DNA from: Actinomadura macra NBRC 14102
GTDB lineage: Bacteria; Actinomycetota; Actinomycetes; Streptosporangiales; Streptosporangiaceae
Assembly: GCF_001552215.1 (NCBI RefSeq)
Contig: NZ_BCQT01000026.1
Coordinates: 1-64,000, forward strand
Direction of reading: 5' to 3'
Length of the DNA: 64,000 bases
Positions 1-64,000 of the stretch are shown here, in pieces; positions within the stretch are counted from its first letter, which is position 1, and every line of letters begins with the position of its first letter. Both the position numbers and the translations under genes were made by a program. The notes below the pieces were generated by a model, which saw only the letters and a program-made list of their open reading frames with translations, ran no database searches and was not told where the DNA came from.

Positions 1-247
1 AGTGGGTTCCCCGGTCGGCCGGCCACCGCGCAGGCGTCCTGCATCCGTGTGGGGACGAGGGGTTAACTTACGTGGTCCAGGTGGCTGCGTCAAATCAGGT
101 CTCTTCGATGCCGCGTGGCGGCGCCCCGGTTGTCGGGCTTCCCCATCTCCGGGACAGGGCGTGGGGAGCGAGGTTTCCACAGGTCACCTCCTCGACTACG
201 GGGGCGAGAAGCGGCGCCGTACTCTCGGACGGTCAAGGGAGGGTGAG

Positions 248-1052
248 ATGAGCGGGACGAAACGTGCCCTTGTTCTGGGTCATCGCCGGGCTCGCCGAGG
301 CGGGGACGGATGTGACCGGGGCGGATGTGCTGATCGGGACATCGGCGGGGGCTTCGGTGGCGGCACAGTTGGACAGCGGCCTGGGTATCAAGGAACTGCT
401 GGCTCGCCAGGTGGATCCGGCCTTGCAGAACCGGGAGATCGCGCCGTCCGGGGACGTGACGGTGGCGGAGTTCGTGGAGATCTGGACGCGCCTCGCGGCC
501 GAGAACGGTGATCCGGCTGAGATGCGCAGGGCACTCGGTGCGCGTGCGCTGGCGGCCGTGACGGTGCCGGAGTCGGAGCGGCGGGCGGTGATCGAGGGAC
601 GACTCCCTGTCCATGATTGGCCCTCGCGGAAACTGCTGGTCACGGCGGTGAACGCATTGACGGGTGAGCTGCGGGTCTTCGACCGCGACTCGGGGATCGG
701 GCTCGTCGACGCGGTTGCCGCGAGTTGCGCGGTCCCGATGATCTGGCCGCCGGTGACCATCGACGGCGTTCGCTATGTGGACGGTGGAGTGTGGTCGGTG
801 AACAACGTCCACCTGGCGGCGGGGCATGAGCGAATCCTGCTTGTCGCGCCGATGGAGGATCCGGGCTTGGCGGAGGACATCGCCGCGGTCGAGGAGCGCG
901 GTGGCCGGGTCAAGGTGATCAACCCGGACGAGGCGGCCGTCGTGGCGTTCGGTGCCGACCCGCTGGATCCCAGGACGCGCACTCCGGCGGCCGGTGCCGG
1001 GCTCGCCCAGGGCGCGGCCGTGGCCGCGACAGTGGCGGACTTCTGGGGTTAG
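248..1052 (+). pseudogene. Patatin-like phospholipase, frameshifted near the N-terminus
   Basis: This is a patatin-family serine lipase read in two frames. A good ribosome site (GGGAGGGTG) precedes ATG 248, which starts MSGTKRALVLG, the usual first strand of bacterial patatins. The frame is then lost. The +1 frame from 264 resumes at VIAGLAEAG and runs to a stop at 1052 with the GTSAG nucleophile elbow and the DGG catalytic aspartate motif intact. The glycine-rich oxyanion loop that should join the two parts, about a dozen residues, is absent. The gene therefore looks inactivated by a small deletion whose length is not a multiple of three, unless the assembly has an error here. A GTG at 264 could restart translation, but the product would lack the oxyanion hole. 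Nothing gene-like is seen in 1-247. Confidence 0.75.
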
Positions 1053-1359
1053 AGCCTGCGCAAGCTGCCCGGACCTCTGCTGCGGCACGTCAACACCGCG
1101 CTCGCAGAAGCACGGCCAGGTGCGGGAGCGGCCAGACGAGCGCGCCAAGTGGGCTGCAACGGAAGCGCCTGTCCTCGCCGAACCTGGTGCTGGCGATCGG
1201 GAGGATCGTCGCGTGATACCGGACGCTCCGTGGTGGAACAGGGAGAGTCAGCCCGGGAGCCGGCCTGGTCGGGGCGGGTACCAGCAGAGCACAGGAGACA
1301 GCCGTCCTCCCGAGTCTCCGTCCGGCCGCCGAGCGGGCAGGCTGATCTCGATGTCCGGC
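1053..1359. other. Intergenic stretch with no recognisable feature
   Basis: About 300 bases separate the end of the patatin remnant from the convergent MDMPI-type gene. Open frames here have compositions typical of random high-GC sequence, and I see no clear terminator hairpin or RNA gene. Confidence 0.5.
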
Positions 1360-2244
1360 TCAGGGTAGGCGCATCTTGCGCATGAAGGGCGGCAGCAACC
1401 AGGGCCGGCGCCCCCAGACGACCACCTTCCCGGTCAGGGCCGCTCGCATGACGCTCACCCGCCCGAACAGCATGAGATTGAGGGTGACCGGCTCGAAGAA
1501 CACCGTCAGGTCGATGTCACGGCGCGGTTCGCCGATGGTCACCTGCCCGTTCGTCAGCACCATGACCGCCGGGGTCGTGTGGTGGGACCGGAACTCGACC
1601 GCGATGCGCCCTGGGCGCTCGGGTCCGACCCGGTCCAGGAGGCGGCCGTGGCCGTGCCTCGTGACGCCAAGCAGGAAGAGTTCGAAGAAAAGGGCGGCGT
1701 CGGCGGGGGCGATCTCCCAACGCGCGCCGGTCGTGCGGGCGATGTCGCGGCCGTGGATCTGCATCTCGTTGGCAAGATGGGCCAGCAGCCCCGCGACCGG
1801 GACGCGGGAGCCGCCGAGCCAGTCGATCGGGTCGTCTGGTCCGAGGCCGTCGCAGGCGCGCAGGACGGTGGCGACGTCGTCGCGCAACCGGGCCGCGAGG
1901 ATGCGCGTGCTCCGCTCCGTGACGTGCGCCATCGCCACGTCGTTGAAGTGGGCGAGCGTGTCGACGGTCGTGCCGGGGATGATCTCATCGAGGGCCGGTA
2001 CGCCGGTCAGGCCGCCCGGTCTCGCCGAGCCGGCCAGGCCCGTCGGGCCGCTGGGCCCCTTCAGCATGCTGGCATAGGAGCCGGAGACCATGACGAGGTG
2101 CGCGGCGGTGTCGGCCACCGACCAGTCGGCGGTGGCCATGGCTTCGGACGGGGCGGAGGGCAGCAACTCGGCGAACCGGTCGCCGGTGGCCTCGACGCAG
2201 CGACGGACAGCGGACCACTTCGCCGCCGTGACGGCCGGGAGCAC
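1360..2244 (-). CDS. Maleylpyruvate isomerase family (MDMPI/DinB-like) mycothiol-dependent protein
   Basis: The protein has the N-terminal DinB-like four-helix domain of actinobacterial mycothiol-dependent enzymes, with AKWSAVRRCVEA at the start, TADWSVADTAAHL in the first third and HLANEMQIHGRDIART near residue 180. A C-terminal SCP2-like lobe follows. Family members use mycothiol as a thiol cofactor for isomerisation or S-transfer; the substrate here cannot be read. I chose GTG 2244 because GAAAGGGGG lies just upstream and the domain begins there, although the frame stays open further upstream. It is transcribed alone, in the same direction as the phosphoesterase 170 bases upstream. Confidence 0.75.
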   Translation of the reverse strand: MLPAVTAAKWSAVRRCVEATGDRFAELLPSAPSEAMATADWSVADTAAHLVMVSGSYASMLKGPSGPTGLAGSARPGGLTGVPALDEIIPGTTVDTLAHFNDVAMAHVTERSTRILAARLRDDVATVLRACDGLGPDDPIDWLGGSRVPVAGLLAHLANEMQIHGRDIARTTGARWEIAPADAALFFELFLLGVTRHGHGRLLDRVGPERPGRIAVEFRSHHTTPAVMVLTNGQVTIGEPRRDIDLTVFFEPVTLNLMLFGRVSVMRAALTGKVVVWGRRPWLLPPFMRKMRLP

Positions 2245-2417
2245 GTCGGCCCCCTTTCGGAGATGAACGGGAGGACCGGAGGTCTCCGGTATATCACCCA
2301 GTTGGCACCGAGCGCCCCTCCCTGCCCTCGGACATCCTCGGCGGTGAATCGAGCTGGCCACCGCGAGGGGCCTCTCCGGGGCGGGGCACGTCCGCTCTCC
2401 GGCGGACCGCGCATCGG

Positions 2418-2918
2418 TCAGGTGACGGGGATGATCTGTGCGCGGACCAGCCGGCCGTCGCTGATGTCGAGGAGGCCGAGGGTGCCGTGCGGCTGGCGGC
2501 GCCGGTCGGTGGGTGATCCCGGGTTGATGATGCGGACGCCGTCGCCGGTCTCGTCGAGCGGGATGTGGGAGTGGCCGAAGATGACGAGGTCGGCGCTCGG
2601 GAACCAGCGTCGCATCCGCGCCGTCCGGCCGCGGGCCTGCCCGCTGTCGTGGACCATCGCCACCGCGAGGCCGTCAAGGTCGAGTTCGAGGCGCTCGGGG
2701 GCACCCCAGCCCGCCACGTCGGGGCCGTCGTTGTTGCCGAGGACGGCGTGGACGGGCGCGAAGGCGGCCAGCTCGTCCAGCACGGACGCCACACACACAT
2801 CGCCGGCGTGCAGGATCACATCCGCGCCCCGCAGGTGCTCCGCCACCTCCGCCGGGCACGACTTCCAGCGCCGGGGCGCGTGCGTGTCGGATATCGCGAC
2901 CGCCCTCACCTGGCCCAT
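2418..2918 (-). CDS. YfcE/MJ0936-type metallophosphoesterase
   Basis: This is a compact (166-residue) calcineurin-like phosphoesterase of the small YfcE class. The metal-binding motifs appear in the usual order: SDTH close to the N-terminus, HAGDV, GNND, a central histidine and GHSH near the C-terminus. Such enzymes hydrolyse phosphodiesters with two bound metal ions; the physiological substrate is usually unknown. The frame is open much further upstream, but similarity starts at VRAVAISDTH, so I take ATG 2918. GTG 2909 is an alternative start. Confidence 0.8.
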   Translation of the reverse strand: MGQVRAVAISDTHAPRRWKSCPAEVAEHLRGADVILHAGDVCVASVLDELAAFAPVHAVLGNNDGPDVAGWGAPERLELDLDGLAVAMVHDSGQARGRTARMRRWFPSADLVIFGHSHIPLDETGDGVRIINPGSPTDRRRQPHGTLGLLDISDGRLVRAQIIPVT

Positions 2919-3222
2919 TCTCGCCCACGGCCATCGCGCGGCGGGCCTTCGGGGTGAGTGATTTTGCGACCATACGTTCCGGACACACGTGGGAAACAAC
3001 TGTAAGCACTGTGTCATTTCATTGCGCTGACCTGCGGAGTTAGGCTCGGATTCCGCGCGGTGACCCGCGGGTCCGGCCACACGCCCCCGGCCGGGCTCGG
3101 CGGAGACCCTGCACCGTGTGGGCAGGGGGGACGGCCGGGCCCCGAGGAGGAAGATCACCCCCTTGCACCGGCCGAGGGGTCCGGCCGTCCTCCCCTCTAC
3201 CGGCCCGGCGGGCCGGCCCGTT
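2919..3222. other. Intergenic, promoter side of the phosphoesterase
   Basis: This 304-base gap contains a somewhat AT-richer patch around 2990-3020 that may carry the phosphoesterase promoter. Near 3200-3220 is a GC-rich inverted repeat (GGCCCGGCGGGCC) that could serve as a weak terminator for either neighbour. No gene is seen. Confidence 0.3.
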
Positions 3223-3627
3223 CTAGGCCGGGGGGTGCCCGGTCGCCGGGAGTCCGGCGGCGCGCCACGCCTGGAAGCCGCCGACGATGTCGGTCGCGCG
3301 GGTCAGGCCGAGGTCGTGCAGGGACGCGGCGGCGAGGCTGGAGGTGTAGCCCTCCGAGCAGAACACGATGACGCGCAGGTCGTGGCCGGTGGCCTGCGGG
3401 AGCCGCGCGTCCGAGGCGGGGTCCAGCCGCCATTCCAGGACGTTGCGCTCCACGATCAGCGCGCCGGGCACTTCCCCTTCGGCGGCCCGCTGCGCCGCGG
3501 GACGGATGTCGACCAGGAGCGCGCCGTCCTGCGACTCGGTGTGGGCGCGTTCGGGGTCGACGCGGTCCAGGCGGGCGCGCGCGTCGTCAAGGATCTCGTC
3601 GATGGTACGGACCATGCGGCCCAGCAT
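3223..3627 (-). CDS. Rhodanese-like sulfurtransferase domain protein
   Basis: A single rhodanese domain of 134 residues. LLVDIRP marks the first strand, GALIVERN the start of the second part, and VIVFCSEGYTS holds the catalytic cysteine at the head of the active-site loop, followed by GLTRATDIVGGFQAW. Single-domain rhodaneses carry sulfane sulfur on that cysteine. The Cys-Ser-Glu-Gly-Tyr-Thr loop is common in actinobacterial stand-alone forms. It is followed at a 40-base distance by the minus-strand oxidoreductase upstream. ATG 3615 is an alternative start. Confidence 0.85.
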   Translation of the reverse strand: MLGRMVRTIDEILDDARARLDRVDPERAHTESQDGALLVDIRPAAQRAAEGEVPGALIVERNVLEWRLDPASDARLPQATGHDLRVIVFCSEGYTSSLAAASLHDLGLTRATDIVGGFQAWRAAGLPATGHPPA

Positions 3628-3667
3628 GGCACCCGATTCCCTACCAATGCAATCTGGAATACCGGGG

Positions 3668-4543
3668 TCAGCCGGCCAGCTGGGCGCCGGCCGAGGCGAT
3701 GACCTGCTGGATCCGCAGGCCGTGCGCGGCGTCCAGCGGGTGTCCGCCCCCGTCTCGGACGATGGCGGCGAACTCGCCGATCATGGTGGAGAACGCGTCG
3801 TCGCCCAGGTCGGACCAGTCGAGTCCGGCATGCCCGCTCCGCCCGAACACCTCGACGTGGGCGGGCGGCAGGTCACCGCCCCCGGCCATCGACACCGACG
3901 CCTGGCTCACCGCGCCGCCGGCGTGTTCCAGCAGGAGCCCCACCCAGCCGAGGGGGTCGCCGTGCGCGCGGACACCGGTGACCCGCCCGAGGGAGGCGTC
4001 GAGCAGGTCGACGATATGCGGGCCGAGGTCCAGCAGGGCGCCGTGCTCGAGCCGCCACGGCGTGGCGTACGGCCCGCCGCCGAGCGTGGACGAGACGAAG
4101 ACGCCGTGGCCACCGAATGGTTCCAGGCCGCGTGCCCGCTCTAGGAAGTCCCGCGCCGCACGCGCGTAGCGCAGCGTGAAGACCATCTGCGAGGCAACCC
4201 CCGCCTCCGCGATCACTTCGGCGAGCCGTCGCGCCGCGTCCAGGTCCATCGCGAGGGGCTTCTCCAGCAGGACGGCCTTGCCCGCGCGGGCGGCCTGCGT
4301 CGCGAGCACGGCCTGGACGTCCGGTGGGACGGAGAACGCGACCGCCTCGCAGGCGTCGAACAGGTCCTCGATCCGCTCGAAGGAGGGCGCGCCGTGCCGT
4401 CCCGCCAGTTCGGCGGACGCCTCAGGGCGCCGCGCCCAGACCCCCGCGAGCCGGGTGACCGGCCCCGCCGCGAGCGCGGGCGCGTGCGTCATGCGCGCCC
4501 ACGGGCCCGCCCCGACCAGTCCCACCGCCACCGGCTCGCTCAT
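3668..4543 (-). CDS. Gfo/Idh/MocA family NAD(P)-dependent oxidoreductase
   Basis: The 291-residue product begins with a Rossmann fold (VGLVGAGPWARMTHAPAL). It has the family hallmark EKPLAMD near residue 95 and a C-terminal alpha/beta substrate domain with the helix DLGPHIVDLLDASLG. Members oxidise or reduce sugars, inositols and related polyols using a lysine (in EKP) and a downstream His/Asp pair. ATG 4543 is preceded by GGGTCGGGA and matches the family start; the open frame upstream to 5875 overlaps the next gene and is not coding. The substrate is unknown. Confidence 0.85.
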   Translation of the reverse strand: MSEPVAVGLVGAGPWARMTHAPALAAGPVTRLAGVWARRPEASAELAGRHGAPSFERIEDLFDACEAVAFSVPPDVQAVLATQAARAGKAVLLEKPLAMDLDAARRLAEVIAEAGVASQMVFTLRYARAARDFLERARGLEPFGGHGVFVSSTLGGGPYATPWRLEHGALLDLGPHIVDLLDASLGRVTGVRAHGDPLGWVGLLLEHAGGAVSQASVSMAGGGDLPPAHVEVFGRSGHAGLDWSDLGDDAFSTMIGEFAAIVRDGGGHPLDAAHGLRIQQVIASAGAQLAG

Positions 4544-4587
4544 GATCCCGACCCTAGACGAGCCAGCGGCGGCAGCCCTGCGGGTGG

Positions 4588-5706
4588 CTAGGCACCCGCC
4601 AGGGAGCGGAAGAACGTTCGGATGTCGGAGACGAGCAGGCCGGGCTCCTCCAGTGCGGCGAAGTGGCCGCCGCGGTCGAACTCCGTCCAGTGGACGATCT
4701 TCTCGGTGCGCTCCGCCAGGGCCCGGACGGGCAGCGCGGCCTCGTGCGGGAACACCGCGACGCCGGTGGGGACGGGCGACGGCTGCGGCATGCTCCAGGC
4801 CTGGGCGAACTCGTAGTACAGCTGGGCGGACGAGCCGGCGGTGTTGGTCAGCCAGTAGAGCGTGACATTGGTCAGCAGCACGTCGCGGTCGATCTCGTGC
4901 TCGGCCCATTCGGTGAACTTCTCGGCGATCCAGGCGAGCTGCCCGGCCGGAGAGTCGGCGAGCGCGTACGCCAGGGTCTGCGGACGCGTGGACTGGAGGG
5001 CGAGGTAGCCGCCGAGCTCGCTGGTGAAGCGCTCCAGCCCGGCGAGCCGCTCCCGGCCGGCGTCGTCCAGGCCGTCGGGCGACCCGAAGGTGAGCAGGAA
5101 ATTGAGATGGACACCGATGAGGTGCTCGGGAGCGACCTGGCGAAGCTCGCGGGACACGCCGGACCCCCAGTCGCCGCCCTGGGCGCCGTACCGCTCGTAG
5201 CCGAGCCGGGCCATCAGCTCGGCCCACGCCTCGGCGATGCGGCGCGGTGTCCAGCCGCCGGCGGTGAGCGGGGAGGAGAACCCGTACCCGGGAAGGGACG
5301 GGATGACCAGGTGGAAGGCGTCGGCCGGGTCGCCGCTGTGGGCGCCCGGGTCGCTGAGTGGCCCGATCACGTCCAGGAACTCCACCACCGAGCCCGGCCA
5401 GCCATGGGTGAGGATCAGTGGTGTCGCGTCCGGCTCCGGGGAGCGGACGTGCAGGAAGTGGATGTCCTGGCCGTCGATCGTGGTGCGGAACTGGGGGTGG
5501 GCGTTCAATCGGGCCTCGTGCTCGCGCCAGTCGTAGCCCGCGGCCCAGTACTCGGTCAGCTCGCGCAGCCGATCCTGCGGGACGCCGCGTTCCGCACCGG
5601 TACCGGGGACCTGGCCGGGCAGGCGCGTCCGGGCCAGCCGTTCGCGCAGGTCGTCGAGGTCGGCCTGAGGGATATCGATGCGGAAGGGGCGGATGTCGTC
5701 GCTCAT
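4588..5706 (-). CDS. Epoxide hydrolase, EHN-type alpha/beta hydrolase
   Basis: This 372-residue protein has the N-terminal epoxide hydrolase domain (PFRIDIPQADLDDLRERLART, roughly residues 5-110) and an alpha/beta hydrolase core. Visible motifs are HGWPGS for the oxyanion hole, GGDWGS carrying the aspartate nucleophile near residue 178, and GGHFAALEEP with the catalytic histidine near residue 350. It should open epoxides to diols through an alkyl-enzyme ester. The family is close to microsomal epoxide hydrolase and to actinomycete biosynthetic and degradative forms. It is divergent from a WYL regulator that probably controls it. No clear Shine-Dalgarno site precedes ATG 5706. Confidence 0.9.
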   Translation of the reverse strand: MSDDIRPFRIDIPQADLDDLRERLARTRLPGQVPGTGAERGVPQDRLRELTEYWAAGYDWREHEARLNAHPQFRTTIDGQDIHFLHVRSPEPDATPLILTHGWPGSVVEFLDVIGPLSDPGAHSGDPADAFHLVIPSLPGYGFSSPLTAGGWTPRRIAEAWAELMARLGYERYGAQGGDWGSGVSRELRQVAPEHLIGVHLNFLLTFGSPDGLDDAGRERLAGLERFTSELGGYLALQSTRPQTLAYALADSPAGQLAWIAEKFTEWAEHEIDRDVLLTNVTLYWLTNTAGSSAQLYYEFAQAWSMPQPSPVPTGVAVFPHEAALPVRALAERTEKIVHWTEFDRGGHFAALEEPGLLVSDIRTFFRSLAGA

Positions 5707-5726
5707 GGAACGACCGTGTCACCTCA

Positions 5727-5754
5727 TGCGGCAGGATCCTTGCCGCAATTGCGG
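5727..5754. promoter_or_regulatory. Overlapping inverted repeats, candidate operator
   Basis: Between the divergent epoxide hydrolase and WYL regulator genes, TGCGGCA (5727-5733) and TGCCGCA (5741-5747) form an inverted repeat with a 7-base spacer. The second arm also belongs to the perfect 12-base palindrome CCGCAATTGCGG (5743-5754). Three half-sites in 30 bases inside a 62-base divergent promoter suggest binding by the adjacent regulator. Confidence 0.5.
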
Positions 5755-5768
5755 GCAGACTCAAGTCC

Positions 5769-6719
5769 ATGCTGGGAACGTCGGCGCGCCTGCTGCGCCT
5801 GCTGTCGCTGTTGCAGAGCCGCGCGGACTGGACGGGTGCCGAGCTCGCCGAGCGGCTCGGCGTCAGCCCGCGCACCGTCCGCTATGACATCGGCAAGCTG
5901 CGCGATCTCGGCTATCCGGTGCACGCGACGCCGGGCGTCACGGGCGGCTATCGGCTCGGCGCCGGAGCCCGGCTGCCACCGCTGCTGCTGGACGACGAGG
6001 AGGCCGTGGCGGTCGCGGTGAGCCTGCGGACGGCAGCCGGTGGCACGGTCACCGGGATCGAGGAGACGTCGCTGCGCGCGCTGGCCAAGCTGGAGCAGGT
6101 CCTGCCGTCACGGCTCCGGCATCGGGTAGGCGCCCTGCACGGCTACATGGTCCCGCTCCCCCCGGACGGCCCGACCGTCTCGGCCGACACCCTCGCCAAC
6201 GTCGCCGCCGCGTGCCGTGACCACCGCCGCCTGCGGTTCGGGTACCGCACGCATGATGGCATCGAGACGGTCCGGGACGTGGAGCCGTACCGCCTCGTCC
6301 ACACCGGACGGCGCTGGTACCTCGTCGCCTGGGACGTGGCGCGCGACGCCTGGCGCACCTTCCGCATCGACCGGTTGACGCCGCGCACGGTGGACGGCCC
6401 GCGCTTCACACCGCGTGAGGCGCCGCCCGCCGATCTGGTCCCGCGGGGCGTGAACGCGGCGCTCGCCCGGCACCGGGCCCGTGTCACCGCGCACGCCCCC
6501 GCCGAGGTGATCGTGGCGCGCGTCCCCGCGTCCATCCTGGTCGAGCCGTTGGACGAGCGGACGTGCGTCGTCCATGCCACCGGCGACACCCCCGGGCAGC
6601 TCGCGATGAACATCCTGGCCCTCGACACCGGCTTCGAGGTCGACGGCCCGCCGGAACTGCTGCACGCGCTGGCGGAGATCGCCGCCCGGTGTTCGGCCGC
6701 CGGCGCCCGCGACTCGTGA
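5769..6719 (+). CDS. HTH-11/WYL-domain transcriptional regulator
   Basis: The 316-residue protein has an N-terminal winged helix (ARLLRLLSLLQSRADWTGAEL, then GVSPRTVRYDIGKLRDLGYPV, residues 5-60) and a WYL ligand-sensing domain around residues 140-220 (EPYRLVHTGRRWYLVAWD), followed by a WCX-type C-terminus. Proteins of this type often control the neighbouring divergent gene, here the epoxide hydrolase. ATG 5769 is the start that gives the family N-terminus. No ribosome site is visible upstream, and the palindrome at 5743-5754 ends only 14 bases away, so the message may be leaderless. Confidence 0.88.
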   Translation: MLGTSARLLRLLSLLQSRADWTGAELAERLGVSPRTVRYDIGKLRDLGYPVHATPGVTGGYRLGAGARLPPLLLDDEEAVAVAVSLRTAAGGTVTGIEETSLRALAKLEQVLPSRLRHRVGALHGYMVPLPPDGPTVSADTLANVAAACRDHRRLRFGYRTHDGIETVRDVEPYRLVHTGRRWYLVAWDVARDAWRTFRIDRLTPRTVDGPRFTPREAPPADLVPRGVNAALARHRARVTAHAPAEVIVARVPASILVEPLDERTCVVHATGDTPGQLAMNILALDTGFEVDGPPELLHALAEIAARCSAAGARDS

Positions 6720-6757
6720 TCGGCCTGGGACCGCGGGTTCGATGCCGCCGGCCGTGG

Positions 6758-8002
6758 TCAGGTCGGCCGGGCGGGTCCCGCGCTCGTCCGCCCGGCGACG
6801 GCCTTGTGGACGACGGTGACGGTGAACACGCAGGCCGCGGCGGCGACGACGGCGAGCAGCGCCAGGCCGAGGGCGTAGGACTCGTAGGCGCCGTAGATCG
6901 AGCCCATCACCAGCGGCGGGACGAACCCGCCAAGGCCGCCCGCAGCGCCGACCACGCCGGTGACCCCGCCGACCTCGCCGGCCGGGACCAGCCTCGCCAC
7001 CAGCGCGAACGTCGCTCCGCTACCGGCACCGAGCGCCGCCGCCATGGCCAGGAAAGCGACCGTTCCGAGCGGCATCAGCGGCGGCGCGAACGCCTGGACG
7101 GCCGCGGCGACCGTCACCACGGCGAGCGACGCGGCCAGGACCCGCACGACGCTGAGCCGGTCCGACAGCCACCCGCCGACGGGGCGCATCACGACGGCCA
7201 GCAGCACGAAGCCCGCCATCCGGTTCGAAGCGTCCGCCTGATCCAGCCCGTACTGGGTCTTCAGATAGGTCGGCAGGTACACAGAGAACGCCACATATCC
7301 GCCGAATGCCACCGCGTACAGCGCCGCCGCCTGCCAGGTGACTCCCATCCGCGCCGTCGCCGCCAGCCGCTGCGACAAGGGCTTGGTCGGGACCGTCCGT
7401 CCGGGCGGCTCCCGGAGCAGGAGCCACGCCACCACCGTGTAGACCGCGAGCAGGACGGCCGTCAGCACGAACGGAAACGCCGTGCCCCGCGCGTCGACCA
7501 GCCGCACGGTCGTCAGCGCGCTGATCGCGGTGCCGCCCATCCCGGCGCCGAAGATCCCGACGGCGAACCCGCGCCGCTCCGGCGGAAACCAGGCGTTCAC
7601 GAACGGCACCCCGACCGCGAACGCCGTCCCCCCGATCCCGAGGAAGAAGCCACCGACCAGCAGCGCCGGCAGCGATGAGTGGCCCGCCAACCCGAGGTAC
7701 AGGACGGGAACGATCGTGGCGGCCGACACCAGGGGGAACATCACCCGTCCCCCGAACCGGTCGGTCAGCGCGCCGACCGGGATCCGGCCGACCGACCCGA
7801 CGATGACGGGCACGGCCACCAGCAGTGCCTGCTCGACCGAGCTGAGACGCAGGGAGTCCTGGAATCGGGGGCCGAGCGGGCTCAGCAGCGCCCACGCCCA
7901 GAAGTTCACCGCGAATCCGGTGGTGGCCACCACCAGCATCAGCATCGGGCGGCCGCCGGACCCAGTCCCGGCGCGCCCGGTCGCCTTCCGCGTCTCGGTC
8001 AC
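6758..8002 (-). CDS. MFS transporter, NarK-like nitrate/nitrite porter family
   Basis: A 12-helix major facilitator of 414 residues. The start GFAVNFWAWALLSPLGP, the glycine-rich stretch GIGGTAFAVGVPFVNAWFPP and the second glycine-rich stretch in TM11 (VTGVVGAAGGLGGFVPP) are typical of the NNP (nitrate/nitrite) subgroup. I chose GTG 8002; an upstream GTG at 8053 is possible. No nitrate or nitrite reductase gene lies nearby, so the substrate could also be a related anion. It converges with the WYL regulator across 38 bases. Confidence 0.78.
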   Translation of the reverse strand: MTETRKATGRAGTGSGGRPMLMLVVATTGFAVNFWAWALLSPLGPRFQDSLRLSSVEQALLVAVPVIVGSVGRIPVGALTDRFGGRVMFPLVSAATIVPVLYLGLAGHSSLPALLVGGFFLGIGGTAFAVGVPFVNAWFPPERRGFAVGIFGAGMGGTAISALTTVRLVDARGTAFPFVLTAVLLAVYTVVAWLLLREPPGRTVPTKPLSQRLAATARMGVTWQAAALYAVAFGGYVAFSVYLPTYLKTQYGLDQADASNRMAGFVLLAVVMRPVGGWLSDRLSVVRVLAASLAVVTVAAAVQAFAPPLMPLGTVAFLAMAAALGAGSGATFALVARLVPAGEVGGVTGVVGAAGGLGGFVPPLVMGSIYGAYESYALGLALLAVVAAAACVFTVTVVHKAVAGRTSAGPARPT

Positions 8003-8327
8003 CCGCCTGCACCCATCCCTGACACCTCCGGGTTGGATCTTCCCGCGGTTCACGAAAGGTAATCACGCGCCGGGAGGCGCGTCGGCCGCCGTCGAAGCGG
8101 CGGCGTGTGCGCCGTCGGTGCCGGGCTTCGGTGGTCCGCCCGGGAAGGTGGCGAGAAAGGCGCCTACTGGGGAATGGAATCCGCTGCATTCGATGCTCTT
8201 TGGGGGGCACGAAACTGCCTCCGGACGGGAATGCATAAGTGCCGTCAGCGTGGCAGAAAACCGATTCGTCGACAGGAGCCACCATTTCCCGGGGCCGGGG
8301 AGCCGCCGTGGCCGTGCCGGCATTCCG
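8003..8327. other. Intergenic region upstream of the NarK-like gene
   Basis: This 325-base gap probably holds the promoter of the transporter. A relatively AT-rich patch at about 8160-8280 (GGAATGGAATCC, GAATGCATAAGTG) stands out from the GC-rich background. Open frames here do not look like protein, and no structured RNA is obvious. Confidence 0.35.
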
Positions 8328-9275
8328 TCAGGCGCCTCCGCCCGAGGCGCCGCTCGGGGTACCAGGACGCTCCGCGGGCTGCCCGTCCTTCAGCAGCGTG
8401 CTCGCGGGGACCTGGTAGGGGGCCAGGGTGTCGAAGATGTCGCGGGTGCTCTGGATCCTGTCCTCGTTGATCGTGAAGTGGCCCGCGTCGGTGACGGCGT
8501 CCTCCCGGTTGCTCCCCGGGATGACCACCCCGACGATCCCGCCCTTGTCGGTGACCAGCGCGCGATCGTCGGTCAGGCACTTTTGATGGAGCGGCGGGAC
8601 CTTCTCCAGGATGACGATGTGCAGGTCGATCCCCACGTCCATCTGCTCGCGCAGGACGTCCTTCATGGCGTCGTCCAGCTCGGCCTCCGACAGCACCAGG
8701 ATCCGGCGCAACAGGAGGCCGTTCCCGGTGATCGCGGATCGTTCGGTGACGAGGTAGCCGGTGTCGCGGCCCGTCCACCAGTAGTCGTTGCCGGTCGCGC
8801 TCAGCGCGATCATCTCGGTGAGCTCCGGCAGGATCCCGGGGTGGAACTCCTGTCGGCGGCCCAGGGACGACTGGCCGCTCGCCAGGTCCCGCATCTCCTC
8901 GGCGAAGGCCCGCTGGCGCGCCTCGCGCAGCTTCAGCAGGATCGCGCTGTTGCGGCGGTCGATGAGCGTCCACTGCTCGGCGATGTCGCGGATGAACGCG
9001 TGGCATTCGGGCGGGGCGTCGGCGAGCGACTTCGTGATCGCCAGCCCCGCGGAGATCTCCCTCAGCCGGTTCTCATCGTGGTGGATGCTCTCCTCGCGCC
9101 GGAAGAAGGCGTCGATGACCAGGGTCAGGTTGACGCTGGCCAGCATGACGAGCAGGGCCAGCCGGCTGCCGGTCTCGCCCGCGAGGATGGTCAGGCCGCC
9201 GAGGGCGACCGACAGCAGACCTCCGATGACGAGCCGGCCTCGCTGCCACGGCACCGTGGGCTTTCGTTTCGCCAC
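8328..9275 (-). CDS. Two-helix membrane protein with a conserved-looking cytoplasmic domain, unknown function
   Basis: The 315-residue product has two hydrophobic helices in the first 60 residues (RLVIGGLLSVALGGLTIL and LALLVMLASVNLTLVIDAFF). A helical linker and an alpha/beta domain follow at about 130-290, with NDYWWTGRDTGYLVTERSAI, a strand DLHIVILEKVPPLHQKC and VTDKGGIVGVVIPGSNR. The last part resembles sensor or phospholipase-D-like folds only vaguely, and I do not assign a function. GTG 9275 is chosen for GAGGAG eight bases upstream. The C-terminal 30 residues are Gly/Ser/Pro-rich. Confidence 0.65.
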   Translation of the reverse strand: MAKRKPTVPWQRGRLVIGGLLSVALGGLTILAGETGSRLALLVMLASVNLTLVIDAFFRREESIHHDENRLREISAGLAITKSLADAPPECHAFIRDIAEQWTLIDRRNSAILLKLREARQRAFAEEMRDLASGQSSLGRRQEFHPGILPELTEMIALSATGNDYWWTGRDTGYLVTERSAITGNGLLLRRILVLSEAELDDAMKDVLREQMDVGIDLHIVILEKVPPLHQKCLTDDRALVTDKGGIVGVVIPGSNREDAVTDAGHFTINEDRIQSTRDIFDTLAPYQVPASTLLKDGQPAERPGTPSGASGGGA

Positions 9276-9706
9276 GACATCGGCTCCTCGCCGCTCACGC
9301 GTTCTCATCGGCAAGTCCGCCGACGCCGTCGGTTGCGACCATTTCTCGCGCCCGCGCCAGCCTGGCAGGAGAAGGCTCCCGCGTCTGTGCTTCATGCCAC
9401 ATTAGGCCACCGATATCCGGCCAAAGACCCGGACGATCGGGACGGCGACGGGAATACCGGGCGGCGTCCCAAGGCCCGAGAAAACCTCATCCGGCACGGC
9501 CCGAAATTGTCGCCGAAGCCCGCGGAGAAGTCGCGGGAACAGCGCGGGGAGAGAGAAGCGCTGGCCCTTCTTCCGGCAGCCCCCGGGCCCCCTCGGCCGG
9601 CGGCGGGCCACGCTCCGCCTGCTCACCGCCGACACGGCCGCCGTGAGGCCGCAACCGGCCACCACCTCGTCCCGGCCACGGTGATCCAGGCCGGTGTCCC
9701 GCGCGA
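9276..9706. other. Intergenic region between divergent genes
   Basis: This 431-base gap lies between the minus-strand membrane protein and the plus-strand PucR-type regulator and should contain both promoters. I see no convincing operator palindrome and no protein-like frame; the open frames are arginine- and proline-rich shadows. Confidence 0.35.
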
Positions 9707-10924
9707 ATGAGCAGGGACACCGGACTGGCTGGAGGTTCACTCGTGGGAGACCTCTTCGGATCGCTGACGAGACAGGTGGACGCCAACGCGCGGAGGGCGG
9801 TCGAGGTGTACGCGCGCGAGCTGCCCGAGTACCGGACGATGGCCGCCGGCGACCGCGAGTACGCGGACCTGCTGGAGTTCGCCGTGCTGCTGCGCCGCCG
9901 GACCGCGGAACTGGCGCGCGACGTCCACCCCTTCACCGACGCCGACCTGGCCCTGATCGCCGCCGTCGGACACGAGCGCGGCCGGTCGGGAGTCTCGCTG
10001 AGCTCCCACCGCAAGGTGCTCGGGCTGCATTCCACGCTCACCGTGCAGGAGATCCACGAAGCGGCCGACGCGACGGAACTGGACGCCCTCATGCAGATCC
10101 TCGGCTGGATCGGCCCGCAGGGCGCCGCGACGCAGGACGCCTACACGCGCGGTTTCCTGGAAGGCCAGCGGCACGCCCTGCCCTACGCCGAACGCGTCCA
10201 GCAGCTCGCCGCGGCACTGCTCGCCGGGGACCCCGCCGGTCCAGAGCTGACGCGCCGGCTCGGCATGCCCGTCCCCGCCGGCTACCTGGTGACGGTCGTG
10301 CGGATCGCCGACGAGGACGTCGCGCTCCTGCCGGCCGCCCGCACCGAGATCCTCGGCCTCCTGATCGACCTGGACCGGGTGCCCATGGGCTGGCACGGCC
10401 CGCTGGAGTTCGTGGCCCTGGTGCCGACCGGCTGCGCCGACCCGTCCGAGGCCCCGCCGGAGGACCGGCAGCGCGCGCTGACCCTGGCCGCCGCCTTCTC
10501 CGAGTCCGTGGGACGGCGCTGCGCCGTCGGCGCCACCGTCGCGGACGCCCGCGACCTGCCCGGCGCCCTGCCGCTGGCCCGGCAGATCAGCAGGGCCGCC
10601 CCGGTGGAGCCCGTCCCGCAGCGGATCAGCACCATCGCCGACGTGTTCGTGGAGCTGGGCGCCGCCCGGCTACCGGAGGTCGACCACTGGCTCCGGCGGA
10701 TAGCCGACCTCCTCTTCCAGGGCCCGGACCTGGTGGTCACCCTGGACGCCTACTACCGCCATGACATGAACCGCCTGCTCACCGCGGCGCACCTGTACGT
10801 CCATCCCCGCACGCTCGACTACCGCCTGCGCCGGGCGCGCGAACTGACCGGCATCGACCCGACCACCACGCGGGGGGTGCGGACGCTGAGCGCTGTCGTC
10901 GCCCGCATCCTGGCCGCCGCGTGA
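9707..10924 (+). CDS. PucR/CdaR-family helix-turn-helix regulator
   Basis: A 405-residue regulator. An N-terminal helical sensor region (residues 1-160) is followed by a GGDEF-like CdaR domain, and the C-terminal PucR helix-turn-helix covers the last 65 residues (DMNRLLTAAHLYVHPRTLDYRLRRARELTG). In other actinobacteria such proteins activate nearby catabolic genes in response to substrate. It converges with the catabolic operon that ends at 10942, leaving only 17 bases. It may therefore control that operon, though the operon also carries TetR-type operator sites. Confidence 0.85.
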   Translation: MSRDTGLAGGSLVGDLFGSLTRQVDANARRAVEVYARELPEYRTMAAGDREYADLLEFAVLLRRRTAELARDVHPFTDADLALIAAVGHERGRSGVSLSSHRKVLGLHSTLTVQEIHEAADATELDALMQILGWIGPQGAATQDAYTRGFLEGQRHALPYAERVQQLAAALLAGDPAGPELTRRLGMPVPAGYLVTVVRIADEDVALLPAARTEILGLLIDLDRVPMGWHGPLEFVALVPTGCADPSEAPPEDRQRALTLAAAFSESVGRRCAVGATVADARDLPGALPLARQISRAAPVEPVPQRISTIADVFVELGAARLPEVDHWLRRIADLLFQGPDLVVTLDAYYRHDMNRLLTAAHLYVHPRTLDYRLRRARELTGIDPTTTRGVRTLSAVVARILAAA

Positions 10925-10941
10925 TCCACGTGCGCGCGCCC

Positions 10942-11976
10942 TCAGGGCCGGACGAGGACCTTCAGCGCCGTGCGATCGTTCATGGCGCGGAAGCCTGTGG
11001 CCACGTCTGCGAGGTCCACGGAGAGGTCGAACACCTCGCCCGGTGTGATCGTGCCGTCGAGCACCTCGGCCAGCAGCTCCGGGATGTACCGGCGTGCCGG
11101 CGCGACGCCGCCGGTGATGGTGATGTTGCGCATGAACACGTCGAAGTCCAGGCGCGCCTCGGCGTACTGCGGGACGCCGACCCGGCTGATGGTGCCGCCG
11201 TCGCGGACGCCGCCGAGCGCCGTCTCGAACGCGGCCGTGTTGCCGACGCATTCCAGCACGTACGGGGCGCCGTCGCCGCCGGTCAGCTCGCGCACCGCGG
11301 CCACCGCCTCCTCGCCCCGCGCGGGCACCACGTCGGTCGCGCCGAACCGGCGGCCGAGATCGGTGCGCGCGGTGTGCCGGCCGAGCAGGATGATCCGCTC
11401 GGCTCCCAGCCGCGCGGCGGACAGCACCGCGCACAGTCCGACGGCGCCGTCGCCGATGACGGCGACGGTGGAGCCCTTCCCGACGCCCGCTGTGACGGCG
11501 GCGTGGTGGCCGGTGGGCAGCACGTCCGACAGCGCCATCACCGAGGGGATCAGCGGGTCGTCGGCGCCGAGCGGCAGCTTGATCAGCGTGCCGTCCGCCT
11601 GGGGGACCCGGGCGGCCTCGCCCTGCCCTCCGTCCAGCCCGCCGACGGCCCAGCGTCCACCGTTGCGGCACGAGCCCTGGAGCCCCTCCCGGCAGAAGTC
11701 GCAGGTGTTGTCGACCCAGAGGAACGGGACGAGCACCACGTCGCCGCGCCGCACCGACTCCACCGCGGCGCCGGTCTCCTCCACGACGCCCATGAACTCG
11801 TGGCCGATGCGGAGCCCCTCGCCGACCGGATCCATGCCCCGGTACCGGTGCAGGTCGCTGCCGCAGACGCAGGCGCGGGTCACCCGGACGATCGCGTCCG
11901 TCGGCTCCAGCAGGGCGGGGTCGGGGACCTCCTCGACCCGGACGTCGCCGCGGCCGTAGATGAGGGTGGCTCGCAT
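10942..11976 (-). CDS. Zinc-dependent alcohol dehydrogenase (MDR superfamily)
   Basis: A medium-chain dehydrogenase of 344 residues. The catalytic-zinc cysteine and histidine lie in VCGSDLHR and GHEFMGVVEE, a partial structural-zinc cluster in TCDFCREGLQGSC, and the NAD(P) Rossmann fold in VAVIGDGAVGLCAV with LLGRHTAR after strand two. ATG 11976 has AAGGAG ten bases upstream and lies 7 bases after the MmgE/PrpD stop. It is the last gene of the operon and should oxidise an alcohol or reduce an aldehyde of the pathway. Only three cysteines of the usual four structural ligands are evident. Confidence 0.88.
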   Translation of the reverse strand: MRATLIYGRGDVRVEEVPDPALLEPTDAIVRVTRACVCGSDLHRYRGMDPVGEGLRIGHEFMGVVEETGAAVESVRRGDVVLVPFLWVDNTCDFCREGLQGSCRNGGRWAVGGLDGGQGEAARVPQADGTLIKLPLGADDPLIPSVMALSDVLPTGHHAAVTAGVGKGSTVAVIGDGAVGLCAVLSAARLGAERIILLGRHTARTDLGRRFGATDVVPARGEEAVAAVRELTGGDGAPYVLECVGNTAAFETALGGVRDGGTISRVGVPQYAEARLDFDVFMRNITITGGVAPARRYIPELLAEVLDGTITPGEVFDLSVDLADVATGFRAMNDRTALKVLVRP

Positions 11977-11983
11977 CTGTCGT

Positions 11984-13381
11984 TCACTCCTTCGCATCGG
12001 TGATCGTGGCGTCGACCAGGTCGCGCACCGGGCGACGGTCGAGGTCGAGGGCGACCTCGATGAACCGCTCCAGCCGGGCGGCCGGCAGCGGCGTCTCGGC
12101 GGCCATGGCGCGCAGCCGGCCGGCGGTCTCGTCGCGGCCCCAGTCGAAGGTCGTCGGGTCCGGGGCGTGCTCGCCGGCGCGGATTTCGTGTCCGCGGGTC
12201 TCGACGGTGATCCGGCAGGCCCCCGACGGGAGATCGGCGGAGGCCACCGTGATCCGACGGACCAGGTCCATCAGGGCGGGCTCGTCGAAACCGTACAGGT
12301 CGTCCAGCTCGATCCCGCCCCTTCGGAGCGCCACCGCCAGGCAGTACGGCAGGCTCATCAACGTCCCGCCGACGTCGCGGAACGGCCCGTGCGCGTCGAC
12401 ACCAGGGTAGGCGGCGTCGTCCGCGGGCAACTCGACGGTGACCCTCGCGACGTCCTGCTCCGCGAGTCCGTGCTGGCGGACCAGCCCGGTGAGCAGGGTG
12501 ACCGGGATCTGGTTGATCGCGCAGATCGGATAGGGCTTGTAGGTGACGCGCCGGGTCCGCCAGTCGTCGCCGAGCCCCAGCGCCGCGGGCGGAACCTCCG
12601 GGTCCGTGCCCGTGAAGGCACGCAGGTGCCCGGCACGACCGTCGAGCGCGTCCGGTGCCCCGGTGACGTCCCGGGCGGCCAGCAGCGCCGCCACCATGCC
12701 GTTGCGGCTCGCCGTCCCGACCTGGTACCGCCACTCCTGGGTGCCGGCGACCCACGTCTGGTTCGTGCCGCCCCCGAACGCGGCGGCCAGGCCCAGCGCC
12801 GAGACGGTCTGCCCGGCGGTGAGCCCCAGCAGCCGGGCCGATCCGGCCGCCGCGGCGAACGGACCGTACACACTCGTGGCGCGGAACCCGCGGGCGGTGG
12901 ACACGGACGCGTGCCCCTCCGCTATGACCGAGGCGGCCTCGTATCCGGCGATCATCGCGGCGAGCAGGTCGCGGCCGTGCAGGCCGGCGCGATCGCCGAG
13001 CGCGAGCAGTGCGGGCAGGGTCACCGATCCCAGGTGGGTGGAGACCGCGACCTGCGTGTCGTCCTGCGTGCGCGCGTGGACGAGCGCCCCCGTCGCGAGC
13101 GCGAACGCCTCGACGGTCACTGCCGTCCCGTCGACCAGGAGCCGCGCCCCGCGCGCCCGCTCGCAGGCACCGTTCTCCTTCGCGACGGCGTAGCCCGTAC
13201 CGGCGAGGCGATACCCGGCGAGCCCCACACCGAGGTCATGCAGGAGCGTCACCTTCGCCTTCTCCACGACGTCGGACGGCACGGCGGACAGGTCGAGGCC
13301 CGCGGTGAAGCCGGCGACCCGCTCGGCGAGCGTCGCGGCACGGGCCGGTGCGGCGGGACGGCTCACGGCCGGACGGCTCAT
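11984..13381 (-). CDS. MmgE/PrpD family protein (2-methylcitrate dehydratase-like)
   Basis: The 465-residue product has the family's all-helical N-terminal domain (ASVIAEGHASVSTARGFRATSVYG near residue 140, AAFGGGTNQTWVAGTQEW near 200) and the C-terminal lid domain with the conserved YKPYPICAINQIPV segment. Family members include 2-methylcitrate dehydratase, iminodisuccinate epimerase and cis-aconitate decarboxylase. They catalyse dehydration, epimerisation or decarboxylation of polycarboxylates, so the exact reaction cannot be told. ATG 13381 overlaps the lipoyl protein stop by 4 bases (ATGA). Confidence 0.88.
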   Translation of the reverse strand: MSRPAVSRPAAPARAATLAERVAGFTAGLDLSAVPSDVVEKAKVTLLHDLGVGLAGYRLAGTGYAVAKENGACERARGARLLVDGTAVTVEAFALATGALVHARTQDDTQVAVSTHLGSVTLPALLALGDRAGLHGRDLLAAMIAGYEAASVIAEGHASVSTARGFRATSVYGPFAAAAGSARLLGLTAGQTVSALGLAAAFGGGTNQTWVAGTQEWRYQVGTASRNGMVAALLAARDVTGAPDALDGRAGHLRAFTGTDPEVPPAALGLGDDWRTRRVTYKPYPICAINQIPVTLLTGLVRQHGLAEQDVARVTVELPADDAAYPGVDAHGPFRDVGGTLMSLPYCLAVALRRGGIELDDLYGFDEPALMDLVRRITVASADLPSGACRITVETRGHEIRAGEHAPDPTTFDWGRDETAGRLRAMAAETPLPAARLERFIEVALDLDRRPVRDLVDATITDAKE

Positions 13382-13632
13382 CGCGGGACCCCCGCACCGT
13401 CCGGGTCCACCCGGGCGATGACCTGGCCCACCACGACGTCGGCGTCCCTGGCCACGAGCAGCTCGACGATCGTCCCGGCGACCGGGCTGACGATCTCCGC
13501 GGTCGCCTTGTCGGTCTCCATCTCGGCGATGGGCTCGTCCTCGGCGACACGGTCGCCGACGCTCTTCAGCCATTCCACGATCGTCGCCTCGTCCATGGTC
13601 GCGCCCCACTTCGGCACCACGATGTCCGTCAC
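13378..13632 (-). CDS. Stand-alone lipoyl-domain protein (E2 lipoyl carrier without catalytic domain)
   Basis: This 84-residue protein is a single lipoyl domain and nothing else. VPKWGATMDEATIVEWLKSVGD is followed by the ETDKATAEI turn, whose lysine would be lipoylated, and by VVGQVIARVD. A normal 2-oxoacid dehydrogenase E2 has a peripheral-subunit-binding domain and a catalytic acyltransferase domain of about 300 residues; both are missing, and the stop is followed at once by the next gene. GTG 13632 overlaps the E1 beta stop (GTGA). It may act as a mobile lipoyl carrier for the preceding E1 pair. Confidence 0.88.
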   Translation of the reverse strand: MTDIVVPKWGATMDEATIVEWLKSVGDRVAEDEPIAEMETDKATAEIVSPVAGTIVELLVARDADVVVGQVIARVDPDGAGVPR

Positions 13633-14657
13633 GCCCCGCTCCCTTCGCCCCTGGTCCCCTCGATCGTGCTGAGGGTCGCCGCCACCACGTCCTCGGCGCT
13701 CGGGTAGTAGGCGCCCTCCAGATCCGGCGCGAACGGCACCGGCGCGAACGGCGGCCGGACCTGCGCCGCCGGGGCGCGCAGGGAGGCGAACCCGTCCGTG
13801 GCGGCCAGCCGGATGACCTCCGAGCCGACGCTGCACGGACCCTGCGCGTCCTGGACGACGACGAGCCGTCCCGTCCGGTGCAGCGACCGCAGGATCAGCG
13901 GCTCGTCCAGCGGGCTCAGCGTGCGCAGGTCGAGCACCTCGGCGTCGACCCCGCGCCCGGCGAGGGCCTCGGCGGCCTCCATGGCGGGCGGCACGGTGTC
14001 GCCCCAGCACACGAGCGTCACATCCGTCCCCGGGCGGCGGATCAGCCCGGCACCGATCGGCACCACGTGGTCGGGATCGTCGGGGACCTGTCCGCGCCGC
14101 GTCCACAGGCTCAGGCTCTCGATAACGATCACCGGGTCGTCGTCCCTGATGGCGGCCTTGAGCAGGCCCTTGGCGTCGGCCGGGGTGCCGCCCCAGACGA
14201 CCTTCAGCCCGGGGACGGCGGCGAGCCAGCCCTCCAGGCTCTGCGAGTGCTGCGGGCCGGAGCCGCGGTGACCGCCGCAGAGCGTCCGGATCGTCAGCGG
14301 CACCGCGAAGGCACCGTCCGACATGTAGGACATCTTGGCGGCCTGGTTGACGAGCTGGTCCATGGCCAGCGTGATGAAGTCGAAGTACATGATCTCCGCG
14401 ACCGGCCGCAGCCCCGCCATCGCCGCGCCGACCGCCATGCCGGTGAACGCCGCCTCGCTGATGGGGGTGTCGCGGACCCGCCACTCGCCGAACCGGTCCC
14501 GCAGCCCGCGCGTCGCCGCGAACGGGCCGCCGGGCACGCCGACGTCCTCGCCGAAGACGTGGACCGCCGGATCCCGGTCGAGTTCCTCGTGCAGGGCCGA
14601 GTTCACCGCCTGCCAGTACTTCACCGTCGACGTGGGCGTGTTCGTTCCAGGGCTCAT
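13629..14657 (-). CDS. 2-oxoacid dehydrogenase E1 component, beta subunit
   Basis: A 342-residue transketolase-type beta subunit with AVNSALHEELDRDPAVHVFGEDVG at the start, ISEAAFTGMAVGAAMAGLRPV including the thiamine-activating glutamate, HSQSLEGWLAAVPGLKVV, and a C-terminal transketolase domain (VLDLRTLSPLDEPLI). It pairs with the alpha subunit encoded just upstream to decarboxylate a 2-oxoacid with thiamine diphosphate. It resembles pyruvate, branched-chain and acetoin dehydrogenase E1 beta. ATG 14657 overlaps the alpha stop (ATGA). Confidence 0.92.
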   Translation of the reverse strand: MSPGTNTPTSTVKYWQAVNSALHEELDRDPAVHVFGEDVGVPGGPFAATRGLRDRFGEWRVRDTPISEAAFTGMAVGAAMAGLRPVAEIMYFDFITLAMDQLVNQAAKMSYMSDGAFAVPLTIRTLCGGHRGSGPQHSQSLEGWLAAVPGLKVVWGGTPADAKGLLKAAIRDDDPVIVIESLSLWTRRGQVPDDPDHVVPIGAGLIRRPGTDVTLVCWGDTVPPAMEAAEALAGRGVDAEVLDLRTLSPLDEPLILRSLHRTGRLVVVQDAQGPCSVGSEVIRLAATDGFASLRAPAAQVRPPFAPVPFAPDLEGAYYPSAEDVVAATLSTIEGTRGEGSGA

Positions 14658-15670
14658 CCGAAGGCACCTCCGCGTACCGGACGGCGATAGACGTGCGAGG
14701 AGACCGACGCGACCGGGGCGGGGGGCTCGGCCTCGGCCGCCGCGACGGCCGCCGCGAACTCCTGCCGCGCCTCCGCCTCGATCGCCTCCAGGCCGGCCGC
14801 GGCCTCCGGGTCGCCTGCGACGGCCGCCGCCAGGCGCTTCAGCGGGTCGGCGTCCTTCCAGCGGGCGACCTCGGCGGCCTCGCGGTACTGCTGCGGGTCC
14901 CCCTCGAAGTGGCCGTGCCAGCGGTAGGTCATGCACTCCAGCAGCGACGGGCCGCCGCCCTCACGCGCCCGACCCACCGCCTCCCCCGCCGCGCTTCGCA
15001 CAGCGATCACGTCGTTGCCGTCCACCCGGACGCCGGGGATGCCGTAGGGGGCGGCATGGTCGGCGACGCGCCCGGCCGCCAGGTGCACCGAGACCGGGGT
15101 CAGCTCCGCGTAGAGGTTGTTCTCGCACACGAACACGATCGGCAGCCGCCACAGCGCCGCGAGGTTGAGGGACTCGTGGAAGACGCCCTGCGCGACCGCG
15201 CCCTCGCCGAAGAACGCCACCGAGACACCTCCGCGCGCACGCCGGGCCGCCGCGAACGCTCCGCCGAGCGCGATCGGGATACCCGCGCCGACGATCGCGT
15301 TCGCACCGAGGATGCCCGCGGACGGATCGGCGATGTGCATCGAGCCCGACCGTCCACCGCAGTAGCCCGTCTCGCGGCCGAGCAGCTCCGCCACCATCGC
15401 CTTCGGTTCGCCGCCCTTGGCGATGCAGTGTCCGTGCCCGCGGTGGGTCGTGGTGATGTGGTCGTCGCGGCGCAGGACGTCGCAGACGCCGGCCGCGACC
15501 GCCTCCTGGCCGATCGAGACGTGCAGCGTCCCGGGCAGCCGCCCGCCCGCCATGAGCCTGGCCGCCCCGATCTCGAAGTGCCGGATCCGGGCCATCACGC
15601 GGTAGAGCCGGCGCAGCGTCGCCGCGTCGACCGCCAGCTCCGCCGATGTGGTCGGGGTGGTCGGGGTCAT
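14654..15670 (-). CDS. 2-oxoacid dehydrogenase E1 component, alpha subunit
   Basis: The 338-residue alpha subunit binds thiamine diphosphate. Visible marks are HVSIGQEAVAAG near residue 50, THRGHGHCIAKG, GRSGSMHIAD, and the metal/ThDP motif beginning GEGAVAQGVFHESLNLAALW and ending in ENN at roughly 160-185. It carries the phosphorylation-loop-like region YRWHGHFEGDPQQYR. With the beta subunit it forms the decarboxylating E1. Unlike E1 of pyruvate dehydrogenase it is embedded among acyl-CoA genes, as in acetoin or unusual 2-oxoacid pathways. ATG 15670 overlaps the upstream stop (ATGA). Confidence 0.92.
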   Translation of the reverse strand: MTPTTPTTSAELAVDAATLRRLYRVMARIRHFEIGAARLMAGGRLPGTLHVSIGQEAVAAGVCDVLRRDDHITTTHRGHGHCIAKGGEPKAMVAELLGRETGYCGGRSGSMHIADPSAGILGANAIVGAGIPIALGGAFAAARRARGGVSVAFFGEGAVAQGVFHESLNLAALWRLPIVFVCENNLYAELTPVSVHLAAGRVADHAAPYGIPGVRVDGNDVIAVRSAAGEAVGRAREGGGPSLLECMTYRWHGHFEGDPQQYREAAEVARWKDADPLKRLAAAVAGDPEAAAGLEAIEAEARQEFAAAVAAAEAEPPAPVASVSSHVYRRPVRGGAFG

Positions 15671-16146
15671 GACCGTCCGTCCTCTCCGCCGCCCGCGGCG
15701 GGCGGTCTTCTCGGGAGTTCGAGCACCGCGGTGCCCGGGGCGCACAGCACCCCGTCGCCGTTGCGCTCCTCAAGGGCGCACTCCACGATCCCGGCGCCGG
15801 CCCCGTCCACATGGCACGCGGTCACCAGGCCGGTGCAGGTGAGCGTGTCGCCGGGCACGGCGATGTGGCGGTTGCGCCAGCTGAACCGGCGCAGCCGTGC
15901 GCGGGGGCCCGCCCAGCCGAGCGCGGTCCGTGTCAGGAAGCATCCGTGCAGGTGGGACTGGACGAGGATGTCCGGGTAGCCCTCGTGGACGGCGTAGCGG
16001 GTGTCGTAGTGGATGCGGTGCGCGTTCCAGGTCGCGGCGCTGAACCGGAAGAGCTGGGTCGCCGTCGGGCGAACCGTCACCGGGTCCAGCGCCATGCCGG
16101 GGGCGACGTCCTCGAACCAGCGCGTCGTGACCGCCGCCGTGGTCAT
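15667..16146 (-). CDS. MaoC-like hotdog protein, putative enoyl-CoA hydratase half
   Basis: A 159-residue hotdog-fold protein. RWFEDVAPGMALDPVTVRPTA, then FRFSAATWNAHRIHYDTRYA and the strand ILVQSHLHGCFLTR, match mesaconyl-CoA hydratase / HTD2-type MaoC proteins, in which the Asn-x-x-x-Ile-His-Tyr-Asp stretch supplies the acid/base histidine. It is the catalytic-looking partner of the next upstream gene, together probably forming a heteromeric (R)-hydratase. ATG 16146 overlaps the partner's stop by 4 bases. Confidence 0.82.
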   Translation of the reverse strand: MTTAAVTTRWFEDVAPGMALDPVTVRPTATQLFRFSAATWNAHRIHYDTRYAVHEGYPDILVQSHLHGCFLTRTALGWAGPRARLRRFSWRNRHIAVPGDTLTCTGLVTACHVDGAGAGIVECALEERNGDGVLCAPGTAVLELPRRPPAAGGGEDGRS

Positions 16147-16658
16147 CGGCTCGCCTGCGGCCGTGCGATGAAGTTCTCCCGGCAGGTCAGCAGCGGCGTG
16201 CCCGCCTCGTCCTGGAAGGCCCGCAGCAGCGTGATGACCAGGAACGGGCCCGAGCGGCCGTTCTTGAGGACCACGTCCTCGATCGAGGTCTCCCGGACGA
16301 CGTCCGCGCCGTCGCATACCGGGGAGTGGAAGTCGATGTCCTGGCCGGCGCCCATCAGGCGGAGCCCCGCGAGGGGGAGCCCGGCCACCTCCTCGCCGGC
16401 GGTGCCGTCGGGGCGCAGTTCGTCCTCCGCCGGGCCCGCGTCCCAGCCGAGCAGGCTGCTGGCATACAGCGGCGGCGCGACGGCGCCGGGGAGGCCGGCG
16501 GCGTGCGCGGCGCCGTCGTCGAAGTACAGCGGATCGCTCTCGCCGGCGGCGACCGCGAACCGCTGGAAGTCCCGCGCGCGAACGCGGCCGAGACGGTCGC
16601 GCTCCACCGTCCCGACGTGTTCGCGCACGCGCCGGTAGACGTCGTCGAGCGTGCTCAC
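16143..16658 (-). CDS. MaoC N-terminal-type (FAS1 dehydratase-like) hotdog protein
   Basis: This 171-residue protein belongs to the MaoC_dehydrat_N group. FQRFAVAAGESDPLYFDD, then VAPPLYASSLLGWD and the paired strands GLRLMGAGQDIDFHSPVCDGA, match known members. These typically pair with a second hotdog protein, as in mycobacterial HadAB/HadBC, to make one hydratase or dehydratase active site. GTG 16658 is preceded by GGAGGTGAAC and overlaps the ligase stop by 4 bases (GTGA). Confidence 0.82.
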   Translation of the reverse strand: MSTLDDVYRRVREHVGTVERDRLGRVRARDFQRFAVAAGESDPLYFDDGAAHAAGLPGAVAPPLYASSLLGWDAGPAEDELRPDGTAGEEVAGLPLAGLRLMGAGQDIDFHSPVCDGADVVRETSIEDVVLKNGRSGPFLVITLLRAFQDEAGTPLLTCRENFIARPQASR

Positions 16659-18268
16659 CGTTCACCTCCGGGGGCCGGGTCCAGGTCGGACAGCCGCCGC
16701 CTCAGCAGCTTCTTCTCGATCTTGCCGATCGAGGTCTTCGGGAGTTCGGGGACGACATGGATCCGGGTGGGCACCTTGAAGGCCGCGAGACGAGACCGGC
16801 AGTGCTCGACGATCTCCTCGAACGCCGGTGCCCCCGCGGGCCCGCCGGGCAGCGGCACGACGAACGCGACGACCTCCTCGTCCCGGACCGGGTCCCGTCC
16901 GGCGACGACCGCCGCCTCGGCGATCGCGGGGTGCGCCAGCAGCGCGAACTCCACCTCGCTCGCGGAGACGTTCTCGCCCGCGCGCTTGATGACGTCCTTG
17001 CGCCGGTCGAAGAAGTACACATAGCCCTTCTCGTCGAGGTAGCCGTTGTCCCCGGTGTGCAGCCAGCCGTCCCGGACCGCGGCGGCGGTGGCCTCGGGAT
17101 CCTTGAAGTAGCCCTTCATCAGCGTCCTGCCGGGCACTCCGGACACGAGGATCTCGCCGACGGCGCCGGCGGGGACGTCGCGTCCCTCCTCGTCCACGAT
17201 CCGCACCTGCCGGTCGTAGTTGGGCAGCCCGATGGAGGGCCACCGCCGGTCCCCGAAGACCGGGGACATCGTGACGACGGTCCCGCCCTCGGAGAGCCCG
17301 TAGCCGTTGATCAGCTCCACGCCGAACCGGCGCTCGAACTCGTCCTTCTCCGCCTCGGTGACGTTGATGGCGTAGACGACCCGGCGGACGCGGTGCGCGG
17401 TGTCGTCCGGCGAGGCGGGCTGCGCCAGGAGGGTCCGCACCTGCATGGCGACCAGGCTCACCACCGTCGCGCCGTGCCCGCGCACCCGCTCCCAGAAGGT
17501 GCTGGCGTGATAGTCCTCCAGCAGGATCGCCGTGCCGCCCACGGTCAGCGCCGCCAGCACCGTGATCTCCTGTGCGTTGATGTGGAAGAGCGGCAGGGCG
17601 GTCAGCAGCCGGTCGCCGCCGTCCAGCGCGGCGCCGCGCGAGACGCGCTCGCCGCCCCACAGGCAGTTCGCGTGCGTGATCATGACGGCCTTGGGGCGTG
17701 CCGTGGTGCCCGAGGTGAACAGCATCTCCACGACGTCCTCGCTATCGACGTCGGCGGGCGCGGCCGGCGCGGCGGCCGACAATTGCGCGAAGGGAACGAA
17801 CCCGGCGGGGGCGTGACCGTCGCGGGGCGTGCGGTCACGGGCGGCGCCACGGGCCACGATCCGGTGCTCGACCGCCGGGATGCCTGCCAGGACCTCGGCG
17901 AACATCGGGAGGTGGTCGGGTTCGGTGAGGACTCCCACCGCCTCGGAATGCTCGATCAGATACCGCAGTTCGGTGGCCGAGTTGGCGACGTTGGACGGCA
18001 CCATGACGGCCCCGAGCCAGGCCAGCCCGAACCAGGCGAAGACGAACTCGGCGCAGTTGCGCAGGTGGATCACCACCGCGTCGCCACGGCCGATCCCCAG
18101 CGCGGCGAACCCGCCCGCGGTCCGGCGGACGGCGTCCAGCACCTCCCGGTAGGTGTACTCGGTGACGGCGCCGGCCCGGTCCTCGACGAGGAGACAGGCG
18201 CGGTCGGGGTGCCGTCCGCACCGCTCGACGAGCAGGTCGGCGAGGGTGCGGTTCCCGATCAGGTCCAT
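16655..18268 (-). CDS. Acyl-CoA synthetase (AMP-forming, CaiC/FadD-like)
   Basis: A 537-residue ANL-superfamily ligase. The P-loop MLFTSGTTARPKAVMITHAN sits near residue 200, GYGLSEGG near 325, LHTGDNGYLDEKGYVYFFDRRKD near 415, and the C-terminal catalytic lysine in PKTSIGKIEKK. It should activate a carboxylic acid to its CoA thioester at the entry of the pathway. The substrate is not deducible; the overall pattern is close to crotonobetaine/carnitine-CoA ligase-like proteins. It starts 18 bases after the acyl-CoA dehydrogenase stop. Confidence 0.9.
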   Translation of the reverse strand: MDLIGNRTLADLLVERCGRHPDRACLLVEDRAGAVTEYTYREVLDAVRRTAGGFAALGIGRGDAVVIHLRNCAEFVFAWFGLAWLGAVMVPSNVANSATELRYLIEHSEAVGVLTEPDHLPMFAEVLAGIPAVEHRIVARGAARDRTPRDGHAPAGFVPFAQLSAAAPAAPADVDSEDVVEMLFTSGTTARPKAVMITHANCLWGGERVSRGAALDGGDRLLTALPLFHINAQEITVLAALTVGGTAILLEDYHASTFWERVRGHGATVVSLVAMQVRTLLAQPASPDDTAHRVRRVVYAINVTEAEKDEFERRFGVELINGYGLSEGGTVVTMSPVFGDRRWPSIGLPNYDRQVRIVDEEGRDVPAGAVGEILVSGVPGRTLMKGYFKDPEATAAAVRDGWLHTGDNGYLDEKGYVYFFDRRKDVIKRAGENVSASEVEFALLAHPAIAEAAVVAGRDPVRDEEVVAFVVPLPGGPAGAPAFEEIVEHCRSRLAAFKVPTRIHVVPELPKTSIGKIEKKLLRRRLSDLDPAPGGER

Positions 18269-18286
18269 GACGGCTCCTCCCCGCGC

Positions 18287-19432
18287 TCAGTCCCGCGAGG
18301 ACAGGCCGAGCAGGTTGCGCGCGATCATCCAGCGGTGGATCTCCGAGGAGCCGTGCCCGATCCGCCAGACGCGCACCTGCCGGTAGAAGCTCTGGATCGG
18401 CAACTCCCGGCTGTAGCCGAGGCCGCCGAAGATCTGTAGGCAGCGGTCGGTGACGCGCTGGGCCATCTCGGTCGCGTAGAGCTTGGCGATGAACGCCTCG
18501 TTACGGATGTGCTCGCCCTCGTCGGCCATCCAGGCGGCCCGGTACACCAGGAACCGCGCCGCGTCGAGTTCGACCGCGGAGTCGGCCAGCATCCACTGCA
18601 CCGCCTGCCGCGTCGCGATGGGCTTTCCCCAGGTCACCCGCTGCTTGGCCCACTCGACGGCCATGTCGAGGCACCGCTGGGCGATACCGAGTTGGAAGGC
18701 CGCGATCTTGAGCCGTCCGTGCGTCAGCTGGTGCGACGCCAGCGCCCAGCCGCCGCCGACCTCGCCGAGGCGGGCCGAGTCCGGGACGACGCAGTCGCTG
18801 AACGACAGCTCGTAGGGCTCCCAGTCGTCCCCCATCGTGGGGATCGGACGCGAGAGCTCGAAGCCCGGCGTGCCCATGTCCACCAGGAAGCAGGTGATGC
18901 CCCGTCCCCCGGCGGACGGGTCGGTGCTGGCGAACAGGATGCAGAAGTCGGCGCGATCGACCTCCGAGATGAAGATCTTCGTGCCGTTGATCACCCAGTC
19001 GTCGCCGCTGCGCACCGCCGTCGTGGCGATGCGGGCGAAGTCCGATCCCGTGCCGGGCTCGGTGAAGGCGTAGCAGCTGCGCCGCTCACCGGCGATGACC
19101 GGGTAGAGGTACCTCTTCTTCTGCTCCTCGTCGGCCTGGTAGAGGACGGGTTCGGGACTGCCGCCGAACTCGAACATCGCCGGATGCTTGTAGAGCTCCT
19201 CGACGACCAGGCAGGTGGCAAGGGTGCCCATGCCCTGGCCACCGTGCTCCTCCGGCACGTCCAAGGCCCACAGCCCCTGGTCCCGTGCCCGCTCCTGCAG
19301 GGCGCGCCGTTCCTCCGGAGACAGCTTGCCCTCCTTGAGGAACCGCGGCTCCAGCGGCATCAGTTCCCGCTCGCGGAACCGGCGCACCGAGTCGACGAAC
19401 ATGCTGAGCTCGGCCGGGATCCTGAAGTCCAT
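18287..19432 (-). CDS. Acyl-CoA dehydrogenase, atypical catalytic site
   Basis: The 381-residue flavoenzyme has the family signatures CYAFTEPGTGSDFARI (FAD binding), VINGTKIFISEVDRAD and the C-terminal QIFGGLGYSRELPI. It should introduce a 2,3-double bond in an acyl-CoA and pass electrons to ETF. At the place where most members read Tyr-Glu-Gly-Thr-Ser-Glu, with Glu as the catalytic base, this protein reads Gly-His-Gly-Ser-Ser-Glu, so the base is moved or the reaction differs. It is the first gene of the operon. ATG 19432 has GGAGGG nine bases upstream, and an operator lies 22 bases before it. Confidence 0.9.
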   Translation of the reverse strand: MDFRIPAELSMFVDSVRRFRERELMPLEPRFLKEGKLSPEERRALQERARDQGLWALDVPEEHGGQGMGTLATCLVVEELYKHPAMFEFGGSPEPVLYQADEEQKKRYLYPVIAGERRSCYAFTEPGTGSDFARIATTAVRSGDDWVINGTKIFISEVDRADFCILFASTDPSAGGRGITCFLVDMGTPGFELSRPIPTMGDDWEPYELSFSDCVVPDSARLGEVGGGWALASHQLTHGRLKIAAFQLGIAQRCLDMAVEWAKQRVTWGKPIATRQAVQWMLADSAVELDAARFLVYRAAWMADEGEHIRNEAFIAKLYATEMAQRVTDRCLQIFGGLGYSRELPIQSFYRQVRVWRIGHGSSEIHRWMIARNLLGLSSRD

Positions 19433-19453
19433 ACGCCGTCACCCTCCGTCTTT

Positions 19454-19471
19454 CGACCGACTAGTCGGTCG
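19454..19471. promoter_or_regulatory. Operator palindrome, copy 1
   Basis: CGACCGACTAGTCGGTCG is a perfect 18-base palindrome 22 bases upstream of the acyl-CoA dehydrogenase start, where a bound repressor would block the operon. The same core recurs at 19692 and 22475. TetR-family proteins that control acyl-CoA genes commonly use such sites. Confidence 0.75.
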
Positions 19472-19691
19472 GCTCTGACTTTTTCATGGCCCCGGACCGT
19501 TGTCAACGGCCGACGTGACGACCCAGGGACGCCATCCGGACGCACCGGTACCGAGCCCCACGCCTTTCCGGCACGGCATCGAATAGAGCTCCATCGCTCG
19601 TTCATTTCGGATGGAACTATGGCGTTCGACGAAATGTCAATCCCTTGCGATGGAGGGTTGACGACCCCTCGGAGGCGATGTTAGCTTGAAT

Positions 19692-19709
19692 CGTCCGACC
19701 GGTCGGTCG
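19692..19709. promoter_or_regulatory. Operator palindrome, copy 2
   Basis: CGTCCGACCGGTCGGTCG matches copy 3 at 17 of 18 positions and copy 1 at 15 of 18. One mismatch breaks its symmetry. It lies about 230 bases before the amidase start and probably serves that promoter. Confidence 0.7.
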
Positions 19710-19936
19710 GCTAACCTCTCTGACTCAGAACCCCTCGTCTACCAGCGTCGACACGGTCGTCCCTCCTCCTCCAGACGAGCTCCGGGGATCAAAACCCAGC
19801 CGCATGTCGAAATAGACTTCACGAACAACTCACTTGTCATCTCGCCATGTCGTCCCGTCACGGACCCGAATTCACCAATTCTTTCGCATCCGTGACGGCA
19901 TTAAATAATCCTCGGCACGATGTATCAGGAGGACGG

Positions 19937-21382
19937 ATGGCCGGCGATCTGAACAGCGGTCCGACGGCAGCCGAACTGGTCAGCGCCTATGCCGCCGGGA
20001 CGCTCTCCCCGGTGGAGGCGACGACCGCGGCCCTGGAGGCGATCCAGGCGCACGACACCGAGTACAACGCCTACGCCCTGGTCGATCCGGAAAGCGCGCT
20101 CGCGGGCGCCCGCGCCGCCGAGGGCCGCTGGCGGGCCGGCGCCCCAGCCGGCCCGATCGACGGCGTGCCGATGTCGATCAAGGACCTCTTCCTCACCCGT
20201 GGCTGGCCGACGCTCCGCGGTTCGCGCTGCGTCGATCCGGACCAGCCCTGGGACGTTGACAGCCCGGTGGCCGCGCGGCTGCGCGAGAGCGGCCCGGTGC
20301 TGCTCGGCAAGACCACGACCCCGGAGATGGGCTGGAAGGCCGTCTGCGACAACCCGCTGACCGGCGTGACCCGCAACCCCTGGGACACCACCCGCACCCC
20401 GGGCGGCTCCAGCGGCGGCAGCGCGGCCGCGGTCGCCGCCGGCATGGGCGCCCTGTCTGCCGGCACCGACGGCGGCGGATCGGTCCGCATCCCGGCGGCG
20501 TTCTGCGGCATCGTCGGCTTCAAGCCGACACACGGCCGTATCCCCCTGTATCCGCTCAGCTCGCTCGCCGTCCTGTCGCACGCGGGCCCGATGGCACAGA
20601 CGGTCGAGGACGTCGCACTCCTTCTGGACGCCCTGGCGCTGCCCGACCACCGCGACCCCTACGCCCTCGGACCGCACGGCGGCCCCTACACCGAGGCGCT
20701 CGGACGGGACGTCCGCGGGGTCGTCGCCGCCTTCTCCCCCGATCTCGGGTATGCCCGCGTCGACCCGGAGGTCGCCGCGGCCGTCGCGGCCGCCGCGGAG
20801 GCGCTCCAGGACACGGGCGTCCGCGTCGAGCAGGCGGACCCGGGGTTCCCCGACCCGCTCGCGGCGTTCGATGTCCTCTGGTGCGCCGGCGCGGCGAAGT
20901 GGCTCGACGCGTTCGGCGCCGACGCCGACGGCATCGACCCCGGCCTGCGCGCCGTGATCGAGCGGGGGCTCACCTGCACCGCGGGCGACTATCTCGCTGC
21001 GGAGGCCGAACGGGTCGCGCTGGGAGTCCGCATGGGCGAGTTCCACACCCGCCACGATGTGCTGATCACACCGACGGTGCCGATCCCGGCCTTCGAGACC
21101 GGTCATGACGTGCCACCGGGCAGCGGCTTGGGCAGTTGGCCGGAGTGGACACCGTTCACCTACCCGTTCAACATGACCCACCAGCCGGCGATCACCGTTC
21201 CGGTCGGGTTCACCGGGACCGGGCTCCCGATCGGCATGCAGATCGTGGGGCCGCGCCATTCCGAGGCGCTGGTGCTGGCGGTCGCCCACGCGGTCGAGAG
21301 GGTCCGGCCGCGGGCGGATCGCCGCGCCCCGGTCCGGCCTTCCGCGTCGTCCACGACGAAGGCTCCGGCCACGGCCCGCTGA
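19937..21382 (+). CDS. Amidase (amidase signature family)
   Basis: A 481-residue amidase. The catalytic lysine lies in PMSIKDLF near residue 78. The Gly/Ser-rich signature TPGGSSGGSAAAVAAG follows near 155, then GTDGGGSVRIPAAFCGIVGFKP, giving the Ser-cisSer-Lys triad. It hydrolyses a carboxamide to acid and ammonia; the product acid could feed the CoA ligase of the divergent operon. ATG 19937 has the strong site AGGAGGAC just upstream. The long leader and operator copy 2 indicate control together with the operon. Specificity is unknown. Confidence 0.9.
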   Translation: MAGDLNSGPTAAELVSAYAAGTLSPVEATTAALEAIQAHDTEYNAYALVDPESALAGARAAEGRWRAGAPAGPIDGVPMSIKDLFLTRGWPTLRGSRCVDPDQPWDVDSPVAARLRESGPVLLGKTTTPEMGWKAVCDNPLTGVTRNPWDTTRTPGGSSGGSAAAVAAGMGALSAGTDGGGSVRIPAAFCGIVGFKPTHGRIPLYPLSSLAVLSHAGPMAQTVEDVALLLDALALPDHRDPYALGPHGGPYTEALGRDVRGVVAAFSPDLGYARVDPEVAAAVAAAAEALQDTGVRVEQADPGFPDPLAAFDVLWCAGAAKWLDAFGADADGIDPGLRAVIERGLTCTAGDYLAAEAERVALGVRMGEFHTRHDVLITPTVPIPAFETGHDVPPGSGLGSWPEWTPFTYPFNMTHQPAITVPVGFTGTGLPIGMQIVGPRHSEALVLAVAHAVERVRPRADRRAPVRPSASSTTKAPATAR

Positions 21383-21389
21383 GTCGGGT

Positions 21390-21432
21390 CCCCGCCCTCG
21401 CCTTCCTACCGCGCGGAAGAGCGAGGACGGGG
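21390..21432. terminator. Bidirectional hairpin between convergent genes
   Basis: Between the amidase and the convergent luciferase-like gene, CCCCG, CTCGC and CTTCC pair with GGAAG, GCGAG and CGGGG around a short loop, with small mismatches. A long GC-rich hairpin in a 62-base convergent gap is the expected actinomycete terminator form, without a T-run. Confidence 0.55.
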
Positions 21433-21444
21433 TGGGCCAGGACG

Positions 21445-22275
21445 CTAGCGCAGTCCTTCCGTGAAACCCGTGAGCTCGTCCAGGGCACGCAGCGAGTCGG
21501 ACTCGGGTGCGGTGGGGAGCAGGAGCCCGATCCGTTCGACGCCCGCGGCGGCGAGCTCCGCCACCGCGGCGGCGTCGGCGTTCAGCCCGCAGAGTGTGAT
21601 CGGGACGTCGGGACGGCCCTGCTCGGCCAGCAGGGCGGCGGCGCGCCGGATCTCGGCCGGCGGGGTCGCGGCGCGGGGCAGCCATCCGTCGCCGTGCCGG
21701 GCTAGCCGGGCCAGCGCCGCGGGGCTCTCGCCGCCGATGTAGATCGGCGGATGCGGCCGCCGCACCGGCTTCGGCCAGAGATGGATCGGGTCGAAGTCCA
21801 CGTGGTCACCGTGGAACTCGGCCTCGTCCTGCGTCCAGATCGCCTTGATCGCCGCCAACTGCTCGTTGAGGAGGGCGCCCCGCGCACCGGGGTCGATCCC
21901 GTGGTTGCACATCTCCTCCCGATTCCAGCCGACGCCGACACCGAGAATCACACGGCCGCCGGAGAGCAGGTCCAGGGTCGCCACTTCCTTGGCGGTGTGG
22001 ATCGTGTCCCGCTGCGGGAGAAGCGAGATGGCGGTGCCGAGCAGCAGCTCGGAGGTCACCGTCGCGGCCGCGGTGAGCGCCAGGAACGGGGCCAGGGTGC
22101 GATAGTAGGGCCGCGGCAGGTCGGCGCGGCCCTGCCAGAGGGTCTCGCGAGCGACCGGAATATGCGAATGCTCGGCGATGAACAGTGAGTCGAAACCGCG
22201 CTCCTCGGCCGCCGTCGCCAATACCTCCGGCCGGATGCCTTCGTCGGTCAATAGCGTGTAGATGCCGAACTTCAT
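21445..22275 (-). CDS. LLM-class (luciferase-like) flavin or F420-dependent oxidoreductase
   Basis: The 276-residue TIM-barrel protein has the bacterial-luciferase pattern of the actinobacterial F420/FMN families: MKFGIYTLLTDEGI at the start, FDSLFIAEHSHIP, KEVATLDLLSGGRVILGVGVGWN, and HPPIYIGGESPAALARLARHGDGW. It may oxidise or reduce a pathway intermediate with F420, or act as an FMNH2 monooxygenase. Cofactor choice cannot be settled by eye. Its promoter faces the MHS symporter, and a 26-base palindrome lies about 200 bases upstream. Confidence 0.87.
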   Translation of the reverse strand: MKFGIYTLLTDEGIRPEVLATAAEERGFDSLFIAEHSHIPVARETLWQGRADLPRPYYRTLAPFLALTAAATVTSELLLGTAISLLPQRDTIHTAKEVATLDLLSGGRVILGVGVGWNREEMCNHGIDPGARGALLNEQLAAIKAIWTQDEAEFHGDHVDFDPIHLWPKPVRRPHPPIYIGGESPAALARLARHGDGWLPRAATPPAEIRRAAALLAEQGRPDVPITLCGLNADAAAVAELAAAGVERIGLLLPTAPESDSLRALDELTGFTEGLR

Positions 22276-22810
22276 GCAGTCACCGGGCCTTGTCGTCTGT
22301 GTGCCTATTCCTCCGGCAAGACCGAACCGGATTCACCGGGGGCGGCATCATGAATTTCCGTTGATCGACGTGCTTGATCTTACGCCGGCGGTTACCGGAC
22401 AGCAACGCGCAAACAGCGGAGAAACACAAGGTCAAGGGTTGACACCTCGCACCTCAGCTGCAATCGTATTCATACGACCGACCGGTCGGTCGTATGGACC
22501 GAGGCTTGGTGGCGCCGCCGCCCACAAGGCGGGCGCCAGCTGCGTTTCCACACCGGTGGCCGCACAACCGCCGCAGCTGGAACGTCCACACGTGATCAAC
22601 GTGGGCTAACGTCAGGGTCGCCGCCGTCAAAGACGATTCCGGCGACCTCCAGGGCGCTGCTCCGGGGGCTCAGCGCATTCGTGCGCCGGCGCGCGAAACG
22701 TCATGTCCGGAGGGTGGTAAATTCCGGACGATAACGCTTTCCACGCGCACGGTAAGTGGTCGCGAGACCGTCGTCTGACGGTCCGCCACGCCGTTGGAAA
22801 GGAAATGCGG
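22276..22810. other. Divergent promoter region upstream of the symporter
   Basis: This 535-base gap lies between the luciferase-like gene and the MHS symporter. It contains operator copy 3 at 22471-22496 and otherwise no protein-like frame. The stretch 22690-22760 is relatively AT-rich and may carry the symporter promoter. Confidence 0.55.
22471..22496. promoter_or_regulatory. Operator palindrome, copy 3 (26-base perfect)
   Basis: Positions 22471-22483 and 22484-22496 are perfect reverse complements. The central 18 bases (22475-22492) read CGACCGACCGGTCGGTCG and differ from copy 1 only at the two central positions. It lies between the divergent luciferase-like and symporter genes, so one regulator could control both. 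Confidence 0.78.
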
Positions 22811-24274
22811 ATGGTCCCTGGAACGGCACCCGCAAAGGACACATCCACGAAGGGCAAGCTAAAGATCGCGGCCGCCGCGCTGGCGGCGTCCAGTATCGAG
22901 AACTACGACTTCTTCATCTACGGAACCGCTGCGGCACTGGTCTTTCCGGACCTGTTCTTTCCCGGCCAGAGTCCGCTCGCCGGGGCGCTGCTGTCCTTCT
23001 CCACGTTCGCGATCGGATTCATCGCTCGGCCGGTCGGAGCGGTGATCTTCGGTCACCTCGGTGACGTCCACGGCCGCAAGAAGTCCCTCGTCATGGTGCT
23101 CCTGACGATGGGCCTCGGCACCACGCTGATCGGCGTGCTACCGACCTACGACACCATCGGTCCCGCGGCCCCCTTGTTCCTGGTCCTGCTCCGGCTCGTC
23201 CAGGGGATCGCGCTCGGCGGCCAGACCGGCGGGGTGATCCTGCTGGCGCTGGAGAACGCGCCACCCCACCGTCGCGGCTTCTTCTCCAGCTTCGCCCTCG
23301 CCGGCGGGCCCGCGGGGATCCTGGTGGGCAACTTCGCCTTCCTGCTCACTGACGCCCTCACCACGTCGGACTCCTTCGACTCCTGGGGCTGGCGCCTGCC
23401 GTTCCTCGCGAGCATCGCGCTGCTCGGCCTGACGCTCTACATCCAGTTCCGGATCGAGGAGACCCGGGCGTTCCAGCGCCTCCAGCGCACCGCGCCGGCC
23501 GTTCGGCCCGCGCCCGCCGAGGGCCCGGCGCCGCGGCCCGAACGGCCGGCGTTCCGGGCGTCCCGTTCGCCCGTCCTGGAGGCGCTGCGCCGCTATCCGA
23601 AGCAGATCGTCCTCATCGGCGGCGCCTATATCGGCATCAACGTGACCTACTACCTCTTCATGACCTTCGCCATCGCCTACGGCACCAACGACGACATCCT
23701 CGACATGCCGAAAAGCAGGGTCCTGGTGGGCGTGCTGGCAGGCGCCGCGGTCCAGCTGGTCATGCTCCCCGTCGCGGGCGCGCTGTCGGACCGTTTCGGA
23801 CGCCGCGGGATGATGACGACCGGCTCGTTGCTGCTCGGAGTATGGGCGTTCCTTTTCTGGCCGCTGCTCAACACCGAGTCGCCCGCCCTCATCGTCTTCG
23901 CGTTCGTCGTCGGGCTGGGGGTGCTGCACACGACCATGTACGCCCCGCAAGGCGCGTTCTTCGCCGAGACCTTCCCGACCGCGACGCGTTATTCGGCGAT
24001 GTCGCTGAGCATCCAGATCGCCTCGGTGATCGGCGGGGCGCTGGCACCGCTCATCGCGACGTCCCTGTACGCCTGGACCGGATCGTGGGTGGCCATCGCG
24101 GTCTACATGGCCGGGGTCTGCCTCATCACCGTCGTCTCTGTGCTCCTGCTCCAGGAGACCTACCGGAGCGACATCGAGGACCCGGCCGCCGACAAGGCCG
24201 TCGAGGCATCGGCCGGAGGGCCGGTCGGGGAATCCCCGGGTCCGGACGAGGCGGGCACGATGAGCCCCGCCTGA
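22811..24274 (+). CDS. MFS transporter, metabolite:H+ symporter (MHS) type
   Basis: A 12-helix permease of the MHS group (relatives of ShiA, ProP and KgtP). The start SSIENYDFFIYGTAAALVFPDLFF, the loop FGHLGDVHGRKKSL, QGIALGGQTGGVILLALENAP and WGWRLPFLASI are all characteristic. A Pro/Ala-rich cytoplasmic insert sits between TM6 and TM7, and a hydrophilic 40-residue tail ends the protein. It likely imports the carboxylate used by this island. ATG 22811 has AAAGGA at a seven-base distance; ATG 22805 is too close to that site but remains possible. Confidence 0.87.
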   Translation: MVPGTAPAKDTSTKGKLKIAAAALAASSIENYDFFIYGTAAALVFPDLFFPGQSPLAGALLSFSTFAIGFIARPVGAVIFGHLGDVHGRKKSLVMVLLTMGLGTTLIGVLPTYDTIGPAAPLFLVLLRLVQGIALGGQTGGVILLALENAPPHRRGFFSSFALAGGPAGILVGNFAFLLTDALTTSDSFDSWGWRLPFLASIALLGLTLYIQFRIEETRAFQRLQRTAPAVRPAPAEGPAPRPERPAFRASRSPVLEALRRYPKQIVLIGGAYIGINVTYYLFMTFAIAYGTNDDILDMPKSRVLVGVLAGAAVQLVMLPVAGALSDRFGRRGMMTTGSLLLGVWAFLFWPLLNTESPALIVFAFVVGLGVLHTTMYAPQGAFFAETFPTATRYSAMSLSIQIASVIGGALAPLIATSLYAWTGSWVAIAVYMAGVCLITVVSVLLLQETYRSDIEDPAADKAVEASAGGPVGESPGPDEAGTMSPA

Positions 24275-24296
24275 CGCTCCTCAGGGCCGCAGTCCC

Positions 24297-24911
24297 TCAG
24301 GGTCGCAGCCCCCGATAGGCGTAATCCCAGAAAGCGTCGGCGATCTCCTCGTGCGTGAGCTTCCCATCCGAGTGGTACCACTGGTACGCCCAGTTGCTCA
24401 TGCCGAATATCGCGAGACTGAACAGCTTGGTATCGACGTCCCGGAAGGTTCCCGTGGCGATGCCGTCCCGGACGACGTCCTCGACCATGGCCTCGTATCG
24501 GGCTCGCTTTTCGGTGGCGACGGCGAGGTCGGCATCGGGAAGCTCGCGGTGGTTCTCGAAGAACACCCGGCACTGGCCGCGCCTGGTGGCGATGTTCTCG
24601 AGAAAGTCGTGAATGACACCGCGCAGCAACTCGACCGGCTCGATTCCCTGGGCGACGCGGGCGCGGTGCGCGTCGATCAGACCGTCGATCAGCTCCTCGT
24701 GCATGTACCACAGGAGTTCCGACTTACTGCGGAAGTAGTGATACAGAGTGGGCTTGCCGATTCCGACGGCGGCGGCGATGTCGTCCATCGAGGCGCCGGC
24801 GTACCCCAGTTTCTCAAAGAGGTCGGCGGCGATCCGGATGATCTCCGCGCGGCGCTCGTCCTTGGACATCTGCCGCCGCCTCGACCGCCGCACCGAATCA
24901 GCTTCCGACAT
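24297..24911 (-). CDS. TetR-family repressor, probable controller of the catabolic island
   Basis: The 204-residue regulator has the TetR helix-turn-helix at residues 20-65 (RAEIIRIAADLFEKLGYAGA, then IAAAVGIGKPTLYHYFRSKSELLWYM) and a C-terminal ligand domain. TetR proteins of this type (KstR2/FadR-like) bind acyl-CoA or acid ligands. It is the only TetR gene within the island, which makes it the best candidate to bind the three repeated palindromes. ATG 24911 has GGAG nine bases upstream; an upstream in-frame start at 24962 and an internal ATG are alternatives. Confidence 0.85.
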   Translation of the reverse strand: MSEADSVRRSRRRQMSKDERRAEIIRIAADLFEKLGYAGASMDDIAAAVGIGKPTLYHYFRSKSELLWYMHEELIDGLIDAHRARVAQGIEPVELLRGVIHDFLENIATRRGQCRVFFENHRELPDADLAVATEKRARYEAMVEDVVRDGIATGTFRDVDTKLFSLAIFGMSNWAYQWYHSDGKLTHEEIADAFWDYAYRGLRP

Positions 24912-25368
24912 CCGCGTCCACTCCGCATCACTGGGGAATATCAAGGGGCGAGCCAACCTCATGAGCCGGAGGAGGGCTCCCGCCTGATAGCTCGATCCTG
25001 AAGTATACCAGGATGCTCACAATTACCTGACCGTCTACCGGCCGGCCACCGGCTAAAAGGATCCGCCCCGTACTTATCGGAGCAATGCCCGGGAAGCCAC
25101 TCGCATTAACGCGTGACCGGCGCTATACGCGAGGCGGCCGCGCCATCCCCATGCCGGGTTCCTGCCAAGGTCCCGGGCTGCCCCAGCACGGACCAGACGA
25201 TCGCCCTCACTCCTCCCATGACGACATGGTATTGATGGATCTCGGCCCTACTGTCGGAATCCGACCCTTCATCCAGCTCACCCCTTCCAGAAGGCACGAA
25301 TAATCCCCTGTTCAAAGCGGTGGCGAGCGTCAGCCTGATACCGACCGTCACAAAGGAGTGCCGAGTCC
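24912..25368. other. Intergenic region between TetR and alpha/beta hydrolase genes
   Basis: This 457-base stretch holds the divergent promoters of the TetR gene and the hydrolase. GACCGTCTA at about 25029-25037 matches half of the island operator at 8 of 9 positions, but its other half is poor. No protein-like frame is seen. Confidence 0.35.
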
Positions 25369-26202
25369 GTGACCTCTCCCCCGCTGCTTCTTCTCCACGG
25401 CTTCTGGTTCGGTTCCTGGTGCTGGAGCGAGGTCATCGCTCACGTGGCGGGTACCGGTCGTCCGACCCTCGCGGTGGACATGGCGGGACATGGACTGCGC
25501 GCCCGCTGGCCCAGGTGCCTCACCAGCCGCCCGTTCGCTCCCGAAGCCCTGGCCACCGAGATCTCACCGGTGGCCGATGTGGACCTCGACCAGGCGGGCG
25601 ACCTGTTGGTGTCGCAGATCAGACAACTCGGCTGCGGCGCCCCGGTGACGGTGGTGGCCCACAGCATGGGCGGCACCGTCCTCACACGGGCGGCACAGCA
25701 GGTACCCGAACTGGTGGCGCACGCGGTGTACCTGACCGCCTTCATGCCCGCATCGGGAATCTCCGCCGACGCCTACAGCCGGATGCCCGAGAACGCGAGC
25801 GGCCTCGTCGGGCCGGCCCTTCGCGCCGATCCCGCGACGATCGGGGCACTGCGCTTCGATCTCGCTTCGAACGACCCCGCATATCGCGCGTTGCTCCGGA
25901 AGGCGTTCTTCGAGGACATCGATCCGGTCGTCGCCGAGGCCGCCCTCGGCCTGCTGACGCCCGACGCTCCGAGGGGCATCGCGCTCGGCGTCACCCGGCT
26001 GACCGCCGAGGGCTGGGGTCGCGTCCCTCGTACCTACGTCACCTGCGCACAGGACTGGGCGCTCCGTCCCGACCTTCAGCGAAGGCTCATCGCCGAGGCC
26101 GATGCCGCCTTCCCCGACAACCCGACCACCGTCGTGGAACTCGACTCCTCGCATTCACCGTTCCTGTCGATGCCGGCCGCGGTGGCCGGCATCGTCACGT
26201 GA
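25369..26202 (+). CDS. Alpha/beta hydrolase, methyl-esterase-like
   Basis: A 277-residue alpha/beta hydrolase with LLLLHGFWFGSWCWSEVIAH at the start (oxyanion loop), VAHSMGGTVLTRAAQQVPE with the serine nucleophile near residue 100, and the histidine in ELDSSHSPFLSMP close to the C-terminus. The HGxWxGxWCW start and SHSPF/L end are typical of the plant methylesterase/hydroxynitrile-lyase-like group found in actinomycetes. GTG 25369 follows AAAGGAG ten bases upstream. The substrate is unknown; the neighbours give no clear pathway. Confidence 0.85.
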   Translation: MTSPPLLLLHGFWFGSWCWSEVIAHVAGTGRPTLAVDMAGHGLRARWPRCLTSRPFAPEALATEISPVADVDLDQAGDLLVSQIRQLGCGAPVTVVAHSMGGTVLTRAAQQVPELVAHAVYLTAFMPASGISADAYSRMPENASGLVGPALRADPATIGALRFDLASNDPAYRALLRKAFFEDIDPVVAEAALGLLTPDAPRGIALGVTRLTAEGWGRVPRTYVTCAQDWALRPDLQRRLIAEADAAFPDNPTTVVELDSSHSPFLSMPAAVAGIVT

Positions 26203-26210
26203 CCTGGTGA

Positions 26211-26256
26211 AAAACCGTCCGGCACCACCCCGTCGATCAGGGGCACCGCCGGACGG
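26211..26256 (-). terminator. Rho-independent terminator of the RTX-like gene
   Basis: CCGTCCGGC (26215-26223) and GCCGGACGG (26248-26256) form a 9-base stem, with an inner CCCC/GGGG pairing. On the minus strand the hairpin is followed by TTTTT (from 26214 downward). This classical form fits termination of the minus-strand gene ending at 26371. Confidence 0.75.
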
Positions 26257-26370
26257 CGCTGCGGCATGTTCTCTCCGCACTGTGTTTCAAACCGGCATTC
26301 AGTCGGAAGTCGGGAGCCCGTCACCGGACATGCTCGCTGGGAGCTGGCTGATCATGAGAGCTGGCAGAAT

Positions 26371-26967
26371 CTAGGAACCGGCTTCGCAGTTGACCGTGAA
26401 TGCGGAACCGTCCCCGCCGTTGCACGTGTCGTAGCCGGGCCCGCCGTCGATGATGTCGTGACCGCCGCCGCCGTCGATGACGTCGTTGCCGTCGCCGCCC
26501 CAGAGGTTGTCGTTCCCGTCCTCGCCCTTGAGCTTGTCGTCACCGTCATGACCGATCAGGTTGTCGGTGCCCGCGTTTCCGTTGAGGTAGTCGGGAGCGG
26601 TGCCGCCGATGAGGGTGTCGGCCCCGGTCCCACCGCGTGCGGAGACCGATCCCGTCGGCTGGACCACGAAGGAACCGATCCAGTCGTTCTCCCCGTCTCC
26701 GCAGGCCACCACGTCCGACCCGAAGGGGCCGTCACTGATCTGGTCGAGGAACACCCGGTCATCGCCGGCCAGGGTGGTGATGACCTGACCGTTGGACGCC
26801 CAGATGTTGTCGTTCTGGGCCGTCCCGGTGACGGTGACGGTCAGCGGCTGTCCGGTCCGCTCGTCCAGGCAGGTCGCGGCCGCGGCCGACGCCGGGCCGG
26901 CCGCGCCGACCGGACTCAGCGCCGCGCCGAGCAGCGTCAGCGTTCCGAGAATCGTTCGGAGCTGCAT
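26371..26967 (-). CDS. Secreted RTX-like (hemolysin-type) calcium-binding repeat protein
   Basis: The 198-residue product has a Sec signal peptide (MQLRTILGTLTLLGAALSPV, cleavage expected after an ASA near residue 28). A beta-roll follows, built from GGxGxDxLxG-type nonapeptides at about 115-180: GGTGADTLIGG, GNAGTDNLIG, GEDGNDNLWGG, GGGGHDIIDGG. Each turn pair binds calcium outside the cell, stabilising the roll. Two C-terminal cysteines (DTCNG and NCEAG) may form a disulfide. ATG 26967 has AAAGGAG nine bases upstream. It is short for an RTX protein and has no catalytic domain. Confidence 0.85.
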   Translation of the reverse strand: MQLRTILGTLTLLGAALSPVGAAGPASAAAATCLDERTGQPLTVTVTGTAQNDNIWASNGQVITTLAGDDRVFLDQISDGPFGSDVVACGDGENDWIGSFVVQPTGSVSARGGTGADTLIGGTAPDYLNGNAGTDNLIGHDGDDKLKGEDGNDNLWGGDGNDVIDGGGGHDIIDGGPGYDTCNGGDGSAFTVNCEAGS

Positions 26968-27362
26968 CAGTCCGTTCTCCTTTCGGCGCCGATCGATCGT
27001 CGACGCCACCCCCAATTCGCGCCAAGGCACCCCCGGAAAACAAGTATGTTGACCGAATTCGGACAATGATAGTTGATCACCTCCGAATGGTTTGTGAACT
27101 GTCACAAATAGATAAGTCACAGAGATCGCTTCTTTTACCGGGAATGATGAAGGCCACCATCCGTCCAGCAGCCCGTTCGTTGGACCTTGTTGGACAGCGG
27201 CCACGATTCCAGAAGCGACGTAAAGACCAGAACAAAAAGGGGGAGCCAAGGGTCGGCCAGAAATCATCTCCAGCGACCGCGGCCCGGCCCGCCGTCCCCG
27301 AGGCGCACGATCCGTGCCGTCTCGGTGACAATGGGGCGGGAGACCCGGTCGAGGGGAGAGTG
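26968..27362. promoter_or_regulatory. AT-rich divergent promoter region with inverted repeats
   Basis: This 395-base region lies between the secreted RTX-like protein and the secreted cupin and is clearly AT-richer than its surroundings. It holds the palindrome CCGAATTCGG (27053-27062), flanked by TTG and CAA at one-base offsets, and the inverted repeat TTTGTGA-ACTG-TCACAAA (27091-27108). Either could be an operator. No protein-like frame was found. Confidence 0.5.
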
Positions 27363-27815
27363 ATGTCGACACTGACGGCGAGGGGCGCGGCGACGAGACT
27401 CGTGGCACCGGCCCTCGGCGGTGTGATGGTCGTGGCCGCCGCACAGGGAACGGCCGCGGCGACGCCGTCGTCTGGCGTGACCGGGACGACCGTCGCGCAA
27501 CGGACGGTGGCCGGCACCGACTATGTCGTCCGCGAAGTCGTGATCGCACCCGGCGGAAGCACCGGCTGGCACTACCACGACGGAACGGTGCGCGGGCTGG
27601 TGAGACAGGGCACGCTCACCCACAATCTCGCCGACTGCTCCGTGGACGGGACGTACCGGGCCGGCGACGTGATCGTCGAACCCGCGGGCTCCGGCCACCG
27701 GCACGTCGGACGCAACCTCGGCTCCGTCCCGATCGTGCTCACCGTGCTCTACACACTGCCCCATGGCAGCCCGTTCGCCGAAGACGCCCCGAATCCCGGA
27801 TGCGGCTTCCAATGA
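27363..27815 (+). CDS. Secreted cupin-domain protein
   Basis: A 150-residue protein with an N-terminal signal region (VAPALGGVMVVAAAQGTAAA). The single cupin barrel has the metal-binding WHYHDG pair (His-x-His), a following LVRQGTLTH strand, and the second motif AGDVIVEPAGSGHRHVGRN. Small exported cupins of this kind are common in actinomycetes; their reaction is mostly unknown. ATG 27363 follows GAGGGGAGAG. The next gene starts 24 bases downstream on the same strand. Confidence 0.82.
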   Translation: MSTLTARGAATRLVAPALGGVMVVAAAQGTAAATPSSGVTGTTVAQRTVAGTDYVVREVVIAPGGSTGWHYHDGTVRGLVRQGTLTHNLADCSVDGTYRAGDVIVEPAGSGHRHVGRNLGSVPIVLTVLYTLPHGSPFAEDAPNPGCGFQ

Positions 27816-27839
27816 CGCCCCGTTGACTATGATCGGAGA

Positions 27840-28214
27840 GTGACGCACGACGCCCCTCACGTCCAGGCCGTGGACGCCTTCATCGCGGCGGCCAACGCGA
27901 ACGATCCCGTCGAGCGGGCGACGCTGCTGAGCAGCGCGCTCACGGCCGACGTCATCTTCTGGGGGCCGCTCGGCCGCAGTGTCGGCCGCCAGGCCGTCGA
28001 GGACTTCATCACCGAGGTCGTCCAGGGGCACCCGGCGGCCCCCTGCCGGATGGTGCGCACGACCCGGGTCGACGCGCCCGAGGAGTGGGCGCGCTTCGGC
28101 TGGCGCTACGAGGGCGGCGACGGCCACGCCCTGCTGTCGGGAACGGACATGGTCCATGTCTCCGCTGCCGGGGAGATCGACCAGATCGTGGTGTTCGCCG
28201 GGTCTCTGGAGTAG
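27840..28214 (+). CDS. SnoaL-like / NTF2-superfamily protein
   Basis: A 124-residue alpha+beta cone protein with AVDAFIAAANANDPVERATLLSS, then ALTADVIFWGPLGRSVGRQA and the closing strands VHVSAAGEIDQIVVFAG. This is the usual SnoaL-like pattern of small ligand-binding or isomerase proteins. GTG 27840 is the only in-frame start, but the GGAG upstream is only one base away, so initiation may be weak or coupled to the cupin gene. Confidence 0.8.
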   Translation: MTHDAPHVQAVDAFIAAANANDPVERATLLSSALTADVIFWGPLGRSVGRQAVEDFITEVVQGHPAAPCRMVRTTRVDAPEEWARFGWRYEGGDGHALLSGTDMVHVSAAGEIDQIVVFAGSLE

Positions 28215-28254
28215 CCGAGCACGAGTTCAGGCCCGATGTCCGCGGCCTTCCCGA

Positions 28255-28899
28255 TCAGCTCTCCGGTGAGTCCGTACGTTTGCGCTCCAGCCCGCGGACG
28301 AAACGGTGCAGGCCATCGGCCAGAAGACCGGGGCCCGGCGGTCGTTCCGGGCCCAGGGCCGGGTCGGTGGACTCGTCGTAATACCCGCCCACGGAGACCG
28401 TCACCCGCGGCATGATCGCACGCACCGCGCGCACCAGTGCGTCCTCGTCGAGGCGCACCCCCGACAAGGCGGTGCGCTCCGGTGCACCATCCAGCAGGTC
28501 CACCTGCACCCACCGGGTGACATCGACGCGGTGGGGTCCGTCGTCCGGCACCGCACGCATGACCTCCAGCTCGTACACGCGGATCTGGGTGATGCGGCTC
28601 CACGGATAGGTCCGGCTGCCTCCCGCACGCGGGCCGAAGCCGCCGAGCACCACTCCGGCGGCGTCCACCCGCAACGCCACCTGCCGACGCAGCACCGGCC
28701 GGACCTGGCGTAGCAACAGCCCTGATACCAGTACCAGGAACAAGGGCCCGACCACGTACATGAGGCGGTCCCCACCCGGGTTGATCACCGTGCCCGCCAG
28801 GACGAGCACCGCGATGGCGGCCAGCCCGATCGCGCCGCGGAGCCGGCCGCGCCAGCCGTACCGGACCTCGTACCCGGCGCTCCGTTGATCTCTCACCAT
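28255..28899 (-). CDS. PH-domain-like membrane protein
   Basis: The 214-residue product has two adjacent transmembrane helices (AIGLAAIAVLVLAGTVI and LMYVVGPLFLVLVSGLLL). A cytoplasmic domain follows whose strands (LRVDAAGVVLGG, RTYPWSRITQIRVYELE, WVQVDLLDG) resemble bacterial PH domains. Such proteins are abundant and mostly uncharacterised in actinomycetes. ATG 28899 has GAGGA six to seven bases upstream. Confidence 0.7.
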   Translation of the reverse strand: MVRDQRSAGYEVRYGWRGRLRGAIGLAAIAVLVLAGTVINPGGDRLMYVVGPLFLVLVSGLLLRQVRPVLRRQVALRVDAAGVVLGGFGPRAGGSRTYPWSRITQIRVYELEVMRAVPDDGPHRVDVTRWVQVDLLDGAPERTALSGVRLDEDALVRAVRAIMPRVTVSVGGYYDESTDPALGPERPPGPGLLADGLHRFVRGLERKRTDSPES

Positions 28900-29093
28900 G
28901 TCGTGTCCTCGCCGATCTCTCGTGGACCCCTTCGTACCGAAGTCTCGGCCGCCGGCCCGGGCGGAAATGACGCATTCGCGGACGTGATCACGGTACGCGG
29001 CCCGGCCTCACCGCACCGGCACTTCGCGTCCAGCGGCACCATGCCGCCGCGGACGGTCGCGGTGACGCCGGCGCGGAGGCAGACCCGCCCTAT

Positions 29094-29108
29094 TGCGAAC
29101 CTTTCGCA
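29094..29108. promoter_or_regulatory. Inverted repeat upstream of the Fur-family gene
   Basis: TGCGAA-CCT-TTCGCA is a perfect six-base inverted repeat with a three-base centre, 20 bases before ATG 29129. Fur-family genes are often autoregulated through an upstream palindrome, so this is a candidate self-binding site. Confidence 0.5.
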
Positions 29109-29128
29109 GCTGCCTCAAGAATGCGGCA

Positions 29129-29647
29129 ATGGTCACCCCTCCCGATGCCTGCCGCGTGCCTCCCGCGCGGCGGCTCGCCTGGGCGACGGATCGGCTGCGG
29201 GCCGCCGTCCGCCGCAGTACCCGTCCCCGGCGCCTCCTGCTCGACGTCCTCGCCCATGCCGACGGGCACCTGACCGTTGAGACCATCCACCGGCACGCGT
29301 CTGCGAAGGGTCCGCTGGACCTGTCGACGAGCTACCGCACGATGACCGTCTTCGAACGCCTGCGGCTCGTGCACACGGTGATGATCGGCGGCCGCACCAC
29401 CTACGGACTCGCCGACCATCCGCACGCGCACGCGGTATGCGACCGCTGCGCGCGCGTCACCGCCCTGCGCGGACACGAGTGGCACCAGGTCTCGATGGCC
29501 GCACGCAGCCGGCTGAAGGGCTTCACCTGCGACGGGATCATCATCCGCGGCGCCTGCCACGACTGCGCTGACGTCCTCGGTGATCTACCCGAGGTCAAGG
29601 ACCTCCTCCTCGAGTGCGGCGAGCCACGGGTCAACGACGGGACCTAG
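29129..29647 (+). CDS. Fur-family metal-responsive regulator
   Basis: A 172-residue Fur/Zur/PerR-type protein. An arginine-rich winged helix (STRPRRLLLDVLAHADGHLTV, then STSYRTMTVFERLRLVHTV) is followed by the metal-binding dimer domain with HPHAHAVCDRC and GACHDCAD, two CxxC pairs for structural zinc, and several histidines. Which metal or peroxide it senses cannot be read. ATG 29129 lacks a strong ribosome site. The frame is open upstream to a TTG at 29093, but that would place the operator-like repeat inside the gene. Confidence 0.85.
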   Translation: MVTPPDACRVPPARRLAWATDRLRAAVRRSTRPRRLLLDVLAHADGHLTVETIHRHASAKGPLDLSTSYRTMTVFERLRLVHTVMIGGRTTYGLADHPHAHAVCDRCARVTALRGHEWHQVSMAARSRLKGFTCDGIIIRGACHDCADVLGDLPEVKDLLLECGEPRVNDGT

Positions 29648-30525
29648 CCCGCGGGCGGGGTGGACCGTGCACCACCCACTGCTCAGCGTCAGGGATAGTG
29701 CGCACGGGCCGCCCGGCGCAGAGCTCCGGCCACGACATCGTTGACGTCGCCCAGACTGAGGGTCTGCTCCACGGCCTGACCGGTTCACGGGGCCATTCGC
29801 GCTCGCGGTCGGGCTGCATCTGCTGCGGCGCGTGCTCGTCGTCACCGATCAGGTCGTCCTAGCCCTCGTCGTCGGTGGGCGTCGGCGGCCGACCTACCGC
29901 GGGCCCAGGGGAAGGCCGCGCGCAGGCGCCGCCATAGAACGCGAGGGTGAGGGGCCTCCCGATGGTCTGCTCGCAGTGCTCCAGCGACCGCCCCGCGTCA
30001 CCCGAGCACATTCTCGATGTCGCAGCAAAGAGCCGGATCGGACGACCTCACCGCCGAAGGCACAGCCGATCGGACGTACCCCTCCCAGCTGCGCGCTGGG
30101 CCGCCACCGCCGTGCCACGGCGCGGCCACTACCTGGAACGTGGCCCAACGCCACCGGTCGTCCGGCTCCCACTCCTCCGGGTCGTGACGCCCGTGCCGGG
30201 TGGCGGTGACTCGCGGCGTAGCAGCAACCACTGCGACGCCGCGCCGTCAAGGTCATGTCGGCTGCGTGGACGCCAAGCGCCGCGTACAAGGCGTGGTGGC
30301 GGACGTATCTGGTCTGTGAGGAGATCGCCGGCACCAGGAGGTCGGCGTCCCCCAGTCCCGCCGCACCTCTTTACTCGATTCCGGGGCACAACAGGACCGC
30401 CCGCCCCTGCCATGAACCCTGTTCTCGATTCTCAAGAGAATCTACGCAAGAGGCCCGGCAGCGCCCGTGATTCCACACAAGTCACCGAACTATGCCATAG
30501 CATCGTCCCGGCAGACCTGAATAGA
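29648..30525. other. Decayed, probably non-functional coding region
   Basis: This 878-base stretch has no intact gene. On the minus strand it holds protein-like scraps in different frames, each cut by stops or frame changes. One ends GDVNDVVAGALRRAARAHYP near 29695, and one near 29998-30231 contains DPEEWEPDDRWRWATFQVVA and ends in DIENVLG. They suggest one or two old genes that accumulated frameshifts. I could not name the family. Confidence 0.35.
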
Positions 30526-31080
30526 TTAATCCACCTCGTTCATGGCATCCTGGTCGACGAGCAATCCGGCCTCCCGGATGTCGGCGATCAGCATCTCGCC
30601 GTAACTCTCACCCGCCTCGTCGACGGCGGGGAAGACTTCGGTTTCCTCGTTCTTGTAGTCAACGGTCGCGCGGCCGTCGACTGCCGCGAGCAGGTGCGGC
30701 AACCACTCGGCGTCGAAGGTGAGCGCCGTCTTCTTGGTGAACGAGGTGAGGCTGGAGCCGTCCGAGCCGGAAGGGGCCGAGAGCTTCTTACGGTTCTTGT
30801 TCTCCAGCCACTGCTTGCCCGCCTTCCAGTCGCTCTCCTTCCCCATCTTCTTGAGGTAGCGGATCGCGCCGTAGAAGTCGTCCTTCATGGCGAACCGGAC
30901 AACCCGGACACCGCGCTCGCCCTTGTGCTCCTCGGCGAAGTAGTCGGAGTGGTCCGACAGCACGAAACTGATACTCACTCCGCCCTCGTCATCGGTCGCG
31001 TTGAACGAAGTGATCTTGCCTGTCTTGTCCACCCTGATCTTGTAGGACCCTGCCCGTTCGACCCGATAGGCCATCACCAT
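30526..31080 (-). CDS. Hypothetical protein, 184 residues
   Basis: I do not recognise this protein. It begins MVMAYRVERAGSYKIRVDKT, is rich in charged residues, and has the pattern of a soluble alpha+beta fold, with FYGAIRYLKKMGKESDWKAG in the middle and FDAEWLPHLLAAVDGRA towards the end. There is no signal peptide or membrane helix. ATG 31080 is chosen for GGAGGG five bases upstream. It is the first intact gene next to the decayed region and is divergent from the oxidase cassette. Confidence 0.65.
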   Translation of the reverse strand: MVMAYRVERAGSYKIRVDKTGKITSFNATDDEGGVSISFVLSDHSDYFAEEHKGERGVRVVRFAMKDDFYGAIRYLKKMGKESDWKAGKQWLENKNRKKLSAPSGSDGSSLTSFTKKTALTFDAEWLPHLLAAVDGRATVDYKNEETEVFPAVDEAGESYGEMLIADIREAGLLVDQDAMNEVD

Positions 31081-31671
31081 GTTGGCCCTCCCCTCCACGG
31101 CCCTCAATATCGCGTCAAAGGGAGATCAACTCAATCGCGAGAGGGTGAGATGGCCCACCAGAACAACGTCCGAAATCGGCCACGACGAGAACCACGCCCA
31201 CTGCCTGTGGACACCGTATGATTTCCGCGCGAACAAGCTTTTGCGTTTTTCCCTCACACAGCTTTCGCGCCCGTCCAGCTGCGCCGCCAGTGACATCGGT
31301 ACAACGCTGTCGGCGGCTTCGCGCGCTCGCTGCGTCAGAAACTCGCAGACCTCGTCTCGTCCGGTGGACTTGCGATGACGGTGAATATCAGGAAGCGCTC
31401 TGCTCGCTTCCGCGACGACGGCGCACCCTGCGGTGATCGGCACGTCCACGCGACGGTGGGCTCGACCACCTGACCGAGGTGACCCGCGGCTGGAAGGGCG
31501 CGGCGCCGTAAGCACCGTGCCGGTCCCGAACACAAGCAACAGGGCCGTGCGACGTCCCGTGCTTGGCGAAACGTTCACCCCAGCTATCCCTGCCCGCGCG
31601 GTTGGTCGAGGGCCAGAGCGGTTAGAGCCTGGAGGGGGCACGGTGCATCGCAAGGAAAGGACGCGTTCGTC
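31081..31671. other. Intergenic region upstream of the oxidase cassette
   Basis: This 591-base gap between divergent genes should carry the promoters of the hypothetical protein and the ferritin-like/LodA operon. It has lower GC around 31190-31260. A long minus-strand frame (31126-31653) lacks protein-like composition, and I see no clear palindrome. Confidence 0.35.
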
Positions 31672-32745
31672 ATGGCCACGCTGATCGAGGAGATCTCAGC
31701 GCATCTCAAGGTGCCCGAGGCGGAACGGAACATCGACTGGTTGCGCAAGAGCCTCCAGTCGGCCGTCGCCGTGGAACTGGCGACGATCCCGCCCTATCTC
31801 TATGGCATGTGGTCGATCAAGGACAGTTCATCAGAGGTCTACGGACATATAAGAACCATCGTGCTACAGGAAATGTTGCACATGGGCCTAGCGTGCAACC
31901 TCCTCTCGGCCCTCGGTGGCCATCCCGAGGTCTCAGCGGCGGCCCAGCCCTATCCCACGGGACTTCCCGGGCAGATCCGGCAGCAGCTCTCCGTCCACCT
32001 CCAAGGGCTGGCCCCGACCCCGAAGGATCCGGCGGACGTGGTGAAGCAGGTCTTCATGGAGATCGAGATGCCCGAGCATCCGGTGGCCTTCGCCCCCTCC
32101 GACTTTGCGAAGGGGGCCGAGTCCTTCCCCACCATCGGAGTCTTCTACGAGGCGATCAAAAGGCGTCTGAACGAGTTGCGTCCACCGCCCGCATTCGGCG
32201 GGATACAGATGGAAGAGCCGCTCACCGAACTATTCAAGATCAGCACGGTCGCGGACGCGAACAAGGCCATCGACCTCATCATCGACCAGGGCGAAGGCAG
32301 GCCCGAGCAGAGCGGTCGGACCGACCTGGACACATTCCCGGCCGACCAGAATCCGGCTCATGTGGCCCACTACTACCGTTTCAAGGAGATCTGGACCGGC
32401 CGTCATCTCCGCTACGATTCCACCGCCAAGAAGTGGACGTTCGACGGACCTGAGATGAAGCGGCCCGCCGTCCACTCACTGGAGCGGATGCCGCCGACGG
32501 GCGTACCGGCCACCGATCCGGAACTCCGGAAACGGCTCGATGAGTGCAATACCACCTACCACCGGATCCTGAGCGGTCTCGAATCCGCCTGGAAGACCGG
32601 GAATCCGGGGGATCTCCAGCAGGCCGTGGAGGAAATGAGAAACCTGGAGGCCGGAGCAGCCGACGTCATCGAGTACCAGGTCAGCCGAGAATTCCCGAAG
32701 GTCTACGGTCCAGAGTTCAAGCCCCCCATCGGAACATCGCACTGA
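31672..32745 (+). CDS. Ferritin-like (VioB-type iminophenyl-pyruvate domain) protein
   Basis: A 357-residue helical protein of the ferritin-like group found in VioB and stand-alone actinomycete proteins. ELATIPPYLYGMWSI gives the first helix, and TIVLQEMLHMGLACNLLSALGGHP carries the Glu-x-x-His metal motif. Later segments include EIEMPEHPVAFAPSDFAKGA and VAHYYRFKEIWTGRHLRYD. Such domains can bind a dinuclear metal centre. It is the first gene of the cassette, 58 bases before the quinone-cofactor oxidase, so it may help maturation or act on the oxidase product. The start follows GGAAAGGA. Confidence 0.82.
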   Translation: MATLIEEISAHLKVPEAERNIDWLRKSLQSAVAVELATIPPYLYGMWSIKDSSSEVYGHIRTIVLQEMLHMGLACNLLSALGGHPEVSAAAQPYPTGLPGQIRQQLSVHLQGLAPTPKDPADVVKQVFMEIEMPEHPVAFAPSDFAKGAESFPTIGVFYEAIKRRLNELRPPPAFGGIQMEEPLTELFKISTVADANKAIDLIIDQGEGRPEQSGRTDLDTFPADQNPAHVAHYYRFKEIWTGRHLRYDSTAKKWTFDGPEMKRPAVHSLERMPPTGVPATDPELRKRLDECNTTYHRILSGLESAWKTGNPGDLQQAVEEMRNLEAGAADVIEYQVSREFPKVYGPEFKPPIGTSH

Positions 32746-32803
32746 TCCACCCGAAACACGGCAGCAGCGACACATCCTGCGTTCCATGCCAGAGGGGCAG
32801 ACA

Positions 32804-35068
32804 ATGGCCGACATCAACATCGCCGACGTCAAGACCGTCCGGATTCATCCGGCCATCGGAATCGCACGGGTCGGTGACAGCGACGAGTACTTCCTCGGTC
32901 CCGAGATTCCCGGTGCTCCCCCGGAGCCGTCCGGCGGCACCTTGGAGGCCAAGTTCAAGGACTCCCAGGGTCGCGTCAAACGGCAGGCCGCGCGGTTCCG
33001 GTGTTTCGGCTACGACGACAGCGGCGGATACACCGAGCTCACCGGAAAGGCCGAGGTGACCGTCGAGTGGGAGGTCACCCTGGCCAACAAGAAGGCCGCG
33101 GCCCTGGAGTTCCTGGGCGAGGACCGACGCAATCCCGGGCAGCCGGAGAACGATCTGATCATATCGCCGGGTGCCCGCGGCATCATCGGCCGGAAGACGA
33201 CGCAGCCACCGACCCCGGTCCCCTTCGACAACGGCCGGGTGCGCTTCGTGCAGGACAACATCCCGCACGAGATCAAGAACATCTATCTGGGCGAGCTGCG
33301 CACCGACGAGAACGGCTGTCTCCTGGTGCTGGGTGGCCGGGGTCTGTCGCAATCCCATCCGCGAGCCGATCAGGAGCTCTCGAGCGCGGCCAACAACGAC
33401 AACTGGTGCGACGACGTCTCCGACGGACCGGTCACGGCCAAGGTCACCGTCAAGGTGGACGGCACGGAGCGCGAGTTCACCGCGACACCGGCCTGGGTGA
33501 TCACCACTCCGCCGAAGTTCGCACCCGAGCTGGACAGCCCGACCACGCTGTGGGACCAGATCATCTACGCGTTCGGCGTCCAGGCGCCGGACCGGCCGTC
33601 CTACGTAAAGGACATCTATCCCGTCCTGCAGAGCCCACGTCTCATGAAAGCGGTGTACCAGGCCGCCAACGGACATCACGGCTGGCAACATCCCGTCACC
33701 GTCGAGGCCACCCGCAAGCGCATCTTCAGCAGGATCGGAAACCCCAGAGAGAACGGAACCGGCGGCGGCGGGAGCCTGATGCCCAGGCTGACCGGTCTCG
33801 ACAGGGAGTACCCCAGCCTCACCCCGCGGCAGTACACGGTCATGGAACGGTGGCGCAACGGCATCTTCGACAATGACTGGAAACCAGAATGGGGGAACGA
33901 CCGGCCGTCGTACGCGGACGCTCAGATCACGCCTGAGGGCCTGGACCGGGCCGCCTTGCACGCGTGCGTCGGCGCGTCGTTCGTTCCCGGCATCGAGGGC
34001 GGCGACTTTCTGATCCAGAAGGACGCCCAGGGAAAGCCCAAGAACTGGAAAGAGCCCTACACGTCACTTCGGTTCGCGGCGCATGTCAAGGCCGGCGACG
34101 TCACCGCCCGGATGGCGGTCCCCTGGCAAGCCGACTTCTATGCATGCGGTGACTCCTGGTGGCCGGTTCCGCGGCCGAACGAGGCCGTACCCAAGGGCGG
34201 AGGAGGCTACAAGGACTGGGCCAGGAATCTCGACCACGGCGGAGACATGGCAAGGAAGTGGCAGCAGCTGGGCTTCGTGCTGCGCACCAGCACCGGAGAG
34301 TTCGTCGAGGTGGCTCGCAGCCTGCCCGAGCGGACCAGGCGGGAGCTGACCCACTTCGCCTTCCCGGTCGAAACGGTCCCCTCGGGGGTGGAACCTCTCT
34401 GGCCGAGCTTGGAGCGGCTGGCCGCCGACCACGCTGACACCGCCGTGCTCTCCTTCGGGCAGGCCACGACCCAGAAGGAACAGACCCAGTCCTGGAGGCT
34501 CTGGCTGACCGAACTCGACGGGGAACTCACCGTGGAGATTCGTAGTACCGACCTCGACCGGCTGGAGATCAGGCTGGCTCCCCCGCTCGGCGCGAGCCTG
34601 GCCCCGGACGACTTCGGTGTCATCACCTCACGCCCGGACGGGCAGCGGCTGAAACTGCGGGTTGAACTGCCCCACCACGTCCACTCCGGTCGCTTTGCCC
34701 GGCAGGGCCTGTGGCGTGTCGACGTTCGCGCCGAGCAGGAGGTGATGTACCAGCTCACCGCCACGGCCAAGTCCTTGATCACCTTCCCCGCCGTGATGAC
34801 CGCCGCCCACGACGGTTCCATCAGCGCGAGCGTCGACTTCACCGGGACCCCGATCGAGAGCGGTGCCGCTGTCGTGCTGCCGCTATCGTCCGGGCGGGAG
34901 TTGCAGGAGGCCGTTCTCCACTCCGCCCCGGCTCCCCAGGCCGATCGGGTCGCCGGCCAGGTCGCCGTGAAGCAGGCCCAGTACCTGCGAGTCCAGGTCA
35001 CCGGGAAGTCGCCGATGGGGCATCCCTTCGTCCGGGAACGCCTGATGCGAACGGACGAGCTTCCTTGA
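32804..35068 (+). CDS. LodA/GoxA-like cysteine tryptophylquinone (CTQ) oxidase
   Basis: The 754-residue protein opens with the LodA-family start VKTVRIHPAIGIARVGDSDEYFLGPEIPG and has LWDQIIYAFGVQAPDRPSYVKDIYPVLQ near residue 255. The CTQ residues are visible: Cys388 in HACVGASFVPGIEGG and Trp453, second of the pair in GDSWWPVPRP. Their 65-residue spacing equals Cys516/Trp581 of LodA. The family oxidises amino acids, such as lysine epsilon-amine or glycine, releasing ammonia and hydrogen peroxide. About 300 residues follow Trp453, roughly 150 more than in LodA, forming a beta-rich extra domain. ATG 32804 follows GAGGGGC; ATG 32786 is an alternative. Confidence 0.88.
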   Translation: MADINIADVKTVRIHPAIGIARVGDSDEYFLGPEIPGAPPEPSGGTLEAKFKDSQGRVKRQAARFRCFGYDDSGGYTELTGKAEVTVEWEVTLANKKAAALEFLGEDRRNPGQPENDLIISPGARGIIGRKTTQPPTPVPFDNGRVRFVQDNIPHEIKNIYLGELRTDENGCLLVLGGRGLSQSHPRADQELSSAANNDNWCDDVSDGPVTAKVTVKVDGTEREFTATPAWVITTPPKFAPELDSPTTLWDQIIYAFGVQAPDRPSYVKDIYPVLQSPRLMKAVYQAANGHHGWQHPVTVEATRKRIFSRIGNPRENGTGGGGSLMPRLTGLDREYPSLTPRQYTVMERWRNGIFDNDWKPEWGNDRPSYADAQITPEGLDRAALHACVGASFVPGIEGGDFLIQKDAQGKPKNWKEPYTSLRFAAHVKAGDVTARMAVPWQADFYACGDSWWPVPRPNEAVPKGGGGYKDWARNLDHGGDMARKWQQLGFVLRTSTGEFVEVARSLPERTRRELTHFAFPVETVPSGVEPLWPSLERLAADHADTAVLSFGQATTQKEQTQSWRLWLTELDGELTVEIRSTDLDRLEIRLAPPLGASLAPDDFGVITSRPDGQRLKLRVELPHHVHSGRFARQGLWRVDVRAEQEVMYQLTATAKSLITFPAVMTAAHDGSISASVDFTGTPIESGAAVVLPLSSGRELQEAVLHSAPAPQADRVAGQVAVKQAQYLRVQVTGKSPMGHPFVRERLMRTDELP

Positions 35069-36183
35069 CAGTCCGGCCATCGACGGCCGACGTCGTCGTG
35101 GTCGGCGGAGGCCCGGCGGGTTCGGCGGTGGCCTGGCACCTGGCCACCGCCGGCGCCGCCGTCACCCTCGTCCACGATCACCGGGACCGGTGGCGGCCGG
35201 TGGGCCAGCAACTGTCGGCCGCCGCACGCCCCCTCCTCCAGACCATGGGCGTCCTGGACGCCGTCACCGCCGAATCCGTGCCCGTCCATGAAGCCCGCAG
35301 CGCCTGGGTGGGCCCAGAGATCGACTCCCGTCCCGCCATCATCAGCCCGTACGGCCCGCCGCTGGCCGTCGAGCGCCCCCGGCTCGACGTGCTGCTCCGC
35401 ACCACGGCCCAGGACGCGGGAGCCCACCTCGTCCGTGGTCATGCCCGCGCCTTCGGCGGCACTCATCGAGACAAGGCCACCGCGCAGCGCCCGGCCGGGG
35501 ATTCCTGGATCGTCGAGGACACGTCCGGAACTCACCACCGGGCTGGCCTGCTCGTCGACGCCACCGGCAGCAGCCGGGCCGTCTCCCGCACCGTCCTGCC
35601 CTGGACGTGCCATGATCGCCTGCGCTGCGCCGTATGGAAGGCCACGCCCGCCGATCCGGCGCCGCAGGCGTGGTCACTGGTCGAGGCCGTGCCCGACGGC
35701 TGGTGGTACACGGCGCCCGCCCCCGGGGCCGAGGTCGACCGGCTGACCGTCATGAGGGTCGGCGATCTCTCGGGGACGAACGAGATCCCCGGTCCCCCCG
35801 TGCACACCGCGCGGCGGCTGGGACGCCCGCTCCCCACCGCAGCCGACTACCGGATCGCGACCATCGGACATGCAAGCCCGCCCTGGGCTCCGAGGCTGAT
35901 CACCGTGGGTGACGCGGCCGTCGCGGTCGATCCGCTGTCGTCGTCCGGCCTGCACAACGCCCTCCGCCTGGCCGAACCCGCTGCCGCCGCCGCGCTCGCC
36001 CTGCTGGACGGCGACACAGGGCCCGCGCATCGATACGCGCAAAAGGTCCATGCCATCGCTGACGACCACCTGAACCAGCGCCGCCACTACCTGAAGCTCA
36101 CCGGGGCCTCCGATCCCTTCTGGACCCGACATAATCGCCCTGTTGCGGGTCCAGGCGTCCTTCATCCCGTACGGCACCGCTGA
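35065..36183 (+). CDS. LodB/GoxB-like FAD-dependent maturation flavoprotein
   Basis: A 372-residue flavoprotein with the FAD-binding start DVVVVGGGPAGSAVAWHLA, the LVDATGSSR motif near residue 165, and the halogenase/PHBH-type motif LITVGDAAVAVDPLSSSGLHNAL near 280. LodB proteins oxidise the tryptophan of the partner enzyme to build the CTQ cofactor, so this is the expected maturation partner. The only sensible start is TTG 35065, whose TTGA overlaps the oxidase stop; the next in-frame GTG would cut into the FAD motif. Coupling ensures it is made with the oxidase. Confidence 0.85.
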   Translation: MTVRPSTADVVVVGGGPAGSAVAWHLATAGAAVTLVHDHRDRWRPVGQQLSAAARPLLQTMGVLDAVTAESVPVHEARSAWVGPEIDSRPAIISPYGPPLAVERPRLDVLLRTTAQDAGAHLVRGHARAFGGTHRDKATAQRPAGDSWIVEDTSGTHHRAGLLVDATGSSRAVSRTVLPWTCHDRLRCAVWKATPADPAPQAWSLVEAVPDGWWYTAPAPGAEVDRLTVMRVGDLSGTNEIPGPPVHTARRLGRPLPTAADYRIATIGHASPPWAPRLITVGDAAVAVDPLSSSGLHNALRLAEPAAAAALALLDGDTGPAHRYAQKVHAIADDHLNQRRHYLKLTGASDPFWTRHNRPVAGPGVLHPVRHR

Positions 36184-36510
36184 CCAGGCGACCGACCGGC
36201 TCTTCCGCGACCCCGGCCACCGCGGCGTCCGTCCTTCCCCTCTCGTCCCGCCGACGGACCGCGCGTGATGTGAGCGCTCGGGCTCGCCGAGGCGGCAGGT
36301 CCGAGGACGTGGCGAGGGCGGCGAGTACAGCCTCGCTCATCCCTCGCAGGCCAAGAGTCTGAGGGGAGGACGGGCACGTTCCGCGAGCGAAGAAGGTCCG
36401 CCACCACGCCAGGAGGCCGTCGGACGCCCGGCGGCTCAACCAACGCACCCGCAAAGCGAGAAGCCCCAGCCCGCAGACTTCGACGGGCCGGGGCTCACAC
36501 TTCTCGGGGG
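36184..36510. other. Convergent intergenic region with no recognised gene
   Basis: These 327 bases separate the end of the oxidase cassette from the convergent DUF397 gene. The open frames here are arginine-rich shadows. Short GC-rich repeats exist, but no clean terminator hairpin was identified. Confidence 0.35.
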
Positions 36511-36948
36511 TCAGCCCAGGTCTAGACGTCCGTCCTTGACCCGACCTGCGAACGTCTGCCACGCGGCGGCTCCGAAGACGAGCTTCGGCCCGTCCGGGTC
36601 CTTCGAGTCCCGCACGGCAACCGCCGACGCCAAGTCCGCAACCTCGACACACGCCCCGCCGGTATCGGTACTGCGGCTGCTCCTCTGCCAATCTGCCACG
36701 GACACCGGAATCATGGGGGCAACCTCGATACATTGGCCGCCCGTGTGGTCACTGTGGCTGCTCTTGCGCCAGCCACCTGACATTGAGACGACTGCTCCAA
36801 CCTCAACACACGAGCCGCCCGAAGAGTCACTGTGGGTGCTCTTGCGCCATCCCAGTAGCACCGACGCGTTCTCGGCGCACTGACCGCCTGCGTTGTCACC
36901 GTGCCTGCCCTTGTACCCTTGCGCAAAGGGCACACTCTGTGCGCTCAT
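36511..36948 (-). CDS. Expanded DUF397 protein with four N-terminal-motif repeats
   Basis: A usual DUF397 protein is about 60-70 residues: one W-x-x-SSxS...GGxCVEVA motif followed by a short strand region. This 145-residue product carries that motif four times at about 26-residue spacing: YKGRHGDNAGGQCAEN, WRKSTHSDSSGGSCVEV, WRKSSHSDHTGGQCIEV and WQRSSRSTDTGGACVEV. Only the last is followed by the normal C-terminal part (AVRDSKDPDGPKLVFGAAAW). DUF397 proteins are small partners of XRE regulators in actinomycetes and act in development or as antitoxin-like pairs. Its ATGA overlap with the XRE gene stop shows coupling. Confidence 0.88.
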   Translation of the reverse strand: MSAQSVPFAQGYKGRHGDNAGGQCAENASVLLGWRKSTHSDSSGGSCVEVGAVVSMSGGWRKSSHSDHTGGQCIEVAPMIPVSVADWQRSSRSTDTGGACVEVADLASAVAVRDSKDPDGPKLVFGAAAWQTFAGRVKDGRLDLG

Positions 36949-37772
36949 AGGCTCTCCAAGATCGTATGGAGCATGTTCAGGGAGTCGTCAGTAGCCAGCG
37001 CTGCGCCCCTGATCAAGTCGAAACTTACCTCATACTCCCGGACAGCGTTCGGGTGATCGATGATCTGTCCGCCGACATAACCACCGACGTGCACGACATC
37101 GGAGTCATCTCGAAAGCTCATGATCGTAAATGCTCCCGCCAGCCCCGCATATGCACCCTTGGCAGTGGGGACGATCTGAAGAGTTACGTGCGGCAGCTCC
37201 GCCACGGAGATGAGATGCTGAACCTGCCCTCCCATCACATCCGCGTTTCCGACCGGTCGACGGATCGCACCCTCGTCAAAGATCGCGACGATGTGCGGCG
37301 GTGTCGCACATTTGAGGATGGACTGCCTCTCCATCCTGGTAGCGACCAACTGCTCAACAGCCTCGGATGCCTTGCCCAGCCTCAGTACCTCGTAGGCGTA
37401 CTCGGGCGTCTGAAAGAGTCCGGTGATGACCATGGCCTCAAAGATGTGCATTAGATCGGCCTTGGCCTCTCGCTCGATGAAGTCGGGGAAACCTGGTGGC
37501 AGCACGGCGAGGCGCCCGAAGCGCTGGGTCCACTCCCAGATGCGGTAGAACGTCCCATTGGTCTTGAAGCAGGTGTCGCAGTCCTTGGCGAAGTCCTCAG
37601 AAGGACCGTTTTGGCCAGACTCGATCTGACCGATCCATTGAGGGGTGTATCCGAGCTTTTCGGCGAGTTGTGGCCGGGATAGGCCGACGGATTCTCGATG
37701 TGCACGCAGCTCGGCACCGAAGTATTCGACCGGAGAGGAAGGGACACCCGGGTCACGGGGACGGCGTGGCAT
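36945..37772 (-). CDS. XRE-family regulator with DUF5753 (Scr1-like) domain
   Basis: The 275-residue protein has an N-terminal helix-turn-helix (ELRAHRESVGLSRPQLAEKL, then GYTPQWIGQIESG, residues 20-60) and a C-terminal DUF5753 sensor region (EREAKADLMHIFEAMVITGLFQTPEYA through HVGGYVGGQIIDHP). This is the standard partner of DUF397 proteins in Streptomyces and relatives; these pairs regulate development, antibiotic production or behave like toxin-antitoxin sets. ATG 37772 (MPRRPRDPG) matches the family start. The frame upstream to 38015 overlaps the divergent promoter and is not taken. Confidence 0.9.
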   Translation of the reverse strand: MPRRPRDPGVPSSPVEYFGAELRAHRESVGLSRPQLAEKLGYTPQWIGQIESGQNGPSEDFAKDCDTCFKTNGTFYRIWEWTQRFGRLAVLPPGFPDFIEREAKADLMHIFEAMVITGLFQTPEYAYEVLRLGKASEAVEQLVATRMERQSILKCATPPHIVAIFDEGAIRRPVGNADVMGGQVQHLISVAELPHVTLQIVPTAKGAYAGLAGAFTIMSFRDDSDVVHVGGYVGGQIIDHPNAVREYEVSFDLIRGAALATDDSLNMLHTILESL

Positions 37773-37925
37773 GGCAGCTCTCCAAGATCCGAAGTCGGGG
37801 CGGCTTTCTAGTCGCACTGGAGGGGTTTCCCTCGCTGGCTTTCTCTCTCTTCCTGACGATAACCCGATCACTGCATGATGTGGAGCGATAACAGAGAGAA
37901 ACCGCAGTGAGAATTCGGGGTGATC
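37773..37925. promoter_or_regulatory. Divergent promoter of the XRE module
   Basis: This 153-base AT-richer stretch separates the XRE gene from two small plus-strand genes. CGATAAC occurs twice in direct orientation (37857-37863 and 37886-37892, 29 bases apart). It may be the XRE binding element. Confidence 0.4.
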
Positions 37926-38183
37926 ATGAACACGCCCATCAACCCCGCCGACCAGGCGTTGGCGCAGCTCCGCCACGACTTCCAAGGACATCGGATCTGG
38001 CGTGCGACACGCCAAGGCGGACTACTCGGCGACTGGGTCGCCACTCTGCACGACCCTAATGCCGGTGTAGAAGCGACCGTCGTACGTGACAGCGCGGAAG
38101 AGCTTCGCGAGGCTCTCACCACCGAACGCAGTCGCGTGATAGGCCGCGCAACCGGTCAACCCAGTAAGTGGGAGCGCTTCTAA
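37926..38183 (+). CDS. Small hypothetical protein, 85 residues
   Basis: I do not recognise a named family. The protein has ADQALAQLRHDFQGHRIWRA, then GDWVATLHDPNAGVEATVVRD and a helix AEELREALTTERSRV. Small proteins of this build are frequent beside XRE/DUF397 modules in actinomycetes, where they seem to be accessory proteins of the module. ATG 37926 is preferred over GTG 37920. Its TAA stop is followed directly by the GTG of the next gene, so the two are coupled. Confidence 0.65.
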   Translation: MNTPINPADQALAQLRHDFQGHRIWRATRQGGLLGDWVATLHDPNAGVEATVVRDSAEELREALTTERSRVIGRATGQPSKWERF

Positions 38184-38753
38184 GTGAGATGGGTCGAACC
38201 GAAGAGCTGGAACTCCGCGTTCCCCGCACCGTCCATTACGGTCCATCTCGACCGACTTGCACAAGAATGCGTTCGGGCGGGGTGGAAAGTCGTCCCTCTC
38301 TACGCCGAGTTACACCCGCTCCTCCGCGTCCTCCATCCGGCTGTGCCCCACTTCGGAGAGAGCATCACACTCGTCCCCGGATCGACGTCCGGCATCTGGT
38401 GGTACCGGTCGAGCACAGGCGAGGACCTGGCCCCGCACGACAACCCAACTCAGGCGGCAGCGAAGATCACACGAAGACTCGCCCCGTACGTCACGGCCGC
38501 GCTTGCGGCCAGGGCACACCGCCACCAGGCGACGGACGCATCTCGTCCGACTTCCCCGCCTGAGCTTGCTCCATCCCACCCGGTGACGGTCTCGGAGCTA
38601 CAAGAGCAGTACCCCGGCGTCGTCTGCTGGTGGGGCCTCGCCACCTGCGAGTGGTGGGCACTCATTCCCGATGGGATGCAATGGAAGATCGTCAACGCAT
38701 CCACTCCCGACGGCCTCATCCACGCCGTCGTCAGGACCTGCTCCGGCAGGTAG
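38184..38753 (+). CDS. Hypothetical protein, 189 residues, module partner
   Basis: No family was recognised. The protein begins MRWVEPKSWNSAFPAPSITVH and has GIWWYRSSTGEDLAPHDNPTQAAAKI near residue 70, a hydrophilic Ala/Pro linker, and a second tryptophan-rich part with YPGVVCWWGLATCEWWALI. The two halves look like two related small sensor-like folds of the sort found next to XRE genes. GTG 38184 begins immediately after the preceding stop codon. A strong hairpin follows the stop. Confidence 0.6.
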   Translation: MRWVEPKSWNSAFPAPSITVHLDRLAQECVRAGWKVVPLYAELHPLLRVLHPAVPHFGESITLVPGSTSGIWWYRSSTGEDLAPHDNPTQAAAKITRRLAPYVTAALAARAHRHQATDASRPTSPPELAPSHPVTVSELQEQYPGVVCWWGLATCEWWALIPDGMQWKIVNASTPDGLIHAVVRTCSGR

Positions 38754-38764
38754 CCCAGTCGTCG

Positions 38765-38813
38765 CGTGGCGGGGAGGGTTTCCGTCCTTCCCTTTCCTTC
38801 CCCGCCACGCGGC
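38765..38813. terminator. Long GC-rich hairpin between convergent genes
   Basis: CGCGTGGCGGGGA (38765-38777) and TCCCCGCCACGCG (38801-38813) are perfect 13-base complements around a 23-base pyrimidine-rich loop. It lies just after the plus-strand gene ending at 38753 and before the convergent fragment ending at 38851, so it can stop transcription from both sides. Confidence 0.65.
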
Positions 38814-38850
38814 TTCCACGTGCCAGGGACCGGCCCGCATATTGCGGCAG

Positions 38851-39282
38851 TCAGCCTTTGAGATCCTGCTCCGACAACTCGTACCGGCTGAGCTGTTCGT
38901 TGAGGAAGGTCTCGAACTCCTCGGCCGGGACACCCTCCCACTCCGCGTCGTACTCACCGTGCCACTGCTTCACCCACGGCAGGACCTCAAGAAGGCCAGC
39001 CAGCAACGGCGTCAGCTTCTCCGCACCCCACGCCCCTACCTCGGCCCGGTCGTTGACGAGGTTGGCGAGGGCCTGTGCCTGATCTTTGTGGTCCCAGCCG
39101 GCCCACCCGATGAGCAATGCGTCATCCGCGTCCGGGCTCGCCCCCGGGTACGAGATGAACCGCTCCTTCGGCACGTCCAGCTTCCCGCGCTGCGACCAGA
39201 ACGAGGGCTTCTTGAAGTCCTTCGGCGCATACTTGGGCGGCACGGCGGTGTCGAGGCGCGTCGGCCCCGCTGAACCCGCTGC
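38851..39282 (-). pseudogene. BREX-2 PglX C-terminal fragment (DUF7008 region)
   Basis: The frame is open from a stop at 39285-39283 to 38851 and encodes about 143 residues matching only the extreme C-terminus of PglX, the adenine-specific DNA methyltransferase of the Pgl/BREX-2 phage-defence system. Marks are FWSQRGKLDVPKERFISYPG and IGWAGWDHKDQAQALANLV. An intact PglX has around 1,200 residues, so more than 1,000 are missing, and no other pgl/brx genes are in the window. GTG 39243 could start a 130-residue product. I read it as a remnant left after deletion or recombination. Confidence 0.7.
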
Positions 39283-39297
39283 TCACCTCACGGCGGC

Positions 39298-39754
39298 CTA
39301 CACGTCGATCGTGACGCCGTAGGTCTCCAACCAGGTGTTGAGCCAGAGTGGGACCTCCAGCGGGATCCGCGTGACCTGCGTGCTGGCCTCGCTTACGGGC
39401 GACTCCAGCAGCGCGCGTACCCGGGACAGGTCCAGCAACGGCAGGATCGGGGCGTCCCCGCCGGACACGACCTCGGTCAGCTTGTCGCGGAGGTTCTTCT
39501 CATAGCCGGAGTCCTGCGTGCTCGGATAGGGGGCCTTCACCCGCTGGACGATCGAGTCGGGCAGCAACTCGCGGCCTGCGGCGCGCAGCAGGCTCTTCTC
39601 GCGGCCGTCGAACGTCTTCGTCGACCAGGAAACGTTGAAGACGTACTCGACCAGGCGATGATCGCAGAACGGCACACGCACTTCGAGTCCGACCGCCATG
39701 CTCATGCGGTCCTTGCGGTCGAGCAGGGTGTTCAGGAAGCGGGTGAGGTTGAGG
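39298..39754 (-). pseudogene. Asparagine synthetase (AsnB) C-terminal fragment
   Basis: The frame encodes the last part of a glutamine-dependent asparagine synthetase: LNLTRFLNTLLDRKDRMSMA, then GLEVRVPFCDHRLVEYVFNV, the REKSLLRAAGRELLP helix and KAPYPSTQDSGYEKNLRDKL. Similarity stops abruptly at about 39752. The glutaminase domain and most of the synthetase domain, more than 450 residues, are absent. An internal ATG at 39705 could give a 135-residue peptide without an active site. It abuts the PglX fragment on the same strand, with only about 15 bases between them. Confidence 0.78.
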
Positions 39755-39904
39755 TCACCGGTACGCCTCCGCGATCAGCGGACGGTGCCGCGCCACGTCC
39801 TCGACCGTGAGGGACGGTCCGGCCCGCAACCGGATGATCGATTCGGCGATCTCCGCCGACCGGATCGACAGCATCGCCAGCGCTTGGCGAATGAGACCGG
39901 CCAT
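39755..39904 (-). CDS. Possible 49-residue ORF next to the AsnB fragment
   Basis: From ATG 39904 the frame encodes about 49 residues beginning MAGLIRQALAMLSIRSAEIA and ending VEDVARHRPLIAEAYR, with helical, non-shadow composition. Its stop falls exactly at the point where the AsnB similarity begins. It may be a small gene or another truncated piece brought next to AsnB by the same rearrangement. No family recognised. Confidence 0.3.
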   Translation of the reverse strand: MAGLIRQALAMLSIRSAEIAESIIRLRAGPSLTVEDVARHRPLIAEAYR

Positions 39905-40200
39905 CCCCCATCACCACGTCCGCCGAGGTGGCGTGCCTCCCCTTCGAGTCCGCCGTAGCCCATCTTGGCCGGTGCCGCACCTCGCCCCGCAAGGGCCATT
40001 ACCCGTCAACTCTCCCTGCCGGACGAGCCGCTGACCTGCGTGGAGACCAATGGCTGCACCAAGACGCCGCACCGCAGATCGGCGTAGGGGTGGATGTGGT
40101 CGGGGATGATGCCAGGCGCGATCCGCTCGCCCCACCACGGGGGCAGTGACACGCCGCGCCCTGCCCGATACCGTCCAGGCCCCGGAGGCTGACCTGGTAA
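39905..40200. other. Scar region with a further unidentified protein-like fragment
   Basis: On the minus strand a frame from about 40152 (GTG) to 40006 encodes PPWWGERIAPGIIPDHIHPY and a short tail of about 25 residues. Its composition looks like real protein, but it lacks a family match by eye and a ribosome site. It is probably another remnant in this rearranged stretch. Confidence 0.25.
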
Positions 40201-40617
40201 CTACAGGGATTCCTCACCAGCAGCAGGCATGACCATCTCAGCGGCCAGCGGGACCTCGGCTCCGGTCTTGCTGTAGCCGAGGGCCTCAACGATCAGGCCA
40301 TCGCGGACGCGCATGAGGTTCACACCACGCACCGAGTCGGCGGGACCTTCGCCGAAGCGATAACGCCAGCGGATCGTCGCCCGATCGCCGAGAACCACCA
40401 CATCCTCTGGCTCGAACTGGGAAGTGCGGTCCTCAGCGAGCGCCCGCCAGAACGCCAGACAGTCCTCTCGGCCTTCGTAGCGGGCGCCGTCGGGGGCCGG
40501 CTGGATCGCCTCCATCACACAGTCCGCGCCGATGAGGTCGATGAGGGCCGCCGGGTCGTGCTCGACGAAGGCGCGGTTGAAGCGGTCGATGACATCGGCC
40601 GTCGTTCGGACAGACAT
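40201..40617 (-). CDS. SnoaL-like nuclear transport factor 2 family protein
   Basis: A 138-residue cone-fold protein: ADVIDRFNRAFVEHDPAALIDLIGADCVME at the start, GREDCLAFWRALAED, the strand ATIRWRYRFGEGPADSVRGVNLMRVRDG and a C-terminal tail. This is the standard SnoaL-like / ketosteroid-isomerase-like layout used for small-molecule binding or isomerisation. It is divergent from a TetR gene across about 90 bases and is the obvious target of that regulator. Confidence 0.85.
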   Translation of the reverse strand: MSVRTTADVIDRFNRAFVEHDPAALIDLIGADCVMEAIQPAPDGARYEGREDCLAFWRALAEDRTSQFEPEDVVVLGDRATIRWRYRFGEGPADSVRGVNLMRVRDGLIVEALGYSKTGAEVPLAAEMVMPAAGEESL

Positions 40618-40709
40618 GAGACCCTCTCGATAGATAGAACATTCGGTCTATATCGAATCATATATCGACCGGTTGATCTACTCGTCAACCGATGGCAGCC
40701 TTGAGAGCC
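40618..40709. promoter_or_regulatory. Divergent promoter with candidate TetR operators
   Basis: This AT-rich stretch between the SnoaL-like and TetR genes holds ATTCG (40641-40645) and CGAAT (40654-40658) as an inverted repeat. An imperfect larger dyad pairs ATTCGGTCTATAT (40641-40653) with ATATATCGACCGGTT (to about 40673). Its low GC against the surroundings makes a double operator likely. Confidence 0.5.
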
Positions 40710-41291
40710 ATGAGCACCCGCGCCATGCCCGGCCCACGAGAGCGCCTGCTGGACGCAGCCCAGAAGCTGACCTACTCCCACGGCATGGGAATCGGAGTCG
40801 ACAGCCTCCTCAAGGCCGCGAACGTGGCCCGGCGCTCTCTGTACGAACACTTCGGCGGCAAGGATGGACTGATCGTCGAGGTCCTCAGACGCAGCACCGC
40901 CGAGGACGAAGCCCGCTACCTGGAGACCATGAAGTCCGCGGGCGACGACCCGCGCGACCGCCTGCTGGCCGTCTTCGACGAACTCGCCGTCGTCATCGCC
41001 GAGCCCGATTTCCGCGGCTGCCGCTATCTGGCCGCCGATCTCGCCTTGGCCGACTCTGGGCATCCAGCGCACGCCGTTACCCGCGACTACCGTCGGCGCG
41101 TGCACGGCCTCCTTGAGCACGAACTCACCAGGCTCGGACATCCGAACGCCTCACATGCGGCCGACCAACTCCTCCTGCTCATCGACGGCGCGCTCGCAGC
41201 CGCGGCCACCCGGCCTGACAGCCACCCTGCGTCCGCAGCCCGCGAACTCGCCGCGCAGATCCTCGACACCACCCTCAGGATCAAACCGTGA
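40710..41291 (+). CDS. TetR-family regulator
   Basis: A 193-residue TetR protein with helix-turn-helix RERLLDAAQKLTYSHGMGIG then VDSLLKAANVARRSLYEHFGGKD (residues 8-55) and a ligand domain ending AARELAAQILDTTLRIK. The arrangement opposite a SnoaL-like gene suggests local control of that gene and of itself. ATG 40710 gives the usual short N-terminal lead; ATG 40692 is a possible upstream start with no visible ribosome site. Confidence 0.85.
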   Translation: MSTRAMPGPRERLLDAAQKLTYSHGMGIGVDSLLKAANVARRSLYEHFGGKDGLIVEVLRRSTAEDEARYLETMKSAGDDPRDRLLAVFDELAVVIAEPDFRGCRYLAADLALADSGHPAHAVTRDYRRRVHGLLEHELTRLGHPNASHAADQLLLLIDGALAAAATRPDSHPASAARELAAQILDTTLRIKP

Positions 41292-41572
41292 CCATCACGA
41301 GGAGTGGGCCCGGGTCACTCAGCGCCACACGTCCACGGTTCTGACGGATCTCGCCGAACTCCTGACGTGCGGTCGACGACGTCTCCCCACCGACTCAGCC
41401 CGCTGCCCTCAGCCGCCCGGCAACTGGCCCAGCAGCGCGAGATGCTCGGCACCCGCGCACGCACGGATTCCCCGACATCGACGCCTGGCTGCGCGAGCAC
41501 GCCGACCTGACCGCCGAGCAGATCCAGCAGCGGCCGGGGATATCGCTGACGGCGGGCTCCCAGACTGCGTAG
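41292..41572. other. Decayed coding sequence before the LuxR remnant
   Basis: In the LuxR frame, a protein-like run containing FPDIDAWLREHADLTAEQ ends at TAG 41570. Earlier, VTQRHTSTVLTDLAELLT appears in another frame. Frame jumps and the stop make an intact gene unlikely, and I could not name the source protein. Confidence 0.35.
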
Positions 41573-41947
41573 CACGCCCGTACCGCCCGACGCCGCGACG
41601 CGCCAGGCGCGTCGACCGGGTCGTCCGGGGACCGCGGTGCCGCCGCCGGGCGCCTCGACCGGGCCGCCGGGATCGCCGACCGGCTCGGCGCCGCCCCGCT
41701 GGCCCGGCTGATCTCCGAACGCGCCCGCCGCGCGGGCCTCGCGGGCCCGTCCGGCAGGCTGCTCACCGCCCGCGAGTCCGAGGTGCTGCGACTGCTCACC
41801 CAGGGCCGCTCCAACCGCGAGATCGCCGAGGAGTTGTTCATCTCGCCCAAGACCGCCAGCGTCCACGTGTCGCGGATCATGGCCAAGCTCGGCGTCGTCT
41901 CCCGCCTCCAGGCCGTTGCCGCCGCCCGCGACCGCGGCCTCGCCTGA
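41573..41947 (+). pseudogene. LuxR-family regulator, C-terminal fragment only
   Basis: From just after TAG 41570 the frame encodes about 124 residues. The last 65 are a clean LuxR DNA-binding domain (LLTARESEVLRLLTQGRSNR, then EIAEELFISPKTASVHVSRI and AKLGVVSRLQAVAAA). The residues before it (RLDRAAGIADRLGAAPLARLI) match the end of the ATPase/TPR part of large LuxR (LAL-type) regulators. No start codon with a ribosome site and none of the usual 700-900 upstream residues are present, so this is the tail of a broken regulator gene. Confidence 0.72.
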
Positions 41948-42008
41948 CGATCTGCCCGACCATCTACCCCAACGCGGGCGCGCTAGTAGCGCGTGTCTTC
42001 AGCTGCGC

Positions 42009-42674
42009 TCATCCGCGTTGCCGCTCTCGGGTTGGGTGGCGGTCCGGAGAGCGTCGGCGCGCGGCCGGGTCGCGCATTCCGGCCACGAGCACGCAGGTCG
42101 CGCCGACCAGAATTCCCGACCATCGCAGGTGAGCCGAGGTCCATTGTGCCCCGGAGCCGACCAGCATTGGCGCCTGGGGGATCGACACCGCCAGCAAGAG
42201 CGAGGCCAGGAGCAAGGGGGCGGTAATGATGCCGGGGTGCTCGAATCCGTGGCGACGGCCCCAAGCGGCGACGGCCCAGATCACGGTGAGCGCGGCGGCG
42301 AGCTCGACGGTGAGGCCGAGGCCCAGGGCCCACCGATCGCCGGCCGGTGCCGAGGAAAGGAAATGAGCGAGCAAAGCCGTCCATAGTGGGACGACAACGA
42401 CCGCGGCACAGCCGATGCGCAGCCAGAGCCGGCGGGCCAGACTGTACGGGCTGGCCTGCAGGGTGACCGCCGCGCCGTCATCGAGCACGTACCCGCTACC
42501 TAGTGCCAGCAGCAGGCCCAGCACCCGCAGGTCTCCGATCACGTCGTGCGTGCCGCCGTCGCGTGCCGCCAGGAACGCCGCGACGGCGGCGGCGCCGGTC
42601 ACGAAGGGTGCCAGCCGCAGACTGCGCACCAGATGGCCGCTGCGGACGAGTTCACACGCCACGGACGGTGTCAT
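42009..42674 (-). CDS. ABC-transporter-associated membrane protein
   Basis: A 221-residue integral membrane protein with about six hydrophobic helices (APFVTGAAAVAAFLA, VLGLLLALGSGYVLDD, IGCAAVVVVPLWTALLAHFL, LTVELAAALTVIWAVAAWG). It is the last gene of the sigma/ABC operon, and its ATG 42674 overlaps the preceding permease stop (ATGA). It most likely forms a permease half of the ABC-2-type exporter with its neighbour. No named family recognised. Confidence 0.75.
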   Translation of the reverse strand: MTPSVACELVRSGHLVRSLRLAPFVTGAAAVAAFLAARDGGTHDVIGDLRVLGLLLALGSGYVLDDGAAVTLQASPYSLARRLWLRIGCAAVVVVPLWTALLAHFLSSAPAGDRWALGLGLTVELAAALTVIWAVAAWGRRHGFEHPGIITAPLLLASLLLAVSIPQAPMLVGSGAQWTSAHLRWSGILVGATCVLVAGMRDPAARRRSPDRHPTRERQRG

Positions 42675-43480
42675 GGCAGCTGGAGCCAGCCGAAGGCGAG
42701 GGTGGCGGCGGCGACCGGCACACCGACGAGGGCCAGCCGTGGCCACTGTGCGCGATCGCGGTAGACGGCGGCGACGGCGGCGCAGGCGCAGAGCCCGGCC
42801 AGGTAGGCGACATGTAGCCACGGTTCGCCCGGCCCCGGTGCCCGGCCCTCGAAGCTGGAGTCGGTCGTCCACCACATCCACCAGACGCCGGAGTCGAACC
42901 GCCTGAACAGGATGACGCCACCCAGGGTCGCGACGACGAAGGTGATCAGCGCGCCGCCCGCGAAGGGCAGCCAGCGGGCGGCGAGGACGCCGAGCAACCC
43001 GGCGCCGGCGAGGACGAACGGGAGCTGGGCGAGTTGGCCGGCGGTCAGCAGGTCCTCGGGCGGAATGTCGTTGAAGCCGCTGTCGATGACAGCCATGGCA
43101 CCGGCCCCGATGGCGCCGGCTCCGGCCGGCGGGAGCGCGACACCCAGACTCATCGCCCAGGTCCGACGCGTGTCCGTCGTCGGCGTGACGCTCAGCATCT
43201 CCTCGGCCCGGTTGCGGCGCGCATTACTGGCGACCAGGTTCGCCGAGAAGAGGACGAATATGGGCCCGAAGAACGCGACGACGGTGAAGATGGTGCCGTA
43301 CCAGTAGCCGGCGGTCCGGCCGCCGCTGGCCGTCTCGACGCTGGTGGTCACGGCGACGACGACGGGTACCGGCCACAGCACGGGATGCCGGACGAGGAGG
43401 CGGGCCTCCCGGCCGATCAGGGGTGCCAGGCGGCGAGAGACGGACGTACGCGGGCTGGCGACGGAGTCCAGAGCGGTCAT
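42671..43480 (-). CDS. ABC transporter permease (ABC-2 type)
   Basis: The 269-residue protein has a cytoplasmic N-terminus (RLAPLIGREARLLVRHPVLW) and about six membrane helices, with FFGPIFVLFSANLVASNARRNRAEEMLSV following the second helix in the usual ABC-2 arrangement. With the ATPase encoded just upstream (4-base overlap) it should form an export pump. The substrate is unknown, but operons of this type under an ECF sigma factor often serve antibiotic or envelope stress resistance. Confidence 0.82.
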   Translation of the reverse strand: MTALDSVASPRTSVSRRLAPLIGREARLLVRHPVLWPVPVVVAVTTSVETASGGRTAGYWYGTIFTVVAFFGPIFVLFSANLVASNARRNRAEEMLSVTPTTDTRRTWAMSLGVALPPAGAGAIGAGAMAVIDSGFNDIPPEDLLTAGQLAQLPFVLAGAGLLGVLAARWLPFAGGALITFVVATLGGVILFRRFDSGVWWMWWTTDSSFEGRAPGPGEPWLHVAYLAGLCACAAVAAVYRDRAQWPRLALVGVPVAAATLAFGWLQLP

Positions 43481-44337
43481 GAGTGGGTGACCTCCAGCTC
43501 GGGTTCGCCCATGAGCAGGAGGTACGCGTCCTCCAGTGTGGGTGGGATCAGATCGGCGCCGGCGGGTGGGTCGCCAACGTTGCGGTAGGTGCCGTCACCG
43601 GTGCGCCATGCCGCAAGTGCGGCGGGCGATCGCTGCGTGTCTGTCCACACGCGACCCGCGGCCTGCACGGTCAGCTCGGTGGGGGTGCCGGCGAATCGGG
43701 CTCGGCCCTGATGGATCACGGCGATCCTGGAGCACAGGGCGGTGATGTCCTCGGTCTGGTGGCTGGACATGACCACCGTGCGCCCCTCGCCGGCTTGAGA
43801 GATCATCTCCCGGAACCGCAGCCGCTGCTCGGGATCGAGGCCGACCGTCGGCTCGTCGAGGACGAGCAGGTCGGGATCACCCAGCATGGCCTGGGCCAGC
43901 CCGACCCGCCGGCGCATCCCGCCGGAGAGGGCCCTGATCCGCTTGGCGCTGACGGGTACCAGCCCGGTCAGCGTGATGACTCGGCGGACTTCGTCATGCC
44001 GGGCCCGCCGGTCGGTCATCTCCTTCAGGATCGCCACGTAGTCGATGAACTCGAAGACCGTGAACCCCCGATGGAAACCAGCATCCTGCGGCAGGTAGCC
44101 CAGCCGTTCACGGATCCGCGTACGGTCGTCGGGTCGCGACGGGTCGCGGCCCAGCAGCGTCACCGTGCCCTGATCCGGCGCCAGAACGGTGGCGATCATC
44201 CGGAGCAGTGTCGTCTTTCCCGCCCCGTTCGGTCCGAGCAGTCCGGTCACCCCTGGGCCGGCTTCGAGGTCGACGCTGTCCAGCGCCCTCGTACGACTGA
44301 AGGACTTGGTCACGCCATGGACGCGTACTGTGGTCAC
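43477..44337 (-). CDS. ABC transporter ATP-binding protein
   Basis: A 286-residue ATPase with Walker A GPNGAGKTTLLRMI near residue 35, Q-loop YLPQDAGFH, signature LSGGMRRRVGLAQAML near 140, Walker B LLVLDEPTVGLDP and the H-loop in MSSHQTEDI. The C-terminal 70 residues after the ATPase core are longer than minimal and end near GEPELEVTHS. It energises the two membrane proteins downstream. GTG 44337 overlaps the upstream stop (GTGA). Confidence 0.93.
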   Translation of the reverse strand: MTTVRVHGVTKSFSRTRALDSVDLEAGPGVTGLLGPNGAGKTTLLRMIATVLAPDQGTVTLLGRDPSRPDDRTRIRERLGYLPQDAGFHRGFTVFEFIDYVAILKEMTDRRARHDEVRRVITLTGLVPVSAKRIRALSGGMRRRVGLAQAMLGDPDLLVLDEPTVGLDPEQRLRFREMISQAGEGRTVVMSSHQTEDITALCSRIAVIHQGRARFAGTPTELTVQAAGRVWTDTQRSPAALAAWRTGDGTYRNVGDPPAGADLIPPTLEDAYLLLMGEPELEVTHS

Positions 44338-45155
44338 GCGCTTCTCCCCAGCTTGATCGTGACGGTGTTGCGGGTGACGGCGAGCCAGGTGCCGCCGGCG
44401 ACGGCCACGGCGAGCCACAAGACCTGGGAGCCGATTCCGAAGGCGAGGTCGAGGCGACCGGCGATGACGGTCGGGGCGGTCACCAGCACCCACGCCGTGG
44501 CCACGGCGCCGACCGCGACGACGGGCGTCATCCGGGCGGTCAGAGCCAGCACGGCGCACGTGAGCCCGGCGGTGGGCAGCAGCCAGGCGGCGGCCAGCCA
44601 TTTCGAGCCGGGTAGCACGAGCCCGGCCGCGGCCACGATCGGCACGGTGACCGCCAAGACCGCGGCCGTGCGGATCAGCAGCAATCGCAGCCCTGAGTAT
44701 GGCGCGGCGAGACCGATCTCCCGGGTCGGGTCGACGCCGCCCGCGAAGGCGAGCGCGACACCTGCCAGCGGCCCGAGTGGGGCCGCCACGAGAAACATTC
44801 GCAGCAAGCGCTCATCGACCTGAGCCGCCCAAGCCGCGAGCGCGAGTACGCCTGCGACGGCCAGCAACCATGGCCCCCGCAGCGTCGGCGTCGTGACCAC
44901 GAGACGCGCCGTCGCCTCGCCCACACCGAGCCGGACCAGCATCCGTTCGGGCCAGCTCCGCCGGGGTGCGTCGACCCGGTGAACCACCTCGTACCAGATC
45001 CTCTCCACCCGCCGAGCATCCACATACGACGAGATCACGCCCCGGCAGACCGCACACTTCAGCAGGTGCGCCTCGGCGGACGCGGCCAAGTCCGACGGGG
45101 CACCTCCCTGCGCGTACCGGCGGATCGCCTCCGGATCCAGATGCCATACGGTCAT
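44334..45155 (-). CDS. zf-HC2 anti-sigma-like protein with multi-helix membrane domain
   Basis: The N-terminal 75 residues carry the zinc anti-sigma pattern HLLKCAVC (His-x3-Cys-x2-Cys), typical of proteins that hold an ECF sigma factor. About seven hydrophobic helices follow (VTTPTLRGPWLLAVAGVLAL through VLWLAVAVAGGTWLAV), so the anti-sigma head is fused to a large membrane domain that resembles a transporter subunit. This suits a sensor that reports on the exporter. ATG 45155 has GGGAGG at the right distance and the domain start; ATG 45206, in frame through the 17-base repeats, is an alternative. Confidence 0.82.
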   Translation of the reverse strand: MTVWHLDPEAIRRYAQGGAPSDLAASAEAHLLKCAVCRGVISSYVDARRVERIWYEVVHRVDAPRRSWPERMLVRLGVGEATARLVVTTPTLRGPWLLAVAGVLALAAWAAQVDERLLRMFLVAAPLGPLAGVALAFAGGVDPTREIGLAAPYSGLRLLLIRTAAVLAVTVPIVAAAGLVLPGSKWLAAAWLLPTAGLTCAVLALTARMTPVVAVGAVATAWVLVTAPTVIAGRLDLAFGIGSQVLWLAVAVAGGTWLAVTRNTVTIKLGRSA

Positions 45156-45206
45156 CCCAACCTCCCCGTCATCGCAACCTCCCCGCCATGCCAGCCTCTC
45201 GGTCAT
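45156..45206 (-). repeat. Three 17-bp repeats forming a chain of minicistrons
   Basis: Three tandem units (45206-45190, 45189-45173, 45172-45156, minus strand) each begin with ATG and contain an AGAGG or GGGGAGG ribosome site for the next ATG. ATG 45189 reads six codons to a TGA overlapping ATG 45172, and that one reads six codons to a TGA overlapping ATG 45155, the anti-sigma start. The first unit's ATG overlaps the sigma stop (ATGA). A fourth, degenerate unit lies in the sigma gene end. This can act as a termination-reinitiation relay setting the sigma to anti-sigma ratio. Confidence 0.7.
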
Positions 45207-45742
45207 GCCAGCCGCTCCCGCAACAGAGCGCGGGCGCGCATCATCCGTGTCTTGACCGTGCCAGGCGGGATTCCCAGCAACTGGGCGGCCTCCCGCGTCG
45301 TCAGTCCGTCCAGGACGGTCGCCTGCACCACAGCCCGTAGCTCCGGTGACAGGCTCGCCAGGGCCGCACCCACGTCGCCGTACTGGACGGCGAGCAGCAC
45401 GTGCTCCTCGGCTGACGTCTCGACGCCGGCGAACTCCGTCAGCTCATCGGCCGGCGGCCGGCTACGCCGCAGCGCGTCGACCAGACGGCGGATGCCGATT
45501 CCCCAGATCCACGCGGCCACCTCGCCCCGGCGATCCCACCGCCCGGCCGACCGCCAGACCACCACGAACGTGTCCTGCACCACCTCATCGACGAGCTCCG
45601 GCGACGAGCAGCGCCGTCCGAGGCGCACCAAGAGCCACGGCAGGTGCCGCCGGTACAGCTCAGCGAACGCCTCCCGGTCACCGTCGATGATCGCCGCGAG
45701 GAGTTGGGAGTCCTCCCGTGGATCCGGTGGTCGCATCAGCAT
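45203..45742 (-). CDS. ECF-type RNA polymerase sigma factor
   Basis: A 179-residue ECF sigma factor. Region 2 spans about residues 15-80 (FAELYRRHLPWLLVRLGRRC, then DEVVQDTFVVVWRSAGRWDR), and region 4 the last 60 (LSPELRAVVQATVLDGLTTR, then EAAQLLGIPPGTVKTRMMRA). It should direct transcription of its own operon, held in check by the zf-HC2 protein encoded next. ATG 45742 has GGAAGG six bases upstream; ATG 45736 overlaps the hydrolase stop and is an alternative. Confidence 0.92.
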   Translation of the reverse strand: MLMRPPDPREDSQLLAAIIDGDREAFAELYRRHLPWLLVRLGRRCSSPELVDEVVQDTFVVVWRSAGRWDRRGEVAAWIWGIGIRRLVDALRRSRPPADELTEFAGVETSAEEHVLLAVQYGDVGAALASLSPELRAVVQATVLDGLTTREAAQLLGIPPGTVKTRMMRARALLRERLA

Positions 45743-46404
45743 GCGTCACCTTCCGGGACCCGTCCCTCGACGAGATACAGGGGCATCGGCTCGGCGACGC
45801 ACGGCGAGCGTCCGATCATGTCGTCGAAGGCCGCCTGCGGATCTGGCGGTCCGTCGAGGACCAGCGCGCGAACCCGGTCGGGGAACCGAGAGGCGTAGTG
45901 GACTCCGAGCCGCGCACCGTACGACCAACCGACGAAGGTCACGTCCTCGCTTGGCGCGGCCCGCAGCAGGTCGAGGTCCCGCGCGGTCGCGCCGGTCGAG
46001 AGGACGGCCGTGCAGTCGCCAAGCGTGTCGACACAGGACCGCGCCTGCGGCTGAAGCAGCGCCCTCGCGGCGAAGCCAGAGCTGGTCAGCAGGCTCTGTG
46101 CAACCGCGGCGGCCTGGCCAGCCGGCAGGACTCCGCATCGGATCGGAGCGGACCGCCCGGCGTGATCGACCGCCACCATGAGCGTGGCGCACGGTACGTC
46201 CGGCCGACCCGGCCGACCCGGCCGGGGCTCAGGCAACGGCGCCGACTCCCACACCGAGGGCGCGGCCCACCCGAAGAACGCCGAAATCGGGCCACCGCGA
46301 TCCGCGGTCGGCGACCAGGAGCAGGCACCCACCGTGACCGCCATGCCGGCCACGGGCCATCGCGGCACCCACGAGGCCCAACGCTTGAGGTAGCTCCCAT
46401 CCAC
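45736..46404 (-). CDS. Lipoprotein alpha/beta hydrolase with internal deletions (TAP-like)
   Basis: Members of this secreted tripeptidyl-aminopeptidase-like family have about 450-520 residues; this one has 222. It keeps a lipobox (TVGAC, Cys28), CATLMV, GRSAPIRCG, ATARDLDLLRAA, the nucleophile elbow GWSYG (Ser161), FPDRVRALVLDGPPDP and the family's very C-terminus SPCVAEPMPLYLVEGRVP. The segments between Val-Asp80 and Gly83, and between Asp189 and Gly198, are missing, the second taking the catalytic aspartate and histidine with it. Both gaps keep the frame. It is the first gene of the operon and overlaps the sigma gene. It may be catalytically dead. Confidence 0.75.
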   Translation of the reverse strand: MDGSYLKRWASWVPRWPVAGMAVTVGACSWSPTADRGGPISAFFGWAAPSVWESAPLPEPRPGRPGRPDVPCATLMVAVDHAGRSAPIRCGVLPAGQAAAVAQSLLTSSGFAARALLQPQARSCVDTLGDCTAVLSTGATARDLDLLRAAPSEDVTFVGWSYGARLGVHYASRFPDRVRALVLDGPPDPQAAFDDMIGRSPCVAEPMPLYLVEGRVPEGDAC

Positions 46405-46742
46405 GCCCTGTTCGTCGTACCGGGCCAGGCGAACGGTTCACCGAGGACCGATTCGACTCGCCACGACCACCCGGCTGGCCCGAACAAGACACCCGCCACA
46501 GGTCACACGACCTCCAGCTTCGATGTCCGCCCGCCCCTGTCAAGCCGTCCGCCCACCGCCACGATCGTGGCCGCCGACCCCACGGCTTCTCCGGTCTCGC
46601 ACCCTGCCCGCCGCCGTCGCAGTTGCCGCCCCCGGCATACGCGTTCCGCGGACGCTGAGGAGGGTCACGATCGTCATCTGACAAGACCCGCCTGGCTTCC
46701 TCCGGTTTTGACGCATGCCCATATCGGCATATGATGGCATCC
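46405..46742. other. Divergent intergenic region before the ArsR operon
   Basis: This 338-base gap separates the sigma/ABC operon (minus) from the ArsR operon (plus). The ArsR promoter sits at its right end. For the minus operon I see no confident ECF-type -35/-10 pair. The open frames are shadows. Confidence 0.4.
46708..46735 (+). promoter_or_regulatory. Sigma-70-like promoter with ArsR operator, leaderless start
   Basis: TTGACG (46708-46713) and TATGAT (46730-46735) are separated by 16 bases, close to the ideal -35/-10 pair. The expected start is 46741-46743, which coincides with ATG 46743, and no ribosome site is seen. ATGCC-CATATC-GGCAT (46715-46730) lies between the two boxes, where bound ArsR protein would block polymerase. 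Confidence 0.6.
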
Positions 46743-47084
46743 ATGGCACGAGCAGCGACGACGTCGGACGTCTTCAACGCGATCGCCGAGCCGCAGCGCC
46801 GGGAGATCCTGGTGCTGCTGCGGGCGGGTGAGCGGCCGGTGACCGAGTTGGCCCAGGAACTGGGGATGACCCAGCCGGGGGCGTCCAAACACCTGCGGGT
46901 GCTCCGGGAGGTCGGGCTGGTGCGGGACCGCAAGGCGGGCAAGCAGCGCCTGTACGGCCTTGACGCCCGCGGGCTGCGACCGGTCCACGAGTGGACCGGC
47001 GGGTTCGAGCGGTTCTGGAACGAGAGCTTCGACCGGCTGGACGCGTACGTGCAGGACCTCAAGCAGGCAAGCCAGGAGGAGTGA
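46743..47084 (+). CDS. ArsR-family winged-helix repressor
   Basis: The 113-residue protein is a compact ArsR/SmtB-type winged helix: SDVFNAIAEPQRREILVLLR, ERPVTELAQELGMTQPGASKHLRVLREVGLV and the wing RKAGKQRLYGLD. No metal-binding cysteines are present. It matches the group that is paired with AHSA1 proteins rather than metal sensors. ATG 46743 is preferred because the promoter places the RNA 5' end there; ATG 46731 and 46734 are upstream alternatives inside the -10 region. The AHSA1 gene follows after three bases. Confidence 0.88.
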   Translation: MARAATTSDVFNAIAEPQRREILVLLRAGERPVTELAQELGMTQPGASKHLRVLREVGLVRDRKAGKQRLYGLDARGLRPVHEWTGGFERFWNESFDRLDAYVQDLKQASQEE

Positions 47085-47087
47085 CCA

Positions 47088-47594
47088 ATGGCAGCGACAA
47101 GACGGGACGCGCCGACGCAGGCAGCGACGGCCGACCGCGAGATCGTGATCTCCCGGGTCATCAGTGCCCCACGGGAGCTGGTGTTCGAGGCGTTCACCGA
47201 AGTCCGGCACCTGTCGCGCTGGTGGGGACCGGAGGGGTTCACCACCACCACGCGGGCGTTCGAGTTTCGCGTCGGTGGGGTGTGGGACTTCGTGATGCAC
47301 GGACCGGACGGGACGGACTACCAGGAGTGGATCTCCTGGACCGAGATCGCCCCGCCGGAGCGGATCGCGCTGACGCACGGCGAGTCCCGCGGCGACCCGA
47401 ACGCCTTCGAGTCGGTCCTGACGTTCGCGCCCGACGGCGCGGCGACCCGGATCGAGATGCGCACGGTTTTCCCGACCAAGGACCTGCGCGACGAGGCGGT
47501 CGAGAAGTACCACGCGATCGAGGGCGGCCAGCAGACCCTGAGCCACCTGGCTGCCTACGTCACCGAGATCGTCCGGAAGGGAGCTGAGGACTGA
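47088..47594 (+). CDS. AHSA1/SRPBCC-family protein
   Basis: A 168-residue START-like (Bet v 1 fold) protein: REIVISRVISAPRELVFEAF, then HLSRWWGPEGFTTTTRAFEF and VGGVWDFVMHGPDGTDYQ, with the long C-terminal helix after EGGQQTLSHLAAYV. The SRPBCC cavity binds hydrophobic ligands; ArsR-AHSA1 pairs are common, with the regulator controlling the pair. ATG 47088 follows AGGAG six bases upstream. Its TGA shares one base with the ATG of the next gene. Confidence 0.9.
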   Translation: MAATRRDAPTQAATADREIVISRVISAPRELVFEAFTEVRHLSRWWGPEGFTTTTRAFEFRVGGVWDFVMHGPDGTDYQEWISWTEIAPPERIALTHGESRGDPNAFESVLTFAPDGAATRIEMRTVFPTKDLRDEAVEKYHAIEGGQQTLSHLAAYVTEIVRKGAED

Positions 47595-48259
47595 TGGCGG
47601 GAAAGGTGTTCTTCAGCGTGTCGATGTCGCTGGACGGGTTCATCGTGCCGGAGTCGATGGAATGGCTTGTCGCCACGCCCGAGCAGCGGGCTCAGGACCC
47701 GAGGCTGGAGCGCTCGATGGCCCAGTGGATGCAATTGCAGGCGTGGGCCTTCCCGCAGCGGTTCTTCCGGGAGAACCTGAAGCTCGGCGAGGGTGGCGAG
47801 GAAGGACGCGACAACGACATCGCGCGGGAGACGTTCGAGCGCACCGGCGCGAGCGTGATGGGCAAGCGCATGTTCGACGTCGGCGAGCCGGCGTGGCCGG
47901 AGGAGGCGCCGTTCCACACGCCGGTCTTCGTCGTGACGCACGAGAAGCGTGACCCCTGGGAACGGCCGGGTGGGACCACCTTCCACTTCGTCAACGACGG
48001 CATCCAGACCGCGCTCGACCAGGCTCGCGAGGCCGCCGGCGATCGGGACGTCCGCGTCGCGGGCGGCGGCGCAACGATCCTGGAGTACGTGAACGCCGGC
48101 TTGATCGACGAGTTCTCGATTGCACTCTCACCCGTGCTGTTCGGCTCCGGAATCCGTCTTTTCGAGGGCGTGGACGCGGGCCGTGTGGCTCTGGAGCCGG
48201 TCCGCGCGGAGCCGACGCAGCGGGTGACCCACCTGACCTACGCAGTCCGGGAGCGGTGA
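47594..48259 (+). CDS. Dihydrofolate reductase-like (RibD C-terminal domain) protein
   Basis: The 221-residue protein has the DHFR/RibD fold marks FFSVSMSLDGFI at the start, GASVMGKRMFD, FVVTHEKRDPW and VRVAGGGATILEYVNAGLID, followed by SPVLFGSGIRLF. This family reduces pterin- or riboflavin-precursor-like substrates with NADPH, although stand-alone members of this type seldom have a proven substrate. It is the third gene of the ArsR/AHSA1 operon, with a TGATG overlap. Confidence 0.88.
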   Translation: MAGKVFFSVSMSLDGFIVPESMEWLVATPEQRAQDPRLERSMAQWMQLQAWAFPQRFFRENLKLGEGGEEGRDNDIARETFERTGASVMGKRMFDVGEPAWPEEAPFHTPVFVVTHEKRDPWERPGGTTFHFVNDGIQTALDQAREAAGDRDVRVAGGGATILEYVNAGLIDEFSIALSPVLFGSGIRLFEGVDAGRVALEPVRAEPTQRVTHLTYAVRER

Positions 48260-48385
48260 CTGTCTCGACCGCAGCACTCCCCCGCCGAGGTGAGCACCTG
48301 AAGGTTCCGCGTGACCAGCCAAGATCAGGATGGAAACAGCTCACGGAACCTGGAAACCCTCGCGGACGTCTCGAACTCGGGAACG

Positions 48386-49840
48386 TCACCTTCCCAGGGC
48401 GCGTTTGCGGCGGTGAAAGCCCAGCAGACGGCGTCTTCCGCTGCCAGGAGTTTCGGGTGGAATGAGCCATAGCGCGGTCATGGCTGTGATCATGCACATG
48501 CCGATGGCGATGGCGATGGCAATCGGAGTTCCGCTGACCGCACGGGTCGTCGCGATCACGCCGAGCAGGGCGACTCCCATCACCCCGCCTGTCTGCCGCG
48601 CCGTGTTCAGGGCGCTCGATCCCATGTTCTTGTGCCGATCGGGCGCGAACGTCATGACCGCGAGCGTCTGCGCGGGTGCGGACAGTCCCATTCCGGTGGA
48701 GAATATGCAGAAGCCGACCGCGATGAGTGGATAAGGAGTGGAAGGGGCGGCGAGAAAAGCGAGTCCCGTCGCCGAGAGCGTCATTCCGGTGGCCAGGCCG
48801 GAGCGGGGCCCGAAGGCAGTGATGAAGCGGGCGCCGAGGAAGGTTGCGGCGAATGTGGCAGCGGCGGTCAAGGGCAGAAAAGCCAAACCGGTCTGGAACG
48901 CGGAGTACTCGCGAGACTGCTGGAAGTCGAGCGTGTAGACGATCAGCATCCCGTAGAGGGTGAAATTGTAGGTCGCACCGCCGAGCAGGCCTGCAAGAAC
49001 GGGACGTGCGGCGATGATGGCCGGCGGAAGCAGAACCTCCCGCCCACGTCGTGCGCCGGAATACTGGGCCGCGAGGAATACGACGAGAGCGACGCTGCCG
49101 CCGACGATTGCGGCCAGCACGGCCGGGTCGAGCCATCCGGCGACGCTCGATTCGAGCAGCGCCCACACGGTGGCGGTAAGACCACCGATCACGATGATCT
49201 GCCCGCCGACGTCGAACGAAACGCGTTGCAAAGGGGTTTCGCGCACGTACCGCACGACGAGCCAGCCGGTGACAGCGGCAATGGGAATATTGAGGAGGAA
49301 GATGCTGCGCCAGCCAAGGGTGTCGACCAGGAGCCCACCGATGAATGGGCCGATCATGAATCCGATACCGCCGACACTCACCCACGTCGCGACCGCTCTG
49401 GTGCGTTCGGCGGCCGCCGTGTAGGTACGTGTGATCAGTGTCAGCGGTGCCGGAGCCAGAAGCGCCGCACCCACCCCCTGGCAAGCGCGCCCGATGACGA
49501 GGGTGCCGGTGCCGGGAGCCAGGCTGCAGACGATCGAGGCGATGGCGAACAGTCCCAATCCGGACAAGTAGGAGCGTCGGGCACCGATCCGATCTCCAAG
49601 GCGGCCCGCGGACAGCAGCAGCGCGGCGAATACGAGCGTGTAGGCGTCGATGACCCACAGGGCACCGGCGGGGCTTGCGTGAAGGTCCGACCGGATCGCC
49701 GGGATCGCGACGTTCACCACGTTCGCTTCCATGACTATCAGTGCCGTGCCCAGACACAGGCCTACCAGGCCGGGAATTCGACCGGTGGTGAAAGTGGAAT
49801 CGGATGAGGTGACCTGTTTTTGAGCAGCATGGGACGACAT
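48386..49840 (-). CDS. MFS drug exporter, DHA2 (EmrB/QacA) family
   Basis: A 14-helix exporter of 484 residues with the DHA2 signatures MEANVVNVAIPAIRSDL in helix 1, LWVIDAYTLVFAALLLSAGRLGDRIG (motif A loop) and GIGFMIGPFIGGLLVD (motif C) in helix 5. It should export hydrophobic drugs or pathway products with proton exchange. ATG 49840 has GGAG five bases upstream; ATG 49858 is an alternative. It is the last gene of an amidase-TetR-MFS set. Confidence 0.9.
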   Translation of the reverse strand: MSSHAAQKQVTSSDSTFTTGRIPGLVGLCLGTALIVMEANVVNVAIPAIRSDLHASPAGALWVIDAYTLVFAALLLSAGRLGDRIGARRSYLSGLGLFAIASIVCSLAPGTGTLVIGRACQGVGAALLAPAPLTLITRTYTAAAERTRAVATWVSVGGIGFMIGPFIGGLLVDTLGWRSIFLLNIPIAAVTGWLVVRYVRETPLQRVSFDVGGQIIVIGGLTATVWALLESSVAGWLDPAVLAAIVGGSVALVVFLAAQYSGARRGREVLLPPAIIAARPVLAGLLGGATYNFTLYGMLIVYTLDFQQSREYSAFQTGLAFLPLTAAATFAATFLGARFITAFGPRSGLATGMTLSATGLAFLAAPSTPYPLIAVGFCIFSTGMGLSAPAQTLAVMTFAPDRHKNMGSSALNTARQTGGVMGVALLGVIATTRAVSGTPIAIAIAIGMCMITAMTALWLIPPETPGSGRRRLLGFHRRKRALGR

Positions 49841-49909
49841 GATTGCTCCGATAGACATGAGAACAGCGTTGGGGAGGGCGGTAGCGGACCGCGGGCAAGC
49901 CTCTTCAGG

Positions 49910-50482
49910 TCAGGTGCGGGCGCTCGCCCGCAGAAGTGACAGCACTCCTCGTACGGCACGGTCAAAAGGTTCGACGGCTTGAGCGGCGCGGGCGAGCGCG
50001 TAACCGCCCTGGATCACCGCGGCGATCGTGGAGGCTATCTCGTCTGCGTCCAGACCGTCAGCGAACTCACCCGCGGCCACACCTTCGGCGATGGTGAGCT
50101 GGAGATTCTCGTGCAGTACCTCGAATGTCTCGCGCACCGGTGCGCGCAACTTCTCGTCGGCCATGATGTCGGGGTCGGCCGTGAGTCGGCCGACACTGCA
50201 CCCGCGCAGAACATCGCGTTCGCGACCCAGATATCCGGAGATCCGTTCGAACGCGGTGCCTTCCCGGGCGAACGCGTCCGTGATCTGTTGCTGCATGAGT
50301 GCCGCACTGCGTTGCTCTGCAGCCAGTGCCAAGTCCGGCTTGCCGGCGAAGTGATGGTACATGCTGCCCTGACCGACGCCAGAGCGCGCCAGGATCGCAG
50401 TCGGACTGGTGCCGATGTACCCCCGCTCCCACAGCAGTTCCCGCGTTCCCTCGATCAGACGGTCACGAGCGTCCGGTTTCAC
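49910..50482 (-). CDS. TetR-family regulator
   Basis: The 190-residue TetR protein has the DNA-binding part DARDRLIEGTRELLWERGYIGTSPT and RSGVGQGSMYHHFAGKPDLA (residues 4-50) and a TetR_C-type domain (GCSVGRLTADPDIMAD, typical of the LmrA/YxaF-like group). GTG 50482 has GGAGG four to five bases upstream. It lies between the exporter and the amidase and probably represses this set. It may bind the palindrome at 52010 in the amidase promoter. Confidence 0.87.
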   Translation of the reverse strand: MKPDARDRLIEGTRELLWERGYIGTSPTAILARSGVGQGSMYHHFAGKPDLALAAEQRSAALMQQQITDAFAREGTAFERISGYLGRERDVLRGCSVGRLTADPDIMADEKLRAPVRETFEVLHENLQLTIAEGVAAGEFADGLDADEIASTIAAVIQGGYALARAAQAVEPFDRAVRGVLSLLRASART

Positions 50483-50536
50483 TGTTCCTCCAAGCACGCA
50501 GTGCGGTGGTCTCATGGCTTGATCGCCGACCACAAT

Positions 50537-51997
50537 TCACAGAAGCGGATGTCGCAGATGCCAATCGGATTCGCGCTGATAGGCGTCGCCCAGCCGGATC
50601 AGCAGTTCCTCATCATAGGGACGGCCGACGAACTGGAACCCCAGCGGCATGTCGTCCTCACCGAAACCGCCCGGCAAAGTGATCGTCGGGTTGCCGGACA
50701 TATCGAACGGGGTGACGAAGCGCAGGAAATCGAGCAGAGAGTCAGCGTCGGCGTAGAGCGCGTCCTTCTGGGCGAGGGTGAGACTCGTGGTCGGCTGCAC
50801 CGGAGTCAACAGCACGTCGACGTCGCGCATTGTGCGCGTGACCTCACCGGTGAACGAGAGCCGCTGATGATGTGCCCGCATCAGTTCGATCCCGGACACC
50901 GAGTGACCAGGCACGATGAGTCCGGCGATCGAGCCGGGTGTGTCCACCGAGCCGTACTCCGACGCGCGGGCGGGGAAGGTCTCGTGGTGCGCGAGCGCGG
51001 TCTCAACGCCGGCATAGCGCGGCCATAGGGCATTGATGGCAGCGGTACCGGCGAGGGTGACCTCCACGATCGTCACGCCCATGCGGCGCAGTGCGGCGAC
51101 GACATCGTCGAGCATCCGGATGACCGCCGAGTCGACGCGTGTTTCGTTGTACTCGCGATCCACGCCGACTCGCAGGCCGCCGACGGGTGCGCCGAGACCG
51201 GCCAAGTAGTCCGGCACGGGCGTCTGACCGGCGGTCGGATCATTCGGATCCGCCCCGGCGATCACACCGAGGATCGCTCCCGCGTCAGCCGCCGAGCGCG
51301 CCATCGGACCAATGTGGTCGAGGCTTGCGGCGAGCGCGAACACGCCGTGCCTGCTCACCCGACCCCACGTCGGTTTGATGCCGGTGACACCGTTGGCCGC
51401 CGAGGGATACCGGATCGACCCACCGGTATCGGTGCCCAACGCACCGAACCCGAGACCGGCCGCCACCGCGACTCCGGAGCCACTCGACGAGGCCCCCGAC
51501 CAGTAGCCGGGATTCCACGGATTTCGGGGAGGTGTGACCGATGGGTGATGCTCGGCGAACGCGCCCTCGGTGAGTTGCAGTTTGCCGAGCAGGACCGCGC
51601 CCGCAGCCGAAAGCCGCTGGACCACTGTCGCATCGTACGAGGGCACATGTCCCGAGTGGATCGTGGTACCCGCAGCGGTGACGATACCGGCGGTGAAGAT
51701 GTTGTCCTTGACCGCGATCGGCACCCCATGCAGGGGCCCTCGATAGCGTCCCGCTTTCAGTTCGGCCTCGGCGGCCCTGGCCTGAGCGGCGGCGGCATCC
51801 GCCGTCACGGTCGCGTAGCTGCGAACGGCCGGATCGACCAGTCCGATCCGCTCCAGGAGCGCTTCGGTCAGTTCGACGGGACCGAGCTCGCCGGCGTGGA
51901 TCCGCGCCGCGACTTCCACCAGGTTCGCGTAGTGCACCTCGGAGTCGCCTGATCCGACCGGCTTGCCGGGAGGTGTGCAAGCAGTAGAGCTCGTCAT
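50537..51997 (-). CDS. Amidase (amidase signature family)
   Basis: A 486-residue amidase with the catalytic lysine in IAVKDNIFTAG, the serine-rich signature YWSGASSSGSGVAVAAGLGF and GTDTGGSIRYPSAANGVTGIKPTWG. It hydrolyses an amide; specificity is unknown. It starts at ATG 51997 without a visible ribosome site; ATG 52012 is a possible start within the palindrome. The gene opens the amidase-TetR-MFS operon and is divergent from the Rieske oxygenase operon, so the two may act on one compound. Confidence 0.88.
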   Translation of the reverse strand: MTSSTACTPPGKPVGSGDSEVHYANLVEVAARIHAGELGPVELTEALLERIGLVDPAVRSYATVTADAAAAQARAAEAELKAGRYRGPLHGVPIAVKDNIFTAGIVTAAGTTIHSGHVPSYDATVVQRLSAAGAVLLGKLQLTEGAFAEHHPSVTPPRNPWNPGYWSGASSSGSGVAVAAGLGFGALGTDTGGSIRYPSAANGVTGIKPTWGRVSRHGVFALAASLDHIGPMARSAADAGAILGVIAGADPNDPTAGQTPVPDYLAGLGAPVGGLRVGVDREYNETRVDSAVIRMLDDVVAALRRMGVTIVEVTLAGTAAINALWPRYAGVETALAHHETFPARASEYGSVDTPGSIAGLIVPGHSVSGIELMRAHHQRLSFTGEVTRTMRDVDVLLTPVQPTTSLTLAQKDALYADADSLLDFLRFVTPFDMSGNPTITLPGGFGEDDMPLGFQFVGRPYDEELLIRLGDAYQRESDWHLRHPLL

Positions 51998-52009
51998 GGA
52001 ATGAACATA

Positions 52010-52021
52010 CATACTAGTATG
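52010..52021. promoter_or_regulatory. Palindrome CATACTAGTATG, candidate operator
   Basis: This perfect 12-base palindrome is AT-rich against its surroundings and lies 13 bases upstream of the amidase ATG in the divergent amidase/Rieske promoter. The nearby TetR or the IclR regulator of the Rieske operon are the likely binders. Confidence 0.5.
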
Positions 52022-52166
52022 GATTCTGTCCACCGCGAGGCCACCGCGGACCCGCGGACGCCAGGCGTCGGGAATTCGCTTTCCGGCATGTGGAAAGCCC
52101 GCTTCCGCGTTCGTGTGTCCGTGGTCACCATCGTCGGCAGCACCTGAGAACCGAAGGAGCCGGCCG

Positions 52167-53237
52167 ATGTCAAGCATTCCTCGCGATCAGTGGTACGTCG
52201 CGGCGTACGGACGCGAGATCGGCGGCGAACTGTTCACGCGCACCGTCTGCGGCGAGTCGATCTTGTTCTGGCGTACCCGCTCCGGCGAGGTCACCGCCAT
52301 GTCCAACCGGTGTGTGCATCGCCGCTTCCCGCTGTCCCAGGAGCCGAGCAGGTTTGTCGACGACCAGGTGGTGTGCGGCTACCACGGCTTCACCTACGGG
52401 GCCGACGGCGTCTGCGTCTCCGTGCCGGGACAGACCCGGGTGCCTCGTACGGCGCGGTTGAAGAAGTACCCGGTGGTCGAGCAGGACACCTTCGTCTGGG
52501 TCTGGATCGGCGACCCGGAAGGGGCCGACGCGACCCGCATTCCGCGGGCGCCGTGGCTGGCTTCCCCGGCCTACAGCACCGTGTCCGGCATGGAGCCGCT
52601 CCAGGCCCGCTTCGGGCTGCTCGTGGACAACCTGCTCGACCTGAGCCACGAGACGTACCTGCACGGCGGCTACATCGGCACGCCCGAGGTCGCCGACACC
52701 CCGATCACCACCGAGGTGGACGAGGAGGCTGGAATCGTCCGCGTCAGCCGGCATATGGACGACGCCGAATGCCCGCCCTTCTACGCGAACTCCACCGGAC
52801 TGACCGGGCGGATCACGCGCTGGCAGGACATTGAATACAGCCCGCCGTGCCTGTACAAGCTGCACTCGCGCGTCGCCCCGGCAGGGGTGCTCCCCCACGC
52901 CGACGGCAGTGACCCGCGCGCCTTCCACGTCAAGGTCGTCTACGCCATCACGCCCGAGACCGAACACACCACGCACGACTTCTGGGCCGTCGCGCGTGAC
53001 TTCGCGCTGGACGACCAGAGCGTGACGGACTATCTGGCCCATCAGAACCGTGTCGTGGTCCTCCAGGACGTTGTCGCGCTGAACACCCTGGAAAAGGTGA
53101 TCGCGGACGAACCGGCCCGGTATCAGGAGTTGTCGATCAATATCGACACCGGCGGTCTGGCCGCCCGGCGGATGCTCGCGCGGATGTCGACGACGACCGG
53201 GCAGGACGCCCCGGCCACGGCGGGACGCCCGCGATGA
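52167..53237 (+). CDS. Rieske non-heme iron oxygenase (VanA-like alpha subunit)
   Basis: The 356-residue oxygenase has the Rieske [2Fe-2S] ligands in NRCVHRRFPLS and VVCGYHGFTY (Cys49/His51 and Cys70/His73) and the mononuclear iron motif NLLDLSHETYLHGGYIG (Asp-x2-His-x4-His) near residue 165. Its overall layout matches vanillate O-demethylase oxygenase and related O-demethylases or hydroxylases. It receives electrons from the VanB-like reductase encoded downstream. ATG 52167 has GAAGGAG seven bases upstream. Confidence 0.92.
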   Translation: MSSIPRDQWYVAAYGREIGGELFTRTVCGESILFWRTRSGEVTAMSNRCVHRRFPLSQEPSRFVDDQVVCGYHGFTYGADGVCVSVPGQTRVPRTARLKKYPVVEQDTFVWVWIGDPEGADATRIPRAPWLASPAYSTVSGMEPLQARFGLLVDNLLDLSHETYLHGGYIGTPEVADTPITTEVDEEAGIVRVSRHMDDAECPPFYANSTGLTGRITRWQDIEYSPPCLYKLHSRVAPAGVLPHADGSDPRAFHVKVVYAITPETEHTTHDFWAVARDFALDDQSVTDYLAHQNRVVVLQDVVALNTLEKVIADEPARYQELSINIDTGGLAARRMLARMSTTTGQDAPATAGRPR

Positions 53238-53434
53238 CCGGCGGATCGGGCGGCGCGGTGCTGCGCGTGGTGTGGGTGCCCGGCGGTGACCTGCTGCGGG
53301 GCACCTGCCATTGCGGGGCGGCCCGCGTCGCCGACGGCCCCGTGGAGATCTGGGCATGGCTGCTCGGCCACCCGGTCGGCCACCACACGGCCTCGCGCCC
53401 GCCAGCGCCGACGGGACCGGAGGCCGCACGATGA
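53234..53434 (+). CDS. Small coupled protein between oxygenase and reductase genes
   Basis: A 66-residue frame lies between the Rieske oxygenase and its reductase. Its ATG 53234 overlaps the oxygenase stop (ATGA), and its own stop overlaps the reductase start (ATGA at 53431-53434). The product starts MTGGSGGAVLRVVWVPGGDL and has GTCHCGAARVADGPVEIWAW and a histidine-rich LLGHPVGHH. The Cys-His-Cys and histidines could bind a metal or cluster. The length, position and non-shadow composition make it a real gene. No named family was recognised; VanA/VanB pairs normally lack such a gene. Confidence 0.65.
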   Translation: MTGGSGGAVLRVVWVPGGDLLRGTCHCGAARVADGPVEIWAWLLGHPVGHHTASRPPAPTGPEAAR

Positions 53435-54387
53435 CCGGCGCGGGGACGGGGCGCGTACTCGTCGTCGCCGCCCGGGAGTGCGCGGCCGACGGGATCGTCG
53501 CCCTCGACCTACACGACCCGACCGACGCCGACCTGCCCGCCTGGACGCCCGGCGCGCACATCGACCTCGTCCTCGGCGACGGCCTGGTGCGCCAGTACTC
53601 GCTGTGCGGCGACCCGGCAGACCGCACGGCCTGGCGGATCGCCGTCCAGCGCGCACCGGCCGGCCGCGGCGGCTCGGCGTTCGTGCACGACGAACTCCAC
53701 CCCGGCACGATGGTCCTCAGCCGTGGCCCCCGCAACCACTTCCCGCTACTGCCCTCGCCTCGGTACCTCTTCGTCGCCGGGGGGATCGGGATCACGCCGC
53801 TCCTGCCGATGATCGCTGCCGCGGACGCCGCCGGGGCGGACTGGGAACTGGCCTACGGCGGGCGCACGGCGGCGGCGATGGCCTTCGCCGCCCCCCTGCG
53901 CGCCGCCCACGGCGACCGGGTCACGCTGTGGCCGCGGGGCGAGCGTGGACGGCTCGACGTCGACGGGCTGCTTTCGGGCCAACAACCGGACGTCCTTGTC
54001 TACTGCTGCGGCCCGGCGCCCCTGCTGGAGGCCGTCGAGGCGCGCTGCGCGAACCGTCCCGCCGGTACCCTGCACCTGGAACGGTTCACGCCCCGGGCCG
54101 CCGTCGAAGCCGCGCGGACGGAGCCCTTCGACCTGGAGTTGGCCGCCAGCAGGCTCACCCTCACCGTGCCGCCGGAGCGGTCGATCCTGGAGGTTGTGGA
54201 GGAGGCGGGCGTGCATGTTCTGATGTCATGCCGCGAGGGGACGTGCGGCACATGCGAGACCACCGTGCTCGCTGGCACCGTCGACCACCGCGACTCTCTC
54301 CTCACCCCCGACGAGCGGGCCGCGCACGACACGATGTTCATCTGCGTCTCCCGCGCGTCCGGTTCCACGCTGGTCCTCGACCTCTGA
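53431..54387 (+). CDS. Oxygenase reductase, VanB/PDR type (FMN, NAD, [2Fe-2S])
   Basis: The 318-residue reductase has the phthalate dioxygenase reductase order. A flavin-binding barrel (PGAHIDLVLGDGLVRQYSLCG) comes first, then an NAD-binding domain (YLFVAGGIGITPLLPMIAAAD, with VYCCGPAPLLEAV) and a C-terminal plant-type ferredoxin with MSCREGTCGTCETTVLAG (Cys-x4-Cys-x2-Cys). It transfers electrons from NAD(P)H to the Rieske oxygenase. ATG 53431 has GGAGG seven bases upstream and overlaps the small gene. Confidence 0.92.
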   Translation: MTGAGTGRVLVVAARECAADGIVALDLHDPTDADLPAWTPGAHIDLVLGDGLVRQYSLCGDPADRTAWRIAVQRAPAGRGGSAFVHDELHPGTMVLSRGPRNHFPLLPSPRYLFVAGGIGITPLLPMIAAADAAGADWELAYGGRTAAAMAFAAPLRAAHGDRVTLWPRGERGRLDVDGLLSGQQPDVLVYCCGPAPLLEAVEARCANRPAGTLHLERFTPRAAVEAARTEPFDLELAASRLTLTVPPERSILEVVEEAGVHVLMSCREGTCGTCETTVLAGTVDHRDSLLTPDERAAHDTMFICVSRASGSTLVLDL

Positions 54388-54401
54388 CCTCGGAGCCGCC
54401 G

Positions 54402-55175
54402 ATGCCCACACCCGCGCCCCTGGAGGGAACCGGCCCCGTCGTCGCGCGCGCCCTGCGGATCCTCGGCGCGTTCAGCCCCGACCGGCGCGCGATGACGCTC
54501 AGCGAGATCTCCCGGTGTTCCGGCTTGCCGGTCTCCACCGTTCACCGGATCGCGGCGGAACTGGCGGGGTGGGGCGCGCTGGAGCGCGATGCGCACGGCT
54601 GCTACCACATCGGACTGCGCCTCTGGGAGATCGGCTCCCTCGCCCCGCGCGGCCTCGGTCTGCGCGAGTGCGCGCTGCCGTTCCTGGAGGACCTGTCGCA
54701 TGTGACCAGGGAGAACGTGCAGCTCGCCGTGCGCGAGGACACCGAACTGGTCTTCGTGGAACGCATCGCGGGGAGCCGGGCAGTGCCCGTGCTCACCCGC
54801 GTCGGCGGCCGGTTCGCGCTCACCGCGACCGGGGTCGGGCTGGTGCTGCTCGCTCACGCCCCCGACGAGGTGCTGGAGCGCGTCCTGGCTCGCCCGATCC
54901 CCCGCTTCACCGAACGCACGATGACCGAGGCGCGGATCATCCGCGCCGCCCTCGCCGACACCCGCACCCGCGGTTACGCCGTCAGCGACCAGCAGGTCAC
55001 CATGGACGCACTCTCGGTCGCTGCGCCGATCCACGATTCCCGCGGCGATGTCGTGGCGGCTGTCTCCCTGGTCGTGCGACGCGGCGGCGTCGCACCCCAC
55101 ATGGTCGCGCAGCTGCTGCTCACCAGCGCCCGCGCCATCTCCCGCGCGCTGCCCTCGGCCGCCCCGGATCAGTGA
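54402..55175 (+). CDS. IclR-family transcriptional regulator
   Basis: A 257-residue IclR regulator: winged helix (VVARALRILGAFSPDRRAMTLSEIS, then GLPVSTVHRIAAELAGWGALER) at residues 12-70 and the GAF-like effector domain (VQLAVREDTELVFVERIAGS, RGYAVSDQQVTMDALSVAAPI). It lies 14 bases after the reductase, in the same operon, and should respond to the aromatic substrate or product of the Rieske system. ATG 54402 follows GGAG. Confidence 0.9.
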   Translation: MPTPAPLEGTGPVVARALRILGAFSPDRRAMTLSEISRCSGLPVSTVHRIAAELAGWGALERDAHGCYHIGLRLWEIGSLAPRGLGLRECALPFLEDLSHVTRENVQLAVREDTELVFVERIAGSRAVPVLTRVGGRFALTATGVGLVLLAHAPDEVLERVLARPIPRFTERTMTEARIIRAALADTRTRGYAVSDQQVTMDALSVAAPIHDSRGDVVAAVSLVVRRGGVAPHMVAQLLLTSARAISRALPSAAPDQ

Positions 55176-55414
55176 TGGACGCCGCCCCCATTGCCCGTGG
55201 TCCTACCGAAGACGTCCTCGAACGACATTCGCCGACGCGAGGAGCGACCCATCTCAGGCCGAACTGGCTGACCACAGATGAGCCGGGGCCAAGGTCCGTG
55301 CCCCGATCTGCCTCACAGGCCCATCACGCTCGGCCCGAGTCACCGACGGGCTGGCTGACCCGCAGTCACGCCTTTACGAACCTGTGCCTACTTCGGGAGA
55401 CCCGAACAACAACA

Positions 55415-55445
55415 AGAGGCCCGCTCTCTTCGAGAGCAGGCCTCT
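55415..55445 (-). terminator. Rho-independent terminator after tRNA-Val
   Basis: AGAGGCC (55415-55421) pairs with GGCCTCT (55439-55445), and GCTCTC pairs with GAGAGC, around a TTC loop, with one C/A mismatch. On the minus strand the hairpin is followed by a T-rich tail (TTGTTGTTGTT). It lies 13 bases downstream of the tRNA gene. Confidence 0.85.
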
Positions 55446-55458
55446 GAGCTGGGAAACG

Positions 55459-55530
55459 TGGGCGATACTGGGTTCGAACCAGTGACCTCTTCGGTGTGAA
55501 CGAAGCGCTCTCCCACTGAGCTAATCGCCC
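55459..55530 (-). tRNA. tRNA-Val, anticodon CAC
   Basis: The minus strand reads GGGCGAT at the acceptor 5' side, TAGCTCAGTGGGAGAGC for the D-arm, CTTCG-TTCACAC-CGAAG for the anticodon arm with CAC at the centre, and CTGGTTCGAACCCAG for the T-arm, closing with ATCGCCC and discriminator A. The CCA end is not encoded. It reads the GTG valine codon, which is frequent in this genome. Confidence 0.96.
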
Positions 55531-55659
55531 GTGCGGGGCGCCCTGGGGGGCGTCCGACGTCGGAAACTCTAGCGCATGTCGGGGGGTGCTCGCGCGGAGT
55601 TTGCGGCGGTGGACGGCCGGCCGCCGGGAGCCGGTGAGGGGATGGTGTGGGCGGGGGTG

Positions 55660-56088
55660 TCAGTTCCAGAAGGTGAGGTCTTCTACGTTCCAGGGGAGGT
55701 TGAAGCCGTAGGCGACCAGGTAGGCGATGACGGCGGCGCCGGCGAGGAGGCCGCCGAGAACGGCGAGGATGGTATTGCGGCGCTTCGTACGGGGGTCGAG
55801 GGCCTTCTCTTTGGCGCGTTCGGCGGCCTGTTTGGCGCGGTACAGGGCGCGCTGGGCCCAGGCGAACTCGGTGGCGAGGATCGCCAGGCCGACGACGATG
55901 CCGACGATGCCGGGACCGGGGGTGACCATCATCACCAGGCCGCCGACGAGGACGGTAGCGCCTACAGTGAAGACACCGACGCGCCAGGCGGTGTTGAGGA
56001 TCGCGTTGCGGCGGAGTGTCTCGCGGAACCGGTGGAAGGGGCCCGGCTCCTTCTCCGACGGGGCATCCTTTTCATGATTTATTGCCAC
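55660..56088 (-). CDS. TIGR02611-type PGPGW membrane protein
   Basis: A 142-residue protein with a charged N-terminus and two adjacent helices (VGVFTVGATVLVGGLVMMVTPGPG and IVGIVVGLAILATEFAWA) that contain the TPGPG turn of the PGPGW family. A lysine/arginine-rich helical stretch follows, then a final helix pair (LAVLGGLLAGAAVIAYLVAYG). The function of this actinobacterial family is unknown. GTG 56088 has AGGGT upstream. It is divergent from the SsgA-family gene. Confidence 0.8.
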   Translation of the reverse strand: MAINHEKDAPSEKEPGPFHRFRETLRRNAILNTAWRVGVFTVGATVLVGGLVMMVTPGPGIVGIVVGLAILATEFAWAQRALYRAKQAAERAKEKALDPRTKRRNTILAVLGGLLAGAAVIAYLVAYGFNLPWNVEDLTFWN

Positions 56089-56387
56089 AGTTTTACCCTA
56101 AGGCAGCTGGTCGGATGGAAGGCGACTGGAGCGGTCCACGTACCTCCTAGATCGTTACACATGCCGCACCTCCTCACCTAGAGGATCCTCCCGAAAGATC
56201 CGCTTTTGCCCAGGTCAGGGGATACTTTTGACAGGGTGAGATGGATCACAAAGCCCGGGGCCGGTGGAATGTTCGGCCGAGTTCCGGCAGTTAGGCGTCA
56301 TAGATCGCGGGGACATCCGTGAGAGGGAAGAGAAGCAGCTCACCGATCGCCCGCGAGCCAGCGGTACCGACGTATGAAGGAATGGCC
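56089..56387. promoter_or_regulatory. Promoter region upstream of the SsgA-family gene
   Basis: This 299-base divergent gap is AT-richer than average around 56205-56260 (GATACTTTTGACAGGGTGAG). It likely carries the promoter of the sporulation gene, with a long leader, and that of the PGPGW gene. No protein-like frame was found. Confidence 0.45.
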
Positions 56388-56807
56388 ATGGACAGCAGCA
56401 CCACCGTCTCAGCAGAGCTGGGCCTCCGTCTCGTCGTCCCCGACCGCACGGCCGTCCCCCTGCTGGCCGGGCTGGAGTACGCGTCGGACGATCCTTACGC
56501 CATCCGCATGGCCTTCTACGTGGGCGACGACGAGCCGGTGGAGTGGATCTTCGCCCGCGAGCTTCTCACCGTCGGGATCGTGCGCAGGGTCGGGGACGGT
56601 GACGTCGAGGTCTGGCCCACGGCGCCCGATGACGACACCTCGCTGAACATCGCGCTGTCGTCGCCGTTCGGCAACGCCCTGTTCGAGGTGCCCCTGTCCC
56701 CGCTGGCCGACTTCCTGCACCGCACCTACCAGGCCGTTCCCGCCGGGCAGGAATCGGAGTTCATCGACATCGACGCCGAGCTGGAGAACCTGCTCTGGCC
56801 GTCCTGA
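56388..56807 (+). CDS. SsgA-like sporulation and cell-division protein
   Basis: The 139-residue product matches the SsgA-like protein family (closest in layout to SsgB): SAELGLRLVVPDRTAVPLLA, then YASDDPYAIRMAFYVGDDEP and VEWIFARELLTVGIVRRVGDG, with the C-terminal PLADFLHRTYQAVPAG. In Streptomyces these proteins guide septum placement during sporulation; their presence marks a morphologically complex actinomycete. ATG 56388 has AAGGA six bases upstream. Confidence 0.92.
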   Translation: MDSSTTVSAELGLRLVVPDRTAVPLLAGLEYASDDPYAIRMAFYVGDDEPVEWIFARELLTVGIVRRVGDGDVEVWPTAPDDDTSLNIALSSPFGNALFEVPLSPLADFLHRTYQAVPAGQESEFIDIDAELENLLWPS

Positions 56808-58211
56808 TCACTGGGTCAGGCGGGCGATGTGGCGCATCTTGTTCATCGCGTCCAGGGCGGCGACCTTGTAGGACTCGGCGAGAGTGGGGTAGTTGAACAC
56901 GGCGTTGACCAGGTAGTCGACGGTGCCGCCGCAGCCCATCACGGTTTGTCCGATGTGGACGAGTTCCGTCGCGCCCGTCCCGAAAACGTGGACGCCGAGG
57001 AGTGAGCGGTCCTCGGGTGAGACCAGGAGCTTGAGCATCCCGTAGGAGTCGCCGATGATCTGGCCGCGGGCCAGTTCGCGGTAGCGGGACACGCCGACCT
57101 CGAACGGCACCTTGGCCTCGGTGAGGGCGTCCTCGGTGCGCCCGACGAAGCTGATCTCCGGGATCGTGTAGATCCCGATCGGCTGGAGCTCGTGGATCTC
57201 CTGGACGGGCTCGCCGCAGGCGTGGTGCGCGGCGAGGCGGCCCTGTTCCATCGAGGTGGCGGCCAGGGACGGGAAGCCGATCACGTCGCCGACCGCGTAG
57301 ATGTGCGGGACCTCGGTGCGGTAGTTCTCGTCCACCTTGATCCGGCCGCGGCGGTCGGCGGCGAGCCCGGCGGCTTCCAGGGACAGTTCGCCGGTCATGC
57401 CCTGCCGGCCGGCCGAGTACATGACGGTGTCGGCGGGGATGCGCTTGCCGCTCTCCAGGACGGTGATCGCGCCGTGCGCCATCCGCTCGACGGAGGCGAC
57501 CGTCTCGCCGAACCGGAAGGTGACGGCGAGGTCACGCAGGTGGTACTTGAGGGCTTCGACGATCTCCAGGTCGCAGAACTCCAGCATCCGCTCGCGGCGC
57601 TCGACGACGGTGACCTTGGTGCCGAGGGCGGCGAACATCGAGGCGTACTCGATGCCGATCACGCCGGCGCCGACGACGACCATGGTCTCCGGGACGCGGT
57701 CCATGTGCAGGATCCCGTCGGAGTCGATGATCGTCCGGTCATCGAACGCGACCGTGTCGGGGCGGGCGGGGGTCGTGCCGGTGGCGACCACGATGTGGTC
57801 GGCGGTGACCTTGCGCTCGCGGTCCGGGCCGCCGGTGACGCCGATGGTGTTCGGGTCCAGGAAGTGGCCCGCTCCCGCGAGGACGGTGACGTGGTTGCGG
57901 GCGAGCTGGCTGCGGATGACGTCGACCTCGCGGCCGATGACGTGCTGGGTGCGCATTCCGAGGTCGGCGACGGTGATCTCGTCCTTGACCCGGTAGCTCT
58001 GCCCGTACAGCTCCCGCTGGCTGAGGCCGGTCAGGTACAGGACGGCCTCACGGAGCGTCTTGGACGGAATCGTCCCGGTATTGATGCAGACGCCGCCGAT
58101 CATCTCGCGGCGGTCGACGATGGCGACGCGCCGGCCGAGCTTGGCGGCGGCGATGGCCGCCCGCTGCCCACCGGGGCCCGACCCGAGCACGAGAAGATCG
58201 AAGTCGTTCAT
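56808..58211 (-). CDS. sthA: Soluble pyridine nucleotide transhydrogenase
   Basis: A 467-residue flavoprotein of the disulfide-reductase fold: FAD motif [21 protein letters not shown], then [20 protein letters not shown], where the second redox cysteine of dihydrolipoyl dehydrogenases is replaced by threonine as in SthA, the NAD motif [20 protein letters not shown] and the C-terminal dimerisation domain. It interconverts NADH and NADPH. The GGGAGG ribosome site is directly adjacent to ATG 58211, an unusually short spacing. Its stop abuts the convergent SsgA-like gene with no gap. Confidence 0.92.
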
Positions 58212-58260
58212 CCTCCCAGTCTGGCGGGCCGGCGAGTCCCGTATGAAGCCCTTACGGTGA

Positions 58261-58857
58261 TTAATCCGCGCCGATTCCCGCCAGGAGCGCGTCCATCCCC
58301 GCCTTGATCCGCTCGACCGTCATGCCGCGCGTGCGACGCTGGTGGAGGAAGAGGTTGGCGGCCAGCGGCGCCAGGAGGGCATCGGCCAGGTAGGCGACGT
58401 CGGCGTCCGGGCGGATCTGGGCGAGCAAGATCGCCAGATGGTTCCAGTAGAGGCCGTACGAGCCGTCCCTGAAACGGGCCTCGGGCGGGTCGGACTCGGC
58501 CATCAGCAGGAGGTCCGCCTGGGCGTCGGTGCGGTCGGCCAGGGCGTGCAGGAACGCGCGGACGCGGTCGCGGGGGGCGGCGCCGGGGCCGAGCGGCGGC
58601 GGGCCCTGGATGAAGGCGGCCTGGAACTCGCGCTCGCGGTCGTCGATCACGGCGTAGACGAGGCGGGCCCGGTCGCCGAAGCGCCGGTACACCGTGCCGA
58701 CCCCGACGCCGGCGGCCCGTGCCACCTCGTCCATGGTCACGGCTTCGGCGCCGCGGGTGGCGATCACCTCGGCGGCGGCGCGCAGGATGCGGCGGCGGTT
58801 GAGCGCCGCGTCGGCGCGCTCGGCGGGCGGACGGCCCACGACCGGCAGTTCGCGCAT
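58261..58857 (-). CDS. TetR-family regulator
   Basis: The 198-residue TetR protein has [20 protein letters not shown] and [20 protein letters not shown] (residues 24-70) and a C-terminal domain typical of the group that controls SDR and transporter genes. ATG 58857 has AGAGAGGA four bases upstream; GTG 58875 is an alternative. It is divergent from the SDR/SMR operon, with twin palindromes between them. Confidence 0.87.
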
Positions 58858-58900
58858 CCCGTCCTCTCTCCGCACGGTCAGCAGGGTAGCGGACTTGTAT

Positions 58901-58944
58901 CCGGAGAACTCTCCGGTTAACCTCCTTAAACGGAAAGTTTTCCG
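58901..58944. promoter_or_regulatory. Twin operators for the TetR regulator
   Basis: CCGGAGA-AC-TCTCCGG (58901-58916) and CGGAAA-GT-TTTCCG (58931-58944) are perfect dyads with two-base centres, 29 bases apart, sharing the pattern CGGARA-N2-TYTCCG. They cover the gap between the TetR gene and the SDR/SMR operon. Confidence 0.65.
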
Positions 58945-58964
58945 ATTACTTCCTGGAGGTCGGG

Positions 58965-59707
<743 letters not shown>

Positions 59708-59708
<1 letters not shown>

Positions 59709-60025
59709 TGCCCTGGGTGTTCCTGGTCATCGCGGGGCTGATGGAGCTGGTGTGGGCGACCGCCCTCAAGCAGTCGGACGGGCTCACCCGGTTCTGGCCG
59801 GGCGTCGTCGGCCTGTCGGTGTCGTTGCTCAGCGTCGTCGTCCTGTCGGTGGCCCTGCGGGATCTGCCGGTCGGGACGGCCTACGCGGTCTGGGTCGGGC
59901 TCGGCGCGCTCGGTGTGGCGGTCACCGGCATGGTCGCGCTGGGCGAGAGCGTCACCCCGGCCCGTGTGGCCTGCCTGGCCCTCATCCTGATCGGGGTGAT
60001 CGGCCTGCGGGCCGTCGAAGGGTAG
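59708..60025 (+). CDS. Small multidrug resistance (SMR) family transporter
   Basis: A 105-residue four-helix protein of the SugE/EmrE family: WVFLVIAGLMELVWATALKQSDG with the essential glutamate in helix 1, PVGTAYAVWVGLGALGVAVTG in helix 3, and LALILIGVIGLRAVEG at the end. Such proteins work as dimers exporting guanidinium or quaternary-ammonium cations for protons. The TVGTAYAVWVG-like helix 3 with SugE-type spacing favours a guanidinium-like substrate, but this is not certain. Confidence 0.9.
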
Positions 60026-60048
60026 CTCAAAAGGGTATGAAGGGGGAC

Positions 60049-60792
60049 ATGACGACGGAAATGCTGGGGATCGACATCGGCGGGACGGGCATGAAGGGCG
60101 CCACGGTCGACCTGTCGGACGGTGCGTTCACCCGCGAGCGGTTCCGGATCGCGACGCCCCGTCCGGCGGCTCCCGAGCCGGTGGCCGAGGTCGCCGCCAA
60201 GATCGTGGATCATTTCGGCTGGGACGGGCCGGTCGGCATCACGTTCCCGGGCGTGGTGATCGACGGGGTGACGCTGTCTGCGGCGAACGTGTCCAAGCAC
60301 TGGATCGGGCTGGACGCGCAGGCGCTGCTGGCCAAGGCGACCGGATGTCCGGTGACGCTGCTCAACGACGCCGACGCGGCCGGGATCGCGGAGATGCGGC
60401 TCGGTTCCGGGCGGGACCATCCGGGCACGGTCCTGCTGCTCACGCTCGGGACGGGCATCGGCAGCGCCCTGTTCACCGACGGCGTCCTCGTCCCCAACAC
60501 CGAGTTCGGGCATCTGGAGCTGCACGGCAAGGACGCCGAGACGCGCGCCTCCGCCAAGGCGCGCGAGGACCACGGCCTGAGCTGGGAGAAGTGGGCGAAG
60601 CGGCTCAGCGAGTACCTGGCGCATCTGGAGGCGCTGGTCTCCCCGTCGCTGATCATCGTTAGCGGCGGGGTGAGCAAGAAGGCCGACCACTTCCTCCCGC
60701 TGATCAAGGACGTGCGGGCCCCGATCGTCCCGGCGACGCTGGTCAACAACGCCGGTATCGTCGGCGCCGCGCTGGCGGCCGCCGACGGCTGA
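60049..60792 (+). CDS. ppgK: Polyphosphate glucokinase (ROK family)
   Basis: A 247-residue ROK kinase with the phosphate-binding start MLGIDIGGTGMKGATVDLSDG, IGITFPGVVIDG-type strand, LLNDADAAGIAEMRLGSG, and LLLTLGTGIGSALFTDG, then NTEFGHLELHGKDAETRASA, the pattern of actinobacterial PpgK. It phosphorylates glucose with polyphosphate or ATP. ATG 60049 has AAGGGGG close upstream; ATG 60037 is an alternative. It converges with the mannosidase gene across 17 bases. Confidence 0.92.
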   Translation: MTTEMLGIDIGGTGMKGATVDLSDGAFTRERFRIATPRPAAPEPVAEVAAKIVDHFGWDGPVGITFPGVVIDGVTLSAANVSKHWIGLDAQALLAKATGCPVTLLNDADAAGIAEMRLGSGRDHPGTVLLLTLGTGIGSALFTDGVLVPNTEFGHLELHGKDAETRASAKAREDHGLSWEKWAKRLSEYLAHLEALVSPSLIIVSGGVSKKADHFLPLIKDVRAPIVPATLVNNAGIVGAALAAADG

Positions 60793-60809
60793 CCGGAACG
60801 CGTTCCTGC

Positions 60810-63542
60810 TCAGAGCTTGAGCCGGACGGTGGCGATCTCCCAGGGGCGGAGGGCGAGCGTCAGCGTCCCGTCCCGGACGTCCAGCGGCGCGCCGGGGCGT
60901 CCGCGCAGGTCAGCACGGCCGGCCTCGGTGAACGGGCCGCGCAGGACGGCCGTGGCGGGCGCGGGCGTCTGGGCGACCATCCGGACCTCGATCCAGCCGC
61001 CGCGAGCCCGCAGCGAGGTCATGACCACCCCGGCACCGGTGATCGACACACCTTCGCGGGACGGGGGGACGGGCGCATCGGACGGCCCGTACCCGGGCGC
61101 CGCGAGCAGGTCGTGCCGGTACTCCTCGGCGGCGCGGAGGATCTCCTCGCCCGGCCGGTCGCCGTCGTAGGGCAGGACGGCGAGGCCGACCGTCCGCTCG
61201 CCCCGGCACTGGGCCCCCGGAGTCGGGAGCTGCGGGCCCGCGGGCTGGTCGCGGTGGGCGTTGCGGTCGCGGGACAGGTAGCCGACCGAACGCAGCAGGG
61301 TGAGGGCCAGCTCCCGCCCGCCTCCGGTGACCTCGTACTCGGTGACGTGCTCCAGCAGGACGGCGAGGCCGCCCGCCGCGACGAAGCCCGACGCCGGATA
61401 GGTCGGGACGGGCCGTTCCCCGAAACCGCCCTCCGCGGTCAGGCCCCGCTCGACGACCGCGAACTGGCCCTCGGCGAACGACGATCCGGCCAGCCGGGGC
61501 AGCGGCGCGTGCAGCCGGACGCGGTGGTCGTCGCACCGGTTGTCGAAGGTGACGCGCAGCCGCAGGAACGGCTCGCCCGCCCGCAGTTCGGCGCGCGTGA
61601 CGACGGTGATGTCCTCCCCGGCGTCCGACCGGCCCTCGCCGGGGACCGGGCCCCGGACGTCGCCGGACGCGGGCCAGCGGTAGGTCCGGACGATGTCGAG
61701 CGCGGCGACCAGCGGTCCCGACCACACCGGCTGGACAGCGACGGTCAGCGGTGTCTCGACCAGGCGGTCGTCGGCGGGCGGTGCGTGGTTGTAGGAGTCG
61801 CCGAGGTCGCCGCCGTCCACGATCCGGCCGACCCCCTCGACGGCGTGGCCGGCCATGGTGCGCAGGCCGAGAGTGCCGTCGTCGCGCACTTCCACGCGCA
61901 GCAGGCCGTTGTCGAGGGCGGTCGCGCTCGCCTCCACGGGTGGGATGGCCGCGGCGGACGCGGCGGACGCGGCGGGAGCCACCGTGGTCAGCCCCAGCGC
62001 GGGAGCGTCGACGAGCGCGGCGACCGTGCGGCGCGGGTCGGCCACGATCCGGACTCGCCAGTCCCCGTCCGCGTCGCGGAGCGCCGCCCGCACGTCGCCG
62101 ATGTCGAACGGGACGTCCGAGCGGGCCGTCACGTGGAACGTGAGGGTGCGGTCCTCGCGGGAGACCGTCCAGTCGCGGATCTCCTGCCCGAACAGGACGC
62201 GCCCGTAGACCCGCTCCAGCAGGACGGGCAGGTCGGACGCGGGATGCACGGCATCGTCCAGCACGGTCGGCGCGGCGTCGAGAGCCTGGACGGGCACGGG
62301 CCGCCCCTCCCCCGTCACCAGGCCCGGCACGCCGGCCGTGCCGGACGACGGGACGTCCAGCACGGCCAGGCCCCGGCGGGCGTGCGGAGCGGGATTGAAG
62401 ATCAGGTGCGCGCCGAGCGGTGCCGCCGCGGCCCGCTCCGCCGTCACGAGGTCGCAGACGGCGCGCCCGAGTTGCTCCGCTTCGGCCATCCGCGCCGCGA
62501 CCTGCTCGGCGGTCTCGTCGCTGCCGCAGCCGGTGACCGAGTCGTGGCAGCTCACCTCGATGAGGTGCCGCCACGCCAGGTCGAGGAACCGCTGCGCGTC
62601 GCCGGCGTACCAGAGCGCGGCGAGGGGCTCGGCGTACCGCTCGACGAGCCGCTCACCCCGTCCCATCAGCTGCTTCAGCCGCACCCTGGCGGAGATCACG
62701 CCGGGCAGGATGTTGGCGCGGGCATGCGAGCGCAGCTCGCCCCGGACCCGGGTCAGGCCGTCCACGGACGGGTCTTCGCCGGCGAAGTATCCGGCGAGGG
62801 TGTCCAGCCGCATGCCGGGACCGGCGCCGGCGATCCGGTCGGCGAGGTCGGCGGCGGGCGCGGTGTGGTCGGCGCCGTACATCGCCAGCAGCGGCCCGCC
62901 CTCCGGGTACCAGCGGCCCATCGACGCGGCGAACCCGGCGGCGCGGCCGGGCAGCAGCGCCGCGCCGTCCCCGAACTCCTCGAACATCGATGCCGCGTTC
63001 CCGTAGCCGCCCTCGGGGAGGTACTGGGTACGGACCGCCGTCCCGTCCGGCGCCTCCCAGGCGAAGGACCGGGACCGGACGCGGGACGGCACGCCGCGCC
63101 ACACGCACGCGTGCTCCAGCCCCGCCTGCCGGAGGATCTGCGGGGTCTGCGCGCAATGCCCGAACTGGTCGGGCAGGTAGCCGACCATCATCGCCGCGCC
63201 CAGTTCCTCCGCGCGTCGCAGCCCGAGCTCCAGGTTGCGGACGATGTTCTCCCCCGAGCACAGGAACTCGTCGTGCAGGATCTGCCAGGGCCCCACGGCG
63301 AGCCGGCCGTCGCGGACGAGCTCGGCGATCTCCTCGCGCCGTTCCGGGCGGATCTCCAGGTAGTCGTCCACCGCCGCCATCTGGCCGTCCAAAGTGAACC
63401 GCCAGCGCGGGTCGGCCGCCATCCGGTCCACGACGCCATCGAGCAGCGACACCAGCCGGAGGCGGAACCGCTGGAACGGCAGGTACCACTCGCGGTCCCA
63501 GTGGGTGTGGGGAACCACGACGATCGGGCCGGGCTCGCTCAT
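60810..63542 (-). CDS. Alpha-mannosidase, glycoside hydrolase family 38
   Basis: The 910-residue enzyme starts with the GH38 zinc site VVPHTHWDREWYLPFQRFR. YLPDQFGHCAQ near residue 125 carries the nucleophile aspartate, and MYGADHTAP another zinc-ligand region. The middle helical domain and the C-terminal beta domains (residues 500-910) complete the family. It hydrolyses alpha-mannosides. ATG 63542 has GAAGGAG upstream. It lies 36 bases after the partial PHP-type gene on the same strand, probably one operon for mannoside use. Confidence 0.9.
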   Translation of the reverse strand: MSEPGPIVVVPHTHWDREWYLPFQRFRLRLVSLLDGVVDRMAADPRWRFTLDGQMAAVDDYLEIRPERREEIAELVRDGRLAVGPWQILHDEFLCSGENIVRNLELGLRRAEELGAAMMVGYLPDQFGHCAQTPQILRQAGLEHACVWRGVPSRVRSRSFAWEAPDGTAVRTQYLPEGGYGNAASMFEEFGDGAALLPGRAAGFAASMGRWYPEGGPLLAMYGADHTAPAADLADRIAGAGPGMRLDTLAGYFAGEDPSVDGLTRVRGELRSHARANILPGVISARVRLKQLMGRGERLVERYAEPLAALWYAGDAQRFLDLAWRHLIEVSCHDSVTGCGSDETAEQVAARMAEAEQLGRAVCDLVTAERAAAAPLGAHLIFNPAPHARRGLAVLDVPSSGTAGVPGLVTGEGRPVPVQALDAAPTVLDDAVHPASDLPVLLERVYGRVLFGQEIRDWTVSREDRTLTFHVTARSDVPFDIGDVRAALRDADGDWRVRIVADPRRTVAALVDAPALGLTTVAPAASAASAAAIPPVEASATALDNGLLRVEVRDDGTLGLRTMAGHAVEGVGRIVDGGDLGDSYNHAPPADDRLVETPLTVAVQPVWSGPLVAALDIVRTYRWPASGDVRGPVPGEGRSDAGEDITVVTRAELRAGEPFLRLRVTFDNRCDDHRVRLHAPLPRLAGSSFAEGQFAVVERGLTAEGGFGERPVPTYPASGFVAAGGLAVLLEHVTEYEVTGGGRELALTLLRSVGYLSRDRNAHRDQPAGPQLPTPGAQCRGERTVGLAVLPYDGDRPGEEILRAAEEYRHDLLAAPGYGPSDAPVPPSREGVSITGAGVVMTSLRARGGWIEVRMVAQTPAPATAVLRGPFTEAGRADLRGRPGAPLDVRDGTLTLALRPWEIATVRLKL

Positions 63543-63578
63543 CGGCGCTCCTTCATCGGCGCTGCTGGTGTCGCTCCC

Positions 63579-64000
63579 TCATCCGCACAGCGCGATCACC
63601 TCGTTGGCGGCGGACTCCAGACGGTGCATGCCCGGGCCGTCCGCCGGTATCCGGACACGGTCACCGCGGACGGCCAGGCGCCGCCCGTCGGGCCGGACCA
63701 GCACGGTCCCGTCCGCGCCGACCGCGATCAGGTCGTCCTCCACGCGCAGCAGGACGGGTGCGCCCGGGTCGGCCGAGACGGACGTGCGGCCCGCCGCGAG
63801 TGCGCCGAGCACATCCCCTTCATCAGCGAGGACCCACGTGGTGGGCTCGCCGAGTGTCTTGTGCTGCGCGGGGTCGTGGAAGTCGCTGCCGCCGAGCGGG
63901 ATGGCGCCGCCCGGCAGCCACAGGTCCGTCCAGGCCAGCGGGGCGCCCCACGTCCGATCCCACCAGGACGAGTGCCAGATCTCCACGAAGGGCGTCCGGT
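63579..64000 (-). CDS. CehA/McbA-type PHP-domain metallohydrolase, partial
   Basis: Only the C-terminal 140 residues are in the window; the frame is open to its edge. FVEIWHSSWWDRTWGAPLAW, then LGGSDFHDPAQHKTLGEPTT carries the Ser-Asp-Phe-His metal motif of PHP-domain proteins. A small beta domain follows (DPGAPVLLRVEDDLIAVGAD) and ends near EVIALCG. CehA/McbA-like proteins hydrolyse phosphoesters or carbamates, and similar proteins often neighbour GH38 genes. The N-terminal part needed for assignment is outside the window. Confidence 0.75.
   Translation of the reverse strand, partial: RTPFVEIWHSSWWDRTWGAPLAWTDLWLPGGAIPLGGSDFHDPAQHKTLGEPTTWVLADEGDVLGALAAGRTSVSADPGAPVLLRVEDDLIAVGADGTVLVRPDGRRLAVRGDRVRIPADGPGMHRLESAANEVIALCG

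Follow-up and report, generated by a model that had tools for sequence, protein, structure and literature searches.

The window, a stretch of 64,000 nucleotides from Actinomadura macra NBRC 14102 (contig NZ_BCQT01000026.1, positions 1 to 64,000), carries on its minus strand a gene for a sigma factor, a gene for a membrane protein resembling anti-sigma factors and a gene for the ATPase of an ABC transporter. The 179-aa sigma protein is of ECF type, having regions 2 and 4: Pfam Sigma70_r2 (residues 29-95) and Sigma70_r4_2 (residues 124-174) both score above cut-off. The anti-sigma-like protein has an HxxxCxxC motif (HLLKCAVC) near its N terminus, read by eye and a candidate for the zinc-binding motif of ZAS-type anti-sigma factors; zf-HC2 falls below cut-off in the window (E 0.26) and in the orthologue L031 (E 0.01), and is above cut-off in the relative L043 (2.4e-5). 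By direct reading, the sigma gene ends in GAG CGG CTG GCA TGA, its stop occupying 45205-45203. Three units of 17 bp (45206-45156) separate it from the anti-sigma-like gene, and ATGs stand at 45206, 45189, 45172 and 45155, exactly 17 bases apart. The features are as follows.

45203..45742, minus strand: ECF-type sigma factor gene, 179 aa; TGA 45205-45203 overlaps ATG 45206 as ATGA.
45190..45206, minus strand: repeat unit 1, ATGACCGAGAGGCTGGC; its ATG lies in the anti-sigma frame, without a stop (sequence, ORF list).
45173..45189, minus strand: repeat unit 2, ATGGCGGGGAGGTTGCG; Shine-Dalgarno (SD) sequence GGGGAGG (sequence, Tandem Repeats Finder, SD energy).
45156..45172, minus strand: repeat unit 3, ATGACGGGGAGGTTGGG; the same as the single unit of the orthologues L031, L036 and L038 (sequence, orthologue comparison).
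45169..45189, minus strand: minicistron MAGRLR-stop; its TGA overlaps ATG 45172 (sequence).
45152..45172, minus strand: minicistron MTGRLG-stop; 4-nt overlap of its TGA with ATG 45155 (sequence).
45156..45206, minus strand: 17 codons that may extend the anti-sigma protein at its N terminus, should translation begin at 45206 (open frame).
44334..45155, minus strand: membrane anti-sigma-like gene, 273 aa; conserved start 45155, aligned in all nine close sequences.
43477..44337, minus strand: ABC transporter ATPase gene; its GTGA start overlaps the anti-sigma stop (Pfam ABC_tran, gene call).

A preliminary description of this DNA had reported three 17-base repeats, each with an ATG and a ribosome site, and direct reading of the minus strand confirms them: every unit has its ATG at the front and a purine-rich, SD-like stretch inside. 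It had also been correct that ATG 45189 and ATG 45172 open six-codon frames with the TGA inside the next ATG (4-base overlaps), and that 17, being 21 minus 4, is the period that such a step of stopping and restarting needs. Tandem Repeats Finder places the array at 45151-45210, with period 17, 3.5 copies, 81% matches and a score of 71, which ranks third highest among its 69 rows for the window; given the junction alone it finds 4.1 copies, with the end of the sigma gene as copy 0. A run of four ATGs spaced 17 bases apart is found at one place in the window and in none of 100 dinucleotide shuffles, and a single ATGA-N13-ATGA is weakly above chance (2 in the window against 0.32 expected, a count of 2 being reached in 2 of 100 shuffles). 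In the ORF list the frame from ATG 45206 (ATGACC...) is free of stops for 17 codons and then enters the anti-sigma gene, 290 aa in total; no stop is met because the second boundary reads ATGG and not ATGA. Unit number sets the frame: one unit yields a minicistron, two would shift the sigma-stop ATG to the third frame, and three bring it back to the anti-sigma frame.

Among the best 80 of 125 loci obtained by scanning genome contigs were eight close orthologues (L031-L038), 93-96% identical in sigma. With whole-genome loci added and repeats removed, the junction set contained 108 distinct sequences, nine of them close (including the window) and 99 distant. In the distant group the sigma stop overlaps a start as ATGA in 82 cases, GTGA in 14, CTGA in one and TTGA in two. 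In 84 of the 99 the overlapping start is in frame with a W-H motif that the close anti-sigma proteins likewise carry at their beginning (the motif is absent in 10 and in another frame in five), and in 92 that start opens a frame of 100 codons or more; direct overlap is therefore the rule in distant homologues. Repeat number among relatives, a comparison that the preliminary description had proposed, proved to differ: against three units in the window, seven of the eight close orthologues have one 17-bp unit, arranged as ATGA-13 nt-ATGACC with one closed six-codon frame, and L033 has one 18-bp unit, which leaves its sigma-stop ATG in frame with anti-sigma. The peptides of the one-unit forms are MTGRLG (L031, L036 and L038), MTGRST (L032), MTGRPG (L034), MTGRSA (L035) and MTGRLR (L037), so that the window's minicistron at 45152..45172 matches a lone minicistron of these orthologues. 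Unit length and GGGAGG are invariant across the seven rows, where four-fold sites of sigma are 73% identical. One of the seven, L038, is from Actinomadura syzygii (genome G458), of the same genus as the window.

In a tree of joined sigma and anti-sigma proteins from nine close and eight distant rows, the close rows form one group (support 100/100) and the window is nested in a set of seven (five one-unit rows, L033 and the window; support 98/92). As the window thus stands among one-unit rows, one unit is likely to be the ancestral state of the clade and three the result of later growth. The unit matches the sigma end at 11-12 of 16 positions in the one-unit rows compared, and is judged from this resemblance to be a diverged copy of that end. 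No close member beyond those named was found in 65 genomes of the genus, 345 of the order, 394 of the class and 350 of further families, sets that overlap and of which those for class and family were drawn from larger groups; the one-unit clade is small and patchily distributed.

Other features of the operon and its surroundings were recorded during the comparison. The operon (42.6-45.8 kb) shows 83-90% DNA identity to its counterparts in eight relatives belonging to Pseudonocardiaceae, Micromonosporaceae, Streptosporangiaceae and Thermomonosporaceae, and a sigma match below 1e-100 was present in only two of 65 genus genomes, its own included. Such identity across families, together with rarity in the genus, suggests horizontal spread. 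Compared with the close orthologues, the window has about 0.58 kb extra (45771-46351) between the upstream region and sigma: in six of the eight a piece matching all or part of window 46351-46468 lies within about 100 bp of the sigma start. The extra DNA, which looks like an insertion, includes a portion of an ORF resembling alpha/beta-hydrolases (45736-46404), and the stop of that ORF directly adjoins the start of sigma. A distant homologue, L138 (G112), has at its sigma/anti-sigma junction a 9-bp tandem array, GGCATGAGC, of 7.3 copies with several in-frame ATGs.

The close and distant junctions also differ in their SD sites. An SD core is present in the sigma end of none of the nine close sequences, as against 79 of 99 distant ones, and the ATG at the sigma stop is preceded by an SD of -7.0 kcal/mol in eight of the nine, compared with a mean of -10.8 in distant homologues (n=96). 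Before the anti-sigma start, where the unit supplies the SD in close rows, the energy is -11.5 to -13.0 kcal/mol. Values for the four starts of the window are -7.0 (45206), -9.9 (45189), -12.5 (45172) and -12.3 kcal/mol (45155). A stable RNA structure at the junction was considered and set aside, predicted folds varying between orthologues.

Overlapping genes, or genes with a very short gap between them, are regarded as a requirement for reinitiation, and an insertion between coupled genes should therefore weaken their coupling. We lean towards an explanation in which the junction was duplicated in tandem, the minicistron of the one-unit form acting as an adapter and the three-unit form adding start sites. 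With one unit, a ribosome ending sigma would restart on the overlapping ATG, make six codons and restart again at the anti-sigma ATG, and its passage over the minicistron would keep the anti-sigma SD open; coupling could thereby survive an insertion that would otherwise weaken it. The three-unit form of the window would provide two further start sites. The bulk of anti-sigma would still be made from 45155 and some from 45206 with an N-terminal extension of 17 residues, while the minicistrons at 45189 and 45172, entered only through initiation at those ATGs, would be occasional stepping stones. Any tuning would be slow and evolutionary and not phase variation.

The one-unit layout is that of a leader-ORF booster, a short frame with the following gene's SD inside it and its own stop at that gene's start codon. 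In E. coli, according to PMC13255528, synthetic short ORFs with an internal SD raised downstream translation up to about 20-fold, worked best with both start and stop, and lost their effect as the distance from stop to start grew. For gene pairs of E. coli and Haloferax, PMC10666635 describes reinitiation that falls with distance and is nearly abolished at about 20 nt, shorter distances giving variable, pair-specific results; a study cited in a review, as summarised in part of PMC12548453, saw no effect on coupling of spacings from -4 to +25 nt. Since native coupling drops with distance and leader ORFs lose effect with distance from stop to start, it seems reasonable to read the minicistron as an adapter by which the -4 spacing is regained at either end. 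Conservation of ATGA, SD and spacing could be explained by the anti-sigma start alone, in which case the peptide need not be translated, and a unit length of 2 mod 3, having a one-in-three chance in a single event, counts against the adapter. Furthermore, both the window and L033 have a sigma-stop ATG that reads into anti-sigma in frame, and the adapter step is therefore not universal in the clade.

Similar arrays occur at other junctions. The strict pattern ATGA-N13-ATGA-N13-ATGA was found in 123 of 342 order genomes and 37 of 65 genus genomes, many of the matches being tandem arrays with differing unit sequences; the window's own genome contained no strict period-17 triple. Junction cases include the following.

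L316: three units (MTEGSA, MNEGSA, MNEGGA) between DUF58 and TgpA genes.
L317: two 17-bp units; probable orthologue of the L316 junction in a second species of the genus.
L338: three units between lipid A-type acyltransferase and GT4 glycosyltransferase genes.
L271: three units between ABC ATPase and MGH1-like hydrolase genes.
L286: two units between genes for the small and large subunits of a NiFe-hydrogenase.
L359: period 20 (MTFEETR, MTFEEPR) between GH4 hydrolase and PfkB kinase genes.
L221, in the window's own genome: one junction duplication of 17 bp (MIAVWE); both flanking genes are leucine-rich-repeat-like.

These cases raise the wider proposal that junction duplication is a recurrent route, in Actinomadura-type genomes, to chains of six- or seven-codon minicistrons, kept when the period closes the frames (17 or 20), with coupling preserved or retuned by unit number and the sigma/anti-sigma array as one partly degraded example. 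We regard this generalisation as doubtful. Some arrays have weak SDs (L320, for example, -0.6 to -1.7), and in such arrays ribosomes would reach the second gene most easily by moving from one closed frame to the next. Genome-wide enrichment of six-codon leaders closed by ATGA was not found in the window's own genome: with the upstream frame open, an ATG lies 17 nt upstream of 9 of 518 called genes with ATGA or GTGA starts (the window's included), against 11 of 730 with other starts. An apparent excess of ATGA-N13-ATGA in the same genome (55, against 12 for the reversed pattern) was dropped, the reversed pattern being no matched control.

Whether closing periods are preferred can be judged from strict ATGA triples in the 65 genus genomes, which number 38 in 16 genomes at the non-closing period 16, 95 in 37 genomes at period 17 and 41 in 18 genomes at period 20, the last two periods being closing; period 18 (59 of 65 genomes) was left out, coding repeats seeming dominant there. 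Triples at period 20 barely outnumber those at period 16, an argument against closure as the cause of the period-17 excess. With coding judged by frame length and GC3 rather than by annotation, arrays lay between two genes at 2 of 19 period-16 loci, at 10 of 30 period-17 loci of the genus (part of the arrays behind the 95 matches) and in 6 of 30 period-20 locus rows, three of which repeat an array already counted. A second period-17 set, of 30 loci with none from the genus, gave 4, about as period 16. Units are less than 65% alike in L333 and L334, two of the ten genus cases, and in L272, one of the four in the second set, which makes these unclear as duplications, and L316 and L317 probably represent one orthologous event. 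On the period-16 side, L303 looks false, the likely gene start by eye lying further in, and L298 (16 bp) has an 11-codon frame closed over two units. Fisher's test of the period-17 genus set against period 16 gives p = 0.09 as counted and p = 0.03 without L303, values that are no more than suggestive.

Arrays ended at a gene start in 8 of 30 cases in the period-17 order set and 3 of 19 at period 16, against a background of 18% of ATGAs opening a long coding-like frame, and under a slightly looser rule in 13 of 30 cases in the period-17 genus set and 12 of 30 period-20 rows; this measure is near background for some of the sets and was not relied on by itself. A less selected scan, covering 100 stretches of 20 kb from two genomes and the window (itself chosen for its array), found strong repeats (12 or more of 16) at the junctions of 4 of 670 adjacent pairs: period 17 in the window and L221, 19 in L386 and 54 in L387. 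No period preference was found among these 670 pairs. Some counts thus suggest a preference for closing periods and others do not.

Three other accounts of the window array were weighed against the adapter. The array may be a neutral spacer, tolerated debris of duplication, with anti-sigma initiated directly at 45155 and the minicistrons a by-product of duplicating ATGA with a 2-mod-3 unit. Direct initiation is available, since 45155 has its own strong SD and an aligned start in the nine close sequences; isolated six-codon leaders are at genome background, and some junction repeats differ in length (19 and 54 bp in G005, 16 bp in L298). We nevertheless consider a neutral spacer somewhat unlikely, given that the sigma-end SD core is missing from all nine close rows, that seven of eight orthologues keep the 17-nt length and that closed chains are found at other junctions. 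Alternatively, most ribosomes in the window would restart at 45206, making units 1-3 coding and the principal product a 290-aa anti-sigma with the 17-residue extension. Like the ATG or GTG of 96 of the 99 distant homologues, ATG 45206 shares bases with the sigma stop, its frame is open and the sigma-stop ATG of L033 is likewise in frame; its SD, the weakest of the four, and the seven orthologues that have no such in-frame start make read-through on this scale rather unlikely.

The preliminary description had envisaged ribosomes relayed through every repeat to 45155, with a tunable or phase-variable ratio of sigma to anti-sigma. What stands of this is the pair of consecutive closed minicistrons with their SDs. 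A closed entry from sigma is missing in the window: a ribosome restarting at 45206, the simplest site after the sigma stop, would read in the anti-sigma frame past both minicistrons. The further claim that copy number would alter frame and ratio is borne out in part, by the frame arithmetic, and the apparently orthologous genus junctions L316 and L317 do differ in unit number. Phase variation found no support, the copies being imperfect and the variation in unit number, with one genome compared per species, being seen between species only. The full relay is accordingly, in our estimation, highly improbable.

The nearest natural case to the array is that of the mycobacterial interspersed repetitive units (MIRUs), repeats between genes whose unit number differs between strains and whose units, at tens of bp, are clearly longer than 17 bp. 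Presence at many loci, as for MIRUs, was not found for the 17-bp unit, which was checked in its own genome's ATGA-N13-ATGA list; it is a local copy of the junction, other loci carry other units and the parallel arrays examined have unit sequences of their own. Because it is locally derived and 17 bp long, the unit is not a MIRU. The likeness lies in the 4-nt overlap that couples MTGRLG-stop to the downstream start 45155: MIRUs, as far as the passages of PMC12548453 go, have an ORF that becomes coupled at -4 nt to the gene at the insertion site, and they are apparently mobile, inserting at start codons. Termination-reinitiation at ATGA, as set out in parts of PMC10666635, has the same boundary geometry and is usual in this sigma/anti-sigma family, whereas the window and one-unit arrays chain through six-codon frames and not through one direct overlap. 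In the synthetic bicistronic designs and ORF boosters treated in sections of PMC13255528, a short leader ORF with the next SD and a stop at the next start drives translation; the present array differs in being natural, tandemly repeated and placed between two operon genes. In Salmonella, mgtQ, a short ORF between mgtC and mgtB, promotes mgtB translation and is likewise a natural intergenic ORF helping a second gene; it is reported to act through stem-loops and acidic peptide residues, and the extract of PMC8092293 makes no mention of a tandem repeat. MIRUs (PMC12548453) and synthetic leader ORFs (PMC13255528) work alike, and in view of these and of mgtQ (PMC8092293) the preliminary statement that there was no described case was too strong. 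Titles and abstract openings of open-licence PMC articles yielded none on tandem minicistron arrays formed by junction duplication or on this sigma/anti-sigma pair.

If the adapter explanation holds, a duplication that brings its own closed minicistron would offer a way round the loss of coupling on insertion, and unit number would be a natural dose series for stop-restart steps, with natural differences of one versus three (sigma/anti-sigma) and three versus two (the DUF58-TgpA junctions L316/L317). The consequences would be greatest for genes whose products must be kept in strict proportion, such as sigma and anti-sigma or the subunits of a hydrogenase.

Other repeats were encountered along the way. 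In L387 and L388 (G005) a repeat roughly 54 bp long lies between genes; its boundary has ATGAGCG, it contains a GGGGGG/CCCCCC stretch, and it may be a MIRU- or REP-like element. A related non-tandem sequence, ATGA..CACCTTCAAATGAGTCGAACTATGAAATGA, recurs in six genus genomes (G435, G438, G441, G005, G454 and G002), and sequences of this type may be a dispersed regulatory element. Elsewhere in the window, at 26408-26547, there are 27-bp repeats whose minus-strand reading resembles glycine/aspartate-rich nonapeptide repeats, RTX-like by eye.
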